Assembly: GCA_010405405.1 (NCBI GenBank)
Contig: MU004240.1
Span: 636,217 to 700,216 of the forward strand
DNA: 64,000 bases
From: Microthyrium microscopicum
Taxonomy: Eukaryota; Ascomycota; Dothideomycetes; Microthyriales; Microthyriaceae
Direction: 5' to 3'
Part shown: piece by piece, positions 1-64,000 of the stretch
Numbering within the stretch: the first letter of the stretch is position 1
Layout: each line of letters begins with the position of its first letter
The notes under the pieces: generated by a model
Told to the model about the DNA's origin: nothing
The model's database searches: none
The model's input: only the letters and a program-made list of their open reading frames with translations
Translations under genes and position numbers: made by a program

Positions 1-1545
1 CCCGGTGGTGTCTTAGGCGGCTCTGAATCACCCTTGGCCGCGTTACGGTTCTATGAATATCAGGTTAGAAATGAGCTGGAATTTTGGGAGAAATTTCTTA
101 CATTGAGCTGCTTCAGCGCCTGTTCAACATCCATTTGAATACCGCCAACGTTGAACTGCACATTGCCAATATGCTCTTGCACATCGCCACCAGTTTGACC
201 TCCCGCTGCAGCAGATGGCTTCTTTGTCGTTTCCCGGATATGCAAGTTCGCGTCTTCCTTCGCAAGACTCTCAAGCTTCTCAGATTGTTCACTAAGGAAA
301 GCTTGGACATCTTTGCTGGCCACATCAATACCGGTTTCGTCTTCCGACTGCTGCACGCCAACTAGATCACCTCGTCGGGGATTCTTAATAACCTCTTCGT
401 ACATAGCAACAGCGTCTGTTGCAGACTGTGTCTTTTCGGGGGGAGTGTCCATTTCATTCTCCGTCAAGCCAGTGCTGATATCGTCTGTCCACGCCAAACT
501 GACATCCTCTACATAAAAGCTTTCTGTCAGAATGCGTATCTTACCCCAACTATCAAAATTAGGTGGCACAAGTATATGGTCACGATCCGTCGTATTATGT
601 TTCAGCGGCGTCTTCTTTTGCAACATGCTCTGAATGCCTAGACTGCTGTGGATGAGGGTTTGAAGTGTGCTTCCACTCGTCGTGCCAGGCAAATGGGGCA
701 TTGCGTAAATCAGCGAGCCACCGTGCTTTAGCAGGATGGTACGCAGGAATTGTTGGACAAAATCAAATTGGGTGTCCCGCCAGCCTTGTTCTTTCTCGAG
801 AACCTCAATCTTGTTGCTGTTTTGGCATACGACGCATAGCGGGACACCGAGGGGTGAGTCCCATTCTCCTGGACCGAGTGGAAGTGCGACATCTGCGTCT
901 AGGGAGGCTGCGCCGTCTGCAGTAGTTTCGGTGTCTTTTGAGTCATTGCGCTTGTTGTCACGCCATTCGATGATGTTGTCTTCAAATGCTTGAACTGTGT
1001 CTTTCGGCAGCGATGGGAGAAGGGAATGTAGAAGCCTTATCCAGGACCTGAGTTGCCTTAGCCAGGTCCATGGGTCTGACCAGTCCAATAATATAACGAG
1101 AAGCATGTTTGGGATTGTCTGCGGTGTAAACAAAGGGCGGAGGAGCGGGATGAAATGCGGTGAAGGCTTGGAAAGGGTATATATCGAGAGGCGCGCGAGC
1201 ATATCTTCGTGATCGGTATCCAGTACATCTTGATAGGTATATCCGAGAGCGAAATCATTGGCAATGGGGGGTTTTTGCGACGTTTGATTTCGAGATGCGG
1301 GTGTTGGGGTTGCGTCGGTTTCTAGACTTGCGACGAATTCTCTTTGAGACTCTGGAGATCCGCCTTAAGGTGCCTGTTAGATTTCGCGCTTCTCAGTGTC
1401 AAGTGCTCATACCTAGGACGACTAATTGTTTTTCAGCTAACTTCTTTCCGCTGGATACAGACTTCAGGAGAGAGGACCATATCTCCTTCTTCGGCGCATT
1501 CGACATTGGGGAAGCTGTGGTGGACGGATTGAACTCTTCCTTCAT
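1..1545 (-). CDS. Cytoplasmic dynein light intermediate chain (3' end cut by window)
   Basis: Subunit of the cytoplasmic dynein motor that links the heavy chain to cargo adaptors in minus-end transport of nuclei and endosomes. I read three exons on the minus strand: 1545-1413, 1363-102 and 50 to the window edge. Exon 1 starts MKEEFNPSTTASPMSNAPKK and leads into the degenerate P-loop-like strand VVLGGSPESQREF. Exon 2 carries the family blocks FALGYTYQDVLD, LSIYTLSKP and LLDWSDPWTWLRQLR. Introns 1412-1364 (donor GTATGAG, branch CTAAC) and 101-51 (donor GTAAGA, branch CTAAC) both keep phase. Reading through the second intron would end the protein at 60 in an unrelated tail, whereas splicing continues as NRNAAKGDSEPPKTPPG past base 1. 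About 481 residues are visible, near full family length. A start at the second methionine (1506) is possible. Confidence 0.9.
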
Positions 1546-2012
1546 CTGATGGTAGATTCAAAGCCCGGAGTTGTTCATGTCGTATAAGCTAAGCGAGGGA
1601 AGATTTTGTTATGGCGATATCAAAATACTGGATTGATGAAGTTGAATATCGCGTCTATTCACGCGTGGAATTGTTTCTTAGCGCGTCATGAGGCCGCCCC
1701 TTCCATTCTGACTAGTTTCACGTGATCCAAACTTTTTGATGCCTGTTGAAGCTCTTAGCTCGAGTTGTTTTCATTTCTCTACATCAACTCATGGCAATTG
1801 AACCTCGAAGCCCGACCAAAATACCATCAATCAATTAGAAAGAGCAAGGAATGAACCAACAGTGCAACTTTAGCCGTGAAGAAGCTTGACCGTCAAATTC
1901 TCTAGAAGGGCTTTAGGACCGCTGTTCCGCAAATAGAGGCGCGCAAATTACCTACCTTTCTGGGCCCACTGGAACTACGAGGAGATATTCTCTTAAAATC
2001 ACACACGCCAAA
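1546..2012. other. Shared upstream region of the dynein light intermediate chain and IST3
   Basis: The two genes are divergent and share this 467-base region, so it should hold both promoters. I see one clear palindromic E-box (listed separately) and no open reading frame of note. Confidence 0.6.
1718..1725. promoter_or_regulatory. Palindromic E-box TCACGTGA
   Basis: The 8-base palindrome TCACGTGA matches the core recognised by Cbf1-type bHLH proteins. It lies about 170 bases upstream of the dynein gene start and 290 upstream of IST3. Function is inferred from motif and place only. Confidence 0.35.
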
Positions 2013-2849
2013 ATGAATTCCATAAGAAGAACGCAGCAACTTAATGCGCGGGAATTAGAGGACTGCACACCACCAGGAGGATCGTGGCATCGAGACTATG
2101 CAGATACAGCATTCATTTACATTGGCGGCCTCGACTCTGCATTATCCGAAGGAGATATCATCACAATTTTCTCTCAGTATGGCGAGCCAGTCTACCTCAA
2201 TCTTGTTCGCGACAAGGAGACTGGCAAGAGCAAGGGTTTTGCCTTTCTCAAGTACGAAGATCAAAGAAGCTGCGATTTAGCAGTCGACAATCTTGGTGGT
2301 GCTAGCGTCCAGGGTCGATTACTGAATGTCGATCACACCAGATACAAGAGACGAGACGATGAAGACTTGGCGGATAACACGCACGGCTTTGGCAACGATA
2401 AAGCTGCGGGGAAATCAAATTCCCGCCGACAAGACAGGTACGAAAACGACAGCACAGACGCGGAAGGGTCCGATCGTGCGCGTAGAAGAAGACGAAAGCT
2501 CATCAAGGATGGCGGGCAAGATCTGGCTGAAAAGGAAGACGAGGATCCTATGAAAGCGTACATTGCCAAACAACGGAAGGAAGAAGACACTGGGGAGGCT
2601 CGGCGGAAACATCGTCGCAAACGATCTTGGTCGCGAGACCACCATTCACGAGGGGAGAAACATCGCAGTAGACGGGACAAAAAAGATCGCCATCGATCCT
2701 TGTCTCGATCTCAATCTCGGCGGCGGGAATCAAAATCGCCCCGTCGTACTGGAAAGACTAGGGAACCAAAAAGGCAACATGACCGTTCTCGAAGCAGAAC
2801 TCCAGTATTACAAGATCGCGAAGGATCCCGCACTCCCGTCTATACTTAG
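2013..2849 (+). CDS. IST3: U2 snRNP-associated RRM protein IST3/Snu17 (RBMX2 type)
   Basis: Member of the RES complex, which binds the spliceosome at the B stage and helps pre-mRNA splicing and retention in the nucleus. The 278-residue protein is intronless. An N-terminal helix (MNSIRRTQQLNARELE) and the motif GSWHRDYADTAFIYIGGL lead into one RRM at about residues 32-110, with RNP2 (FIYIGG) and RNP1 (KGFAFLKY) intact; ETGKSKGF and DQRSCDLAVDNLGG are typical of the IST3 family. The tail from about residue 120 is very rich in Arg, Lys, Ser and Asp and looks disordered. Yeast Ist3 is shorter; the long RS-like tail resembles filamentous fungal and animal RBMX2 forms. Confidence 0.93.
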   Translation: MNSIRRTQQLNARELEDCTPPGGSWHRDYADTAFIYIGGLDSALSEGDIITIFSQYGEPVYLNLVRDKETGKSKGFAFLKYEDQRSCDLAVDNLGGASVQGRLLNVDHTRYKRRDDEDLADNTHGFGNDKAAGKSNSRRQDRYENDSTDAEGSDRARRRRRKLIKDGGQDLAEKEDEDPMKAYIAKQRKEEDTGEARRKHRRKRSWSRDHHSRGEKHRSRRDKKDRHRSLSRSQSRRRESKSPRRTGKTREPKRQHDRSRSRTPVLQDREGSRTPVYT

Positions 2850-3709
2850 ACGTTAATACAGTATTTGCGCACTTTGCAAGTTTAACCGCCAGTGTTTTAT
2901 GAGAACTCTCAACAGCTGCGAGACTAATGCTTTAGGCCTTAACATGTGGTACAAACGGCGTTATGATCCAGGTTTTGCCAACCAAAACCCTTCTCAATTG
3001 CCTGCGCTCAATATATTTCGTACAGGATGTCAGCTGTCGCTTGCAGTGTTCCCTGTCCTATATTGGTCAAGTAATGCGTTGCATATTTAATCTATTGATA
3101 TTAATTCTCCCAATCGATAAAACAATTGTTCCTGTTTATTGGTTCAATACCCTCTACTTACTATCCAGGTTCCGTTACATAGTGCCACAAGTAGCAATCG
3201 GGCATTGTCTGGCGCAAAATGCGACCGCGTTGTTCCTCGTCCTTTCGCCGTATTGGTTTGATTGGCACAAGCTCCTTTGATGAGAAAGATATAGTTTGGT
3301 GAGTAGATCATTGTGCACTCCAGAGTCGAAGCGCGGACGCAACCTTAACCTCATCTTACCATTATCCGTGGCAAGAATCTTCCTCTTAATTGTAGTGAAA
3401 GTAAAAGAGACGAGATACGCAAGAGGACTTGGGAACAGTGGGCCTCCGACCTACATAGCCGCCGCGAACTGAAGAGTTTCTCGGGTAATTTACCAAGCTC
3501 TCCACTTCCAACGACATCCAAGTCAGAAGAACCTGACGAGAAGAAATAATTGGACCCGCAGTGCCAAATGAGTTCACCGAACCAAGCAGAGCAATCATAC
3601 AATACGCGATCCTGATCCCATACTTCCTCGATAGAATCACCTTTTCTGAACCCACGCACGCCGCGCTCACCTCCTAATCGTCCTATCCGAATACTTCCCT
3701 CAACTCAAC
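2850..3709. other. Intergenic region after IST3
   Basis: This stretch holds the IST3 3' end and the upstream region of the next plus-strand gene. It is AT-rich between about 3060 and 3140. I see no supportable coding sequence on either strand. Confidence 0.6.
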
Positions 3710-5230
3710 ATGGTGAAACCACAACCGCCACAAGATGTGCTGGATTCGTGGCCGACGCAGAACTTGGTAAACCCCGAATACCATTCACACACAGCGTTCT
3801 TGGGGATAACGTTGGCAATGACAATCCTAACCATGATTGTCATTTCATTAAGAACATATGTGCGGTTCTTCATGCTTCGAGCGCCTGGGTGGGATGACTA
3901 CTTCATATTCATAGCAGCTGTAAGGCTTGCCTCCTTACTTCACTACGAGCTTCGCTAAAGATTACAGATCGCGGACATCGGGTTGTTGATAGTGATCAAC
4001 CTGGGTATTTTAAATTATGGATGGGGTGAGCATAATTCACTCTTGGACATGAGCTTGATCACTAACATGTGGAAGATCGACATCAATGGGATCAGCGACC
4101 TGAATGGTTCCAGGTATCCGAACTGGTACGTCGAAGCAACAGATAACAAAATACCAATTGCACCTCTAACACTCAGTAGATCCAATACCTGACTCAAATA
4201 TGCTTCATTATCCTAATGACGTTTTCTAAACTATCGGCTCTGGTCACTTATCTTCGAGCTTCTTCGAGAACCAAATACAACCGTTTTGTCTGGGCTACAA
4301 TGATAATTGTCGCGTTGTGGGGAATATGTATGCGCTCCTCGACAGATCCAAAACTTAAGCTAACTATTTCTTAGCTTTCCTGTTCGCAACGATATTCCAG
4401 TGCACGTAGGTCAATCGACTCTACAGGACGTTGTACTTGCTAACTTATATAGACCGATACATCTATATTGGACCAGCAAAGACGGAAAGGGTTGCACAAA
4501 CGAGGACATCAGGCTCCTTCTGGCGACAGTGGTCAACATCATCACCGATATCATGGTCGTCCTAATGCCCATCCCTATCATCATGAAGCTTCACTTCCCA
4601 CTACGAGAAAAGATCACTCTAGGCATTCTAATGTGTCTCGGCATGGTGTAAGTAATCCAACAGAAACCCTGATTTTCCGCGAAACTAAGAATATCTAGTG
4701 CCACTGTCGCATCCATTGTCCGAACAGTCGTAATGTCCCAATCTCTTAATACCCTGCGCTACGACACAACCTGGAACTCCTTCGTAGTATGGATCTGGCT
4801 ATCTCTCGAATGTAACCTCGCCATAATTTGCATCTCCGTTCCTGTCCTCCGTGTTCTTGCCCGCCGCCTCCTCCCACAATACTGGGGTCCCTCCGGCTCG
4901 CGATCAGGAGGATACGCGCATACGTATGGAGCAAAGACCATGCACAGCCACCACATGGCTTCTACCACACACGTTCCACGAGAAGCCAAGCATGCCAGTT
5001 TCACCAGTCTGGAGACTAAAGCACTGAAAGACACCGACGATATAGAAATGTACGGTATACGGAGAACAGACTCGCTAAAGAGCTACAGCTACCCCGATCC
5101 AGGCTATGGACATAGCCAGACGAGCATGAACAGTAGGATACCGGAGGCAGGGGAGTATCACCACCAACACCATTATCGGCCACCGCGGGATGATCACTCG
5201 AGGCATGCTGAAGTGGCTCGTGCGATATGA
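3710..5230 (+). CDS. Rhodopsin-like seven-helix integral membrane protein (PTH11/SAT4-like)
   Basis: Fungal-specific multi-pass membrane protein of the rhodopsin-fold family that includes PTH11-like receptors. Members are thought to sense surface or chemical cues, but the ligand here is unknown. Seven exons: 3710-3919, 3968-4025, 4076-4125, 4180-4327, 4375-4405, 4453-4647 and 4699-5230, giving 407 residues with all phases closing. Family hallmarks are the Arg-Trp-type loop APGWDDYF after helix 2, YGWDRHQW, the FQCTPIHLYW motif (split by two introns around a 31-base exon), DIMVVLMPIPII and WIWLSLECNLAIICISVPVLR. The C-terminal 130 residues are hydrophilic, rich in His, Ser and Tyr, and probably cytoplasmic. 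A second family member lies at 48.9 kb. Family is sure; role is not. Confidence 0.85.
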
Positions 5231-5449
5231 TCTTTGATACTTGGATTGGAGTCATGTTTTCTTCACTATTATTCCCTGCACAAGGCTTGTGCCTATTACA
5301 TATATCATGCTTGATGGCTGTGACTCATTTCTGTAACTCTAAGCATGGCTTGGTCGCGATTCGAAGTACATTTTTAGAGCGACTATTGGGACATTAATGT
5401 CTATGGACCTAAAGACAATGAAAGAAAATCACAAATTCCCATTTCGTGC

Positions 5450-7294
5450 CTACTCCATTGCAATTGAACGACGTCTTGGAATGCTAACCAGATTTCTGCG
5501 CTTGTTTCTGGTAACCTCAGGATTCTTCTTCCAAAACTCGCATTTCAGACTATAATCTTCATCTTTAATGGTCTCGATACTCGCGTAAGTGATCAGCAGG
5601 GTCTGATGATTGTCATTATATGACGGCCAATGCGGCTTTTTCTGGGAAATCCATGATTGGTTGTTAGGATTTTGATGGATCATGAAGCTGATGAACCAGT
5701 CTTTCATGTATTCGGCAAGTGTCACATTGTTTCCTGCTGTGGCTGTAGTCTTCATTAGCTTTTGTCATCAGAGACAAGATGAGGACTTACTCTCAAATTG
5801 ATCGTTGTAAACAAAGTCACTATCAGAGCCATGTTTCTGTGTTCCAGCGTTAGATATCAGTTTGTATGTTGGTTGGCCTTTCTTGACTCCTGCTTCTAGA
5901 GTCCATCGCGACGGGCAGTCGATGATGAAGTCTCCGAAAATGTCTTGTCGGCGAAAGAAAGTGCTGTTGTAATCTTTGGCGGGATACAGTTGGAAGAGAC
6001 TTGCGAAGAATGATGGGGTAGCTGCTGGGAAAACTTGCTGCAGATCTGCTACCAGTTCTGACTCCGTGGTGATGGATTGGTTTGAGAAATAGAATCCTTC
6101 ATACTCAGATCTTGTGGACAGGAGTGGAACCTATGTGAAGTATGTTTAGCTTGATCTTATGAAAGTGGGAATGGGCATACCGATTGGATGTTGCCTTTTG
6201 CGAACTCTCGGCTTGGAAGGTCAAGGATTGTACCACCTTTAGTATCAACGATAGGACCGAAGTAAAAGTCTCCGTAGCCATATGCCTTCTTCTGGTACCC
6301 AGTGGCGTACATGTTCCAGGTTGCGTTGCTCAACTCGGCTTCCGTCAGATTTCGAAGGCACGCGATCGAAGAGCATTTTGTCAAGTTCAGCAAATCGTGA
6401 TATTGGATCTCCTGGATTTTCTTATCATGAAAAGGCTGCCACCACGGGAGCTCTGTTCTAATCAGCACGCCATAGATCTCAATATTTTGATATATGACAA
6501 CATACCTGGCATAGCAGCTTTGAATGGTGCCGGCTCTTTACCGCCAAACAGCATCAACTGTGCTGTGACACTACCGCCGCCTGCGCTGCCACCTTCAATA
6601 GTAATTCTTTCACTATCACCACCAAAAGCTTGAATATGCCTCTTCACCCATTCAATGGCCAAGCGCTGATCAAGCAATCCAGCATTGAACACACCGTTCT
6701 TCGCGACATCATCACCACCAAGGAAGCCGTAAGCGCCCAGCCTATACTGAATTGATACCCAGATCAACGAGTCCGGTGCATGGCGATGCAGTGCAATTCC
6801 AGCATCCCAATCACTCCATCCCTGTGTAAACCCTCCCCCGTGGATGCGCACCACGACTGGTAGTGTCTTGTTTGATTTCAGTACGGATCTGGGAGCGACA
6901 ACGTCCAGGTACAAGCAATCTTCTGAACCTTCTGGAGTGTAATTGTTCCACGTAGGAGCGCCTTGTACGCACTTGGGGGCCACATTCCAAGCACCTACAT
7001 AGAAATGAGGAACAGGGCCTGGTTGTTGTTCAATTGGTATGGGGGCGCGCCAGCGATTGTTTCCAATTGGTGGTGCGGCATACGGGAGGCTATGCCAGAT
7101 CGAAACACTGCGACAATCAGTCAAGAGCTCAAGCTTGCTTAGGACGGAGATACTCGCTTGGGTGAATCCAGGGTTGTGCCTTCATATGTGGCCCAAGGAA
7201 GTTCTGCAAGTGGGCCTTTACCGTTGATAGTCGGCGCGGCGTGAGCGATGCTCAGAAGCCATGCCGCAAACAATAATCCCAGGAAAGCCATCAT
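5450..7294 (-). CDS. Secreted type-B carboxylesterase/lipase
   Basis: Alpha/beta-hydrolase of the carboxylesterase type B family, probably secreted and cleaving esters or lipids. Five exons: 7294-7158, 7107-6506, 6452-6181, 6130-5791 and 5742-5450, giving 547 residues, the usual size. A signal peptide (MMAFLGLLFAAWLLSIAHA) precedes the mature chain. Hallmarks are LPYAAPPIGNNRWRAP, EDCLYLDV, the oxyanion loop HGGGF, the nucleophile elbow EGGSAGGGS and the histidine region QKHGSDSDFVYND. The elbow is GGSAG rather than the common GESAG. The first intron fits the reading frame only with a GC donor at 7157 (AA|GCGAGT), because the nearby GT would break the phase. The last acceptor is chosen as ACAG|CC at 5743. 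Exon 1 is the least certain part. Confidence 0.83.
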
Positions 7295-8672
7295 CACTCA
7301 GAATTCACCTTCTGGCAGGGTTCGGTCTCGAGCAATCTTGAGATGGAGAATAATATCAGCTTCTATACTTTGGCTATACTATCCCCGGAATTTATACCTT
7401 TCGGAATCCCTTCAATATACAACGGTAACGTCCTCAACCACAACTTTACTGTAAAAGCGAGAATCTATTCATGTCTAATTGGTTCAAATAATCGGGAAAG
7501 AGTTGTACCATCGAAATACAACGCAAAGCAAACATTCCTCCTCCACAGGTCTATGCGTGTACCATCTGTCGTACCGGCTGCCTGCCGGCGGTAATGAGCT
7601 TCATGACCAGTCGGATTTAAGCCGTAAAATTTGGAGTTTGCTTTCGTTCCACGAGCAAGGAAATTACGAAAAGAAAAATAGAATACCTACAGCTTGTACA
7701 AAAGCACTATCCCTACATACTCGGGTTATATTGCATATGTTTATGAGTATAGGCAACGTGCGCAATGGCGCAATATGGAGCTAATCAGGAGAAATTACTT
7801 CCTGTATCAGTGTCAACAGTCCAGCACAGGGACTCATTCTTCGACTAAAGCCAAAAGTTGAATCTGAAATAAACTTCCGGCTATGAGGATCAGGTTTGTT
7901 TTGTGTCTGTGAAGCTTCATGTCGCTACAGAGTGGGACGATGTGGCTTTGTTCAAAGGCGATGATTGGTCGAATGCATATTTCCCGAAATGGTACACCTT
8001 TTTATTCACTGGAACCCAAAACCAGTCCGAGTCCTTTGAATTGCACAGCAGTTCTTATGCGATGTGATGAAGCTCTTGATTTACCATTGTAATGCTGTAG
8101 CAATTTTTACTTCGAACAAAATATAGGTCTACATCTAGCTCGTGATACATTCACAACTGTAATAATAAATTGGCAGATGTGAGAGATTGGAGCCCATGGA
8201 GGTGAACATTGAGATATTTTGACTGTCACGATAATAAGCGTCGTGGGGTCGAGGTGCCAACAACTAGAAGATTTGAAGATTTCTCCCCGTGTTCAAGGTC
8301 ACTTAATATGAAGTGACGAAAATAGTATTCGGCATAAAACGTTGTAGTATCCTGTGGTTGGTGGTCTGCTCCCTGTACCAACACCATTCCAACACTTCCA
8401 AGGACCAAATATCAAAGTTGCTTTGATTCTGAGTCACCTCATTTTTCGAGCTTTCAAAGCTTTCAACCCACCAACTAGGTACCGAGACTGAAACTCCTGA
8501 ACACCCCAGCCTTGTGGCACCTCCATTAGTCTCTCACCCCGGAATCACTCAACATCGACTCCTGGAAAGCATACATGTTAGCGCAGAGATCTCGAAACCT
8601 CCAACCTCTAGTTGCTAACCTCGTAAACAAACAGGCTGCATCTGTCAGGTGGCCCCTTCCCAGCGTTCGAAT
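7295..8672. other. Long intergenic region
   Basis: This 1.4-kb stretch separates the esterase start (minus strand) from the first unknown-family gene (plus strand). It is AT-rich with scattered stops in all frames. I see no supportable gene or RNA in it; it must hold both upstream regions. Confidence 0.55.
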
Positions 8673-9179
8673 ATGTCGGTAATTGTCCGTAATCCAGTTT
8701 GTAGACCAGTCCGCAAACCAGTCTTTGAGGACGACTATTCTTATGACGAGAACGGTTTCTGTATTCAAGCTAAGAACAAGTCCTGCTGGCCGCGGGCTAA
8801 TGAAGAAGAGCTCGAGGCTCTTCTGAAGCCTAAAGACCCCAAACAAATCGAAGAAGATCCAGTAACTCACTGGTGGGAGGCGCAGTTGCGCCATTATGGA
8901 CTGCCAGTCGACTCAGAATCAATTAAAGCGCCTGCAAAAACGCGGATCCTGGAAGCGCTTGATGAGAAGACTTTAGCAGTGCCTTATCACATTAGAGGAA
9001 TAGAAGCAAGACTGAAGAAGAGGTGGGAACAATCATTACGGCAGCCTTCATCTTCGCAGGATGCAGAGTCGACTCATCCAGGCGATAGGAAACGTAAAGC
9101 GTCTGTCGATGGCGTCAACAAAGCAGCATCTCGGAAGAAATTGAAGGAACTTGATCAAGCGTCTGGTAAAGGTCCTTGA
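8673..9179 (+). CDS. Unrecognised protein, tandem paralogue A
   Basis: A 168-residue protein of a family I do not recognise. It is supported as a gene by clear similarity to its neighbour starting at 9697. Both share an acidic N-terminus (EDDYSYDENG versus EDGYSFADDI), then NKS, a Pro-Lys/Ser-Asp loop, the strongly conserved HWWEAQLRHYGL, and KTRILEALDEKTLAVPYH followed by IEARLKKRW. The core spans about residues 15-125 and is predicted mostly helical, reminiscent of small DNA- or protein-binding helical modules, but no family is claimed. The tail is Lys/Arg-rich with a bipartite-like basic run (DRKRKAS and SRKKLK), so nuclear location is plausible. I chose the ATG at 8673; the frame is open a little further upstream but without ATG. 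Confidence 0.7.
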   Translation: MSVIVRNPVCRPVRKPVFEDDYSYDENGFCIQAKNKSCWPRANEEELEALLKPKDPKQIEEDPVTHWWEAQLRHYGLPVDSESIKAPAKTRILEALDEKTLAVPYHIRGIEARLKKRWEQSLRQPSSSQDAESTHPGDRKRKASVDGVNKAASRKKLKELDQASGKGP

Positions 9180-9696
9180 ATAAGTGCCAGTTGAACACGA
9201 AAGGCCTGCAGTGATATTATGTGCAATCTGAGCAGATATTAACGGCAAACGTTCCTTACTTTGTTGGACTTTCACTATGGAGACGGCCTACTTCAGACGC
9301 AGGTCTTTTGTTGGTTCGGTAAGAACGATAGACTGCACGTTCCATTCGGACAGAAAACGATAGTGCCATTTTGGAGTTTGATAGTTTCGTCAGTGAGAAG
9401 TCATCAAGTGTCTTCAATTTTCGCCAAACTCAAAAGAGATGTGTCGCTCATTTAAATTGCTACCTTATTATCAGCTTGTCTTTGATCTAGGCATGTCTCT
9501 TCATTTTCATCTAGCTGATGAGTAAAGATGAAGCTGAAAGGTCTAACCATGTTTGGTAAGCTACCAAAGCTACCTACCATTGAAGTCCTTCACCTCTCCC
9601 CACAGTCAAAGCTGCTACTTCCTCCTACCTTCCAACGTCATCCATCTGCAGCTCGTCAGTTACTTCTTGAGTCTGTTTCTCCCATCAACGGCAGTC
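9180..9696. other. Spacer between tandem paralogues A and B
   Basis: It holds the 5' leader of paralogue B. A possible short upstream exon is 9528-9555 (ATGAAGCTGAAAGG..), followed by a GTAAGC donor at 9556 and a CAG acceptor at 9694. If spliced, it would add nine residues and one joining codon in frame with the ATG at 9697. Confidence 0.4.
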
Positions 9697-10941
9697 ATGG
9701 CTCATGCTCCTCCAGTCGTTGAGGATGGATACTCCTTTGCTGATGACATCCTATATGTTGAAGTGAGCAACAAGAGCCGCCATCGAAGAGCCACAATACC
9801 TGAACTACGAGCCATCCTTCGGCCATCTGATGCATCTGACCTGGCACTGTCCGACCCGGTGTGGCATTGGTGGGAAGCTCAGCTTCTTCATTACGGATTA
9901 ACTCCATCAAAGACTAAAGCTGTTGCGAAGACACGAATTCTGGACGCGCTGAACAAGGGAACTCTGGCAGTGCCTCGACATATCACTATCATCGAATCGG
10001 ACCTCAAGAAACGATGGAACAAGAAAGATCGGGAAGCAAAATCTGCGCTGCGAAAGTCGAATACATCGCAGTCCCAGACTAAGACTACCACCACTACGAC
10101 TACCCACCATACCACAACAACCACAACGACATCTTCTGTGCCTGGCAGCAAGCGCAAAGCAACCACATCGGCTGGGCCGTCTTCCTCCGCCTCTTACAAA
10201 AAGGCCAAAGCAAGTCCACAAAAGATGGTTTCAGCCACCACTCCGCCGAAGGGACGAGGCAAACGGACCGCGAATTACACCAACGATTCTTATAATCAAT
10301 GGATCCCAACGGCGGGGACTGCACAATATGCCCGACGAACCTTTCCGCCTGTTTACGACCAGCCAGATGACTACGAAGACGACGAAGAACCAGATGATGA
10401 CGAACCGGACGATCTTCCACCAAGCTACGACACCGTCCTTCAAGAAACCAGCCACTCCAGTCTTCCTGCTTCCCAGCCACGCCTGGGTCTCCTCAACGGC
10501 CGCTACAATATCGAAAGCTCGGATCTGGATCAATGGACCCAATTCAGCGGCTACCAGATGACACTCATTCTCACTCTCGAAGGCCAAGGTCTTTGGGGTG
10601 CGTATGATTTCGGCATGCACAGTGGAATCATTCGCCTACTCGAGCGTCCATATACCGCCTCGGATGACCGCTTTGATTTCACCTGGCGTGGTCGAGAGAA
10701 CAGTGAGGGCCAGATGACATTCGGCGACACTAATCGAGGCTGGATCCAGTTCCTGGGAGACGGGCGAATCGCTGGCATGATCACTTGCTATGGCCAAGCG
10801 CACTTTGAGGGCATTCGGGTCAGCGGAAATCAGACTCGCAGTGAACGTGATGCGCGCAGCATGAAGAGTGAATGGAACGATTACAATGAGGAAGAGTATG
10901 AGGTGGAGAATCGTGCACGCTGGGGTCGTTCCAGGTGGTGA
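9697..10941 (+). CDS. Unrecognised protein, tandem paralogue B, with extra C-terminal domain
   Basis: A 414-residue protein of the same unrecognised family as the gene just upstream, in the same orientation. Residues 1-110 carry the shared core (WHWWEAQLLHYGL, KTRILDALNKGTLAVPRH, LKKRW). Next comes a low-complexity linker of Thr and His, the basic stretch GSKRKATTS, and an acidic Asp/Glu/Pro run (DDYEDDEEPDDDEPDD) at about 228-246. The last 150 residues form a second, compact domain beginning GRYNIESSDLDQW, with repeated beta-like strands (TLILTLEGQGLWGAYDFG, FDFTWRGRENSEGQMTFGD, GWIQFLGDGRIAGMI). Paralogue A lacks this domain. Function is unknown; the basic and acidic runs suggest a nuclear, chromatin- or RNA-associated protein, which is inference only. 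Confidence 0.8.
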   Translation: MAHAPPVVEDGYSFADDILYVEVSNKSRHRRATIPELRAILRPSDASDLALSDPVWHWWEAQLLHYGLTPSKTKAVAKTRILDALNKGTLAVPRHITIIESDLKKRWNKKDREAKSALRKSNTSQSQTKTTTTTTTHHTTTTTTTSSVPGSKRKATTSAGPSSSASYKKAKASPQKMVSATTPPKGRGKRTANYTNDSYNQWIPTAGTAQYARRTFPPVYDQPDDYEDDEEPDDDEPDDLPPSYDTVLQETSHSSLPASQPRLGLLNGRYNIESSDLDQWTQFSGYQMTLILTLEGQGLWGAYDFGMHSGIIRLLERPYTASDDRFDFTWRGRENSEGQMTFGDTNRGWIQFLGDGRIAGMITCYGQAHFEGIRVSGNQTRSERDARSMKSEWNDYNEEEYEVENRARWGRSRW

Positions 10942-11886
10942 TGTGATGCGGACTTATATGGCAGCCTAAGATCCCGGATGTGTAAGAATTGTCTGGGCAG
11001 TCACGGTCAAGCCAATGTCTTGGGCTGTCCTGGACTATTGATTGCAGCAAATTCACTTGCAACTAAACCGCAGACAGCTTTGGATGGCAGTTCGTCGCTT
11101 TAAGTCTCAAATCAGTATTGCATCTCTCACTTTTGCAACAGTATCAAGCTCTTTTTGTGTTACACAATACCTTGTTAGTATTACTATTAATACTACTCGG
11201 CGAACTATAAAGGAAACACGTCCTTTATAAGCACTGCTTGATTGTATTATTTAACGTTTACAAAGTTATCAGTTGTGTTTGCAGCAGGATAATAGAGATA
11301 AAAACGACCAATATGAATTCGTTCAATCAATTTCCAATCTGGAGTGATAAGAAAGCTGCTGGACGAGGTCCTCGAGGATACAGTAACAATGAGAACAACA
11401 GGCTCGACCGCAAGAAAGCTATATCATAGAGATTGCCAAGGCTTCAATCTCTAAGGCCTTCTCAACAATACAAGGAGATACAACATGACAACTTACCAAT
11501 CATCTCCCAGAGTCAATCAATGCAGAAATGCGGCACGGTGCTTCAGCCTTGTAGGCTGCCAAAGCCAATCAAATTCGAGATATCGCTTTAGAAAAGACTT
11601 TTGATTGGTTGATTGTTTCCTATCCGCCAACAAACCCTTCAGAATCTATCTTGATATCAACCAGCCCCGCTAGATAACGACTGAAGCAAGGAGAAATAAT
11701 TGCATCTTGCACGTGTGTAAAACATGAGTCCGCTCCAACAGCGAATCTGCCTCGCGAATCCTCGCCGCTCAGTCTAGAACCCAACATATCCCCCTCTCTA
11801 CATTGTACCGATACCTCTTCTCTCCACCACAACATGATATCAACACCAAAACCACACCTTCAACTCCCACCCCAAACACAGCAAAA
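10942..11886. other. Intergenic region
   Basis: No supportable gene. Toward 11760-11880 the plus strand becomes strongly C-rich and leads into the degraded gene that follows. Confidence 0.5.
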
Positions 11887-12661
11887 ATGATATCCTTCAC
11901 CCTCTACCCTCCACCCACTAAACCTCCTCCTCCTCCTTCTCGACACCGTCCTCTCCTTCATCCCAACCCACCACACCACCCAAAAGCCCCTAACATCATC
12001 CCGCGAAGTCCCCTGCGAGCCCATCGAAAAATACACCACCCAAATACCCATCCACCCCAAACCAAAACCCCAAACTAAAAACCATCCAGTAGTTCCTAGC
12101 CAACACCCGCCCCCAATACGCCAGCGCCCTGCCAAACACCCTCTTCTACACCCGCAACATGTCCACCCGCGCAATATCCTAAGCCCACAAACACAAACTC
12201 ACCACCATCTGGGTACCCATTTCCCCCATTTCCCCCCTATTTCCCCATTCCTTCACATAAACCGTAACTAACAACCCCAGTCCCCATAGCCATGCCCCCT
12301 CTACATCCACCACCCTCATCCCACCAACCCCATGCGCTGCATCCATGCCACCTCCTCCTCCCGCACCGCCATGTCCCTAGCGTTCGCGCAAAAAGCGATT
12401 AGGGAAGCAATAGTGATGCATAGTGCGGAAGATTATGCTGCTCCGCCGGAGGATGGGATATGGGCGAGGATAGAGATGCCGGCGCTGCGGAAGGGGGGGA
12501 AGGTGGATGTGGTGCGGAAGGTTGATGAGGGGGGGTGAGAGGGAGGGTGTGGTGTGGAAGGGGAGGGTGGGAGGAGGGCTGGATGATGGTGGTGGTATCG
12601 GTGGTGCGGAGATGTGTTTGATGCTGGGGGAGTATGCGTATTTTGATGAGGTGGCGTGGTG
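11887..12661 (+). pseudogene. Degraded coding remnant of an unknown gene
   Basis: The plus strand here shows strong third-position C in 11890-12210 and third-position G in 12400-12660, as in expressed coding DNA, but the coding signal jumps between frames and meets stops. Recognisable stretches are LLLLLLDTVLSFIPT (a hydrophobic, signal-like segment), QYASALPNTLFYTRNMSTRA, CIHATSSSRTAMSLAFAQKAIREAI, HSAEDYAAPPEDGIWARIEMP, and a C-terminal EYAYFDEVAW before a stop at 12661. A clean intron with donor GTACCC at 12213 and acceptor CCCCAG at 12280 joins two of these blocks. I read it as one former gene with at least two interruptions. I cannot name the family. Confidence 0.45.
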
Positions 12662-13186
12662 AGTCTGATGATGCTCTTTGATAATTACGGGATGTTTGGA
12701 CTGGCAGGTCACATTTTTAGATTGGTTGGATGGGTTTGGGCGCGCTTGAGAGGCTCTCAATTGAGTCGCTGATATGGTGGACGGTTTATTACGAAGTTCA
12801 TCACTGCATTAGATTTGCATATCATGTATTAATGAGGATCATTTGATTACAATCAATATCTTGCAGTCACAAGATGCAAGCAGGTATTGATTTCATACAC
12901 ATGATATTTGAACTATCTGTGTTCACCTCTAACAGGTGTAAAGTGGATATATACATTGAATGTTACAACTGGCTGTCAAGCATTGCTAACTTTCCACATG
13001 CCAGTAAAATGCCCGAATTCATAACAGGGCCAAAGAAGAAAGGTCATATTGAACCAAACGCTCAAGCCAGCGCTCGAAAAGAAGAAATGTACAAGAACCA
13101 AAGTCTTGAATGTCGGAAGTAAAAGAACGTTGGAGCAGTTAGAGTGCTCGAGCTTCCCAAAAGTGAAATGCCAGTCATGGCATGGC
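12662..13186. other. Intergenic region
   Basis: AT-rich, with no supportable coding sequence. It contains the 3' end of the GH128 gene, which is transcribed toward it. Confidence 0.5.
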
Positions 13187-14641
13187 TTAGTTTGCAATGT
13201 AAGCCTTGCCAATGGCGCTCAGAGTCGTGGCAGAGCTGAGGAGAATGCCATCGTTGGCCATGAAGTAGGCATATCGCTCAACATATGGCTGGGCATCGAG
13301 CCAAGGAAGAACAGCAGCGAAGAATGCCGAAACTTGGTCATCGGTTCCAGAGGCGCCGAATTCAGTGATCCAGATTGGTCGGTTACCGCCAGCAGTATAC
13401 GCATCTGAAACGTGTTGTTTGAAGTAGGCTATGTTGGTAGCAGAGTCATACCAATGAATGGCGACGGCATCAATTGTGCAACCAGAGCAAGCCGAGAGGA
13501 AACTGGAGAGCCATGTAAGACCACTTGGAGCGCCTCCATTGGTAACAGCTGGTGATACCAAACGAGCCTTGCAAGCGAGCGGCTCCATGTCTTTCTTCCA
13601 ACCCGCAGCGGCGGTAGCGGGGTCAATGTTGGATTGTGTGGAAAGATCGGGCTCGTTGAAACCGAGGAGGTGCTGAGCGCCAGCAGCAATAGCAGCAGTA
13701 GCATCAGCATTCCAAGTGTTGACGCGAGATTGGTCTTGTGAAGTCCAGAGCATGGGCTCGTAGACGACATTGCTTGGCATGGAGCCGGAAGGATTTGAAC
13801 CCCAGTTGTAAGCCCATGAAATGGAAGAGCCAAAAGGTGCGAGTAGGCTGGCAGTGTTGTAGGAGACACCGCGCTTGGTAGAAAGAGTTTTGGCTGCTGG
13901 ACGGGCACAAGCGCCATTGTTTCCGGTAGAAGGAGCAGCACTAGGAGCTGATGCTTGAGTAGAAGAAGCAGCTGGTGGAGCTTGAGACGCTGGAGCAGAT
14001 ACAACTGGTGCGGGCATGGATGAAGGCTTTGATACTGGAATTGACACTGGAGCAGCGGAAGTTGGAGCAGCGGAGGATGGAGCGGCTGGTACAGGAACCT
14101 TTGCTGCACCTTGGTTATCCGGTACAGAGCTAACGATTGGCACAGCGGCAGCAGAGCTCATTGCAGGGACAGGGGCGGCGATAGAACTTGTGGCAGGAAC
14201 AGGGACAACAGTTGCAGTTGAGGTGGCCGTGAGCGTTGATGTCGAGGTAACAGTGGTATCAGTCGTGTTTGCAATGTTGAGAACAGCTCCCCAAACGCCA
14301 ACCTTGGACACTCTGGAGGGAATACCACCTTTGAGATAGCAGTTCGTGTTGTACCAAGCCACAGCCTCGCAGCCAGTGCGGTTAACACACGAGCCAATGC
14401 AATCCGCGAAAGATTGCGTTACTGCGCCGTTTGGAGCTGGCATATCTCCCAGAACCGTGTCGACATTGCATTCAATACCCCAGGTCTTGCCACCCATTGA
14501 AACGACGGTTCCATTGCCAGCTGGACAGGTGATGGAGGTAGTGTTGACAGTAGAATGGTTGATAGTATTTTTCTTATGGCGGCAAGATGGAGCCGCAGAG
14601 ACAGTCTGCAAAAGCAGAAGACCGAGAGTTAGATAGACCAT
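13187..14641 (-). CDS. Secreted glycoside hydrolase family 128 beta-1,3-glucanase with N-terminal PAN/apple-like domain
   Basis: Extracellular or wall-bound enzyme expected to cut beta-1,3-glucan. Intronless, 484 residues. A signal peptide (MVYLTLGLLLLQTVSAAP) is followed by a cysteine-rich PAN/apple-like module at about 35-125 (ECNVDTVLGD, FADCIGSCVNRTGCEAVAWY, NCYLKGG). A long Ser/Thr/Ala/Pro linker runs to about residue 240. The GH128 catalytic domain (asl1-like) then runs from TKRGVSYN to the end, with the acid/base motif LLGFNEPD, IHWYD, and the nucleophile motif PIWITEFG. It starts at the methionine before the signal peptide; the frame is open further upstream, but that part is not protein-like. 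The linker is likely O-glycosylated. Confidence in the catalytic assignment is high; the N-terminal module name is less sure. Confidence 0.9.
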   Translation of the reverse strand: MVYLTLGLLLLQTVSAAPSCRHKKNTINHSTVNTTSITCPAGNGTVVSMGGKTWGIECNVDTVLGDMPAPNGAVTQSFADCIGSCVNRTGCEAVAWYNTNCYLKGGIPSRVSKVGVWGAVLNIANTTDTTVTSTSTLTATSTATVVPVPATSSIAAPVPAMSSAAAVPIVSSVPDNQGAAKVPVPAAPSSAAPTSAAPVSIPVSKPSSMPAPVVSAPASQAPPAASSTQASAPSAAPSTGNNGACARPAAKTLSTKRGVSYNTASLLAPFGSSISWAYNWGSNPSGSMPSNVVYEPMLWTSQDQSRVNTWNADATAAIAAGAQHLLGFNEPDLSTQSNIDPATAAAGWKKDMEPLACKARLVSPAVTNGGAPSGLTWLSSFLSACSGCTIDAVAIHWYDSATNIAYFKQHVSDAYTAGGNRPIWITEFGASGTDDQVSAFFAAVLPWLDAQPYVERYAYFMANDGILLSSATTLSAIGKAYIAN

Positions 14642-17132
14642 GGTTTTGATAGCTTGTTGATACCAGCCAACAATTGGAAAACAGTGGGATAGTTGGGGCT
14701 GAAGGAGAGGATAGAAAAGCAGGAAAGCACAGCTTGGGTTGTCAATGAGTGTGGTTTTAAAGGTACACTGTACCGTAAGTGAGTGTGTTTGGAGTGGAGA
14801 GGAAGCGTATGATTGATTGATTGTCAATGCAGACGGATGATGTTGGTTCCAAGTGAAGGTGAGAGAGTCAAAGAGTGAGAGAGGGATAGAGAAAGTAGGA
14901 TGAAGACCAAAGCTCCAATAACCAGGAAATGAACAATAACAAGCTTCAAGCTGCGGGGCACAAGAACGACACGGTTGGAGGGAAGGAGACAACGACGACC
15001 AAGGACCAAAAACTTAGCAGTTGGCAGGAGCCATGGTGTTTATGTAGCAGGTGTAGCAGGTGCGACTGCTAGACTGGACCGCAATTGCCCAACTGGGGAG
15101 CAGGGGAAAGTGACAAGCGCCCGGTGCGGCAAGAGCACCCTAGACTCCCATTAGTGAAAACTACGGGGTGCGGAAGGCGGCATCATGTCAAAATCTAGAA
15201 ACAGCAAGTACGTTGGGCGGCCGACTTTTCCTGGATAGGAAAGGGAGGGTGGGTAAGAGGCTAGACGGGCTAGAGCAGACACGTCAGACAGGCAAGACAG
15301 GCCATGTTGAAATTTGACTGCAATTTTCCATCATAGATGCAGGAATGAGCAAGGGGGAACTAGTAGTAGCATAAGTAGCATATCTCCTCAAGTTCGACAT
15401 AAAATCCACTTACCCATGCCTAAAATCAACATGTCTCTTGACTAACGTAGACTCTGTTCCACACTCCACTTGCATGCATCTCAAGTCTCCTAGGAGAAAC
15501 ATGCCACCGCACTCGCTCTGTCCAACAACTCGCCCTGAACTACACTCTCGCACTTCCATTTGCCATCCGCACTGCCATCCCGCAGCCTTGAAAGTACAGA
15601 ACCTGCTTGTTACCAAAATCCCCAACCGCCGCTCCCAAAATACCATCAACCATTCGTGCCCAACCTTACCACTCAAGCCGTACCTCAAATACAATTTCCT
15701 CGCCCACAAAGAACTAACCTCGTTACAACGGCCGCCAACGCAGCCAATCTAGATTCCAATCCACCCAAATTCCATCCAGGAGACCAGACAGGTTACGTGG
15801 AGTGAGGTTACAAAAGATACCCCTGAAGGCGCCAAGCAACACGCACTAGCGCCAGATGGTGAAACGCCCTCCAACACTCCTTGCCCATTTATTTCTGCAC
15901 TCCCCCCACCACCCAACACCACTTGCGCCCTTGCATTTGCATCAGATCTGAATGCGCTGCCTTGTTCCTGCAGCACGATACCGACCAGTAACAAACCGCA
16001 TACTACTGCATAATTCTGCAGGATTCCAAAAAGACCAAAGTGAACAGAGTGAACAGAGTACCGTAGCGACAACAAACGTTCTCTAGGAGGATGGTAAAAG
16101 TAACGCTGTACAAAAGCGTTTGTTACTTTTATGCCCAGTTTGCACAACCAAAATTGAGGGGCGTTGTGTGTCCACATTTGATTTGAGCCAAGGGGCCGTT
16201 GTATCATTTGATAATTTGACTCGTGTGCCATTCAAATCTCTGCAGTACTCCGAGGCGGAATCGCTATCACGGAATCACATATGACAACTAATAATTACTT
16301 GCAGCAAGAATAATAAGGACAACTTCCACACAAGTCACATAGTCACCACAGTCCTTAGCGTTCAATCACCAAGAAAAAGTCTCAATCCGCGCGTACGGTA
16401 CCTGACCTAACACCCATAACCCAAAGTGACATTCGCCTTCGCAATCAACCTAGTGTAAATCAACAGCCAAGAACGAAAAACTGCATGTTTCTAGGATTGT
16501 TTCGTTTGATGAACAACCGACAGAGCGACACTTGCTTGTACACGTTGTGACAAGCATTGGTCTGTGCTAGGAAGAATAGGGAGATCTCCGTTGGGGATTC
16601 CAGGGGTTTGGTTCCTTGACAGCGGGAGCGCACAGAGCGGTCGAGCGCGGACTGGAAAAGTTTAAAACCTAGGAATATTTTGTACTTGTAGATCTTCAAG
16701 TGGGGAAGAGGTAGTGATGATGGGATTTGGATAGATAGAGTATTGATCGGCTATGATATGTTCATGTGAATTTTGAGGATGCCGATTCTTGTCGAGATAT
16801 TAAGGTTTTCGGATGTTGGTGGTTCGGAGTCTTCGGAGAATTAACATGTGGCTGACTTTTGACATGTTCAGCGACGATCTTGGGATTTTATCACTGCTGA
16901 TCTTCTTTATATGGTTGATGAGTACATGTTATATCAATGTAGGTTGCGTATTTGATTTAAAGAAGACTCGAACGCTGAGTTATAGTTATATACATCGACA
17001 CCAACTTGAAGCTAAACAGCTCATGACAAGTTTCCCAAAACTCCCTCCGAAATCCGCTTACCAGACGCCTGTCGAATGGAACAGAACGTATGCAATTGTT
17101 TGACCGAAATGATAAACTCCAAATGAAGCATA
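14642..17132. other. 2.5-kb intergenic region upstream of the glucanase
   Basis: It contains the glucanase upstream region, including pyrimidine-rich stretches on its coding strand and a short direct repeat (GTAGCAGGT at about 15044 and 15053). Another short direct repeat, GTGAACAGA, lies near 16040. The frames open in places, but none has family motifs or plausible codon bias. I see no gene that I can support. Confidence 0.5.
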
Positions 17133-19052
17133 TTATAGCTCCCATTCCATATGATTAACACCACTCCATTCTGAACATCTACCCAACCAATTTCGGCGTA
17201 TGCAAGTTGATGGTTTGGCTGGCGTGCTCGTTGGCGCAGGTACAGCGTTTGTAGGTGGTGGAGTAACGAGCGGAGTCTTTGGCACAGTTGTTGCGGTCAA
17301 GCTAGGATCCTTACATCCGAACCAACCTGGATCGTGACAAGAAGACGTGCTTGTGGCAGGAGCCGTCGTTGGCCGAGTGGTTGTTTGAATAGGTTTTGAA
17401 GGTTTGTCTGTTTTGTCATTGCATCCGAACCAACCGGGCGTTTTACAGGTAGTCGTGGTAGTTGTTTCTGTTGTAGTTGTAGTGGTTGTGACTGAAGTAG
17501 TGGTGGTGACTTTTGTGGTTGTACTTTCATCCAAACAACCCCACCAGCCTGGTGTTTTACATGTTGATGTACGAGTTGCTGTAGAGGTTGATGATGGCTT
17601 TGTTTTCGAGGTGGTGGTCTCCGTATGATTACTCTCGTAGAACTCCCAGTTAAAACAGTCCGTACAGTCAACCATAGGCGTACAATTAGCTGGAGTATCA
17701 TATTTCTCAATCACATCTCTGAGGACGGATTCGATTTTATGGGTGCCAGCTCCGACACGCCAACCTAAATCTCCAACAGTGTCATATGTACAGGTCTGGC
17801 CTGTGTGGCATATACTCTGCATCGCATAGCCAGCAATTGTACAGACCGAAGAATACGTGTTGCAAGACCCCATAAAGATTGGATCAGCGGTATGTCCGAA
17901 ATGAAATCCACCAGTACTTGCTCTTTGCTGGTGAGCGCCGAGGTGATATCCAGGGGGAGTGGGAAGACCGAGTCGTTTTGCAGGCATGGCTTCTCCTGGA
18001 GCTTCAAATGTGACCACTGGTAAGCCGTAGGTGAGTGCGACCAAACTACTGACAGAGCCACCAAGTGAATGTCCAGCGATCCAAATATCTGCATGAGGAT
18101 AGATCATACTAACGTTGCGGTAGATTTCTTGAGCAGCGTAATAGTAACGGTTCTTGTTCTTGAGTGCGTCCACAACACATGTCGAGTTGCATTGAAAAGC
18201 AGAAGTTTGGCAGTCGCATACTTGCAGCCAACCATAACGTCCACCTTGACCACAACAGCAGCTGAAGAATAGATTGTCGTTGATCTTGTCATTTGTGGTG
18301 GTACCGGAACCATCGAAAACGGCTGGCGCTGAAAGAGTTAGCGATCATTTAATAAAGCTGTGCCTCCAACTTACAGGTTCCTTTTATAGCAATTACCACG
18401 GTCTGATTCTCGGAATCGGCAAAAATATGACCACGCAACCCATCATTTTCCCAACCAAAATCTTCGGTATAGTTGAAACCATTTCCAACGTCATGCCAGT
18501 CGTATTGATTATGGTCCGTGATGTAGGCATTTGCCGCCATTCTTGCCATGCTTAGTACTGTTTCCTTGTCGGTCACATTGGGACCAGGGACTTCGTCTAT
18601 AGTCCAAGCAGAAGCGTCCAGTGTAAGTGGAGAGCCTCTCATGCGACCGGCATCGAGAAGATGATCAATATGACCTTGACTTCGATCTGCTAACCGTTCG
18701 ATTCGAAGAGTTTGGGATCGCGCTGCGAGCTTTGGTACGGGGACTGGGGGACCGTGGCCTCCCTCTAACATAAGAATGGAAGAGGGATCTGTGACATTGA
18801 ACCGCCGGTGGAGGGATGGAAATTTGTGGGATCCATGATGGAAGATGTACTGAAGCGACTAGGTTATGTTAGTGTCAAAATCACGAGATAACTCGAAGAC
18901 AATCATACAAACTCCTTAGGGGGAAGTTCTAGAGATGGCTCTAACAGCTGTTGGTCTCCAGGAAGTAATATAGGTGGTAGATCTTGAGCTGTGATGGTGG
19001 CGGGGCCAAGGAGAGCGAGGAGTGAGAGGGGTAGTAGGAATAGGCGTCGCAT
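17133..19052 (-). CDS. ATG15: Autophagic vacuolar lipase Atg15
   Basis: Class-3 lipase that breaks down autophagic and multivesicular bodies inside the vacuole. Three exons: 19052-18909, 18858-18375 and 18328-17133, giving 607 residues. The N-terminal hydrophobic segment ([18 protein letters not shown]) is the membrane anchor or signal that sends Atg15 through the ER-MVB route. Family blocks are [30 protein letters not shown], the CCCGQGG and [15 protein letters not shown] cysteine cluster, the catalytic [42 protein letters not shown] and CHTGQTC. The extension beyond about residue 470 is Thr/Ser-rich and repeats the motif CKTPGWWGC three times in diverging form before ending in WLGRCSEW. The VPS9 gene starts 692 bases away on the other strand. 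Confidence 0.95.
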
Positions 19053-19744
19053 TATCGCAAGTCTCCGTAGAGGTTACGAAGGCAGAGGATGAGGATGCAT
19101 AAGATGTTGTAGGAAGGCCTGGTGAAGAAGAGAAGGCAAGAGACTTGGAGGAGAAGAGAGGCTATGTTGATGGGCGAGGAGAGGTTGATGTTTTGGTGAT
19201 GGATGACGCTGAGGAAGGAGCAACGTGATTTGGTCAGTTCCGGCAGGCACCACCGAGTACTGACCCCTGGTTGGCTGGTTCCTTCCAAGGCTGGGTCGCG
19301 CTTGCCACGAGCCTCAGACCAAGCCGCATTAGGAAAGGCTGAAACTGTATGCGCCCTTGGTTGGCTGGAGAGACAAAGAGACCACGTATAATGGCAACAT
19401 TCAACCGTTAGCTATGCCTATAATATACACGAGAAGGGGTAGCAGTATTGTTGGCATTTTATCAAGGTCAGCCCTAAAGTTGACGCGCATCATGTTGACG
19501 GCGGCAGGTGCAACATCGATTAGTATCAAACCCGCCTCTCGTCTCATCTCTACTATCATCTTCAAAGCTTGAGCGCTCTGCTCTCTCGTTGGCTCACCAG
19601 CCAGAATATAAGAAACATATGGCTGCCTATTAATCCTTTCCTTTTTCACTACTTGTCTACAGCTCACTTCATCCTTTACATCTTCTGCACTCCATCATGA
19701 TGCTTCTATCGTGATAGCCTAGCCTTCATTACCTCACCTCGACC
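19053..19744. other. Shared upstream region of ATG15 and the VPS9-domain gene
   Basis: The two genes diverge from here, so both promoters should lie inside. The motif TTGGCTGG occurs twice (about 19270 and 19362). No coding sequence supported. Confidence 0.55.
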
Positions 19745-21952
19745 ATGCAGACTTCCACTACTACCCGTCCAGTCGCTCAGACATCCATGTCATTCTCACG
19801 CCTGGATTCTCCTACTTCCGAAACACTCTCCCGAACCCAGTCCACTACATCCATTGCAAGTGGACTCGGTGTCTCTGATGTCCCATTCGTTACTGGAACT
19901 GTTACTGCCTCTCCAACAACTGAGGTTGAGGATGTATTTTCTTCACCGAAAGAGGATGAGGTTTCATCCCCGGTAGTTGGGAGTGGCCAGATTTGGCCGC
20001 CGCAGGGGTTCGATGATCTACCCATTGAGATTCGTAGTCTTAGTGAACGGTAGGCTGATTCCGCTATCTTCATACTTAATGTGCTAAATAATTCCAGATT
20101 TCTTGAATCCCTCTCTGCAAAAGTTCACCCAACCCCTCTTTCTATCGATGCCCTCTCAGATCTATTCCAAGATTTTTACATGAAAGCCGAGAAGCCTATA
20201 TCCACTCATGTTGCTGCTCTGTCATCTCAACTCTCTCGTAATAGTACATCCTTACGGAAGAAGCCAAATGGAAAGCCCGAACAGCAAATGCTTACAGCAA
20301 CTGAGATCAGTGATCGAAAGAAGCAAAGAGTCTTGCTCGCACAAAAGAAGATTGGATTAGAAGAAGCTGTCGAACGAGCCGTTTGCGAGAAGGTCTATCT
20401 CAAGCTATGGCACCATCGAAGCACTGACGATGAGCAAATGGACCAGAAACTACGCTCACGGATTGCCGCCCTTAACCTGGTTGGCATCGGACTAAAAGAA
20501 CTTCTCATCAGTGGTTCAGAAGAAGCTCCAGATGATCTCCTCCGAAAGACGATCGAACAAGAAGACCAGATCAAAGCATCACTAGAATCGGCGAGAGCAA
20601 GCATACAATCCATGACAGAGGAAAAGTACCCGCTTGGGAAGTTGTACCACTTGATAGATGCACATAAGAGCATTGTCGAAACACTCTCCTCCTATTTCCC
20701 TACGAATTCTTCCGCAGACGAAATCCTACCTACGATTATTTATACCTTGATTACTAGCTCCCCTGAAACCATCAACGTTATTAGCGATTTACACTTCATT
20801 CAACGTTTTCGAAACGGCAGCAAAGTTGCCGGTGAAGCCAGCTACTGCCTCGTAAATCTAGAAGCCGCAATCTCCTTCCTGGAAACCGTCGAACTACCAA
20901 CTCTTCGTGCCGACGAACCTCTTGAGGGTCCAGAAAAGGCCAGCAGTACAATGCCACCAACACCAAGAAGAGATACCGCCCCTATGCAACTAGGCATTAC
21001 ACCGGCAGATGACCCCCTAAGCGAACCATTTCCCACTCTCCCTGGCTCTCCAGACACTCCTCAAAAGCCCCTCCTAACAGCCAATCGCACATCGCGCAGT
21101 CTCAGTGAACTCCTCCAAGCGCCAAAGAACATCCTCGAAGACGCGAGCGACTCCTTCCGGAGTACCATCACCAACTCGGCCGATCACGCGGTTAGCACTC
21201 TCGAAAACTTCCGCTTCTTCTTCACCCGCGTGCGTGAAACACCATCCAACACACCTGAAGTCCCCGTTCCAAAAACCCTGGAAGATGCACGCAAACTCGT
21301 CTCCACGCCACCACTTGGCGCAGACCCATTCACCTCTTCCAGCCCACCAGATCAACCATCCCCGCTGCTAGAACAAACGCTTTCAGCAAAGGATTCACGG
21401 GTACTGGATCTGGTCGGCGGAAGGAGGATTCGCGATCGTAGCGCAGATAGTTCAAGATCTGGCAGTAGTTCCGGCAAACGCGTCTCCTTCGCCGGTCCCT
21501 CCACTGTTGACCCACTAGCCGAAAAAGCATTGCCAACCCTGCCGACCCCACCGCCTGCGAGTGCTGAAAATGCAGTCCCTCCAGTGAGTCCATTGCCACT
21601 CATGACGCATGGGACCGCCGCGGTCGAAAGTATGAGGAATTTGACGAATAGTCTTAATCCGCTCAACCAATTCGCGAAGATGAGCCTGTTTGGTGGACGC
21701 AGTGCAAGCTCGCCTGCAGTCCCACCTACCTCTGCGCCCACGCTAGGCACACCTGGTGCAGATGTAAGGCCTGTAACGCCAACGGAGACGAAGGCGTTGG
21801 CGGCGGTCGAGGAGGTGAGGAAGATTGCAAAGCCGGTGAAGAGATTCATCGAGTGTAAAGATGCGAGAGATTTGAGGATTGGTGATGTGGAGGACTTGTT
21901 GGCAGAGTACAAGAGATTGGCGGCTGCGCTGGCCAAGGTTAGAGCGGAGTGA
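19745..21952 (+). CDS. VPS9-domain guanine nucleotide exchange factor for Rab5-type GTPases
   Basis: Likely activates endosomal Rab5/Vps21-type GTPases, in the style of yeast Muk1 or Vps9. Two exons, 19745-20049 and 20098-21952, encode 719 residues; the intron splits an Arg codon and keeps phase. After a Ser/Thr-rich N-terminus, a helical part (FLESLSAKVHPTPLSIDALSDLF) and the VPS9 fold at about residues 195-375 carry the core sequences VYLKLWHHRSTDDEQMDQKL, SADEILPTIIYTLITS (conserved Asp and Pro) and ASYCLVNLEAAISFLETV (conserved Tyr). The C-terminal half is Pro/Ser-rich and probably disordered, ending in a helical AALAKVRAE. There is no CUE domain at the C-terminus, which argues for Muk1-like over Vps9-like. 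The divergent neighbour ATG15 also acts on the endosome-vacuole route. Confidence 0.82.
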
Positions 21953-22164
21953 TTGATATATACGGATTTGACATTTGGCATATATGGAGGGATGGCTCGG
22001 GAGGCCTAGATTTGACAATTGCATTGCGGAGGTGTTTTGTTTTGGCACAGGCATGGACGTAACGAGCAGTAAATGGAAACTTTACTTCGTTGGATATCAA
22101 AACTCTTCCTCCCATCACTTGACGTCTAAACATGTAGATCTATCTCTCTATCACCCATTCTCCC

Positions 22165-23753
22165 CTACGTCCGACTCCCCACCCTACTCAACGGAAACAA
22201 TCCCTCCACGCTTCCCCTTCTCGCGCCCCAATGAACAGGCTGTCTTCTCAAAAACGCGCCCACAGCACCCAAATATCCCTCATGCCGTAGGAAGAATGCC
22301 TGCTTACTCCCTTTACTCCAAAACTTAATCGCGTAACTTAATGTTGCCATCGTCTGCCAGTGGCCGCCTAAAAAGGAGCCGCCAAAATATATATGTTCAC
22401 AGTTGTGTTTCTCAGCGTGCAGGTAGGCGATTTGCCCAATGTTGTTGGATATGGCGTACAGGAGGGATTTGGATATATCTTCGGGTTTGAATGCTATATG
22501 GCGAGATGCTGCGTCGCCTGCGTCTGCCGGGGGTGGTGGCTCGGTAGATGGCGTGGGTGTTGGGGCGGTTGATGGGATGTGGGTGGTGTTGTTGGAGGGT
22601 TCGGTGGGAGGGTCGTGAATATCGCCGTTGCGCATGCCGCCATGGTCTTCAGCGTCGCGTTCGGCTTGGCGCTTGGTGCGGTAGACTTTGCCGAAGGAGC
22701 TGGCGATTGTGGTGGATTTGAGGCCGATTTTTGTGTAGTCTGCGCCGTATATGTCGCCGACTAGCATGTCTACTGCTGTGTTGTCGCCTTTTTCGGCTAG
22801 CTTTAGCATGTCGTCAAAGTTTCGCGCGCCTGTTAGTAGACTTAGGAGACCCCAGAGGGTTCCGCCGCCTAGACTTGTGCCGCCTACACGGGTGAATTCT
22901 CGTGGGCCGGATACTTTGATTATGCTGACGCCGGAGCCCATGTTGACGAGTAGATAGGGATGTGTAAATGCGCCGGTGGGCACGAAAGTGTGGGAGCCTG
23001 GCGCATCGCCGAATGTGAAGATTTCGCGGGGCACTTGGCTGATGAAGAAGTCGAGGCCGATTATGAGGCATTCCATCTCATCTTCGCGCATTACGGGCAC
23101 GCCCAGTATGGATTTGATCTTGTCGTAGAATTTGTATGCGCCGCCGCCGGTTGCGACGACGTAGAGGTCGGACGTGGCATTATCATCGTCAATGGCGCTT
23201 TCATGAGATGCTAACGGAGCAGATTGAGACTTGGTAGGAGAGGAAGGTGGACTATTACGTTGGCGGTGTTTGATGGCCAGTTGGCGCATATATTCTATGC
23301 AGGCATCGATGCGGTCGGTGGGGAATTTGAGGAAGTGCATGCGACCGCCGGTGTCTTTGTTGTCAGCTTCGAAGGACCAGTAACATAGTTTGATTAGACT
23401 GCCGCCAATCTAACGAACGATTAGCGATTACTCGTGAAGCGATCTATTGGATTTACGATCTATGTATATCTGGTCTGATATGCTCGCGTGAGAGGTGCAT
23501 GGTGGGGGATACTCACGTCAACAGCCAAATGACTGACCACATTGTGCTGATGCGGTAATCGGATATCGTTATGTTCATGTTGATAGTCTTCATCGTCGAC
23601 GGTAGCTTCCTTCTCGTCTACACTGTCGACAATGTATGCGCCCTTGACATCGATCCGAACGTCGAGGGCGGATACTGCAGCTGCGACCGTATTCGCATCT
23701 TCCGAGGGTAAAAGTGCATGCGCAGGTGGACCTATTGTCACCGGGACGTCCAT
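22165..23753 (-). CDS. Pantothenate kinase, eukaryotic type II
   Basis: Phosphorylates pantothenate, the first and controlling step of coenzyme A synthesis. Two exons, 23753-23517 and 23409-22165, encode 493 residues; the 107-base intron falls in the first ATP-binding strand. Motifs in order are AVD-IGGSLIKLCYW (phosphate 1 loop, split by the intron), LKFPTDRIDACIEYM, ATGGGAYKF, EMECLIIGLDFF, LLVNMGSGVSI (phosphate 2), VGGTSLGGGTLWGLLSLLTG, SSFGK, IAYLHAEKHNCEHIYFGGSFLGGHWQTM and FLRHEGYLGAVGAFL. A Pro/Thr-rich insertion at about residues 300-345 is typical of fungal forms. The start is the first ATG of the first exon, which has an acidic leader. Confidence 0.95.
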
Positions 23754-24497
23754 GGCGCCAGTTCAAAATTGAACAGCGGAAGAGAGTAAATGAAGCAACT
23801 GCTGAGCAGCGCGGGGAATAGATAGACTGAGAGATAGGTGGTCATCATGATAGATGGTACGGTGCAGAGCTGATCATGGAAGTTGCATCCATTTGCCCAC
23901 AGCTAACAGCTAACAGCCCACCCACCTTCGCCCGAGGTGTTTGTTCCCGACCACATTGAAGCTCATAGCTCGCTAACTCGATTAATTCTCGAAATGTAAG
24001 CAACACTGATACACAGAATAACCTGTCGTGTGCCCATCGGCTTCGCTGGCTCCCATCGAATGCGTAAAAACCTCGACTTCGCATCGAATGCACTGGGAAA
24101 AAACGCATGCGATGGGAGATGTCGAAAACCACGTTGAAAACTCGGCCAACTCGATTACTCCTCGAAACGCAAGCAGCACTGATACACAGATTTACCGGTC
24201 GTATGCCATCGACTTCGCTAGCTCCCATCGAATGCGCAAAACCTCGACACAGTATCGAGTGCGCTGGGAATTACAGCATGTGATGGGAGCGTGCCATTAA
24301 TTTAGTCGAGCGATTGGCAGGCTATGAACCAGAGAAATAAACAGATATTCCGATTAATGACTTCTCAATTACAGCATGGCAGTATACCAGCACTTCTATC
24401 TGAAGATTTTCAGACGTCCCCATCCCCACAAAATTAATATTTAGACATAAAACGAAGTGAAACCCCGTCAGATCCAGAGCTCGAGACAGCGCAAATT
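23754..24497. other. Intergenic region holding a tandem repeat
   Basis: It lies between the pantothenate kinase start and the 3' end of the telomere-binding gene. Apart from the repeat listed separately, no coding sequence is supported; open frames here are only echoes of the repeat. Confidence 0.55.
23951..24289. repeat. Two tandem copies of a ~165-base unit, each with an inner inverted repeat
   Basis: Copy 1 spans about 23951-24128 and copy 2 about 24129-24289, in the same direction and roughly 80% alike by eye. Both contain AACACTGATACACAGA or a close match, CTCCCATCGAATGCG near the middle, and CGATGGGAG or TGATGGGAG at the end. In copy 1, CTCCCATCG-AATGCG (24050-24064) pairs with CGCATG-CGATGGGAG (24104-24118), so each copy could fold as a hairpin. 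This could be a non-autonomous element duplicated in place; no target duplication is clear. Confidence 0.7.
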
Positions 24498-26857
24498 TCA
24501 CTCTTCCGCTGGGTTGTTCTGTGCTTGTGCCTGCTGTAGAGCAGTCTGCTCCCATGCCTCCAGCTTCAATCGCATAGCCTTGGAGAGCGACACGCTTGCG
24601 AAATTGCTGGGAAGAGGATGTCCAGCCTTGAGATACTCGAACTTCAAGTTGCGGGCCTTGTCCTTCAACGCAACCTGATCGCGAACCTTGAGGATTGCAC
24701 CACGGTTGGCATCTTCCTTCTGAATTTGCGCCCAGCTTGTTCCGAACTCTTCGATGTACGCAATAAGAGCAGATGTCTCCTCTTCTGTCCATTTCTTGCG
24801 CTCCTGAACCTTACGACCAGCGTCAGCTTTGGCTTCAGCCTTGAGCCCATCAGCGAACGTCTTGCCGCTGCTTTTGACTGCTCGATATTCTTCGGCAATC
24901 TCTTGTGTACGAGCCTTGAAATAGAGTGGGTCAGATTGACTGGCTTGGGATACAGCGATCAACTCATCCGCAAGTGTATGTGTTCCTGGGTTGGTAAGTC
25001 CGAGTTCGCTGGTGCGTAGAGAGCTATCCGGTGGTGCAGTACGTGGGCCACGTTTGGCTCGGAAGCCTTCGTCTCCGCTCACTTCTTCATCATCGTTTCG
25101 TTTTCGCTTGCGCCTCGAGGTTGGTGCTTGGGCTTGACTGGGCGAAGCCGAGAACGAAATTTTGGTTCCATTAGGTTGTGTATCGAGCATGGATCTAGAC
25201 TGTTGAGTTTGGAAGGCTTGCAATTCTTGAATTCTTGCATCAGTTGCCGCTTGAGCTCCTCCAGCGTTTTGAGCATGCATGGCGAGCTCCTGCATGTATC
25301 TGAAGTTCTGGTCATTTTGGCTTTGATCATTGAGGAGATTCTCCATTGGTGCTGTCTCAAACTGTGTTCCAGAATCAAAGTTGCCGATAGCTCCTTGGGA
25401 TTGGGAAGTGATCTTGATATCCCCAGATCTCAATCGATCAATGGTATTGACAATTTCGTCAATTCCACCCCGACTCTGGATTTGATTCGAAAGCTCACTG
25501 GATCGTAGTTTTGCCCAATCAAGGCCCTCGAGGATGAAGTTGCGAAGAGGATATTGTTCAGCAAGCTTTTCGATGTAGGCCTTACCTTCACCTTCAAAAG
25601 CATCGCTTTCTTCATCATCTGGCAGATATGCGTCAACCCTCTCGACCCATTCTTTAATCTTCTCAATGTTCTCGGTATCCATCATACTTCCAAGAGCTTC
25701 TGAGCCGAAAGACCGAACTGGGCAATGTTCCTGCATCTCCTTTGTCTTTTCTGACACAGGAATATTGTTTGTATCATAGAACACATCTCGCAACATAATT
25801 CTAGGATCAAACTCCGAGGTGTGAGCCATGTTGTTGATAATTGATACAGCTAACTGAGTACGCAGTCCGATAGCCGTCGTAAATGTTAGGACTGCCAGGG
25901 CGCTGCTGCCGGATGGAAGTGCCTGTTGGGTGCTGAAGGCTTCCGTATTGCTGAATGAGGTGAGGAAAGGAGCCGAGAAGATGCGATTGTTTTCTTCCAA
26001 TCCTCGAGAGAGATGTTCATCTGCATATGAGTTGTGATACCATTGAGTCAATTGGCAGACAAAGCTCGCAAGATTGATTTTGTAAATGACGTCTTCGAGG
26101 CTGTAGTTGAGGTTCATAGAATGAGCAACAGCATAAGCCTCTTCGTTGCCCTCAAAAAAAGCTTGTTCAATTCTTCCAGGCTCAACATAATAAGCAGTGC
26201 GTTGGTCATCTCGATCCTCGCATCCTAGAATGGTCATCTGAGTCTTGATTTGTCCCAGAGCAGAGGTGATGCGCCGGTTAAGGCGAGAGTTTGGGTCATC
26301 AAGCGCTGAAATGAGTTGTGGATTTGTCTCTGTATTCTCAAGGCGGCCCAGGATCTTGAGAATCGATTCTGCATTTCCATAGAGAGCTGGGAGTTCCTCA
26401 ATAACATCCTCGGCATTAATAGCTTGAGTCGCAGGCCACTGGTCCTGGTTTTGTAGTAGGGCGTCCTCTTGGATGGCGGACAATTCTAGTCAAGTATTAG
26501 CCAACTTGTCAAAGCGTTCAACCCCAACCCTGAATCACGTTCATCTAACCCTGCGGCTGACCTCAAAGTAAACACCTTTTCTAACACCTGCGCTAACTTT
26601 CCAAAACCTTTTCAAACCACAACAAGGGGAACAGCAAACAGCAGAAAAGACGACGAACGCGACGCGGAAAGCTTGCACGTACCTGGATCCATATTGGAGT
26701 CGGGAATGACACGATTTGCAGCTCCTTTCCCTTTGGCTCGATTCTGAGTAGGAGAAGACGCTGGTTCACTAGATTGACCTCGCTTCCTTGTAATTCGGCC
26801 AGTTGTTGTGCTGTCTTCCGGAGGATTGCTTCCTCGTTTGGATCCGCGCGGTGGCAT
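24498..26857 (-). CDS. Telomere repeat-binding protein with C-terminal telobox Myb domain (Taz1/Tbf1 type)
   Basis: Expected to bind double-stranded telomere repeats or TTAGGG-like promoter sites in the nucleus. Two exons, 26857-26683 and 26485-24498, separated by a long 197-base intron, encode 720 residues. Exon 1 is a basic leader (MPPRGSKRGSNPPEDSTTTG). Residues about 80-420 are helical and match the dimerisation region placed before the Myb domain in TRF-like proteins. A basic patch, RRKRKRNDDEE, is a likely nuclear signal. The single Myb repeat starts at W624 (KKWTEEETSALIAYIEEFG), continues SWAQIQKED, and ends with the telobox VALKDKARNLK, the diagnostic motif of telomere-binding Mybs. 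The exact orthology, Taz1 versus Tbf1, is not decided from this sequence. Confidence 0.85.
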
Positions 26858-27570
26858 GATCGAGTATTGAGTGAGATGAGAAAGGCGATAAAGTGAACGT
26901 TGCCTGTAGGTCTCTATCGATTGAGGTGAGGTTAGTTTTGAGGTATATGCGCACGTTGTTGAGACCCTGGGCGGTTTGATCGTGCCTGCCTTTGCTTTGT
27001 GCTTCACGCAGAGTTTGAGATTCTCAAGAGGAAGGAGCGAGTGGTAGGTTTAGGGTATGCAGGCGCGACCGAATAATAAAGAACTACGAGCTGAGCTCTT
27101 GGCATTTGGCAAGTGCAAACCATTTGGGCAGGGACTGGTCCCTCCCAGTTGCCAGCCACAATTCAAAATTGCTACATTACAATTGGTCATAACTTGGTCA
27201 GGTGCAAAATAACATGTCCCAGTGCCTTCGAAGTCAACAATGAAGCTCTATTACTCTAAGCTTCAAAATACTTGACCACCCGGCAGAGACAGTTCTAGTT
27301 TGAGCTATAGGATCGTATCATGTTCAATAGGTGTTCTATGATCACCATAGCACTCGATAAAATAAAGCTTAGCTGGGCACCAGGACACTCGATGGGAGTT
27401 TGCTGTTTATTAAGCTCACTGGATTGACAGCGGCCTAGCGCGTCTCATGCAAGGCGCGACTGCCCCGGCCGAGAATTTCTGACCTCAACTTTCCAATAAT
27501 TTGATAGCTTGACATCCATCTATAAAATTGTTCTTCAATTTCCAAATTTTCCCTGCAGCTATCATCAACA
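26858..27570. other. Shared upstream region of the telomere-binding gene and the RNPS1-like gene
   Basis: A divergent promoter region of 713 bases. The RNPS1 side has a CCAAT box and a TATA box, listed separately. No coding sequence supported. Confidence 0.6.
27493..27527 (+). promoter_or_regulatory. CCAAT box and TATA box of the RNPS1-like gene
   Basis: CCAAT lies at 27493-27497 and TATAAAA at 27521-27527, 44 bases before the ATG. Their spacing and order suit a core promoter with a short leader. Assignment is by motif and position only. Confidence 0.45.
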
Positions 27571-28658
27571 ATGCCGTCTAGATCTCCATCCAGATCGAGG
27601 TCGCGGTCAAGGTCTCCTCGTAGATCAGTAACACCTCGCTCAGCCTCGCGATCCGTTTCGCCAGCTCCCCATCGATCACGTACTCCAGAACAACCTCGTC
27701 ATAATGGCAGTCGCCGTACTGCTAGCAGATCGCCATCAAGAGGACAGTCTCGGAGCGATAGTCGAGGGCGCAGCTATAGTCGCAGTCGTAGTCGAACTAG
27801 AAGTCGAACACCACCGCGAAGCGCAAAGGTAGGCGCATAAACATCGCTCACCAGCCAGCTCTAACATGCGCGCAGATTGTGGTAGAGAAACTCACGAAGA
27901 ACGTGAATCAAGCACACTTGGAGGAGATATTTGGTCATTATGGCAGGATCAATGACATTGACCTGCCGATGAACATGAATTGTACGTAAGCATTACTCTT
28001 TTGTTGTGGTCAATGCTAACTATTCGCAGTCAATACCAATCGTGGAACTGCCTATATCGTATACGAATCCGTCGCATCAGCCGAATCTGCCATAGCACAT
28101 ATGCATGAGGCTCAGTTGGATGGCTCTGTCGTGTCTGTTTCCATAGTCCTCCCTCGACGACGATTCTCCGTATCACCCCCGCCGCGCACAGTCGCTCGCC
28201 CACCTCGTCAAGACTATCCACCATACCCATCCGGACCTCAAAGAGGAGGCTACGGTGGCCGCGGTGGAGCTCAAAACAATTATGGAGGCGGACCACGGTT
28301 TGGTGGACCACCAGGTCGCAATGGTCGCTCACGATCACCTCCAAGAGGATACGGCGCGTCTAGAGGACGTAACGACGGACGTAACGATGGCTATTATAGA
28401 AGAAGAAGCTATTCTCGAAGTCGTAGCCCAGCACCCGGAAGAAGGAGTAGATCTCCTACTCGTTCACCAAGTCGTACACCACCACGTCGAGGAGGTGGAG
28501 GTGGAAGTGGCAGTGGAGAGTATCGTCGTCGGGAAAGTCCACCGCCAGCACGTGGTAGTGGCCCATCGAGAAGACGAAGTCCGAGCTACGATAGCTACAG
28601 TGGCTATAGCTCACGTAGTCGCAGCAGGAGCCGGGACAGAGGTGGTCGAAGAAGATGA
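27571..28658 (+). CDS. RNPS1-like SR protein (RS domain, RRM, RS domain)
   Basis: Nuclear RNA-binding protein related to RNPS1/SR45, which acts in splicing and exon-junction complexes. Three exons: 27571-27828, 27876-27981 and 28030-28658, giving 330 residues. Residues 1-86 are an Arg/Ser-rich domain. One RRM lies at about 87-165: IVVEKLTKNVNQAHLEEIFG, DIDLPMNMN, then RNP1 region NRGTAYIVYES and AIAHMHEAQLDG. The C-terminus is Gly/Arg-rich (RGGYGGRGG) and then RS-rich, ending DRGGRRR. The intron in the RRM falls at the usual place just before the RNP1 strand. Domain order matches RNPS1 rather than SRSF1-type SR proteins. Confidence 0.88.
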
Positions 28659-29000
28659 TCGTGTGGGTAAACAGAATTAGCATTCTTAGGTTGTGCTTAC
28701 CAAAAGTTGAAGCTCCAAAACCAATGAACTGGCATGTCCCAATCAGCTTTGCTTTCTGCCATTTTCGATGCCCCTTATGGGCAGCTATCTCTCTCACCAA
28801 GTGCTAGAAGCGCGGACTAGTCATCGAATATCAGGAAATACCAATACGCGAGCTTTCTGTACCCACTGACTACCATCCAGCTTTTGACAGTTTGCCTTTG
28901 TTGTATGTATCTCTGACACTGAAGGATTCTCATTCATTCATGCTGATGTAAATTGAGACAGATACCGTGAGAAGCAGTTCAAGCTTATTGGATTCCTACC
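28659..29000. other. Convergent intergenic region
   Basis: The 3' ends of the RNPS1-like gene and the FAD oxidoreductase face each other across 342 bases. Nothing else is seen here. Confidence 0.5.
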
Positions 29001-30547
29001 TCATCGCAATCCTAATGCAACTATATTGGCACTAGTTGCTTTACCGTCCATGATCTCACTAAGTACCAAGCCGCTACCAAGTGACTGTGATATGCCCCAA
29101 GCTCCATGCCCTGAGGCAAGAAACACACCGCTTCTCGCATTCTCTTCTGTCAGCTTGTCGCCTAAGTGTCGATTGGATATCCGACTTATGATCGGCCGTC
29201 CAGTAGCAGTTACGGGCCGGAAACACTAGGGGAAAATCAGTTTGCAGATCTTGGATATAGCAACCAAAGTTAATCGCAAGATCCACTAACTCACCAGGCT
29301 CTCTCTAACTACTTGCAATGAATCTGGCTGCTCGAGTTTGCCAAGCATCTGAGTTGAAGCTCTTTTCAAGCTCTCGATGCATTCGGGAATTGGTGTCGCA
29401 TCAGAGGCCAGTTCTGGAAGAGGCATTGTGGTGCTATTAAGTCCTGCGATATAGATTTGTTCTTCACGACGACTGAATATCTCGGGAGCAAATCCCTCCA
29501 TATCCGTCGCAAATACGGCATGGCATCCGTTAGACTGATGTTCCTTGGTCCATCGACTAGATCTGAGCAATAATGAGTGACCTGCCAATGCAGTCACTGG
29601 AATCTTGATAGGAGCAGATGGAAAGAGCTCAGAGAAGACCCTAGGAGACCATGCGCCTGCACAGATCACAAGGCGTGTGCACGGAACTGATATATCAGTC
29701 TTGGATCTTGAAACAAAACGTGTAATAGATGGCTCGTACATACTCTCGGATTCGATTGCATCTTTGAGAATCGTCACGCCCGACAGGATCCCATCAGCAT
29801 TCTTGACAACAGTGACCGCTTTGGCTGGTTGGTGTACAGTTACACCCTGCTTCTGACATTCATCCAGTAGAAATTGGCACAGTCGAAGCGGATCCCTATA
29901 GACCGTTAATTCAGGACTTGATCAAATCTCCGCCCAACATACAGCTGGGCAACATCACCATCCCGACTGATCAAGTCCAACGATCCTGACGTTGGCATAT
30001 TCACCCATCCTGGCCGCTCGCTCTCGTTAAACCTCTTTCTATCAGCAGCGCTCGCTCTCGTCGTCCCCTCCAACAACCAGTCTTCTCCACTCCCACCCAC
30101 TGCATCTTCGCTATCGCCTGAGCTCAAGGACGTGCCAACGCTGCGACTATACCCCCATCGCTCTTCTCCATTAAACGTATCTGCCAACTCGCGATGCAGT
30201 CGAAAAGACAACGCACCTAGCGCTGCCACGGGAGGCGCAAACCCTATGTGCGCCCAAAGCTCATCAGTTCCACGTTTGGCAAAGTGGAGGAGGGGTGGTG
30301 GCCGGGTACGTCTATAAGCTGTTTTGAAACAGTATAGTGGCCTTTTTTTTTGGGACTTGGACAACACCCCCTACAATGGGTTTTACTCACAGTCCTCTGC
30401 CAGGAAGCCTCCTGCTAGCCCTGATGCGCACTTGAATAGTTCAGCGGACGAATCTATCAGCACGATACGTCCATTGGACCGCGATGATAGGTAGTAGGCT
30501 GTGGAGAGACCAATAATGCCCGCTCCTATAATGACCGTGTCTGTCAT
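29001..30547 (-). CDS. FAD-dependent oxidoreductase of the D-amino-acid-oxidase family (TDA3-like)
   Basis: Flavoprotein of the DAO fold; the closest named relative by motif is yeast Tda3, a putative oxidoreductase linked to endosome-to-Golgi traffic, and the substrate is unknown. Four exons: 30547-30391, 30243-29943, 29895-29295 and 29225-29001, giving 427 residues. The N-terminal dinucleotide fold is VIIGAGIIGLSTAYYLS, then SGLAGGFLAEDW-FAPPVAALGALSFRLH. The join through W sets the first acceptor at 30244 and makes a 147-base intron that holds a run of nine A residues. Later motifs are DVAQLDPLRLCQF, VVICAGAWSPRV-type text (LVICAGAWSPRV) and the FAD-closing GVFLASGHGAWGISQSLGSG. All phases close. 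No signal or peroxisomal tail is seen. Confidence 0.87.
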
Positions 30548-31154
30548 TGTGCTATCGTGTTCGGGGTATATCTTCAAACCTCGTTCTTAGCGTAGGTTTG
30601 TCTTCCCTCTCAGTTTCTCAGTAGTTGTTGTAAATGGAAGAGTCAGTTATATTCGTTCTTGAGACAAGCTTCGTAATAAGGCGTATTGTAAGGCCAAGCG
30701 AAGGAGTCCGGCTAGTACCGAGTACAAGAATGACTCTAAGGCGCAGAGAGCCCCAATGCACGATATATCATGAGATCGGATAGAAGTGATTGGTCTTCAA
30801 GTCTTGTTTCACTGCTAGGAGGAGAACAACCGGGTTTATCCTGCGCTGGGCTGCATATACTGGAGTGATGTAGACCAACCAGTGGCATGATTATCGGCTG
30901 GGATTGTTGGTGGTGAAGAGAACAGCCCACCACGACCTTGCTCGCGGAATATAGGATGCGAAGCCGTCTCTTGGGAGAAACAACACTATTCACCACTTTT
31001 ATACCCGTGGAATATCCCCGCCAGTCTCGAACTCCAGAGGAAATCGCGTTCGCTTCGAAGTGTTTCGTCGTGATGACCTCGAGTCTGGGTTATCGTCCCT
31101 CTGCGATGTTGCACATGTTACAGACGGCTAGTACTCGATATACCAGGTTTGAAT
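30548..31154. other. Upstream region of the FAD oxidoreductase
   Basis: It runs up to the MITE. No supportable gene or clear core-promoter motif. Confidence 0.5.
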
Positions 31155-31489
31155 GGAGAGGGTCGGCAGCACAAGATATCTTGATCACTCCACTTTTCTG
31201 AAGGTTGACAACTGTAACCTCTTTAAGCCTAGTCTTTTGCAACGATATGAGAGGCATCTTACTGTCTTTATCGAAATCTAGCTAGTTTCCGTTAGGAAGA
31301 CCTACAAGTGATTCAGTTTAAGACGCTAAAGGGAAGTGAAATGCGCTATCACTGAGTGATAGCGCATTTCACTCTTTTTAAGTAATTTTTACTTAAGCCA
31401 CAGTTAAGCCAAATTAGGACGAAAGAGTAGTATCGGATCAGGATCCGATACTACTCGGATACAGATATTTTGTGCTGCCGACCCTCTCC
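31155..31489. mobile_element. MITE with terminal inverted repeats and three internal palindromes (copy 1, complete)
   Basis: A 335-base non-autonomous DNA transposon. The ends are inverted repeats of about 26 bases with one mismatch, beginning GGAGAGGGTCGGCAGCACAA. It is flanked by AAT on both sides (31152-31154 and 31490-31492), a possible 3-base target duplication. Inside are three perfect palindromes: AGTGAAATGCGCTATCACT paired across one base (31335-31373), TTAAGTAA paired across three bases (31378-31396), and GAGTAGTATCGGATC paired across two bases (31425-31456). There is no coding capacity. A second copy begins at 63714. The 3-base duplication would suit a Harbinger-like group, but this is not certain. 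Confidence 0.9.
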
Positions 31490-32264
31490 AATACGCTACG
31501 CCGTCAACGCGCGCAAGCAACGACCAGTTTTGTGGAGATATCATTGTGACAATAGGATTATTTTATGCTCGCATAGTGGGGTAGACGTGGATGAGCTTTC
31601 AAAATCTCAAGCCCTCGCCAGGCCCCAGCGACAAGTTGGTTGTAAATTCGCAATAGCTGTCTTGCCTGTCATATCAAGGCCAACGGCGAGAAGATCTAAA
31701 CATCCAGCCCCAGGCCTTACACCGTTGAGGAGTGACACCTTGTCTTGGAAGAGACATAGCCAACAGCCCAGAACCACCAACAAGAACCGCCCAGAAAAAC
31801 CTAGCCGATATCATACTAGACCATGACAGAATCTACGAGCAACCACCTGGGACCTTGTCCTTCGGAGCTCGGAACATAGCCGCTTCCATGTTTCTGGTAA
31901 ATGTCGCTGCGCTACTTCACACGTTCAAACCTAGGAAAGTCCTGTGCGGCAGCTGAAAGGGAAAGGGTATCTGTGTACAACTCAACCAAGCAGCTGCGAC
32001 AATCCCTGAACTTTGGTATCGTATCTATTGTCAAGGACCGTAAATAGCGCCGCGTCCATTTCAACTTTCTTGCCCACATATATTCATCCTGTTACCTGTT
32101 GCCAACGTTGGTTCGACTACTCATCAATTCTTGAGTACTTAAACACTGGTGACGACATCTTTCCTGGTCCATTTACCACTAGTCCGTGTGAGCCACTGAT
32201 TTTATATTTCTCCGTATCCTTTGACGAGTTTGATATCCATCCAGACTAAGCCAGGGAGCACGTC
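31490..32264. other. Upstream region of the first short-chain dehydrogenase
   Basis: No supportable gene. It separates the MITE from the dehydrogenase start. Confidence 0.5.
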
Positions 32265-33189
32265 ATGAAGGTCATCATTGTTACGGGGGCCTCGAGAGGT
32301 ATGCTAGACCGAAATCATCGAACTATATCACAGTTTCTGGATGCTGATTGAGTTGAACAGGCATCGGCCGAGCAGTCGCCAAGTTCCTCCTCGATAAGAA
32401 ATGCAAAGTAGTAGTCGCAGCTAGAGACGGTAATGCTCTGGATCAGCTGCGACAAGACTACCCAGATAACGCCTTAGTCGTCGTCGCAGACTTCAGTGAT
32501 CTAAAAGTTGGCCAAGAGGTGGTTAACGCCGCCATAAAAACCTGGGGGAGGCTCGACGGCATTGTAATCAATCATGGTCAGCTAGCACCAGTCAACAGAG
32601 TTGGAAATACAACAGCAGAGCAATGGAGACAAGCATTCGATGTCAATTTCTTTTCGGCTATATCACTGGTATTGATTCTACATCATTATCTACTGCATCT
32701 CGTACTAATCCGACTCAAGGTTCAAGCTGCTCTTCCTGCTTTACGAGAAAGATCGGGGAAGATCATATTCACCTCCTCTGGGGCAGCACTTAATGCATAC
32801 GCAGCATGGGGTCCGTACGGCGCAAGCAAAGCAGCGATAAACCATTTGACAAAAACTTTGAGCGTCGAGGAACCTAAAGTAATCACCGTGGCTATTCGAC
32901 CAGGTACCGTCAATACCGAAATGCAACGAGAAATCCGGGAGGAATATAACGAAGAAATGGACGATAAGGATCTCCAGAAATTCGCAAATCTTAAGGCAGA
33001 TGGCGAGCTTCTACGGCCGGAACAACCTGGCCACGTTATTGCTAAGCTGGTCTTGGAGGCGCCACTGAACTTCAGCGGCAAGTTCTACTCGTAAGTATAT
33101 TCCGCGCAAGAGTCATCTGACCATAACATTACGTTGCTAACTTGAGCAGATGGAACGACGGTGAGCTGGAAAATTTTCAGGATGATTAG
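32265..33189 (+). CDS. Short-chain dehydrogenase/reductase, sepiapterin- or benzil-reductase-like
   Basis: NAD(P)-dependent reductase of the classical SDR family, close in motif layout to yeast Irc24-type carbonyl reductases; the substrate is unknown. Four exons: 32265-32298, 32361-32668, 32720-33090 and 33150-33189, giving 250 residues. The cofactor loop is TGASRGIG, split by the first intron. Next come VVVAARD, DGIVINHG (in place of NNAG), the catalytic SSG, and the catalytic YGASK followed by AAINHLTKTLSVE. The second intron (51 bases, donor GTATTG, acceptor CAAG) is a multiple of three without a stop, so it could be retained and add 17 residues in the middle of the fold; the spliced form fits the family better. 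It is divergent from the FAD oxidoreductase, with the MITE between them. Confidence 0.87.
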
Positions 33190-34285
33190 TCGGCATCTGA
33201 AAATGGCCTATTCGACATTAGCCTTTGATCATAGAGATGAATTTGTACGAGTCAACATTGAAATCAAACAATCAGCCGAAAGATGAAAAGTCTCGATATA
33301 TTTATTTCCACATAGTGTTTTCGGTTTTAGCATGGAATATTTTTTGTCATCATGAAGAGTGGGCATGGGATAGATCTGATTTGCGTACCTTTTACATTCA
33401 CTTCGGTGCTGAAGAATTCTCTAGGAGCACCTACATCTGTAATCAGCCAAAGGCATTCTGATGGATGCATGGTGTTGTAGGTTGAGGGAAATGGGTTCAG
33501 GTTATCGAATCATATTTTTTTGCTCCACATTGATTGTTCGGCATTTGATAGTACAAAAAGTTTGTTCATCAGGGTATCGAGTATCGCTTTCGTCCATGAC
33601 TTACCGTCTACACAGCAGAATGCGACCCGGCATAGTGTTATCCCCATCATGATGATGGGAGACCCGAGTCTACATAGCAAAATAAGTTCCAGCACCCTTC
33701 ATGGTCCAGCCATAGTCCAGAGTCCTACTCGAAGAACAGTTAGCCTCAATCTTAGACGTATGTGGTACGAGCAGTGAATGGTTGAAGGTTAAATCAGGAA
33801 CTCCGTTTGGCGTGGAGTGTCGTTCAGCACGAAAATACTATGATAGGGGCGACAACAAGCTCATCATGATAACTTGAAATAGTGAATGAAGGAGGCTGTT
33901 CAACTTACTTGGATAGTCCAGGGTGAGACGCGAAGAGACTGGCAATGGAAGGTTGTTGAACGTGTGAAAGTATTTGGTGAGAAGGATGTAGTGCGGTGAA
34001 GGAAATTTTGAGAAAAGGTTTGGCAAAGATAATCTCGCCAAGCCGCTAATAGGTCACAGCGCCCCCTAGTCCATGTTACTTCCCCCCAACAGCATGTCTT
34101 TACCGTTCCACCCCTCAAACATATAAGATGCTGCCTCCTTCTAACATCCACCTCTTTTCAAGATGACAAAATTACACCCAAACTCAACATTCCTCTCTAC
34201 TTCATACTCGCAGCAAACCTATCACCTACCAAATATCTGAGCGCGCCGCTGAGAGCTAGCAGTCTTTGCGCAAACAACTATCACC
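33190..34285. other. Intergenic region upstream of NC2-beta
   Basis: About 1.1 kb with no supportable gene. The last 150 bases are pyrimidine-rich on the plus strand, as expected for a fungal leader and promoter. Confidence 0.5.
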
Positions 34286-34895
34286 ATGTCAGATCGCGAG
34301 TTCGGAGGTCAGTAAAGCTCAAATGATCTGTTTAGGCAATACTAACATTCAATAGGTGCCGATGACTTGTCTCTCCCGAAAGGTACGCAACACCTGACAC
34401 GCGTTGATGCGCGCTCTCACCTCAAACCGACCTCACTAACCACACCCTCTTGATAGCGACCGTACAGAAGATTATCCAGGAGATATTAGCTGCCGATGGC
34501 GACGCCAGTGTCGCCTTTAGTAAGGAGTCGCGCGATCTGCTTATCGAGTGCTGCGTCGAGTTTGTCACATTGATCTCATCCGAGGCCAACGAGATAGCCG
34601 AGAAGGAAGCAAAGAAGACAATCGCATGCGAACATGTCACAGCAGCCTTGCAGACATTGGGATACCCCGACTATGTACCTGAGATAGACAAAGTGGCGAG
34701 AGAGCATAAGCAGCAGCAAGCCGTAGGTTTCAATCACCCAGCAGCCCATTTCTAGACACTAACAGCAATTAGAGCCGCGAGAAAAAACAGACCAAGATGG
34801 AGAAGAGCGGGTTGACGGAGGAGCAATTGATTGCGCAACAACAGGAACTGTTCAATCAGGCTAACGACAAGTTTGCCCACGTCGCCGCAGACTAA
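34286..34895 (+). CDS. Negative cofactor 2 beta subunit (Dr1/Ncb2)
   Basis: Histone-fold partner of NC2-alpha; the pair clamps TBP on DNA and represses or tunes RNA polymerase II initiation. Four exons: 34286-34307, 34356-34382, 34457-34722 and 34773-34895, giving 145 residues. The first two exons are only 22 and 27 bases. The histone fold runs from DDLSLPKATVQKIIQEIL through FSKESRDLLIECCVEFVTLISSEANEIAEKEAKKTIACEHV (given here in parts: RDLLIECCVEFV, SSEANEIAEKEAKKTI) to ALQTLGYPDYV, a near-signature of Dr1. The C-terminal tail (EKMEKSGLTEEQLIAQQQ-like) is charged and helical. Phases close throughout. Confidence 0.94.
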
Positions 34896-35533
34896 GCCTA
34901 CTCTCCCTCGCATATCTTTGACCTTGAAGAAGGCATCCGAAATGTATAATGCTCACGGGGTTGGATAGGTAGGCTTTATTTCCTAACCAAGGCGACAAGC
35001 ATGCCAAACAGGATTAGACTCTAGGCGGTGGTCTCCTGATGGTTCATCTGCAAGCAGAGTCGTATAATGTGTCATGAACAAGTTTTGATATTTATCAATA
35101 ATTATGAGCAGCTCCATTGACAGACGCTCCATGCGATGACTGCTTGCTATCTTGTGAAAGTGTCCAGACCAAAGGGCAGGTGACGTGCATCTTGCTTCTT
35201 CTACTGCTACTTCACAACCCTGGTTCTCGGTGTGTGCAATATCCAAGTGTCAAAGCCATTCATCTACACTTTTAAGCCTTAGGCTCACCTCTGCTATGTT
35301 GAAGATTTGGTACCTAATTTGAGGGATCCAGCCTTATTGAGCTAGCACTAGATCCCTACCAAACTGCGGGTCATTGGTCCGTGCTCCCTCAGACCTTTTA
35401 TAACCTTAGGTTGTAGATTCATCTGACCGTCAGCCTATCTCTACTTCATTTCTCCAAGCAAACTTACCAGGAAATTCACCGTTACTCCTCATCTCCAAAG
35501 ACACACATTGCGCGCTCGAACCCTGAAGGCATC
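34896..35533. other. Intergenic region between NC2-beta and CHMP1
   Basis: 3' end of NC2-beta and upstream region of CHMP1. Nothing further is supported. Confidence 0.5.
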
Positions 35534-36289
35534 ATGTCGACCGCTTTGCTCAATACGCTCACAAACCTCAAGGTAAGCCAACTTGACCCCGCGATGATAT
35601 TAGCCACTTATTTTGTTGCAGGTGACTGCTTCCCAGCTAAAACGGCAGGCTTTGAAAGCCGAGACAGAATCGAAGTCGCACGAGAAGAAGGCAGAAAACG
35701 TAAGGAGCAGCTAAACTGATGGTCCGGCAATAAGCTAACCGAATCGCCCAGGCAATGGCGAAAGGGCAACAGGACATCGCTCGGATCTACATGGAGAGCT
35801 CCATCCAGAAATCAAACGAGCACAAAAACGTGCTCAAGCTCTCAGTGCAAGTAGAGATGATGGCTGCTAAAGTACGAACCGCTTCGACTATGCAGACTAT
35901 GGGAAGAAATATGGCGCAGGCTACCAAGGCTATGGAAAATGCAGCACGGGCGATGGATGTAGAAGCTGTGGGTTTCCATTATCACGAAATCTTGCTTGTT
36001 GACTGACCTGAATGTCCAGGTGACCCTTATCATGGATCGATTCCAAGAATCGGCCGAAAACGTTGATGTAACCGTCGGTACCTACGAGCACGCAACATCC
36101 TCCGTCATAGCCACAGCAGCGCCTACCGAACAGGTCGATGAAATGATGGCTAGGCTAGCAGACAAAGTCGGAGTAAAGTTGCAACAAGACCTAGACGCCG
36201 CAAAACCTGCGGACAACAAGGTTGGCAGATTAGACGAGCAAGAAAGTGGCCTGGAGGACAGACTCAAAGCCATCAGAAATACAGCTTAG
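35534..36289 (+). CDS. DID2: ESCRT-III-associated protein CHMP1/Did2
   Basis: Recruits the Vps4 ATPase to ESCRT-III filaments at multivesicular bodies. Four exons: 35534-35572, 35622-35699, 35752-35967 and 36020-36289, giving 200 residues, the usual length. The basic first helices (KRQALKAETESKSHEKKAEN) are followed by MAKGQQDIARIYMESSIQKS and AAKVRTASTMQTMGRNMAQATKAM, both typical of CHMP1. The acidic second half ends in LEDRLKAIRNTA, a MIM1 motif for the MIT domain of Vps4. The third intron uses a GTGGGT donor, the weakest of the set, but it is the one that keeps frame. Confidence 0.93.
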
Positions 36290-36533
36290 GTTGATTCAAT
36301 ACTCGTCGCAACATTATAGTGTATCATTTTGCTCATTGTACATCGGGAAGCTGGAGTTTCGCATTCGCCTGTATTCTACATAACTCCAAGAGTCTTACGT
36401 CTTCTCCCTTGGATCGGGTCTCCTTCAAATAGGCTTCGTACCTAATCAATTTCCTATATCACACTAGCATCTATTCCATACTTGTCCACGTCTCTGGGCT
36501 TGGATCGCCATCAAAGTTGTAATTTGAAGGTTT

Positions 36534-39313
36534 CTATCCAAGCTTGATATCCATGCGCTCAATTGTTTGTTGGTACCAGCTGTTGGCCCAGATCCTTCCA
36601 GCTCCATGACGATATGCGACTCCATTCTCCAATTTTATCCAGAGCACTTGGACGTATTCATACCGATCCTTGTAGAACTCCGTATCTGGCTCAACCTGAA
36701 ACTGTGCTACTTCTGGGTAAGCTGAACGAGACGCTGTGATCCAAGGAATGCTACCATGGTGGATAGCAATCAGTAGACACTCTTTTCCTGCTTCATAGTG
36801 AGCCGATGGTATATTCGTCTTCAACGTTCCAGCCCAGGAGTCATGCAAGTCATGAACCATGACCTCAACGCATTCATCATCGTGCGATTTGAACAGCCCT
36901 CGTCTCGCGGGTTGCTTCAGAACGAACTTGGCCGTATCTACTGCTGCAAATATATAGAGAGACCAGGGAGACTGAGAAAGTCTTCTTGGTGCCCTGGATG
37001 AGACTAATGGTACCGGATTGCCAAATAGAAGGCGCTCCTTCCGGTTCGAGGACTCATCAATGGCCACTTTGTAATAATGTGGCTCTTTTTTGATGAGCCT
37101 TCGTTCCCAACCTTCAGGGGGATCGTCAGTTGTATTAGTAGCCCATTGTTCCCACTTGTGGTACGTGTTGTCGATATTGGCAAAATCTTCATTTCGCATG
37201 TTCTCGTTCTGCTTTTTCCATTGAACCATTCTGCGATGGAGGATGCGACCTGAAGCTGAATGATGTACCGTCCATTCCTCCATGTCTATCTGACCTTTCC
37301 ATCCAAGCCAAGACTAGTACACATTCTCAGTCAGCATACTCCTGGAGCAACATCAGGAGATCATTCGTTTTCTGGACTTACCCAAGACGGAAACTCTTTC
37401 CTTCTTCCGTCTACTTTAACATGACTCCATGCAAGGGCGATGTCAAAGACAAACTCCGGCAGCCCGTACAGAATTCCTCCAGGAAAGCTTGAAGAACAGG
37501 TTGTAATTATAGCACCAAACGCCCTTTCTGCATCTTCTTGCTTCGTTAGCTGTCTTTTCGAGTAGCTATTGCAGTAGTTCCTATATTGTTGCATGTCCGG
37601 CCATAGTTGAGCTGATACCCTATGTCGAGCGCTCTCATCGTGAGAGTCAACCGGGATATCAATTGCTGTATGTATTGATCCTAAATGCTCATGAAAGCTA
37701 CCCTTGAGGCATTCCCATTTGACGGTTTGGTCATAGAAAACTAGGCTTCTTCTCGATAAGGCTCGTTCCTGAAAAGTCCAGCCACGTGAGTGCTGGAAGT
37801 CGTCAGTATGTCTGTGCTAAGGCTGCCAACAGCTTGAGGAATAGGAATGAGGATGTTCTTTATTACTCACCCATGTACTGCTTCTCTCGCTGGGAACAGT
37901 AACACACCCGTAATCCTGTTTACCATAACGAAATATTGGCTCAAAATCTCGAGTACCTGAAGAAGAGTTTGGTATCCCTCGCAGTCCATGTTCTGCATCC
38001 CGCCCATTTGCGGCGATAATAGTGAAATATGCCTGAGAGTATATTGCATCCATTGACCCTATGTCTTCATCTTTCCTTTTCTTATCATTTTGTATGATGC
38101 AAAACCGATCTACCCACAAGTATCGGATTCCCAAAGCTTTCGTGAGGAGGATGGCATCTTTCACAGTTGCAGGGACCTTAGTCCAACTTCTTTCAAAGGC
38201 ACCGGGTATCTGGAGAGCCTCGAGGCTCTGCAGATCTGTTTCAAATACTCCAGCAGAATTTTGATTCGAGCCCCTTCAGAATCTTAGCTTATATCCGCCC
38301 TCGCTTCGGCTGACCTACCAGACGTAAGATAGAGCTACGTATTGTATCGGAGTCGCGATGGTTTCAAGACAGCTGCTGAACACATCAATAGCAAGTCGTG
38401 GATGAGAGGTAGTTGATGGGCCTGGGCGAAGACAAGCGCCTTGGTGTTTTCCGTTGCAGTATGAAATCCACTGTCGAAGCTGTGCAACGCTGATTTCAAA
38501 CCTGTCTGGTGTCACGAAGTATTGTTCAGGAGTTTCCTCTCTTCTCTCTACTAAATCCTCTTTGGTAAATTCAGGGTCATAAGGCGACTCATCGTTCAGT
38601 GACCTAGAGTGGCTCAACAGTAAGACATCATTGTCGAAGTCAATAGCATCCTGGAACATATATTAGAAAACAAACACATCTGAACGAACTATTTGCTTTT
38701 GGGTTGTCAAGGCACTTGAGCGTAGAGCTGAAGGTCTTCAAACGATAGACAAGATGAATGGCGGCTTCCGTGAACGATATTATAGGTATGCGCTCTCCGG
38801 GAAACAACACCCTCTTTCGCAGAGCTTCAGAGAATGGAGCCAGTAAAGGTAATGTTATCGGCCATTTATCTTGTCCATTGATGTACTTCTAGGTTATAGC
38901 ACATTGCCAAACGGTGGAGGGTTGTGGTAAATAAAAATACTTACTTGACAATGTAACCTAAATGCGTCGTTGCCAAATGACATGAGGCTAAGGACGCATT
39001 CCGAGTTGTATTTGTGTACACCATTTGATTGAAAATATCTGACAATTTGCTGACACTGAGGACAGCCCACTCCGCCCTCTAGCTGCCCTAGGGTAACAGT
39101 AGCGAGTGCTTCATAATTATCGAACTCTAGAGAATCTTTACGCTTCGGTCTCTCTAGTGCTTGTCGAAAAGTGTTGCAAGTAAGACATGATTCAGGTTCC
39201 TCTATGCTTGGTAGCGTGCGAATGTCGGAGCCGCTTCTGGTCAAGAGTAAATTGTGATTCCAATCTGTTTCTGAACTCGAAGGACTGCAGGCTGTTCCGG
39301 TCGAGGTATTCAT
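36534..39313 (-). CDS. HET-domain (heterokaryon incompatibility) protein
   Basis: Large cytosolic protein of the fungal HET family, many of which act in self/non-self recognition. Exons: 39313-38945, 38888 to about 38751, 38650-38319, 38273-37871, 37792-37382 and 37313-36534, about 810 residues. The N-terminal part has a CLTCNTFRQAL and CPQCQQIVRYF pair, common ahead of HET domains. The HET domain begins QYVALSYVWG (W codon split by an intron), then KDAILLTKALGIRYLWVDRFCIIQND, here in parts, YFTIIAANG, and the classic RGWTFQERALSRRSLVF. The C-terminal region (SWLGWKG onward, 260 residues) is the usual variable part. The 3' end of exon 2 is unsure: only a weak GTCTAT donor closes the phase. 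Everything from 38650 down closes cleanly. Confidence 0.85.
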
Positions 39314-40326
39314 CTTCTGGATCCAGGGCCGAAGTTCAAAAGACGCATAAAAAGACGTTCATTAGTAGGCACAAAAGACGAAACAGGCAAAACAACTTCC
39401 ACACCCCAAAGAGTGCGCCTGTGAGTATACAAGTCTAAAAGATAGTGATCATCAAATTGCAGGTCAACTCGAGGCCGGTAACACGACAAGGCGAGCGGCT
39501 AGCAGCCGCTGGCTATGGTTGAAAGTCAGGCCCGGCATGGCTGAGATACCTGGTAATGCATGAACTTCTAAGCCACAATAGATTTGATTTGCAGCAGGAC
39601 ATGGTTGAAGAATGCATGGCTCAACTTCCTCGTGGCTGAATGAAATCTGGTAGGCGAGGTTGAAGGATTGACAGCTCCTCATCAGCGGACAGGGTGAATG
39701 GCACTCCCGCCGACGGCGAGGCATAGGTATCATAGCCCATCAAGCTTTTGTATTCTCGTTTTGTATAGCGCCTAATAGTTTGCCTGCGTTTTGACGCTTC
39801 TGTCAGAGAAATAAACATTTCGTCTGATAGAGCAGTGGCTGATCGCGATGCGGAGGGAGCATGCAGATCCAACAACGCCCATAATCTATCCTTTACTTAA
39901 CAAATGAGTCCACAAAATGCTCGAGACAGATTAAGTACGACATGATAGCGTTGGTACAAAACCGGATGATACACAAAGTAGAAGTGAAGTTAGACCTGTA
40001 CTGAAGTTGAAGAAAAGGGGCGACAACAGTGTAGCCGAATTAGGCTAGCCAATTTTATGCGGCATCAAGAATCACAGATTTATCAGATTTTCTGGGTAGA
40101 AAAATTGTAGCGCCTTGAAAAAATATGATACTGCAAATTCCTCTCTATCCTCAAGGGTATAACTCTGCCTACTCTTGGATTTTGTTAAAACATCTCACCG
40201 ATTCCATACATTCTGTTGCCGAGGCGCAAATCAATGACGAGTACCAAAACATCCAACATGCCAGGGACTGAACCTTTTGCAATGCTATATAGGCAATGAA
40301 AAATATATTTTCTCTGTATCAGCGCA
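39314..40326. other. Shared upstream region of the HET gene and the AFG1-type gene
   Basis: Divergent region of about 1 kb. A minus-strand open frame at about 39621-39890 has no ATG and no family motif, so I do not call it. The region near 40030-40190 is AT-rich. Confidence 0.5.
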
Positions 40327-42527
40327 ATGTCTTCATCAAGCGGACTTGCTATCACGAATCCTTTAGTACTATATCGATCTCTTGTAGCTACTAGCCGCAT
40401 TCGTCCCGATCCAGCTCAGCATCGACTTGGTAGGTCTAGTCCACGCGTATAGCTTCAAGATAGTTCTGCTGCGCCCCTTATCCAAACTGAAAGCAACATG
40501 AAGAACGTGGAACTAAGAAAGGGCACATTATGGAAATTCAAAAGACCATGATTTCAATGCTTTCGTAGTTTGAACGCCCTTACTGACCGACCTATCTAGC
40601 GATCCACTTGTCCAACCTATATGACAACCTCAAAGACTACCAACCAACTATTGATCAAAGTCAACGTCTCGCTCAACTCACTCAAGCTCTGAAACAACGC
40701 CCAATTCCAGATGGCCCCGTCAACCCTCAAGCTCGCCGTGCCTCTAGCTTCTGGAAGTCGCTCCTGGCCGACAAGGCCGCCCAGGACTCTCTTGCTTTAA
40801 CCCGCCGTCTGACCTCTCATGATGCCGCCATGAGCATCCCATCTCCACGCGGCTTGTTGCTTCATGGCGCTGTAGGCACCGGCAAAAGCATGCTCGTCGA
40901 CCTCTTCGCTGCTAGTCTGCCAGTCGCGCGAAAGCGCCGCATGCACTATAGCGCCTTTATGTTGTATGTCGTCGCGCGGCTAGAAGCATTGCGGAGAATG
41001 CGTTTGGCAGAAGGAGCCAGTGATGAGCATGCACTGGTGTGGCTGGCGCGAGAGCTGGCGGAGACGAGTCCGGTGCTGTTCTTGGATGAGTTTCAACTGC
41101 CAGATCGGATGGCAGCAAAGACGCTGGCAGGATTAATGACTGGCTACTTTGCCCTTGGCGGCGTGCTAGTGGCGACGAGTAATCGGTTACCGGATGAGTT
41201 GGCGAAGGCGGCAGGCAGCGAATGGGGACTCGGATTGGGAGGAAGAGCGCGGGAAAAGAGTGACTTTGCGGACTTCTTGGAGCTTTTGAAGACGAGGTGT
41301 GAAGTGTGGGAGATGGAAGGTCGGATGGACTACAGACGGCCGACGGGCGAGAAAGGCGTGGCTGTGGAGCATGGTGTTGATGAAGTTGGCGTTGAAGATA
41401 TCATTGGTACTGAAAGTTCAGCAAAAGAGATGGATGACGAAAAGCATAATACCACAGCACCGCCAAAGTACATTATGCTACCGGAAACACACAAGCATGA
41501 CCCACAATCTGCCATATCGGACCTTGCATTAAGAGTACTCTCCACAACTCCAACGTGGACGCCAGCCACTGCAATCATCTACGGTCGTACCATTCCGATC
41601 CCACGCACACACAATGGCATATCGGCCTGGACATTTGATGAACTCTGCGCTATACCTTTGGGCCCAGCAGACTACATCACACTCGCCTCAACCCACCACA
41701 CCATCTTAATTACCAATGTCCCCACACTCGTCTCAGCACTCAAGAATGAGGCCCGCCGCTTCATCACCCTTCTAGATGCTCTATATGAGGCACGCTGTAA
41801 ACTCGCCATCTCTGCCACCGCGCCTCCAGACTCACTCTTCTTTCCCGACTTACATCACACCAGTCAAAACGCCGCCGATGCCGAAGCTGATGCAATGCAA
41901 GCAGAAACCTTTGGCGAAATGCATCAAGATCTAACGTCCCCATTTCGACCTAACATCAGCAGCTACGCTCAACCAGATGATGCAATCGAAGATGATCCGC
42001 CGAACCGCATGCGGCGCAGCGCGCTGGGCGAAGGCCTGAGCGAACAAGATCGCATTGAACGCATTGATGCATTGCGACGGCCAAACAGTACGGTGGATTT
42101 CGCAAAGGCAGGCATGTTTGTTGGCGAGGACGAGCAGTTTGCATACAAGCGGGCAAGGAGTCGGCTGTGGGAGATGTGTGGGGAGCAGTGGTGGGCGCGA
42201 GAGGGAATAGACTGGTGGAAGCCCCTGGAGAAGGAGGCGAGAACATGGGAAGGACTGATGAGCGAAAGGATTGCCGGTATGGACAAAACTGCAAGCGGGA
42301 AAGTGCAGGTGAACGACCAAGAAAGTATGGGTGAGGCCAGAGGAGTGAGTGAGGATCAAGACGAGGTGTTATTTAGGGATGGAGCCAGCCCATTTCGGGT
42401 ACATCCAGAAGCACCGCCCAAGATACGCGATGAACACGTGTGGGGAGTCGCGAGTTGGGGAAAACGAGCTGGTGCTTGGGGTCAAGGAGTAGACGGCCTC
42501 AAAGATAGAGACAAAAGTAAGCCATAG
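40327..42527 (+). CDS. AFG1/LACE1-type AAA-like ATPase
   Basis: P-loop ATPase of the AFG1 family, which in yeast and animals works in mitochondrial protein quality control. Two exons: 40327-40429 and 40600-42527, giving 676 residues. Exon 1 is recovered from the family motif NPLVLYRSLVATSRIRPDP and AQHRL, which continues through the 170-base intron into AIHLSNLYDNLKDYQP; an in-frame stop lies just upstream of the ATG. The Walker A is GAVGTGKSML at about residue 123, then FLDEFQLPDRMAAKTL (Walker B), and ATSNRLPDEL. Past residue 250 it has a long insertion compared with yeast Afg1. The start MSSSSGLAITNPLVL is too short and neutral for a clear mitochondrial presequence, so location is uncertain. 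Confidence 0.9.
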
Positions 42528-42650
42528 ACACATAGAAATCACAAAGATGAGAAATATGATAGTAGTCAATCAAATCCGACCCCAGACACCGGAGTTGGCC
42601 CGTTCATTAGGAACTTGGACATGCAATACAGTATGACTTTTTCTGACCCT

Positions 42651-43218
42651 TCACTCGTTCTCTACGACCGTGGTGTGTAGACCTTTGGGATTCTTGACGT
42701 TGACGGCCTGCACATAGCTGTAGAGCTTCTCCTTTGCGCCCTCCTCGTCATTACGCTTTCTTGAGATGCGAACGCGTAGTCTGTATGGCACACCCTTGAC
42801 ACCGGATTCCCAGACCTTCTTGTTGAGCTGGGGGTCGAGGCGGACATCGGAGGTACCCTAGAGTCGTCGCATGAGTAAAAATCGCACAGTGACCAAGCTG
42901 TAGACTTACCATAGCCTTGTGGGCAAATGCGCGAATCTCCTTGATAGCTTTTGGAGCTCTCTTCTTGAAGGCTACGCCATGAACCTGTGCAAAAACGAAT
43001 CAGTCTTCCGCCCGATACCAATGTGCTTTGAGATGCAGATTTGGCCCTTGATGGACTTCACAAAACTGATTTATAGGGAGGGTCTGGGTGTTTGATGCCA
43101 TTGAGGCAATTCAAAAACGTACTCGCTTGTGAAGGTGGATGGTGTATTCGCGGGCGACGACGTCGGCAATGGCACTGCGGCCAGCCTTGGGCTCTTTGGT
43201 AGCTTTCGATTTGGCCAT
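42651..43218 (-). CDS. RPL31: Large-subunit ribosomal protein eL31
   Basis: Cytosolic 60S ribosomal protein near the exit tunnel. Three exons: 43218-43123, 42984-42910 and 42857-42651, giving 125 residues. The sequence MAKSKATKEPKAGRSAIADV, VAREYTIHLHKR, VHGVAFKKRAPKAIKEIRAF, DVRLDPQLNKKVWESGVKGV and PYRLRVRISRKRNDEE is a textbook eL31. Introns of 138 and 52 bases fall after Arg and Met codons, both in phase 0. The position of the first intron soon after the start codon is typical of fungal ribosomal genes. Confidence 0.97.
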
Positions 43219-45124
43219 TGCTAAATGAAACTGGTTAGAAACGAGCTCTCAAAGAATTTTGGCGATCAGAATACCTGTGATTTGACAATGGTCGTCGTGT
43301 AGTCGAATTGTGCAATTGCTAGGCCTTGCAATATTTTGGAGCAAGAAGTTGGAGAGTGTGGGCTTGGCATGGTCTGTGCTGGATGAATCAGCAGCTCCAA
43401 GGGCTCTAGCCAGATTTGGCTGAGGCGGATTTTCCGACTTCAAAATGCTGGAAAAGTACCTTTTGAATCCGAAACTTGGGACTTCAACCACTCAACTGCT
43501 TTGCCATCAAGGTTCCAAATAGTAACCGTAACTCATTTTCGCTTCATTGTCCGCATCTATTCCCCTATGCGACACTCTTGGTGCCGCTCCATAATAGGAA
43601 GCTACCTATGCACTGCCAACAGATTGCAAAGATATGGAAGGATAACGATGATAGACCTATCTCTTCGAATCCATCGATTGCCGATGCAGATTATTGAGTA
43701 TCTACTCTATCAAGAACTAACCATGAAAACCTGGTGTCGATCGAAAATCGTGGGAGCAAGCTAACCTCATCAGATTTGTTTGAGAATGATAGGCTAAGAA
43801 CTTGTTATTCATGCTTTATAGTAATGATTCCCAAGTATTGCTATTAAAATTGTGCGTTTGCCTCATAAGCCAAGGGATTGCTATATCACAATGTAGTCGG
43901 ACTATCAATAACTCGTCATGCTGTGCATAGTACCCGAGAATTGCTCCCACTTGTATATTTGGTGCGCCAAGTAACGGCACAACGACTCCTATGAATTGGA
44001 ACATTGCATATTATAATACTTAGTCGTCCAACGCACTTCAATGTGCCTACCTCCGTACTCTGACATGGTTCCAATCAGGTGAGCTAGTTGTGTGCTCCTC
44101 TCATCAACTGCAGGCGTGATGTGCCCCATGACAATTTCTGAAGTAAGACGGCTCTAACTCCCAGGACATTCGATAACGGACATAGAAGTCTAATCAATAT
44201 TATTGAGACGTAGATAGCTTATTTTTGGGTATATCAGCAGCAAGTAATAAACTCACCTATATCCTAGAGCATCTCCTGTACGGCTACTTCGTACTGCTTC
44301 TTGACGTGAAAAGTTTGGAATATCAAACTACCTAAGCAATTGTTAGCAACGACAACAACTGCATTGGACTTCTATCAATTCTCGGGGACTTTCCCGTTCC
44401 AACTGCTGTTGCACCAGTAATCTTCACCGGGCCGAATGCATGAAAATGTTCCTGACTCCTGAGCCTGTCAAAATAAACTCCGAGCCGGTGAAGCTGTAGG
44501 TTTCAGAGATGGCCGGCGCCACATCGCCAGGTCTGAAGCTAGGATCCACTACGAAGCACCAATTGAATTGGCGAATCGCATACTTAGTGTTAAAAAACCT
44601 GGACTTGCGGCTGAACCAAAATATTATGCTTGTCCTTTCTTGGAACCATGGCTGGGTATCGCGTCGCCTTTCCCCAACTCCACCGTGACCAAGTGAGATT
44701 GAAGTCTGAAGGTTGTCAGTCGTACGAACTTGCTGAGAACGTGTTCAATGCTTTGTTTGAACTACCTTTGATATGTTTTCCAGCTGCAGTACATGGTAAT
44801 ACATGCTTCAGATGGTTGCTCAGGCAGCGTTGCTGCATAGCAGAATCAATCACGACGTCTTGACCAATGTTAGAATTTCCGGTTGACACTTGGCTGGCTG
44901 CAAGAAGAAAGTGGCGTCACGATCCGCGACTTTGTGGAGTCAATCAGAAAAGGGTGAGAAACTCGTGGTCAGACAATAATATCTTAGGAAAACAATTCCG
45001 ATCAGAATCGTTCCTACTTCCTACCATTTCCTCCTTTTTTCCATCACGAAACTCTGACCTCTAACGACATCTCGCGCTTCAATCGTACAAAAAGATACCT
45101 TAATCTCTAATACAACTCCTCAAA
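43219..45124. other. Intergenic region between eL31 and the CFEM-like gene
   Basis: 1.9 kb, AT-rich in 43800-44350. I see no supportable gene, tRNA or clear snoRNA. It holds the divergent upstream regions of both flanking genes. Confidence 0.5.
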
Positions 45125-45863
45125 ATGCGTTACGCTGCTGCCATTTCCTTCTTCGCTAGCCTTGCTGCTGCCGCGACCACTACGACCACGGCTGCCGCTT
45201 CCGGCAGCACCATTTGTCCTGCTACGAAGTAAGACCAGTTCATACAAGTCAGAATCATTATGTTCCTTCAGTAGAACTGAAGGACTACATTGAGGACCAC
45301 AAATTTTAGTTGGCTACGGGTTTCAATAAGTTGCTAACTTTATCTCCTCACAGCATTGTCGATGCCTGCCTGTCAACCACCCAAGCCATACTTACATCTT
45401 GCGCAGCTAATGACTGGTCATGTATGTGCACAGCTCAGCAATCGGTTGTAACGTGAGTTTCTGCACGCCGGGTGTATATTATGCAACCATCGGTATTAGT
45501 CTTGTTTGAACATCCATTGACTTGCCAATCTAGCTGCTTCAACAACTGCCCTCAAGACGCGCGCGCCTCCTCAGCCAACAGCGAGCTCATTCAATGGTGT
45601 GCCGCTGCTAGCCAGTACGTTATATCATATATGGCAAAACCTGCCAAAATACATGAACAGGGCATCTCTAACATTTGACTAGGGTCGCTACCACTTCAAC
45701 CGCTGCCGTCTCTGGATCGTCTACCAAGGCCACTGCTGCCAGTGCTACCACCGGTACAGGAAGCTCTACCAGCAGCACTGCCGCTGTTAAGACTGGTGCT
45801 GCTGGTATCATCGCTCCAGGAAGCGGCATGCTCGCCATGGCCATTGGCGCTGCTCTTCTTTAA
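45125..45863 (+). CDS. Small secreted CFEM-like, probably GPI-anchored wall protein
   Basis: Likely cell-surface protein. Four exons: 45125-45228, 45354-45452, 45534-45614 and 45683-45863, giving 154 residues. A signal peptide (MRYAAAISFFASLAAAA) precedes an eight-cysteine domain. From the third cysteine on it fits the CFEM pattern: CAANDWSCMC, then eight residues, C-FNN-C, then 16 residues and the last C, with the conserved Asp two residues ahead of the CxC pair. The first spacing is C-x8-C instead of C-x3-C. A Ser/Thr/Ala-rich stalk and a hydrophobic C-terminus (GSGMLAMAIGAALL) suggest a GPI anchor. CFEM proteins serve haem uptake, adhesion or virulence; which applies here is unknown. Confidence 0.8.
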
Positions 45864-48800
45864 GCAATCGCTTTGCTTTACCATTCGACCAAAATTCGCG
45901 CAACGGAGTATACCAAATCAAACTGCGATTTCACAATCAAGCGAGTTTCTGAGATTTACACAAATGTAATTAGCTAATGAACAAAATTTTCAAAGAGCCT
46001 TCAAAATCCTTGGCTCAACATTCGTGGAGAGGTATATATATGCTGCGTACAAGTATAAATACCCTCTTCAGAGCTGAGCACTGAGCAACACATCCCGTAC
46101 TAGATACAGTCCAATGCCCGGAATGAGCTTCTCGATATCCTTCCTCCCCGTCTCTGCGGTACGTGCGTTTTCCACGTTTCCTGAAGAAATGGTTAAGCAA
46201 ACAAGGGTTTGCATGTCTCGCAGCAACGTCGACGCATGCGAGCAATAAAGTCTGAGAGACAGCGTAACCTGAAAACACCATCGTTTATCCTACCGGTATG
46301 GCAAAGATAGCTCAGTCGTCCGCGCGTTAAGACCAATTAGCCCAACCGTGGCCCTGGAGCCCGGTATGAGACGCTGGATATATTGCGGGTTCACATGCAC
46401 GGGCTTCTGGTATCATGTCCTCACCATGCTGGTCTCTATTGGGAAGAAGATGGGGACAGCCAGGAGACAAGTGAACGAGTTTGGCCGATGTATACTCTGG
46501 CTATACATTAAATTCGGTTGCACAAAATCGCGCAGACGAACCCGAACAGCACGCGGGTGTACGCATCCCTGTGAAGATATGGTCCTCGGTAAGGGTCGTC
46601 TGGTTCAGTCACGGACGTCGTAGTTCCGTTTAACGTCACTCTGAAGAGCCTAGACGATGATTTTTAAATTAAGGGCAGGTCCCATCTCGGCTTGACTACC
46701 CTGGGTGGTCAAAGTGAAAGGGCCCCGCAGTATTTTGGAATTTCCACTGGTTCGAGGCTACGCTACAAAGTATTTGTTGCAAGGGTGAGAGTATGTTTGG
46801 CAGGCAATATAGTACGAGCGGTTCGTTGTAACCCTTCAAAAGCTTGAGTGCAGATGCTTACTGGTATATCGTTCCCAGAACCACGATGTAGCTTCCAAGT
46901 GCCGCGGCGTGCAGAGTTTTATCCAGGATATTGAGTGATAGACATTACAGAGGAGTACAGTCTTCCATAGATGGTGCCCCCTGGGCTGATTTAGTTACGC
47001 TTTGGGCATTCCATCCGAGCATCTGGGGAAAGCACCGACTCGGCGGATGGGTGTTTATGGGCATATTGAATAACTGGAAGAATGCTTTGCGTTCGCTTGT
47101 CACATGGATTCTGGCACGAGTTGCTGTGATGGTGACAGTCGCAAGGGACTCACCACACCCGCACAAGCTATCCAGAAGTAATTGGATGAGGGCCTGGCAG
47201 CAGAAGTGATCAGGGCTCCTGGAAGATGTATCTGATGACCAAGAAAGGAAACACTGCCCACAGATATGGTCATGATCGTTGACAGAGAAGATGGTTGAAT
47301 TTCAACGGTAATAATTACTTTGTGGGCACTGTTTGACAGATGGTTGACAGCGGATGGATGGAGATCAATTGATAGATGCCAAGTAAACTCATAAATAGCA
47401 GACGTGGCGATAGATGAGAAAGGCTGGGCATGTACTGTAGACCACTCAGCCAACTACTGGAGTAGAATACATGTCGATTGAATACGCCATATGGTGTGGG
47501 GTGCATAAAGCATGCAGCACGATAGTGGATTGATGAATGTATGATCTGATCCATCCAGCAGGAGCCGGGGCGGTTTTGATATTGACACTAGCTGAGGTAC
47601 CTCGTGGTACTGATACTGCTCTCCCCACACAGGAACATGGCGTGGCGCGAACATCCTACTTCTCGACTACTCGGGCCCGGTTCCTATAATCCGCTGTGGT
47701 GGGACACTGATATCGTATCTGGGGTCGCGCGTGTGCAAGTACGTGTGGGGCTTGTTCCACCCAAACCAGAACGTCAACTGGTACAGTGGGCACCGTCAGG
47801 CTTAGAGTCGTAACAACTTACGGGCCGAATCCTACCAAGTCGACCTGCAATCCTGAATTTCTAATAATGCCTTTTGGGTCCAAACTCAAAGTCTAAAAGA
47901 ACCAGAAACTTACATCTACCTCAAGCAGGGTCCTCCAACTGCTCTCGGCCACAGTACGTCCGCGCATTGCCGCTCCATTTGGCCGTGACAAGTTCCCCCA
48001 TACCCTACAAGGGAAAAATCAAATATGCAAGAGCGCGTGTGCCATATTTACAGCTCTTTCGTCTTGCTACCTGCCGCCGTCGCCTTTAGCCCTGTCTGCT
48101 ATAGCTAACCTCTACGATATGCTTCTGAGATCACTTACTGCGGCCCGCATACCCAGCTTGTCCATTGGCTTGAGGTCCGCCCATGCATGCCCAGCCCAAT
48201 ATCGAGTCCCATTTTGTCGCCTGCATCTTGCCCGTTTTTCCAATTGCTCCCAGACAGGGCCATCTATGCTGATCCAGCACTCTATGACTACTCTTCGGCC
48301 CTACTAGCTGGCTTGGGTTTGGTGCTGCTCCTCTTCCCTGCTCTCCGCTTTGCAAAAGCCCAGACAGATCGCCACCATCATCGTGGCCGATGAGCTGCGT
48401 TGGGCGTGTGCTCCTAACATTCCCTTTGTGCAATGCGGAGGTCATGTCACCGGATCCTGGTTGAAGAACTGACCAAGCTCGTCCTGGCCTCTCTCGTCAG
48501 TCCCGGCCGACGGGACTATTCAGTTGTAGCAGTTCCCATCGACCACTACTCTTTCCCTTCTCCATAAATCCAATTTGTGCGCTTTGGCCTCGGCGAACTG
48601 CTCGTGCCCAGGTTCATTCATCTCCCATCTGTTCCAAAAGTATACTTTTCTTCCTTAGCTTTGTTTGTGAATTACTCTCCACCTCATCATCGTCGACGCC
48701 TATGACACGAAGTCCTTTGCGAACGCCATTACCGTGACCGATATCTGATAGTCGCAATTCTTCTTGATATGACGCTCGATACCACTGGACTCGAACATCG

Positions 48801-48905
48801 CCACATCACGTCCGCTCGCTGTTAAATCTAGCTGTTGCTGCTGTTGAGCACATCCAGAACCAATGGGTTGCCAACCGCCGTCCAAATCGCTAGACATTGA
48901 TTATC
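45864..48905. other. Three-kilobase gene-poor region
   Basis: No open frame here has family motifs, splice logic or fungal codon bias. I found no terminal repeats or transposase remnants by eye. The end includes the upstream region of the rhodopsin/MFS gene, with CT-rich stretches from about 48480 to 48680. Confidence 0.45.
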
Positions 48906-51746
48906 ATGGCTGATAATCTGACACCCTATGTGATGTCCGTGGCTCAGCCTATGACTGGCGAGTCTCGAGGGCCAATAGTTCTGGTGGTGACGGCGGTGAT
49001 ACTTATATTGTCGACACTTTTCGTCCTCTTACGACTGATATCGAAATTCGGTGTTGTGCGGAGGGTGGCATGGGATGACTATTTCATGATACTAGCCTGG
49101 GTGAGTTTGTTGTACGTGTGATGTACTCTGTCAACATTACTGACGCAAATGCAGTTCTTGGCTTTTGGATTATCATTCGCAATATGTTATGGTACACGAG
49201 TAGGACTGGGTATGCATGAGAATACTGTACCTCAGGAATGGCAGAGTGCTCTGAAAAAATCAGAATTCGCATTTTCGGTCTTATACGTACGTTGTCGATT
49301 CAAACTAAACATCTATTCAAACGAAACTTACTCTATCCAGAATCCTGCTCTCATGGCGACCAAAACTTCGATTCTTACTTTCTACCTCTCATTATCTCAC
49401 GGCAACAAATTCTTTCGATATTCCACCTTTGCAACGCTTGCAGTTGTTAACATTGCTGGGATCGCGTTGACGTTTCTCAATATTTTTCAATGTCGACCGA
49501 TGACCGCAATATTCAAGACTCCAGTGCCGGCAACTGCTCGTTGCACTGATATTGTTACACTCTATCTATCATCGGCACCCGCTAATATCATTACGGATCT
49601 AGCAATCTTGTTTCTACCGATGCCGATATTGACTGCTATGCGCCTACCCCGAAAGCAGAAAACAATTTTGGTAATCACCTTCGGCTTTGGCTTTTTCGTG
49701 GCCGTGGTCGACGTAATCCGGATCATATACCTCCAGGATGCATCTCTCAATCGCCTCGAGGAACTCACTAGATCTAATGGAGCCACATCTACTCTGGACC
49801 AAAGAGACCAGACTGACGTGTCTTGGTACGCATCGCTCTCTTTCATGTGGTCAGCAATAGAAGTCAATGTCGGGATAATGTGCGCAAACGTCCCAGGCTT
49901 GAAACCTTTAGTTTCTCGCTTCATGCCATATATTCTTCGCGACAAGGGAGATCAAAGCATGTCTGCCAATGGCCCCGAAAAGATTACCTCACTAGATCGA
50001 GCACATCAAAGGCTAGGCTCTGATGCTACACCTGCCGCTCCAGCAGCGCAGGAGTCAGAGGCTCAATTTGGCTCAGCGCAAGAGCGGCCTTATAACGATA
50101 TGATTGATATGATGGACTTTCTGACAACTCCGGACATGGCTGAATTACCATCCAACTTGAGACGACCACCCACCGCAGTCCCAACGGAACGAGCACCTAG
50201 CAGAGGCCCGCAGACGTTTTTCGACTTCGTGGTGGTGGAGCAAAAGAAGAGCATGGTCAAACTAACCAATCGAGAATCTCTATTTCCAATTGCAATGGTC
50301 ACGGTTCTATTCTTTCTCTGGGGTGTTGCCTACGGCTTTCTGGACACACTAAATGCTCGATTTCAGTCGATCGCTCATATGACTCAGGCCCAAAGTGTTG
50401 GTATTCATAGCGCATACTTCGGTGCTTATTCCGTGGGGACGCTTACCGTTGGTCGTTTGATATTGAAGCATTTCGGGTTCAAAGCATGCTATGTAGCTGG
50501 TCTTTGTTTGTATGGTTGTGGGACTCTGGTTTTCTGGCCATCTGCCGTCCTGAGTTCTTTTCCGGCTTTTCTCATCTCCAATTTCATGGTCGGCATGGGA
50601 CTGTCCCTTCTTGAAATAGCGGCAAATCCTTTTGTCGCGCTCTGTGGACCACAAGAATGGATGGAACTAAGACTTAATCTTTCCCAAGGCATCCAAGCGA
50701 TTGGCACCGTCTTCTCTCCTCTTCTGGCCTCCAAAGTTCTATTCAAAGAAACCACAAGCGCTCCAAGTCTAATCGATGTTCAATGGACATATCTCGGAAT
50801 CGCGCTATTCACAATCGTCCTAGCAGTAGCATACTTCTACCTCCCTCTTCCCGAAGCTACCGACGACGAACTCGAAGAAGCCGCCGAACATCCTGATCTT
50901 CTCAATCTCACCGAAATCCGCGGCACCCGTCTAGTCCTAATCACCTTAATAATGGGCTGCATATGCATGTTCTGCTATGTCGGTGCTCAAGAAGCAATCT
51001 CTACCACGTTCCCCCAATACATCAAGCTGCAACTGAAAAGCCGCGGCGAACTCCTCATCGACGTTGGAAGCACCGAATTCCTCGCCATTGGCCACAGCAC
51101 CTTTGCCGCCGGTCGCTTCCTCGCCGCCTTTTTAAACCTCTTCATCAAACCTCGCATCCTCCTCCTCATCTTCTTCCTAGGCGCAGTCATTACCAGCGCC
51201 CTTGCTATGCGCCTCGACTCTAATGCGACCGAGGCCGTAGTCCTTCTTCTCTATTTCTTCGAAGGTCCCATCTTCGCCTTCATCTACGGCATGAGTCTGC
51301 GTGGCCTTGGACGTCACACCAAGGACGGCGCAGCTCTCATTACTGCCAGCATATCTGGCGGCGGTGTGTTCCCACCAATTCTATATGGTGTGGCAGGTGG
51401 TAATCCGGCGTACTTCCAAGGCGCTTACCGCGTCATCGTGGCAGCCTTTGCCATCGGCATGCTATTCCCACTGTACCTCAACTTCTTCCCACTGGCCCGC
51501 CGAATCGCCGACCCAGTCCGCAAGTCCAACGGACTACCGCGCCATGACCGCACGTCCACGCAGCCGCCAGCATTTGGCCGAATGAGCAACAGCTCCGGAC
51601 GACCATCGTCGAATCTCGAAGTCCTCGATGGGTCAAAGATGGCAGTCCCGATGCTGAGTATGCCAAAACCACCCGTACTACGAACAGGCTCAGAGACGAC
51701 ATCAACAAGCCAACGCGCAGTCTCACGACCAGTCTCACCACTATAA
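48906..51746 (+). CDS. Fusion of a rhodopsin-like seven-helix domain with an MFS (FucP-type) transporter
   Basis: One continuous reading frame joins two membrane modules. Exons: 48906-49100, 49155-49286 and 49341-51746, giving 910 residues. Residues 1-295 are the fungal rhodopsin-like fold: VAWDDYFMILAW, VGLGMHENTVP, LNIFQCRPM, ILFLPMPIL and WSAIEVNVGIMCANVPGLKP. A hydrophilic linker at about 300-415 includes DMIDMMDFLTTPDMAELP. Residues 420-820 form an MFS transporter resembling L-fucose/glucose-galactose permeases: PIAMVTVLFFLWGVAYGFLDTLN, here in parts, HSAYFGAYSVG, GMGLSLLEIAANPFVALCGP, RLNLSQGIQAIGTVFSPLLA, YVGAQEAI and GHSTFAAGRFLAAFLN. The tail is polar. The second intron is 54 bases, stop-free and in frame. 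No stop or splice pair separates the halves: exon 3 spans both. Confidence 0.9.
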
Positions 51747-52503
51747 AACCAAAACCAAACACCTATACCCACAAAACCAACTTCTCGAAACGAGCAGCAC
51801 GACGAGACGACCATTTCATTATTCACTCCTAACCCACCACTGTACTTTTCCTTAATGTCTGATACCATCTCACCATATTTCCTATCCATCTCATTAACGA
51901 CACCGGACGGTTGGTAAAGTCCATATAGTACCATATTCTTGCGCATATACCCCTCGGTCATTGTGTTTTTTTCGGCTGCGATTTCCCTTCTTATTAGCAT
52001 CTTGCGTTAGCTGATCAGAGAGCGAGAAAAAAAACTGTCGACGAGCGATTGCAATCTTTGAGATATTCGCACGCTTCTACGCAACAGCGATTTGCGTTTG
52101 CAGCGATTCAAGAAGGCTTAGTGCTTATACTTATTATTTTATGTATCCAGAGATACGCAAGCCTGTAGCGGCTAGACCGGTATATAATGGGCACCGCGTC
52201 GACATAGCATAGTAAAAGTACTGTAATATAAAAAGTTCACAATCACAAGTCTACTTGAGTAAAGTGGCACAGTGATGTATGATACGACACAAAGATATGT
52301 ATGAGTAATAAACTCAAATGCTAGTATTTTTCATTTCGACATGAGCTCCTACGGTCAAGGGGTATTGCGATAAGTTGTATGACTCCGTACCACCCCTAAG
52401 CGTTCATTATACATCCAGCAGGCATGAATGCTAAAGCTTGTCACAATAGCAAAATGCAAAAAATATGTGCACATAAGCAGAGAAAAGAACACCCCAACAA
52501 CAG
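51747..52503. other. Convergent intergenic region
   Basis: The 3' ends of the fusion gene and the gelsolin gene face each other. AT-rich, nothing else seen. Confidence 0.5.
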
Positions 52504-55500
52504 CTATCGCTGAACGGCAGCCAAAGCAGCCGCTAGTCCCACAACGCGCAAGCTTCCACCTCTCTTGAGCGGCTTTCCGGTATTACCTGATGTTTCCGGC
52601 TGAGGACTGGTTACGGGCTTTGGTGGGTCGCTCCAGCGTCGGAAGACAGCTTTCATATCTCGAGGAGCACCTTCGAGGACTACCGTTGAGACAGGCACAA
52701 ACGGTCGGTCTTCTACTGATGCGGCGAGAATGCCATAGTCCTGAGCAAACAGCAGAGCGGTAGCAAAGGCATGATGCTGGGTGTGCGATTGAGGAGACAA
52801 TACGCTTATATGACGTTAGAAAGCAACAGCAAAGGTTCGTTAGTGGAAGACTTACATGTAGACCTCAAAGAACGCATCAAGCACCCAAACACCCTCACCA
52901 GAGATGTCTTCTCTTGAAAATGGCACAACCTCTTCGACATCGCAGGTGAATTCGCCAGCGGGACTCCTCGGTGTCGTGGGAGTGGAAAGTAGCGAAATAG
53001 ACTTGATATCCTTCTCAGCACGTGGACTTGGTAACGATAGGGAAGCGTTCGGAGTAGAAGGCGAGGCAGGCAGGGGAAGAAGGCTGGCTGCGCTCGCCGC
53101 CCAACCGCCTAAGAAGTAGCTCACCTGGAAAGCGCTGCCTTTGCGCGCGGGTCGTTGCGTCACCTTGAAAAGGCGCGACCGATATTTATCGCCAATCGAA
53201 GGCTTGAGTCGCCAGTGCGTGGCAGATGGCGGTATGCCGGGCATCTTTGACTTGTTGTTGGCTGATGGGAAGATCTTGAGGAACTTTTCGGGTTCTTGCC
53301 CGTCGGCGATTTCTTCAACGTCAGGAGTGGCGCCAATGTCCATGGCTATGAGACGAGCACAGCCGACTTCGTCTGCTGAAGACCCTGATCCGCGCCAGAG
53401 ATAAAGTTTGGAGTTGCCTGAGCACACTAGATATGAAAACCCGGAGCAGAAAGATGTTCGAGCAAAGTCGACTTCATCAAAGGCTACATGCCCTAGATGA
53501 CGACGACCACAGAGAACAAAGTCTGCAGGAAGGCCTGTAGGTGTTGTCTTAGACCGTGATCCCCTGAAAGTGATGACGATGCCACCAAGCGCCTGGAAGA
53601 AGTAAGGATGCTCTTTCCCTTGTTTCACAACAAGAAGTTTTCCTGAGTTGGCTTTGGAAATGTTTCGAGCAAAGAATTGGGCATCTTCTGCAGCTGCTGG
53701 AGATACACTGGATCCGATCCAAAGATATACTTCTGTAATCTTTGACCCTTTGCTGTTTTTGAATATGTGTACACAGACATACATGTGATCCTCAAATAGA
53801 ATATGGTCCTGGCCACCAGGCATTGGTAATAGCTTTCCATCATTGCCCATTTGCTGAGTTTGAGCTTTGATAGTCTCAATCTTGTCCGCCGAAAGTGGGC
53901 TAGCTTCTATGACTTTCAGCACGTCAATCTCAGCACCTCCAGTTATTCGGGGTTGGTCATCGAAGACTTCCGAAAATAATCTAGCAGCGTCTGTAGTGTG
54001 CGGAATAGGTGATTCGAGTGGCGGTGGAACAGTTATAGTCATTGAAGCAGGCCGAGATGACTTTCCAGTTTTAGTTGGAATGGCTGGGGAATTGGGCCTT
54101 TCAATTGGCGATGGTTTGGCAACTGGCACAGCTTTTGCGGTGATATTTGGTGGTTCTTTGATCTGAGGTGGTTTCGTTCTTACTGCGATCGAAGCAGTCG
54201 TTGATTTCTGGGGAGTGATCCTCTCTTGAGCCTTCGCCGCAACCTCAACAGCAGCCACATTTGCAAGGCCTAAGCCCACTGGTTTACTTTGTTTTTGTGG
54301 GGTGGAGGATTCCCGCGGAGCTGTTAAAGTAGCTGCTTTTTGTTCATCCGCCCATGTTGGCAATTTGACAGGGGATCTTGGACGAACGGGTGAAGACGCT
54401 CTGGAGTTGTCTGCCTTACTAGCGAATTTTGAGGCAGCATCTCGAACTGATATGTTGGACTCTCTGACAGGAGATTTAGAAGGACTATCCGGTCGAGATG
54501 GACTCTTTTTAAAATTGAGCGGCGCCACTTTGGGCTCGGGCATTTCCGAGCCTGCAGGCAGCCCAAAATCAAAAGAACCCAGGACTGCAGATTCGCGAAC
54601 AGGAGGACTCTGCGCCGATGGTTGTAGAGTTTTTGCGAGCTCCGGTGACTTTTTAGGTGCATCTGGCTTTGATTTAGGCGTTGAAGCACTGTCGAACCCA
54701 GATTTCCGAGGTGTACCAGCAGGCTTTTCTGTCTCAGCCTTTTTGATATCAAGAGCTGATGGCTTTTTGACCAGAGATGGCAGAGGTCTAGCACCAGCCA
54801 TAGTTTCAAATTTCTGAGCGAACTTGGACGGTGCTGTATTCGATGGTGTTGACTCGGCTCCAGGCGATGCTTCATTTTCTAACGCAGGAGCTACTAAAGG
54901 CGCATCTGAAGAAGTCGCTGTCGTCCTTGGTGCTCGTCGTTTTGGACCCCGAGCTCGACCCTTTGTCATGTGCGTGAGTTCTGGAGTATCTTTCAGCGGC
55001 TCATCGGAAGCTCTAGGCGCGCCATTGCTGCGATCTGATGCGCCAGGTGCAGAAGCCATTGGAGGTGGTCCTCGAGCAAGCATCCCAGCGAGTGCAGGAT
55101 TGAATCTATTTGCCAGTTTCGCTCCTATGGCTGGACCTTTTGCTGAAGTCCTGACTGGTGAATCAGCGGCCTTTACGGGCGCAACAGCCGGTGAATTAGA
55201 AGCTAGGGTCTTTGTCTGGTTCCAGGACTTGGCTGCAGATGATTCTTCTGTACTTCTTGAATTTGAAATTGTGCCTACATCAGGACTCTTCTGACTTATA
55301 AGAGGCGGACTTGTCACTCTAGGTGAAGCAAGGGGTTTTGTCGATGGGCTGTCTGTTCTCTGGGGTGCAGTTGGCTTTGTCTTGAAGGCCTGCTGTCGGG
55401 CCAATGCCTCTGGAATGGCGTTGACTTTGAGAGGCTCTTTTGACACCTCATTCGGGCTGGTCGAACGGCTCAAAGCTTGTCTTGCAACCAATGCTTCAGG

Positions 55501-57581
55501 AGATGCTAAATCTTTTGGTTTATCCGGCTTCTTAGGCTCTGGAGTAGAAGTTGCAGCCTTTTCCTTCATTTCTTGTTTCCTCTTAATGAGACTCTCCTTG
55601 AGTTCGTCTACTCGCTCTCTTTTGGCCGGACCACCAGTAATATTCAAGCCAGCCTTGCCCCGAAGGATGTTGTCCTTAAGAACATCCTGGGCCACAAACT
55701 TCTCGGTTTGAGTGCGTCGCAGTTTACCAAAAACATTCTTGAACTCTGGCTCATTATTGTTATCTTGGTCTTTGGGCGCGACTCGAGGCTTAAGATTGGC
55801 ACGGAAATCATGTTTGCCAGGTACGATAGGTTTGGTATCGGTCTTAGGAAGAGGCGAAGAAGGGAGTGTCGGGGACTTTCGCAGTGGTAATATACGTTCG
55901 GGCTCGGAAGGTGAAGCAAGTGAAGGCTTTGGGGAGGGTTCGGGGGCGGAAATCGAAGGTTTTAGGATTGGCGGAGAGATCGCGGCTCTAGGTTCGGGGG
56001 AAGAAGGTTTACTGAGAGGCATGTCTTGCGACAATTTTGGGGGATTGTCAATTGAAGCGCTCATGCGCTGCTGCTTCGCTTTCGCAAGATCTGACATCCA
56101 AGAAGGTTGAGCAGGCGGTGGAGCAGGCTTGGCCTTTTCCTCTGTTTTTGTGATTTTTGATTCAAGCCAGCTGGATTTTGTTGGACTCCATCGTTTGGAT
56201 GGACTACTAGGAGGAGAGGAGAAATCGGGGTTTCGTTCATTTCCCGTCTCAGAATTTTTGAGTGAGACCATAGACTTGGAACGACTGTGCAATGAAGGAG
56301 TGGTGCGGCCCGCGACATCCTTGTCATCATCAGTGTTTTGGCTGACGGTTTGGATGGTATGATTGCTTTGGGCAGTAGATGGCTCGAGCGAGTTTTCACG
56401 AGTGAGACTGGAGGGCCTTGCATCTAGACGCGAAATTGTGTTCGTAGGCGATATAAAATCGCTCCGACTACCGCGATTACTTGCAGATGATCCAGCACGC
56501 TGTAAACTTGGACTCGAAGTTGCGCTCCATCGTTTGGTGATGCTATCTGAGCGTTTCATCATCGCGCTTTGCACAAAACCACCCATTCCCTTGGTAGGAG
56601 AAGCTCTTCCGGAGTTTATTGGTGTCGTAGTGTCGTCACTAGTTGGAGTAAGCTTTGGAGCATCATATATTGAGGATGCTCGCAAGTTAGGAGTTCCCAT
56701 ATCAGATATAGAGGTAGTAACAGAATGACGATTGCTCCAAGCTGCGCTTCCACGAATCGAGCCCGCTCGTGATGGTGAAACTGATCGAAAGCTGTCTGGT
56801 GGTGGACTCATAGTACCCTCGGAGGCAATTGGCCCGCTTTTGACGTCTTTTGCCATTCCAGCAAGCGCGAATTGGTTCTGTGCTGGACTCTCTGGTCGGT
56901 CTTCGCGCGATTTCCTATATGCGGCAGATCCAACACCTCGATCAGCAGTTTGCTTGAACCACGAAGGGTCTTTCGCTCCTAACGACTCGGATATCTTAGT
57001 TCGCGAAGGTTCATCATCGGTAGTCTTGGTCGGGGATTCGGCACGCGGCTTTGGGGATTGAGCGCGATTGTTCTCAGCGGCGACTTGGGATAGTGGACGG
57101 CGACGTTGCTGCCACGAGAGCGTACCGGAGCGAGCAAGGCCAGTGGGAGATTCGGGTGGGTTTGACATTCTTGTTCTATCTGGGCTGGGACTCTTGGTGG
57201 ATTGTGAGGGTATATGTTTGGGTGGTGGGGAGGTGGAAATTGATTTTGATGCTGTGGAAGGAGCAACTGGTAGCACGGAGTCTAAAGCGGCAGGAGCAGT
57301 GGATAGCGACCTAGCAACGTCTTGAAGCGGAAGGCGGTGTTAGAAAGAGTCTCAACTTCAAAGAAACAATCATGGTGATGCAGCAATTGAGTTGCTTGAG
57401 TTCAATGTTGCTTACCGGCCCTGCGCTGCCGTCGTTGCTCGCGGCTCTGCAAAATGTCCTTCTCGAGGTTGGCTGCTCTAGCGCGATCCTCTCGGTCCCT
57501 CTCTTGGGTCATTTCTGCTACACGCTTGAGAAAGGACTCGGGAGACACGTCGTCTTCAGCGGATGAAGTGGGCGGAGACAT
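52504..57581 (-). CDS. Giant DUF4045/gelsolin-repeat actin-binding protein
   Basis: A 1643-residue protein. Exons: 57581-57416, 57320-52856 and 52804-52504. The N-terminus (SPESFLKRVAEMTQERDRED) is a charged coil. About 1,100 residues follow that are rich in Ser, Pro, Lys and Thr and read as disordered, with the fungal DUF4045 character (NPPESPTGLARSGTLSWQQR, DPSWFKQTADRG). Gelsolin-like repeats fill about 1160-1600: DHILFEDHMYVCVHIF, ITEVYLWIGSSVSPAAAEDAQ, here in parts, KEHPYFFQALGGIVITFRG, KLYLWRGSGSSADEVGCARL and GVWVLDAFFEVYIVLSP. Reading past the last donor would end at 52852, whereas splicing completes the final gelsolin strand and adds 100 residues (HAFATALLFAQDYGILAASV). It probably organises actin at tips or septa, which is inference. 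Confidence 0.88.
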
Positions 57582-58370
57582 GGCGCAGGCAAAAACCAGT
57601 TTGCCAACAACAGGTCAACAGCAAGATTCGGGTTTCGTGTGAATCACCCCTGTCCTAGGCGTGATGCTGGTAACAATGGCTGAAGAGAAAGGCTCTCCGC
57701 ATACCACCCGCCAGAGTGTTCCAGCTTTCCTATGATCGATCAATCGAGTAAGCGGTGGAATAAATGGAATCAAATATCAAAAGACAGACAAGAAACAAAC
57801 TAAACTTTGAAGAGAGACAGAGTTTAAGATAGAGACTAGACTCTAGCACATTCCCTTTGTCGATTTGCTGCAAGTCACCCCTGCATCATCAAAGCACAAA
57901 ACACGCGACAATCCATCGCACTTGGCTTTTAGCGCGCTTCAATGTTTACCCTCCAAGCCTCCACCGCAAAAAAAGTCTAAATCCATCACCGGATCATCTT
58001 GATATGATCAAATTGTTTCGTTCTACTCTTGAACTGCGCGGCCTATTGATTCTGAAAAGGTGTCATACAACTTCCGTCGATATCTTGAAATTCAAGCAAT
58101 CTTGAACCCTTTATCCATGCTCAAGCTCTCTTCCTTGTTTCTCTTCATCACTATTGGTTGAAACCAGTCTACCAGCAAGGAGTCAAGGTTCAATTCAATA
58201 TCAATACTCGGATATTGTACCGGTCAGTCACCGCTGCTGGCAATGCTGACAGGCATAATCGATTCCTCAGCAAGGCAAAGTCCCAAATCATAGACAAGTT
58301 AAATTATCTATGATCTAGTATCGCGCAATTGGCAGTATGAAAGATGGAGTGATCAAGTTGATTCAAAATA
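57582..58370. other. Intergenic region upstream of the gelsolin gene
   Basis: No supportable gene. It contains the gelsolin gene promoter and the 3' end of the next minus-strand dehydrogenase. Confidence 0.5.
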
Positions 58371-59282
58371 TCAGAAAACCATTTGTCCACCATCCACAGG
58401 AATATCTGCGCCATTGATATAAGATCCAGCATCACTGGCCAGCAACAGAATCGCTCCAGTCAGCTCACTCGGCAGACCCATCCTCCCACTAGGATTCCTG
58501 CTTGTCCAAATCTGCCTGCACTCCTCCAGCCCAGCTCCCTCGTTTAGGATCGTGTCCATGTATCCTGGGCTAATACTGTTGGTCCGAATCCCATATCTTG
58601 CCCATTCAGCCGCCAGACAATTCTTCATTGCCAAGACGGCTGCCTTGCTCACATTATAAGCTATCTGCGGTTGGGGAAAATTTACGCGATGGCCTGATAT
58701 GGACGCGACAAAGACTATGGAGCCGCCAGTTCCTTGATGCACCATTTGTCGCGCAACAGCTTGTGAACATATGAAGCCGCCGGTCGTATTGATGTCCAAG
58801 ACGCGACGGAACTGCGCAATGGGAATGTCGAGTGCATGGTTGGTGTTGACCACACCGGCGAAGTTGAGGAGAATATCGACGGTGTCAAAGAGCTCCACGG
58901 TTTTCGCAACTGCTTGGGCAATGGCCACGTCGTCTGTGATATCAACATCTAGTGCTTCAATCCGAGAGTCGCGGAACTGTTCTCGCAGAAGGGAAATGAT
59001 ATCTTGACAGCTGGATGTGTTAAGGTCGAAAAGCATCAGCTTATTGAGGCCGTGTTGTAGCAGTGCTGTTGCGGCTTGTAGACCCAGAGTACCAGTACCG
59101 CCCGTCACGATTGCAGTGCCTTTGATTGCAAATCGTTGCTGAGCTGCAACTTGGTGATCAGTAACCGCTTCTTTTATGGGTGGAGCCGTGAGAGATGTCG
59201 CGCTGCCATCGCTCAAAGTCATTTGCGGAATAATTCGATTGGTGAGTTCATCGCGGCTGGTGATCTGCGATTGGTCTGCCAT
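58371..59282 (-). CDS. Short-chain dehydrogenase/reductase, sugar-alcohol (arabinitol/sorbose) type
   Basis: Classical SDR of 303 residues without introns. An N-terminal extension of about 50 residues, probably flexible, precedes the cofactor loop VTGGTGTLGLQAA at about residue 57. Then come LFDLNTSS, ALDVDITDD, LLNFAGVV (for NNAG), ASISGHRVNFPQPQ with the catalytic Ser, and YNVSKAAVLAMKNCLA with the catalytic Tyr/Lys at about 207. The end, GADIPVDGGQMVF, is standard. The order and the NVSKAAV block are like fungal D-arabinitol 2-dehydrogenases and sorbose reductases; the substrate is inferred only loosely. Confidence 0.87.
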   Translation of the reverse strand: MADQSQITSRDELTNRIIPQMTLSDGSATSLTAPPIKEAVTDHQVAAQQRFAIKGTAIVTGGTGTLGLQAATALLQHGLNKLMLFDLNTSSCQDIISLLREQFRDSRIEALDVDITDDVAIAQAVAKTVELFDTVDILLNFAGVVNTNHALDIPIAQFRRVLDINTTGGFICSQAVARQMVHQGTGGSIVFVASISGHRVNFPQPQIAYNVSKAAVLAMKNCLAAEWARYGIRTNSISPGYMDTILNEGAGLEECRQIWTSRNPSGRMGLPSELTGAILLLASDAGSYINGADIPVDGGQMVF

Positions 59283-59630
59283 GGCAAAATCAAATATCTG
59301 AAGTTTCGCACCGGCTCAGAAGAGGATGTCTAAGTAGGGGATTAAATGAGAGCGCTGAAGCAATTGAAAAATGAAATGCGGCGGTGTTGGTAGTATCGAA
59401 GTTGTCAACTCCCCTGTAAAAACTCAACATCGCCTTCTGGGCAAGACTGTCTACGATTTGCCACATCGTGAGATCCACTCGCCCACTTCAATGCCCACTT
59501 TTAAAATGGTGTCACTGTGCAGCCATTTCACGTTAAAAAAAGAAGAGATAAATCCGTATCAGGAAGTAACCATGAAGGTGTATTCAGGCGAATTTCGATG
59601 ATTCAGGCTTTCCTATCATACAAGGCTTTC
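59283..59630. other. Short intergenic region
   Basis: Upstream of the dehydrogenase and downstream of the DNA glycosylase gene, both on the minus strand. Nothing supported. Confidence 0.5.
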
Positions 59631-60662
59631 TCATGAGCTGTCATCCTCTAGCTTTACATCTTCAGACTTCTCCTTTTTCTCCTTTTTCTCCGACACATTG
59701 TCTTTTGCTTTGCTCTTTGGAAATGCTTTCCTCAGCTCGCACTTCCCCAAATTCTTCCTACCAGCCTTACACTCATCACACTTCTTCCCATGAGATACCA
59801 TCAAAATATGCAACCCATACTTATCCTCATCAGGAATCCTCACATCCAAATGCGCATGTGTCTCATCTCGCGACGCCTTCGGTGGCCTCCATCCCAGCAA
59901 ACCCGCAATGCGATGCACATGTGTATCCACCGCAAAGCTCTCCCTCCTTAGACAGAACAGCAACACACAAGACGCCGTTTTGGGCCCAACGCCCTGAAAA
60001 CCTAACATCTCCTGCATCGCATCCTCGTTGCTGAGTTTAAACATGTGATCCAGACTATACTCGCCATACTTCTCCTTGACTTGCTCTAGGATTGACAATA
60101 TCACCTTACTCTTCGTCTTACTTAGGCCACCACACCTGATTGCTTCCTCCAACTTCTCCTGGCCACCTTCTGCAATAGCCTCCCACTTGTCGCTGCGTCC
60201 ATAAACAGAGTCCATACTACGTTTCGCCCTAGTACTATTCGTATCGCTTGTATTCTGCGATAAAATCGTCCGCACCAGCGCATCCAGCACCGATGGCGAA
60301 TCACCACAGCCCGCTCGGTCAGCGCTCGCGACGACTTCCTTGGGCCTGTTGCGCGCGCCGTGCAGTTTGCGCAGAATGCGATGCGCTTCCTTTGCCTCGG
60401 CGGGCGTGGGGTGTACAAAGTCTGGAAAGGGTGATTGGCCAGCTGTTGCAGAGTAGGCTTTGAGTTTGCGGTCCTTGAGAAGTATGGTTGGATCTTTCAT
60501 GTCAATGTCGGCAGGTTTAGTGTCGTTGTCTTTCGAGCGGGTGTATTTGGTGGCGAGGGCGGGGAGGGTCTTGTCGAGTGCATCTTGGACTTGTTCCTTT
60601 TTGACCTTTTTGATGGGTGGTGAGGCTTTTGTGGATCCCTTGCTCTTGCGTTTGGGTGCCAT
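59631..60662 (-). CDS. HhH-GPD DNA glycosylase, endonuclease III-like
   Basis: Base-excision repair glycosylase/lyase, nuclear by its Lys-rich start (MAPKRKSKGSTKASPPIKKV). Intronless, 343 residues from the ATG at 60662. Motifs are VLDALVRTILSQNTSDTNS, EEAIRCGGLSKTKSKVI, the helix-hairpin-helix LGFQGVGPKTASCVLLFCL with the lyase lysine, and VDTHVHRIAGLLGW with the catalytic Asp. In endonuclease III a [4Fe-4S] loop of four cysteines follows; here I see HGKKCDEC, nine residues, then one more C, so only three cysteines in altered spacing. The tail is Lys/Glu-rich. Related fungal proteins are generally annotated as DNA glycosylases or base-excision repair proteins. Confidence 0.87.
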   Translation of the reverse strand: MAPKRKSKGSTKASPPIKKVKKEQVQDALDKTLPALATKYTRSKDNDTKPADIDMKDPTILLKDRKLKAYSATAGQSPFPDFVHPTPAEAKEAHRILRKLHGARNRPKEVVASADRAGCGDSPSVLDALVRTILSQNTSDTNSTRAKRSMDSVYGRSDKWEAIAEGGQEKLEEAIRCGGLSKTKSKVILSILEQVKEKYGEYSLDHMFKLSNEDAMQEMLGFQGVGPKTASCVLLFCLRRESFAVDTHVHRIAGLLGWRPPKASRDETHAHLDVRIPDEDKYGLHILMVSHGKKCDECKAGRKNLGKCELRKAFPKSKAKDNVSEKKEKKEKSEDVKLEDDSS

Positions 60663-61196
60663 GGTGCTCTTGAAATGGAGTTGTTGTGTTGAAGTTGACA
60701 AGAGCCTGATGAAGTTGCCCCTGACACGATGGGAGACGCCGCCACAGGGTTTCCAAAGCTCTTTTGATAGAAAATGCCGAATGATTCCGATGTACGCTTG
60801 AACTATTTTCAGAAATGTAATATTGCAAATGTGAGGTAACTGATTATGGGTTCAAAAAGAAAACTGTGGAAGGACAAGATCATCTGAGTCCTAGAAAGTA
60901 GAGTAGAAAGGGAGAAGAGTCAACGCGTCATTGGCGTTTTTAACATTTCGAGACAGCTTTGACTCGTTTTAGCAACATAGTGTTATTGCTCGAAAGCGCA
61001 ATAATTATTCTTTCTCAAATTATAAGTATGGGGTTTGACGATGATTTCCAGCGATTTCCAATGATTTGGAAAATGGTGATCAGATGAGCATTCTCGAGGC
61101 AGTCCAAGGGAATGATCGGCGCTGAAATTTAGCTCAGCCTTATGGTCGGCATAAGGCTGAATGGCGGCGTTAAGCTGTTACGTCAATAGAATACTT
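60663..61196. other. Intergenic region
   Basis: Upstream of the DNA glycosylase. AT-rich in 60960-61030. Nothing supported. Confidence 0.5.
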
Positions 61197-62282
61197 CTAT
61201 TGAACCTTTGCAGAACAATCTTGCATCTGCAGTTTCCTTTCCGCTTCCTGTCGCCATTCGACCCAGATCTCCATGGCAGCAAGCTCAATGATGTCCTTCT
61301 CAGCCTGAGGCCAGGTAACCTGTTTAACAGGTTTAGGTCGGGTGCGTAGAGATTTGAAAATATCTCTCGGGGGTGTAGGCTGTTCAGGGAACCTGCCTCT
61401 CAATCCAGGCACAAAGTCCATAATCTCCTCACGTACTGGGAACTCTGCAGATTCAACAATCGTTCGAGCGAACCAGGTCTTATCCCATTGGTATGGCTCA
61501 AATAGAAACTCTCCCGACACTATATGAGTCTTGACATATGCAACAAACAGCCACCAATCTGGGTGTTGTTCAATCTTCTTAGTTTTGTAAGTAAGGTTCC
61601 ATTTGTGCTCTTTGATGTACTCTCGGTTATTAAACATTTGTTGGAGCTCACGATCTCTTGATTTTTTTGAGTAGAAAAAGTAATCAGGGGCGCATAATGG
61701 TGCCCTTTGAGTCCGAAATGACGCCCGAATAATTTATTGAAACAGAATTTGGTCATAGACATTATCCAAAGTTATGTTGAAATGAGGAAAGGGTTGGATC
61801 GGCCAGCGATGTCGCCATGGGTATCCACTAAACTCTGGAAAGCTCATTACGGATGGTAGTTGATGAAGAAGCGGATAGCTATGATGAAGTCGAATAAGCT
61901 GAACTAGATCGTCGAAGGAATACGGCTTGTTAGCCCAAATGGCTACTCCCTCTAGAAAATTGCCTGTTCGGTTCGGATATACTACTAGCTGGAATTTGTT
62001 TGTAGCTCGACCATCCTGCACCAGCTGAGAGCCATGGACTCTGGTTTCCCAGTTATGTTGCTCTTTCTTGATAGATGGTAATTCTTCTTTGTGTGAAGCG
62101 ACGTCGCTTGACTTGATCGCTGTTGAATTTAGCTGAGAGAGAGGAAACTCGACTGGATTGCACCGTTCGACTTGGAGCGGCCGGCGGATCTGATCACAAC
62201 CTCTATCAGTCCAAGCCTGGCGTACCTGAGGTGGGTAGCTTAGTGTAAAGCTGGGCTGAGGTCTTGCTATGAAGGGCATCAT
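61197..62282 (-). CDS. Unrecognised protein, two coding blocks with an in-frame stop or unusual intron
   Basis: Block 1 runs from ATGATG at 62282 (MMPFIARPQPSFTLSYPP) to a TAA at 61736-61734; block 2, in the same frame, runs from about 61730 to the stop at 61197 (including MFNNREYIKEHKWN and DWWLFVAYVKTHIVSG). Block 1 includes FQLVVYPNRTGNFLEGVAIW and PYSFDDLVQLIRLHH. Only one stop separates the blocks. An intron from the GTCTATG donor at 61760 to an acceptor at about 61647 (CGTGAG, then CTCCAACAAATG) would remove it in phase 0, but both signals are weak. I recognise no family; the two blocks look like one protein of 320-360 residues rich in aromatic residues. Confidence 0.5.
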
Positions 62283-63713
62283 GTTGAAGAAAGGGTAATA
62301 AAGTGTGTTGACAATAGGACAGGAGGAATCGCAGGTTAGCTCGGATATATAGGAGAAGGAATCTTGGAAGGACACCTTTACGTTGCAATCAAGTCATACG
62401 AACCCTTAAATTTATGTAATAATTTCTAGAATGGAAATTGTGGGCAGAGTTTGGTTGAACTTTCAAGACGGTCTCCACAAGCACTTTTGCAGCCTTTGGC
62501 AAGCAGAGTTCGACATTTCTCTTTGATGCTTACAGTGGTTGCCTATTGCGCCTATGCAGACTAGACCAGTGTTTATACAGAGAAGTACCAAGCTAACATA
62601 CCTTCATACCTACGTACTGCCACCAACTCGAAATTGCATGTTAATGGGTAGGTAGTAGGAGATAAACCCGGACAATTCTGAAATTAGATGTCTGAAGTCC
62701 CAGGTCGCATTTGAAAGGGAATTATACGGCACGTCAAAACTTGTAGAGCAGAAGCAAGCTCATCTCCTCGACTATCGAATGAAAGTTGGTGAGTATTTTA
62801 GCCTGTTACGCTGCTTTTTAGAAAGTGATTGCACGATATGCGCGACACCCTCCCCTTCGAATGGTAGTCCTTCCAGAAATCTGCTAATCACAACTGGGAC
62901 AGCCTCTAAATTGGAGCCTTCAGAACGCTAAGTCAATAACACTGAATCTTCTACCAACTTGCCTATAGGCTATGGCAACGATGATTGGCTACCGTTAGTG
63001 AAGATTACTGTAAACGGGAAGAGTGTCGCGCAACCACTTTCTACAAAGCAGTGTACAACTGTTGAAACAAATTGCCTAGTTGACTGGTGAATCTGTTTTC
63101 GAGTTGATACCGAATCAAGTTTCTCGCAATGCTTTTGAAGTGGAAACACTTCTGACTGCCACAACGCTGTTCACAAGCAATATCAGTCGAGGTCAAATAT
63201 TCTAACCTTCAACCCTTGCCGAGTACTGGACAAAAGAAATGACGCGCCCCATCTGCCATAATCTGCCATAATCTGTTATCAATTGCTTCAATTTCCAAGC
63301 CTGGTTTGAAGTGCTTGTCCCTATGTCGAATGTAACAGAAAATATAGCATCTTTGGTGTAGAAGCATTGGTGGCAGCCATGGAATTCGGTAGGGGGACGT
63401 CAGTTTGGAGGTTTCCAACCACCCGGCCTCATTTTTGAGTAACGCGGGATCGCAGATCCTACTGATAGTAGTATATATGATATCTGCACAGGGATAAGAG
63501 CTTGAAGTGACATTGAATTCCGGTGTGCCCCGTGATAAGCAGCTATTGGACTCGATTATGACTCCTTTGCATCCTCAATTTGGGTGGATGAAGGCACGGA
63601 AGGTCTGGCCCCCTGAAAAAACAGGCGGTAATCAATGAAGAGACCGCAACTGTGGCTCAGCAGTTGGAATCGACCAACAACAATCTTTCGCTAAATCAGC
63701 CAGTCATCGCATC
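62283..63713. other. Intergenic region before the second MITE copy
   Basis: 1.4 kb with no supportable gene or RNA. Minus-strand open frames (for instance around 63209-63418) lack motifs and codon bias. Confidence 0.45.
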
Positions 63714-64000
63714 GGAGAGGGTCGGCAGCACAAGATATCTTGATCACTCCACTTTTCTGAAGGTTGACAACTGTAACCTCTTTGGGCCTAGTCTTTTGCA
63801 AGGATATAAGAGGCATCTTACTATCTTTGTCAAAATCTAGCTATCTTCCGTTAGGGAGACCCACAAGTGATTTAGTATAAGACGCTAAAGAGGAGTAAAC
63901 TACGCTATCACTAAGTAATAGCGCATATCACTCTTTTTAGGTGATTTTCACTTGAGCCACAGTTAAACCAAATTAGGACGAAAGAGTAGTATCGGATCCT
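63714..64000. mobile_element. MITE copy 2, cut by the window end
   Basis: The first 287 bases of the same element as at 31155, in the same direction, about 90% identical by eye (roughly 26 differences). It begins GGAGAGGGTCGGCAGCACAA and stops in the centre of the third palindrome (ATCGGATCCT). The first internal palindrome is imperfect here, unlike in copy 1. The right terminal repeat lies beyond the window. Confidence 0.9.

What the first reader, a model, noticed from the sequence alone, without database searches (positions are those of the whole stretch)
48906..51746. A rhodopsin-fold receptor-like domain fused to an MFS sugar-type permease
The frame encodes an N-terminal PTH11/SAT4-like seven-helix domain (WDDYF, FQCRP, final WSAIEVNVGIMC helix) and, after a polar linker, a full FucP/glucose-galactose-type MFS transporter. 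Both parts are complete by motif and lie in one exon, so this is not a simple annotation merge. Such a chain of about 19 helices would be a natural candidate for a transceptor: a sensor physically tied to the transporter of its cue. The domain reading is direct; the joint function is inference.
Basis: partly seen in the sequence, partly recalled or inferred. Interest (0 to 1): 0.82.

Follow-up and report, generated by a model that had tools for sequence, protein, structure and literature searches.

The report
Fungal receptor-like protein fused to sugar transporter
A fungal gene appears to encode one protein that joins a receptor-like seven-helix domain to a complete fucose-type sugar transporter, a possible built-in sensor and transporter, though no experiment or second species could be checked here.

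Summary
The gene at 48906-51746 (+) is best read as three exons, giving 910 residues (no transcripts seen). TM3-7, the linker and the whole transporter share exon 3; TM1-2 and part of TM3 do not.

Residues 42-302 match the full Fung_rhodopsin model (E 3.2e-55). The C-terminal half matches L-fucose:H+ symporters (NCBIfam fucP 3.7e-43, below the equivalog cut-off; solved FucP 5.2e-31). FucP's acids D46 and E135 are kept; Y365 is Phe and N162 is Gln. Hydropathy gives 7 + 12 helices around a basic 131-residue linker.

The linker is open in one of six frames and holds no GTRNGY donor, though one lies at the end of TM7. No second copy of the transporter half was found in the genome. Intron 1 sits where at least 7 of 18 paralogue sites have theirs.

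Most likely this is a real receptor-transporter fusion; coupling is inference. The nearest known design is animal LYCHOS/GPR155. No fungal sequence collection was available, so conservation, the decisive test, is open.

The parts
48906..49100 (+). Exon 1: start codon, N-terminus, TM1 and the first residues of TM2 (ends ...WDDYFMILAW)
   Evidence: an in-frame TAG at 48891 lies upstream of the ATG
49101..49154 (+). Predicted intron 1, 54 bases (GTGAGT...GCAG), phase 0, 7 residues after the Asp-Asp of WDDY
   Evidence: same position in 7 of 18 distinct paralogue sites examined
49155..49286 (+). Exon 2: rest of TM2 to start of TM3
49287..49340 (+). Predicted intron 2, 54 bases (GTACGT...CCAG); a multiple of three without an in-frame stop, so its retention would insert 18 residues in TM3
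   Evidence: the ORF tool reads through it
49341..51746 (+). Exon 3: rest of TM3 to TM7, linker, complete 12-helix transporter, C-tail and stop
49029..49919 (+). Fungal rhodopsin (PTH11/SAT4-like) domain, residues 42-302 of the spliced protein (span includes both introns)
   Evidence: Pfam PF20684, E 3.2e-55, model 1-237/237
49887..50279 (+). Linker, residues 292-422: polar, 16 Lys+Arg, no GTRNGY donor, no stop in frame
50280..51488 (+). FucP-type (FHS family) MFS transporter, 12 predicted helices, residues 423-825; D444 and E534 align with D46 and E135 of FucP
51489..51743 (+). Polar C-terminal tail, residues 826-910

Best explanation
The gene makes one 910-residue membrane protein. A PTH11/SAT4-like seven-helix domain (N-terminus outside, C-terminus in the cytosol) is tied by a 131-residue basic cytosolic linker to a complete FucP-type proton:sugar symporter whose N-terminus also lies in the cytosol, so the two halves fit in one membrane without an extra helix. 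Most likely the transporter half imports a sugar (a deoxyhexose such as L-rhamnose or L-fucose, or a hexose) with protons, and the receptor half senses the same or a related cue and either adjusts the transporter or reports its activity. Shown by sequence: both domains, their completeness, one open frame, helices by hydropathy, retained proton-coupling acids. Inferred: splicing, topology, location, substrate, sensing and coupling. My separate estimates: one fused protein 0.85; working transporter 0.7; functional coupling of the halves 0.35-0.45.
For: Full-length PF20684 and MFS_1 matches in one frame; fucP model and FucP structure matches; D46 and E135 equivalents kept (their role is from passages of PMC3824880 and, for D46, PMC4882079); 7 + 12 hydrophobic segments with a basic linker; linker open in one frame only; no GTRNGY donor in 49900-50260; no second copy of the FucP-type half found in the genome, so no separate gene was found that could do this transport; intron 1 at a shared family position.
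Against: No transcript, protein or second species was available. The score is below the curated fucP cut-off (148.3 against 280.4 bits), and Y365 and N162 of FucP are replaced by Phe and Gln, so the substrate may differ. Nothing shows G-protein coupling, ligand binding or cross-talk. An ATG with A at -3 stands at 50253, so a separate transporter from an internal start is not excluded. Two GTRNGY donors lie just before the linker, at 49826 and 49880, with YAG sites downstream; most of those pairings shift the frame, and both donors lie inside the stretch matched by Pfam (to 49919), so their use would cut the receptor domain.
Confidence: 0.45

Rival explanations
1. Real fusion without functional coupling: the receptor-like domain only anchors, targets or stabilises the transporter, or is a neutral passenger of a gene fusion.
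For: The linker resembles the polar tails that end other family members (frame ends read by eye), as if the transporter had simply been joined at the end of a receptor tail; the receptor half has only distant paralogues (best-scoring 29% identity; 23-44% over parts) and no known ligand.
Against: The full domain and the quoted motifs are kept in the receptor half, which a passenger would tend to lose over time; the age of the fusion is unknown.
Confidence: 0.27
2. One locus, two products: a full fusion and also a transporter-only form from an internal promoter or start (ATG 50253), or cleavage in the linker.
For: In-frame ATG at 50253 with A at -3, just before the FucP-type domain.
Against: No stop closes the receptor frame before 51744, so the receptor cannot end as a separate ordinary gene unless a donor such as 49880 is used.
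Confidence: 0.13
3. The transporter half is a non-transporting sensor (as Snf3/Rgt2 are among sugar porters, recalled) and the seven-helix half is its signalling output.
For: Replacement of the Y365 and N162 equivalents; no second copy found.
Against: D46 and E135 equivalents are kept; 12 helices are predicted.
Confidence: 0.09
4. Two neighbouring genes read as one: an unseen intron or terminator around the linker separates them.
For: No transcript evidence here; GTRNGY donors at 49826 and 49880 with YAG acceptors in the linker, some after a CTGAT branch-like site, could shift the frame into a stop.
Against: 342 bases open only in the coding frame; no GTRNGY donor in the linker itself; those two donors lie inside the matched receptor domain; little room for a terminator and a promoter.
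Confidence: 0.06

Closest known systems
LYCHOS/GPR155 (animals and close relatives)
   Same: One chain that joins a complete transporter-like domain to a GPCR-like seven-helix domain; 17 helices; proposed link of transport and sensing (PMC11574030, part 1 of 2 of the text; PMC12716839, passages).
   Different: There the transporter (10-helix, PIN-like) comes first and the GPCR-like domain second, with a DEP domain; here a PTH11-like domain comes first and a 12-helix FucP-type MFS second. The parts are of other families; GPR155 is reported absent from non-holozoan lineages.
PTH11-like (class 14) fungal receptors, Pfam PF20684
   Same: The receptor half matches the whole model, has 7 predicted helices and the shared intron position.
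   Different: At 15 other family sites of this genome no transporter was seen after the domain: frames at 12 of the 15 were scanned with Pfam and gave PF20684 or nothing; the other three were read by eye from frame ends only. Pfam reported no CFEM domain in the fusion, as in most of the class: 4.1% carry it (PMC12842992, passages).
RhtA, the A. niger L-rhamnose transporter, and E. coli FucP (FHS family, TC 2.A.1.7)
   Same: The transporter half is of the FucP type; PMC5161314 (passages) calls FucP-domain proteins well represented throughout fungi and RhtA the first validated eukaryotic one.
   Different: The passages read do not mention a fused receptor domain; the RhtA sequence was not compared here.
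GPCR-bigrams of oomycetes and other protists
   Same: A seven-helix receptor N-terminal to another functional domain in one chain (PMC6033456 and PMC5784254, passages).
   Different: Their second domains are signalling enzymes (kinases, phosphatases, cyclases, phosphodiesterases); no transporter type is listed in the passages read, and PMC5784254 discarded known transporters beforehand.
Yeast nutrient transceptors (PMC3824880, two passages, and the start of its abstract)
   Same: Transport and sensing in one protein.
   Different: There the transporter itself is the receptor; here a separate receptor-type domain is attached.

Membership tests
Fungal rhodopsin / PTH11-like (PF20684) | Full-length match above the curated cut-off | tested here: met
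   187.7 bits against cut-off 27, model 1-237/237
Fungal rhodopsin / PTH11-like (PF20684) | Seven transmembrane helices | tested here: met
   Seven hydrophobic segments before the linker (hydropathy only)
Fungal rhodopsin / PTH11-like (PF20684) | Signals through a G protein (for the name GPCR) | not testable with these tools
   No experiment available
FHS (FucP) family of MFS | Homology over nearly the whole FucP length | tested here: met
   TIGR00885 positions 2-375/410, E 3.7e-43; 3o7q residues 22-410 of 438, E 5.2e-31
FHS (FucP) family of MFS | Proton/substrate acids D46 and E135 | tested here: met
   D444 and E534
L-fucose:H+ symporter FucP (equivalog) | Score over the equivalog cut-off | tested here: not met
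   148.3 bits against 280.4; Y365 to Phe, N162 to Gln: substrate not assigned
LYCHOS/GPR155 | PIN-like transporter plus GPCR-like domain plus DEP domain | tested here: not met
   Pfam finds only PF20684 and MFS_1 at E up to 0.001; works-like comparison only
Transceptor | Transport plus signalling by the same protein | not testable with these tools
   Needs uptake and signalling assays

The most novel reading that the evidence does not exclude
A fungal counterpart of LYCHOS that arose independently from other parts: a PTH11-like receptor physically joined to a sugar:proton symporter, working as one sensing-and-uptake unit, and in this genome the only form in which this transporter family was found.
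Probability: 0.3. Interest if true: 0.8.

Novelty: new variant of a known kind. Interest (0 to 1): 0.52.

Why it matters
PTH11-like proteins are the most abundant class of putative fungal receptors (PMC12842992, abstract and passages), and the cues of most are, as far as I recall, unknown. A member joined to a transporter would point to its likely cue class (a sugar), make ligand and coupling directly testable, and give an independent example beside LYCHOS of receptor-transporter hybrids.

Tried and rejected
Looked for relatives of the fusion outside the genome: viral contigs with exon 3 (7 stretches matched a pattern, none confirmed) and with a degenerate motif pattern (0), genome contigs with the transporter half (21 stretches matched, none confirmed). 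By their descriptions these collections hold viruses, bacteria and archaea, so this says nothing on conservation. Paper searches aimed at such a fusion listed no paper describing one: 4, 0, 0, 2, 4 and 0 papers (open full text only; judged from titles, abstract starts and, for some, passages). That is weak evidence that it is not in print. Annotated databases of fungal proteins were not on hand.

Rejected: one-exon gene; gluP-type rather than fucP-type. Made unlikely: simple annotation merge. A sugar-pathway gene cluster was not seen: of the 11 other long ORFs of the window, nine were scanned with Pfam and show an AFG1-like ATPase, DUF4045/gelsolin, a short-chain dehydrogenase, HhH-GPD, a borderline Myb match, Fumble, VPS9, a glycosyl hydrolase core, and one without match; intron-rich genes were not modelled. 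No Rfam match at the gathering score in 42-53 kb. No structure was predicted: the spliced protein is not read letter for letter from one frame and no deep alignment was available.

Full report
Gene model. PTH11-like proteins are reported only from Pezizomycotina (PMC12842992, passages), so the source is taken to be such a fungus (inference). From the ATG at 48906 the frame meets a TGA unless a 54-base intron (49101-49154, GTGAGT...GCAG) is removed. A second 54-base intron (49287-49340, GTACGT...CCAG) has no stop and is read through by the ORF tool. Splicing both gives 910 residues ending at 51746. No transcript was seen.

Receptor half. Pfam finds Fung_rhodopsin over its full length at residues 42-302, E 3.2e-55. 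The genome search with this family gave 61 exon-wise matches, the window's own gene the best. A search with the receptor half gave 17 matches; the first two are the gene itself, the other 15 are 23-44% identical over parts, the best-scoring 29%. Intron 1 lies, in phase 0, seven residues after the Asp-Asp of WDDY. A script over the family loci held at the time (18 distinct genomic sites by my count) found the same position in 7; the other 11 lack it or were missed by the strict pattern. This suggests that the half is an ordinary member of the family with an old intron.

Transporter half. NCBIfam fucP matches with E 3.7e-43 at 148.3 bits, below the equivalog cut-off of 280.4, and gluP with 93.5 bits against 202.55. 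The only solved relatives found are two FucP sequences, 3o7q and 3o7p, E 5.2e-31 and 9.2e-31. D46 and E135, proposed to carry the proton and bind the sugar in FucP (PMC3824880; PMC4882079 for D46), align with D444 and E534. Q159 is kept; N162 is Gln and Y365 is Phe. So it is probably a working proton symporter whose sugar is not known. The A. niger protein RhtA of the same family carries L-rhamnose (PMC5161314, passages).

The join. Between TM7 and the first transporter helix lie 131 residues with 16 Lys and Arg. In the 342-base stretch 49911-50252 the coding frame has no stop and the other five frames have 4-6 each; 0.57% of 20,000 base shuffles were open in that frame; the codon score is highest in the coding frame. 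The same score does not pick the coding frame in exons 1 and 2 or in 50253-51400, so it carries little weight. None of the nine GT in 49900-50260 fits GTRNGY. Two that fit lie earlier, at 49826 and 49880. With the YAG sites up to 50330 they make 23 pairings of at least 45 bases, 4 of them in frame; none of those 4 has a branch-like site in the 10-50 bases before the acceptor, while 8 frame-shifting pairings share one CTGAT. Both donors lie inside the stretch matched by the receptor model, so their use would cut that domain. I hold such splicing unlikely but not excluded. A hydropathy scan gave 19 segments, 7 before and 12 after the linker, at a cut-off of 1.0 that I set. A seven-helix receptor ends in the cytosol and an MFS protein begins there (established topology, recalled), so the join needs no extra helix.

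Only copy found. The transporter half hits only itself in the genome (1 match; searches match each with the fucP and gluP models). Fifteen other receptor-family stretches were fetched and their frames of 100 codons or more listed, with only the first 60 and last 90 residues printed. Frames at 12 of these 15 were scanned with Pfam (2; 10): 10 of 12 gave PF20684 only (one of them, L034, below the curated cut-off), 2 gave nothing, none gave MFS. The three others (L024, L031, L033) were read by eye only. Six-frame search is exon-wise and scores best candidates only, so small exons could be missed.

How it may work. The favoured reading is a sensing-and-uptake unit: the symporter imports a sugar, and the receptor-type half senses the same or a linked cue and adjusts uptake or reports it. 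The best precedent is LYCHOS/GPR155, in which a PIN-like transporter and a GPCR-like domain share one chain (PMC11574030; PMC12716839, passages). Order and parts differ, so this is an analogue and not a family member; whether LYCHOS itself signals through G proteins is unclear by the same sources. GPCR-bigrams are the wider class of receptor fusions, with enzymes as partners. Weaker alternatives are a fusion without coupling, two products from one locus, a non-transporting sensor, or two genes.

Limits. No fungal sequence collection, transcript or protein data were on hand. Searches of viral and prokaryotic contigs could not be expected to hold the fusion. In the listings of the ten paper searches I saw no description of a PTH11-like/MFS fusion; two listings were short cuts of long lists (12 of 1,717, 8 of 213), and only open-licence papers are held. 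Protein databases may already hold annotated examples. Conservation is the decisive open test, and the score reflects that.

Noticed in passing
49287-49340: Intron 2 is 54 bases, a multiple of three, without an in-frame stop; keeping it would insert 18 residues into TM3, a possible isoform.
   Followed up: no
48321-48415: A 95-base stretch upstream of the gene is 100% identical to one other place in the genome (C6:1228718-1228812), which abuts a run of N and lies between two copies of a repeated flank; probably an assembly artefact of C6.
   Followed up: partly
42528-48905: About 6.4 kb upstream without any stop-to-stop frame above 136 aa and with no Rfam match at the gathering score; may hold small multi-exon genes or regulatory DNA.
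   Followed up: partly
4171-4864: Another PF20684 receptor-family match in the same window, in two pieces (C11:640387-641080).
   Followed up: no
L020:2261-4090: A family member on C16 whose last frame of 610 codons runs far beyond the receptor domain; Pfam finds only the end of the receptor domain in it.
   Followed up: partly
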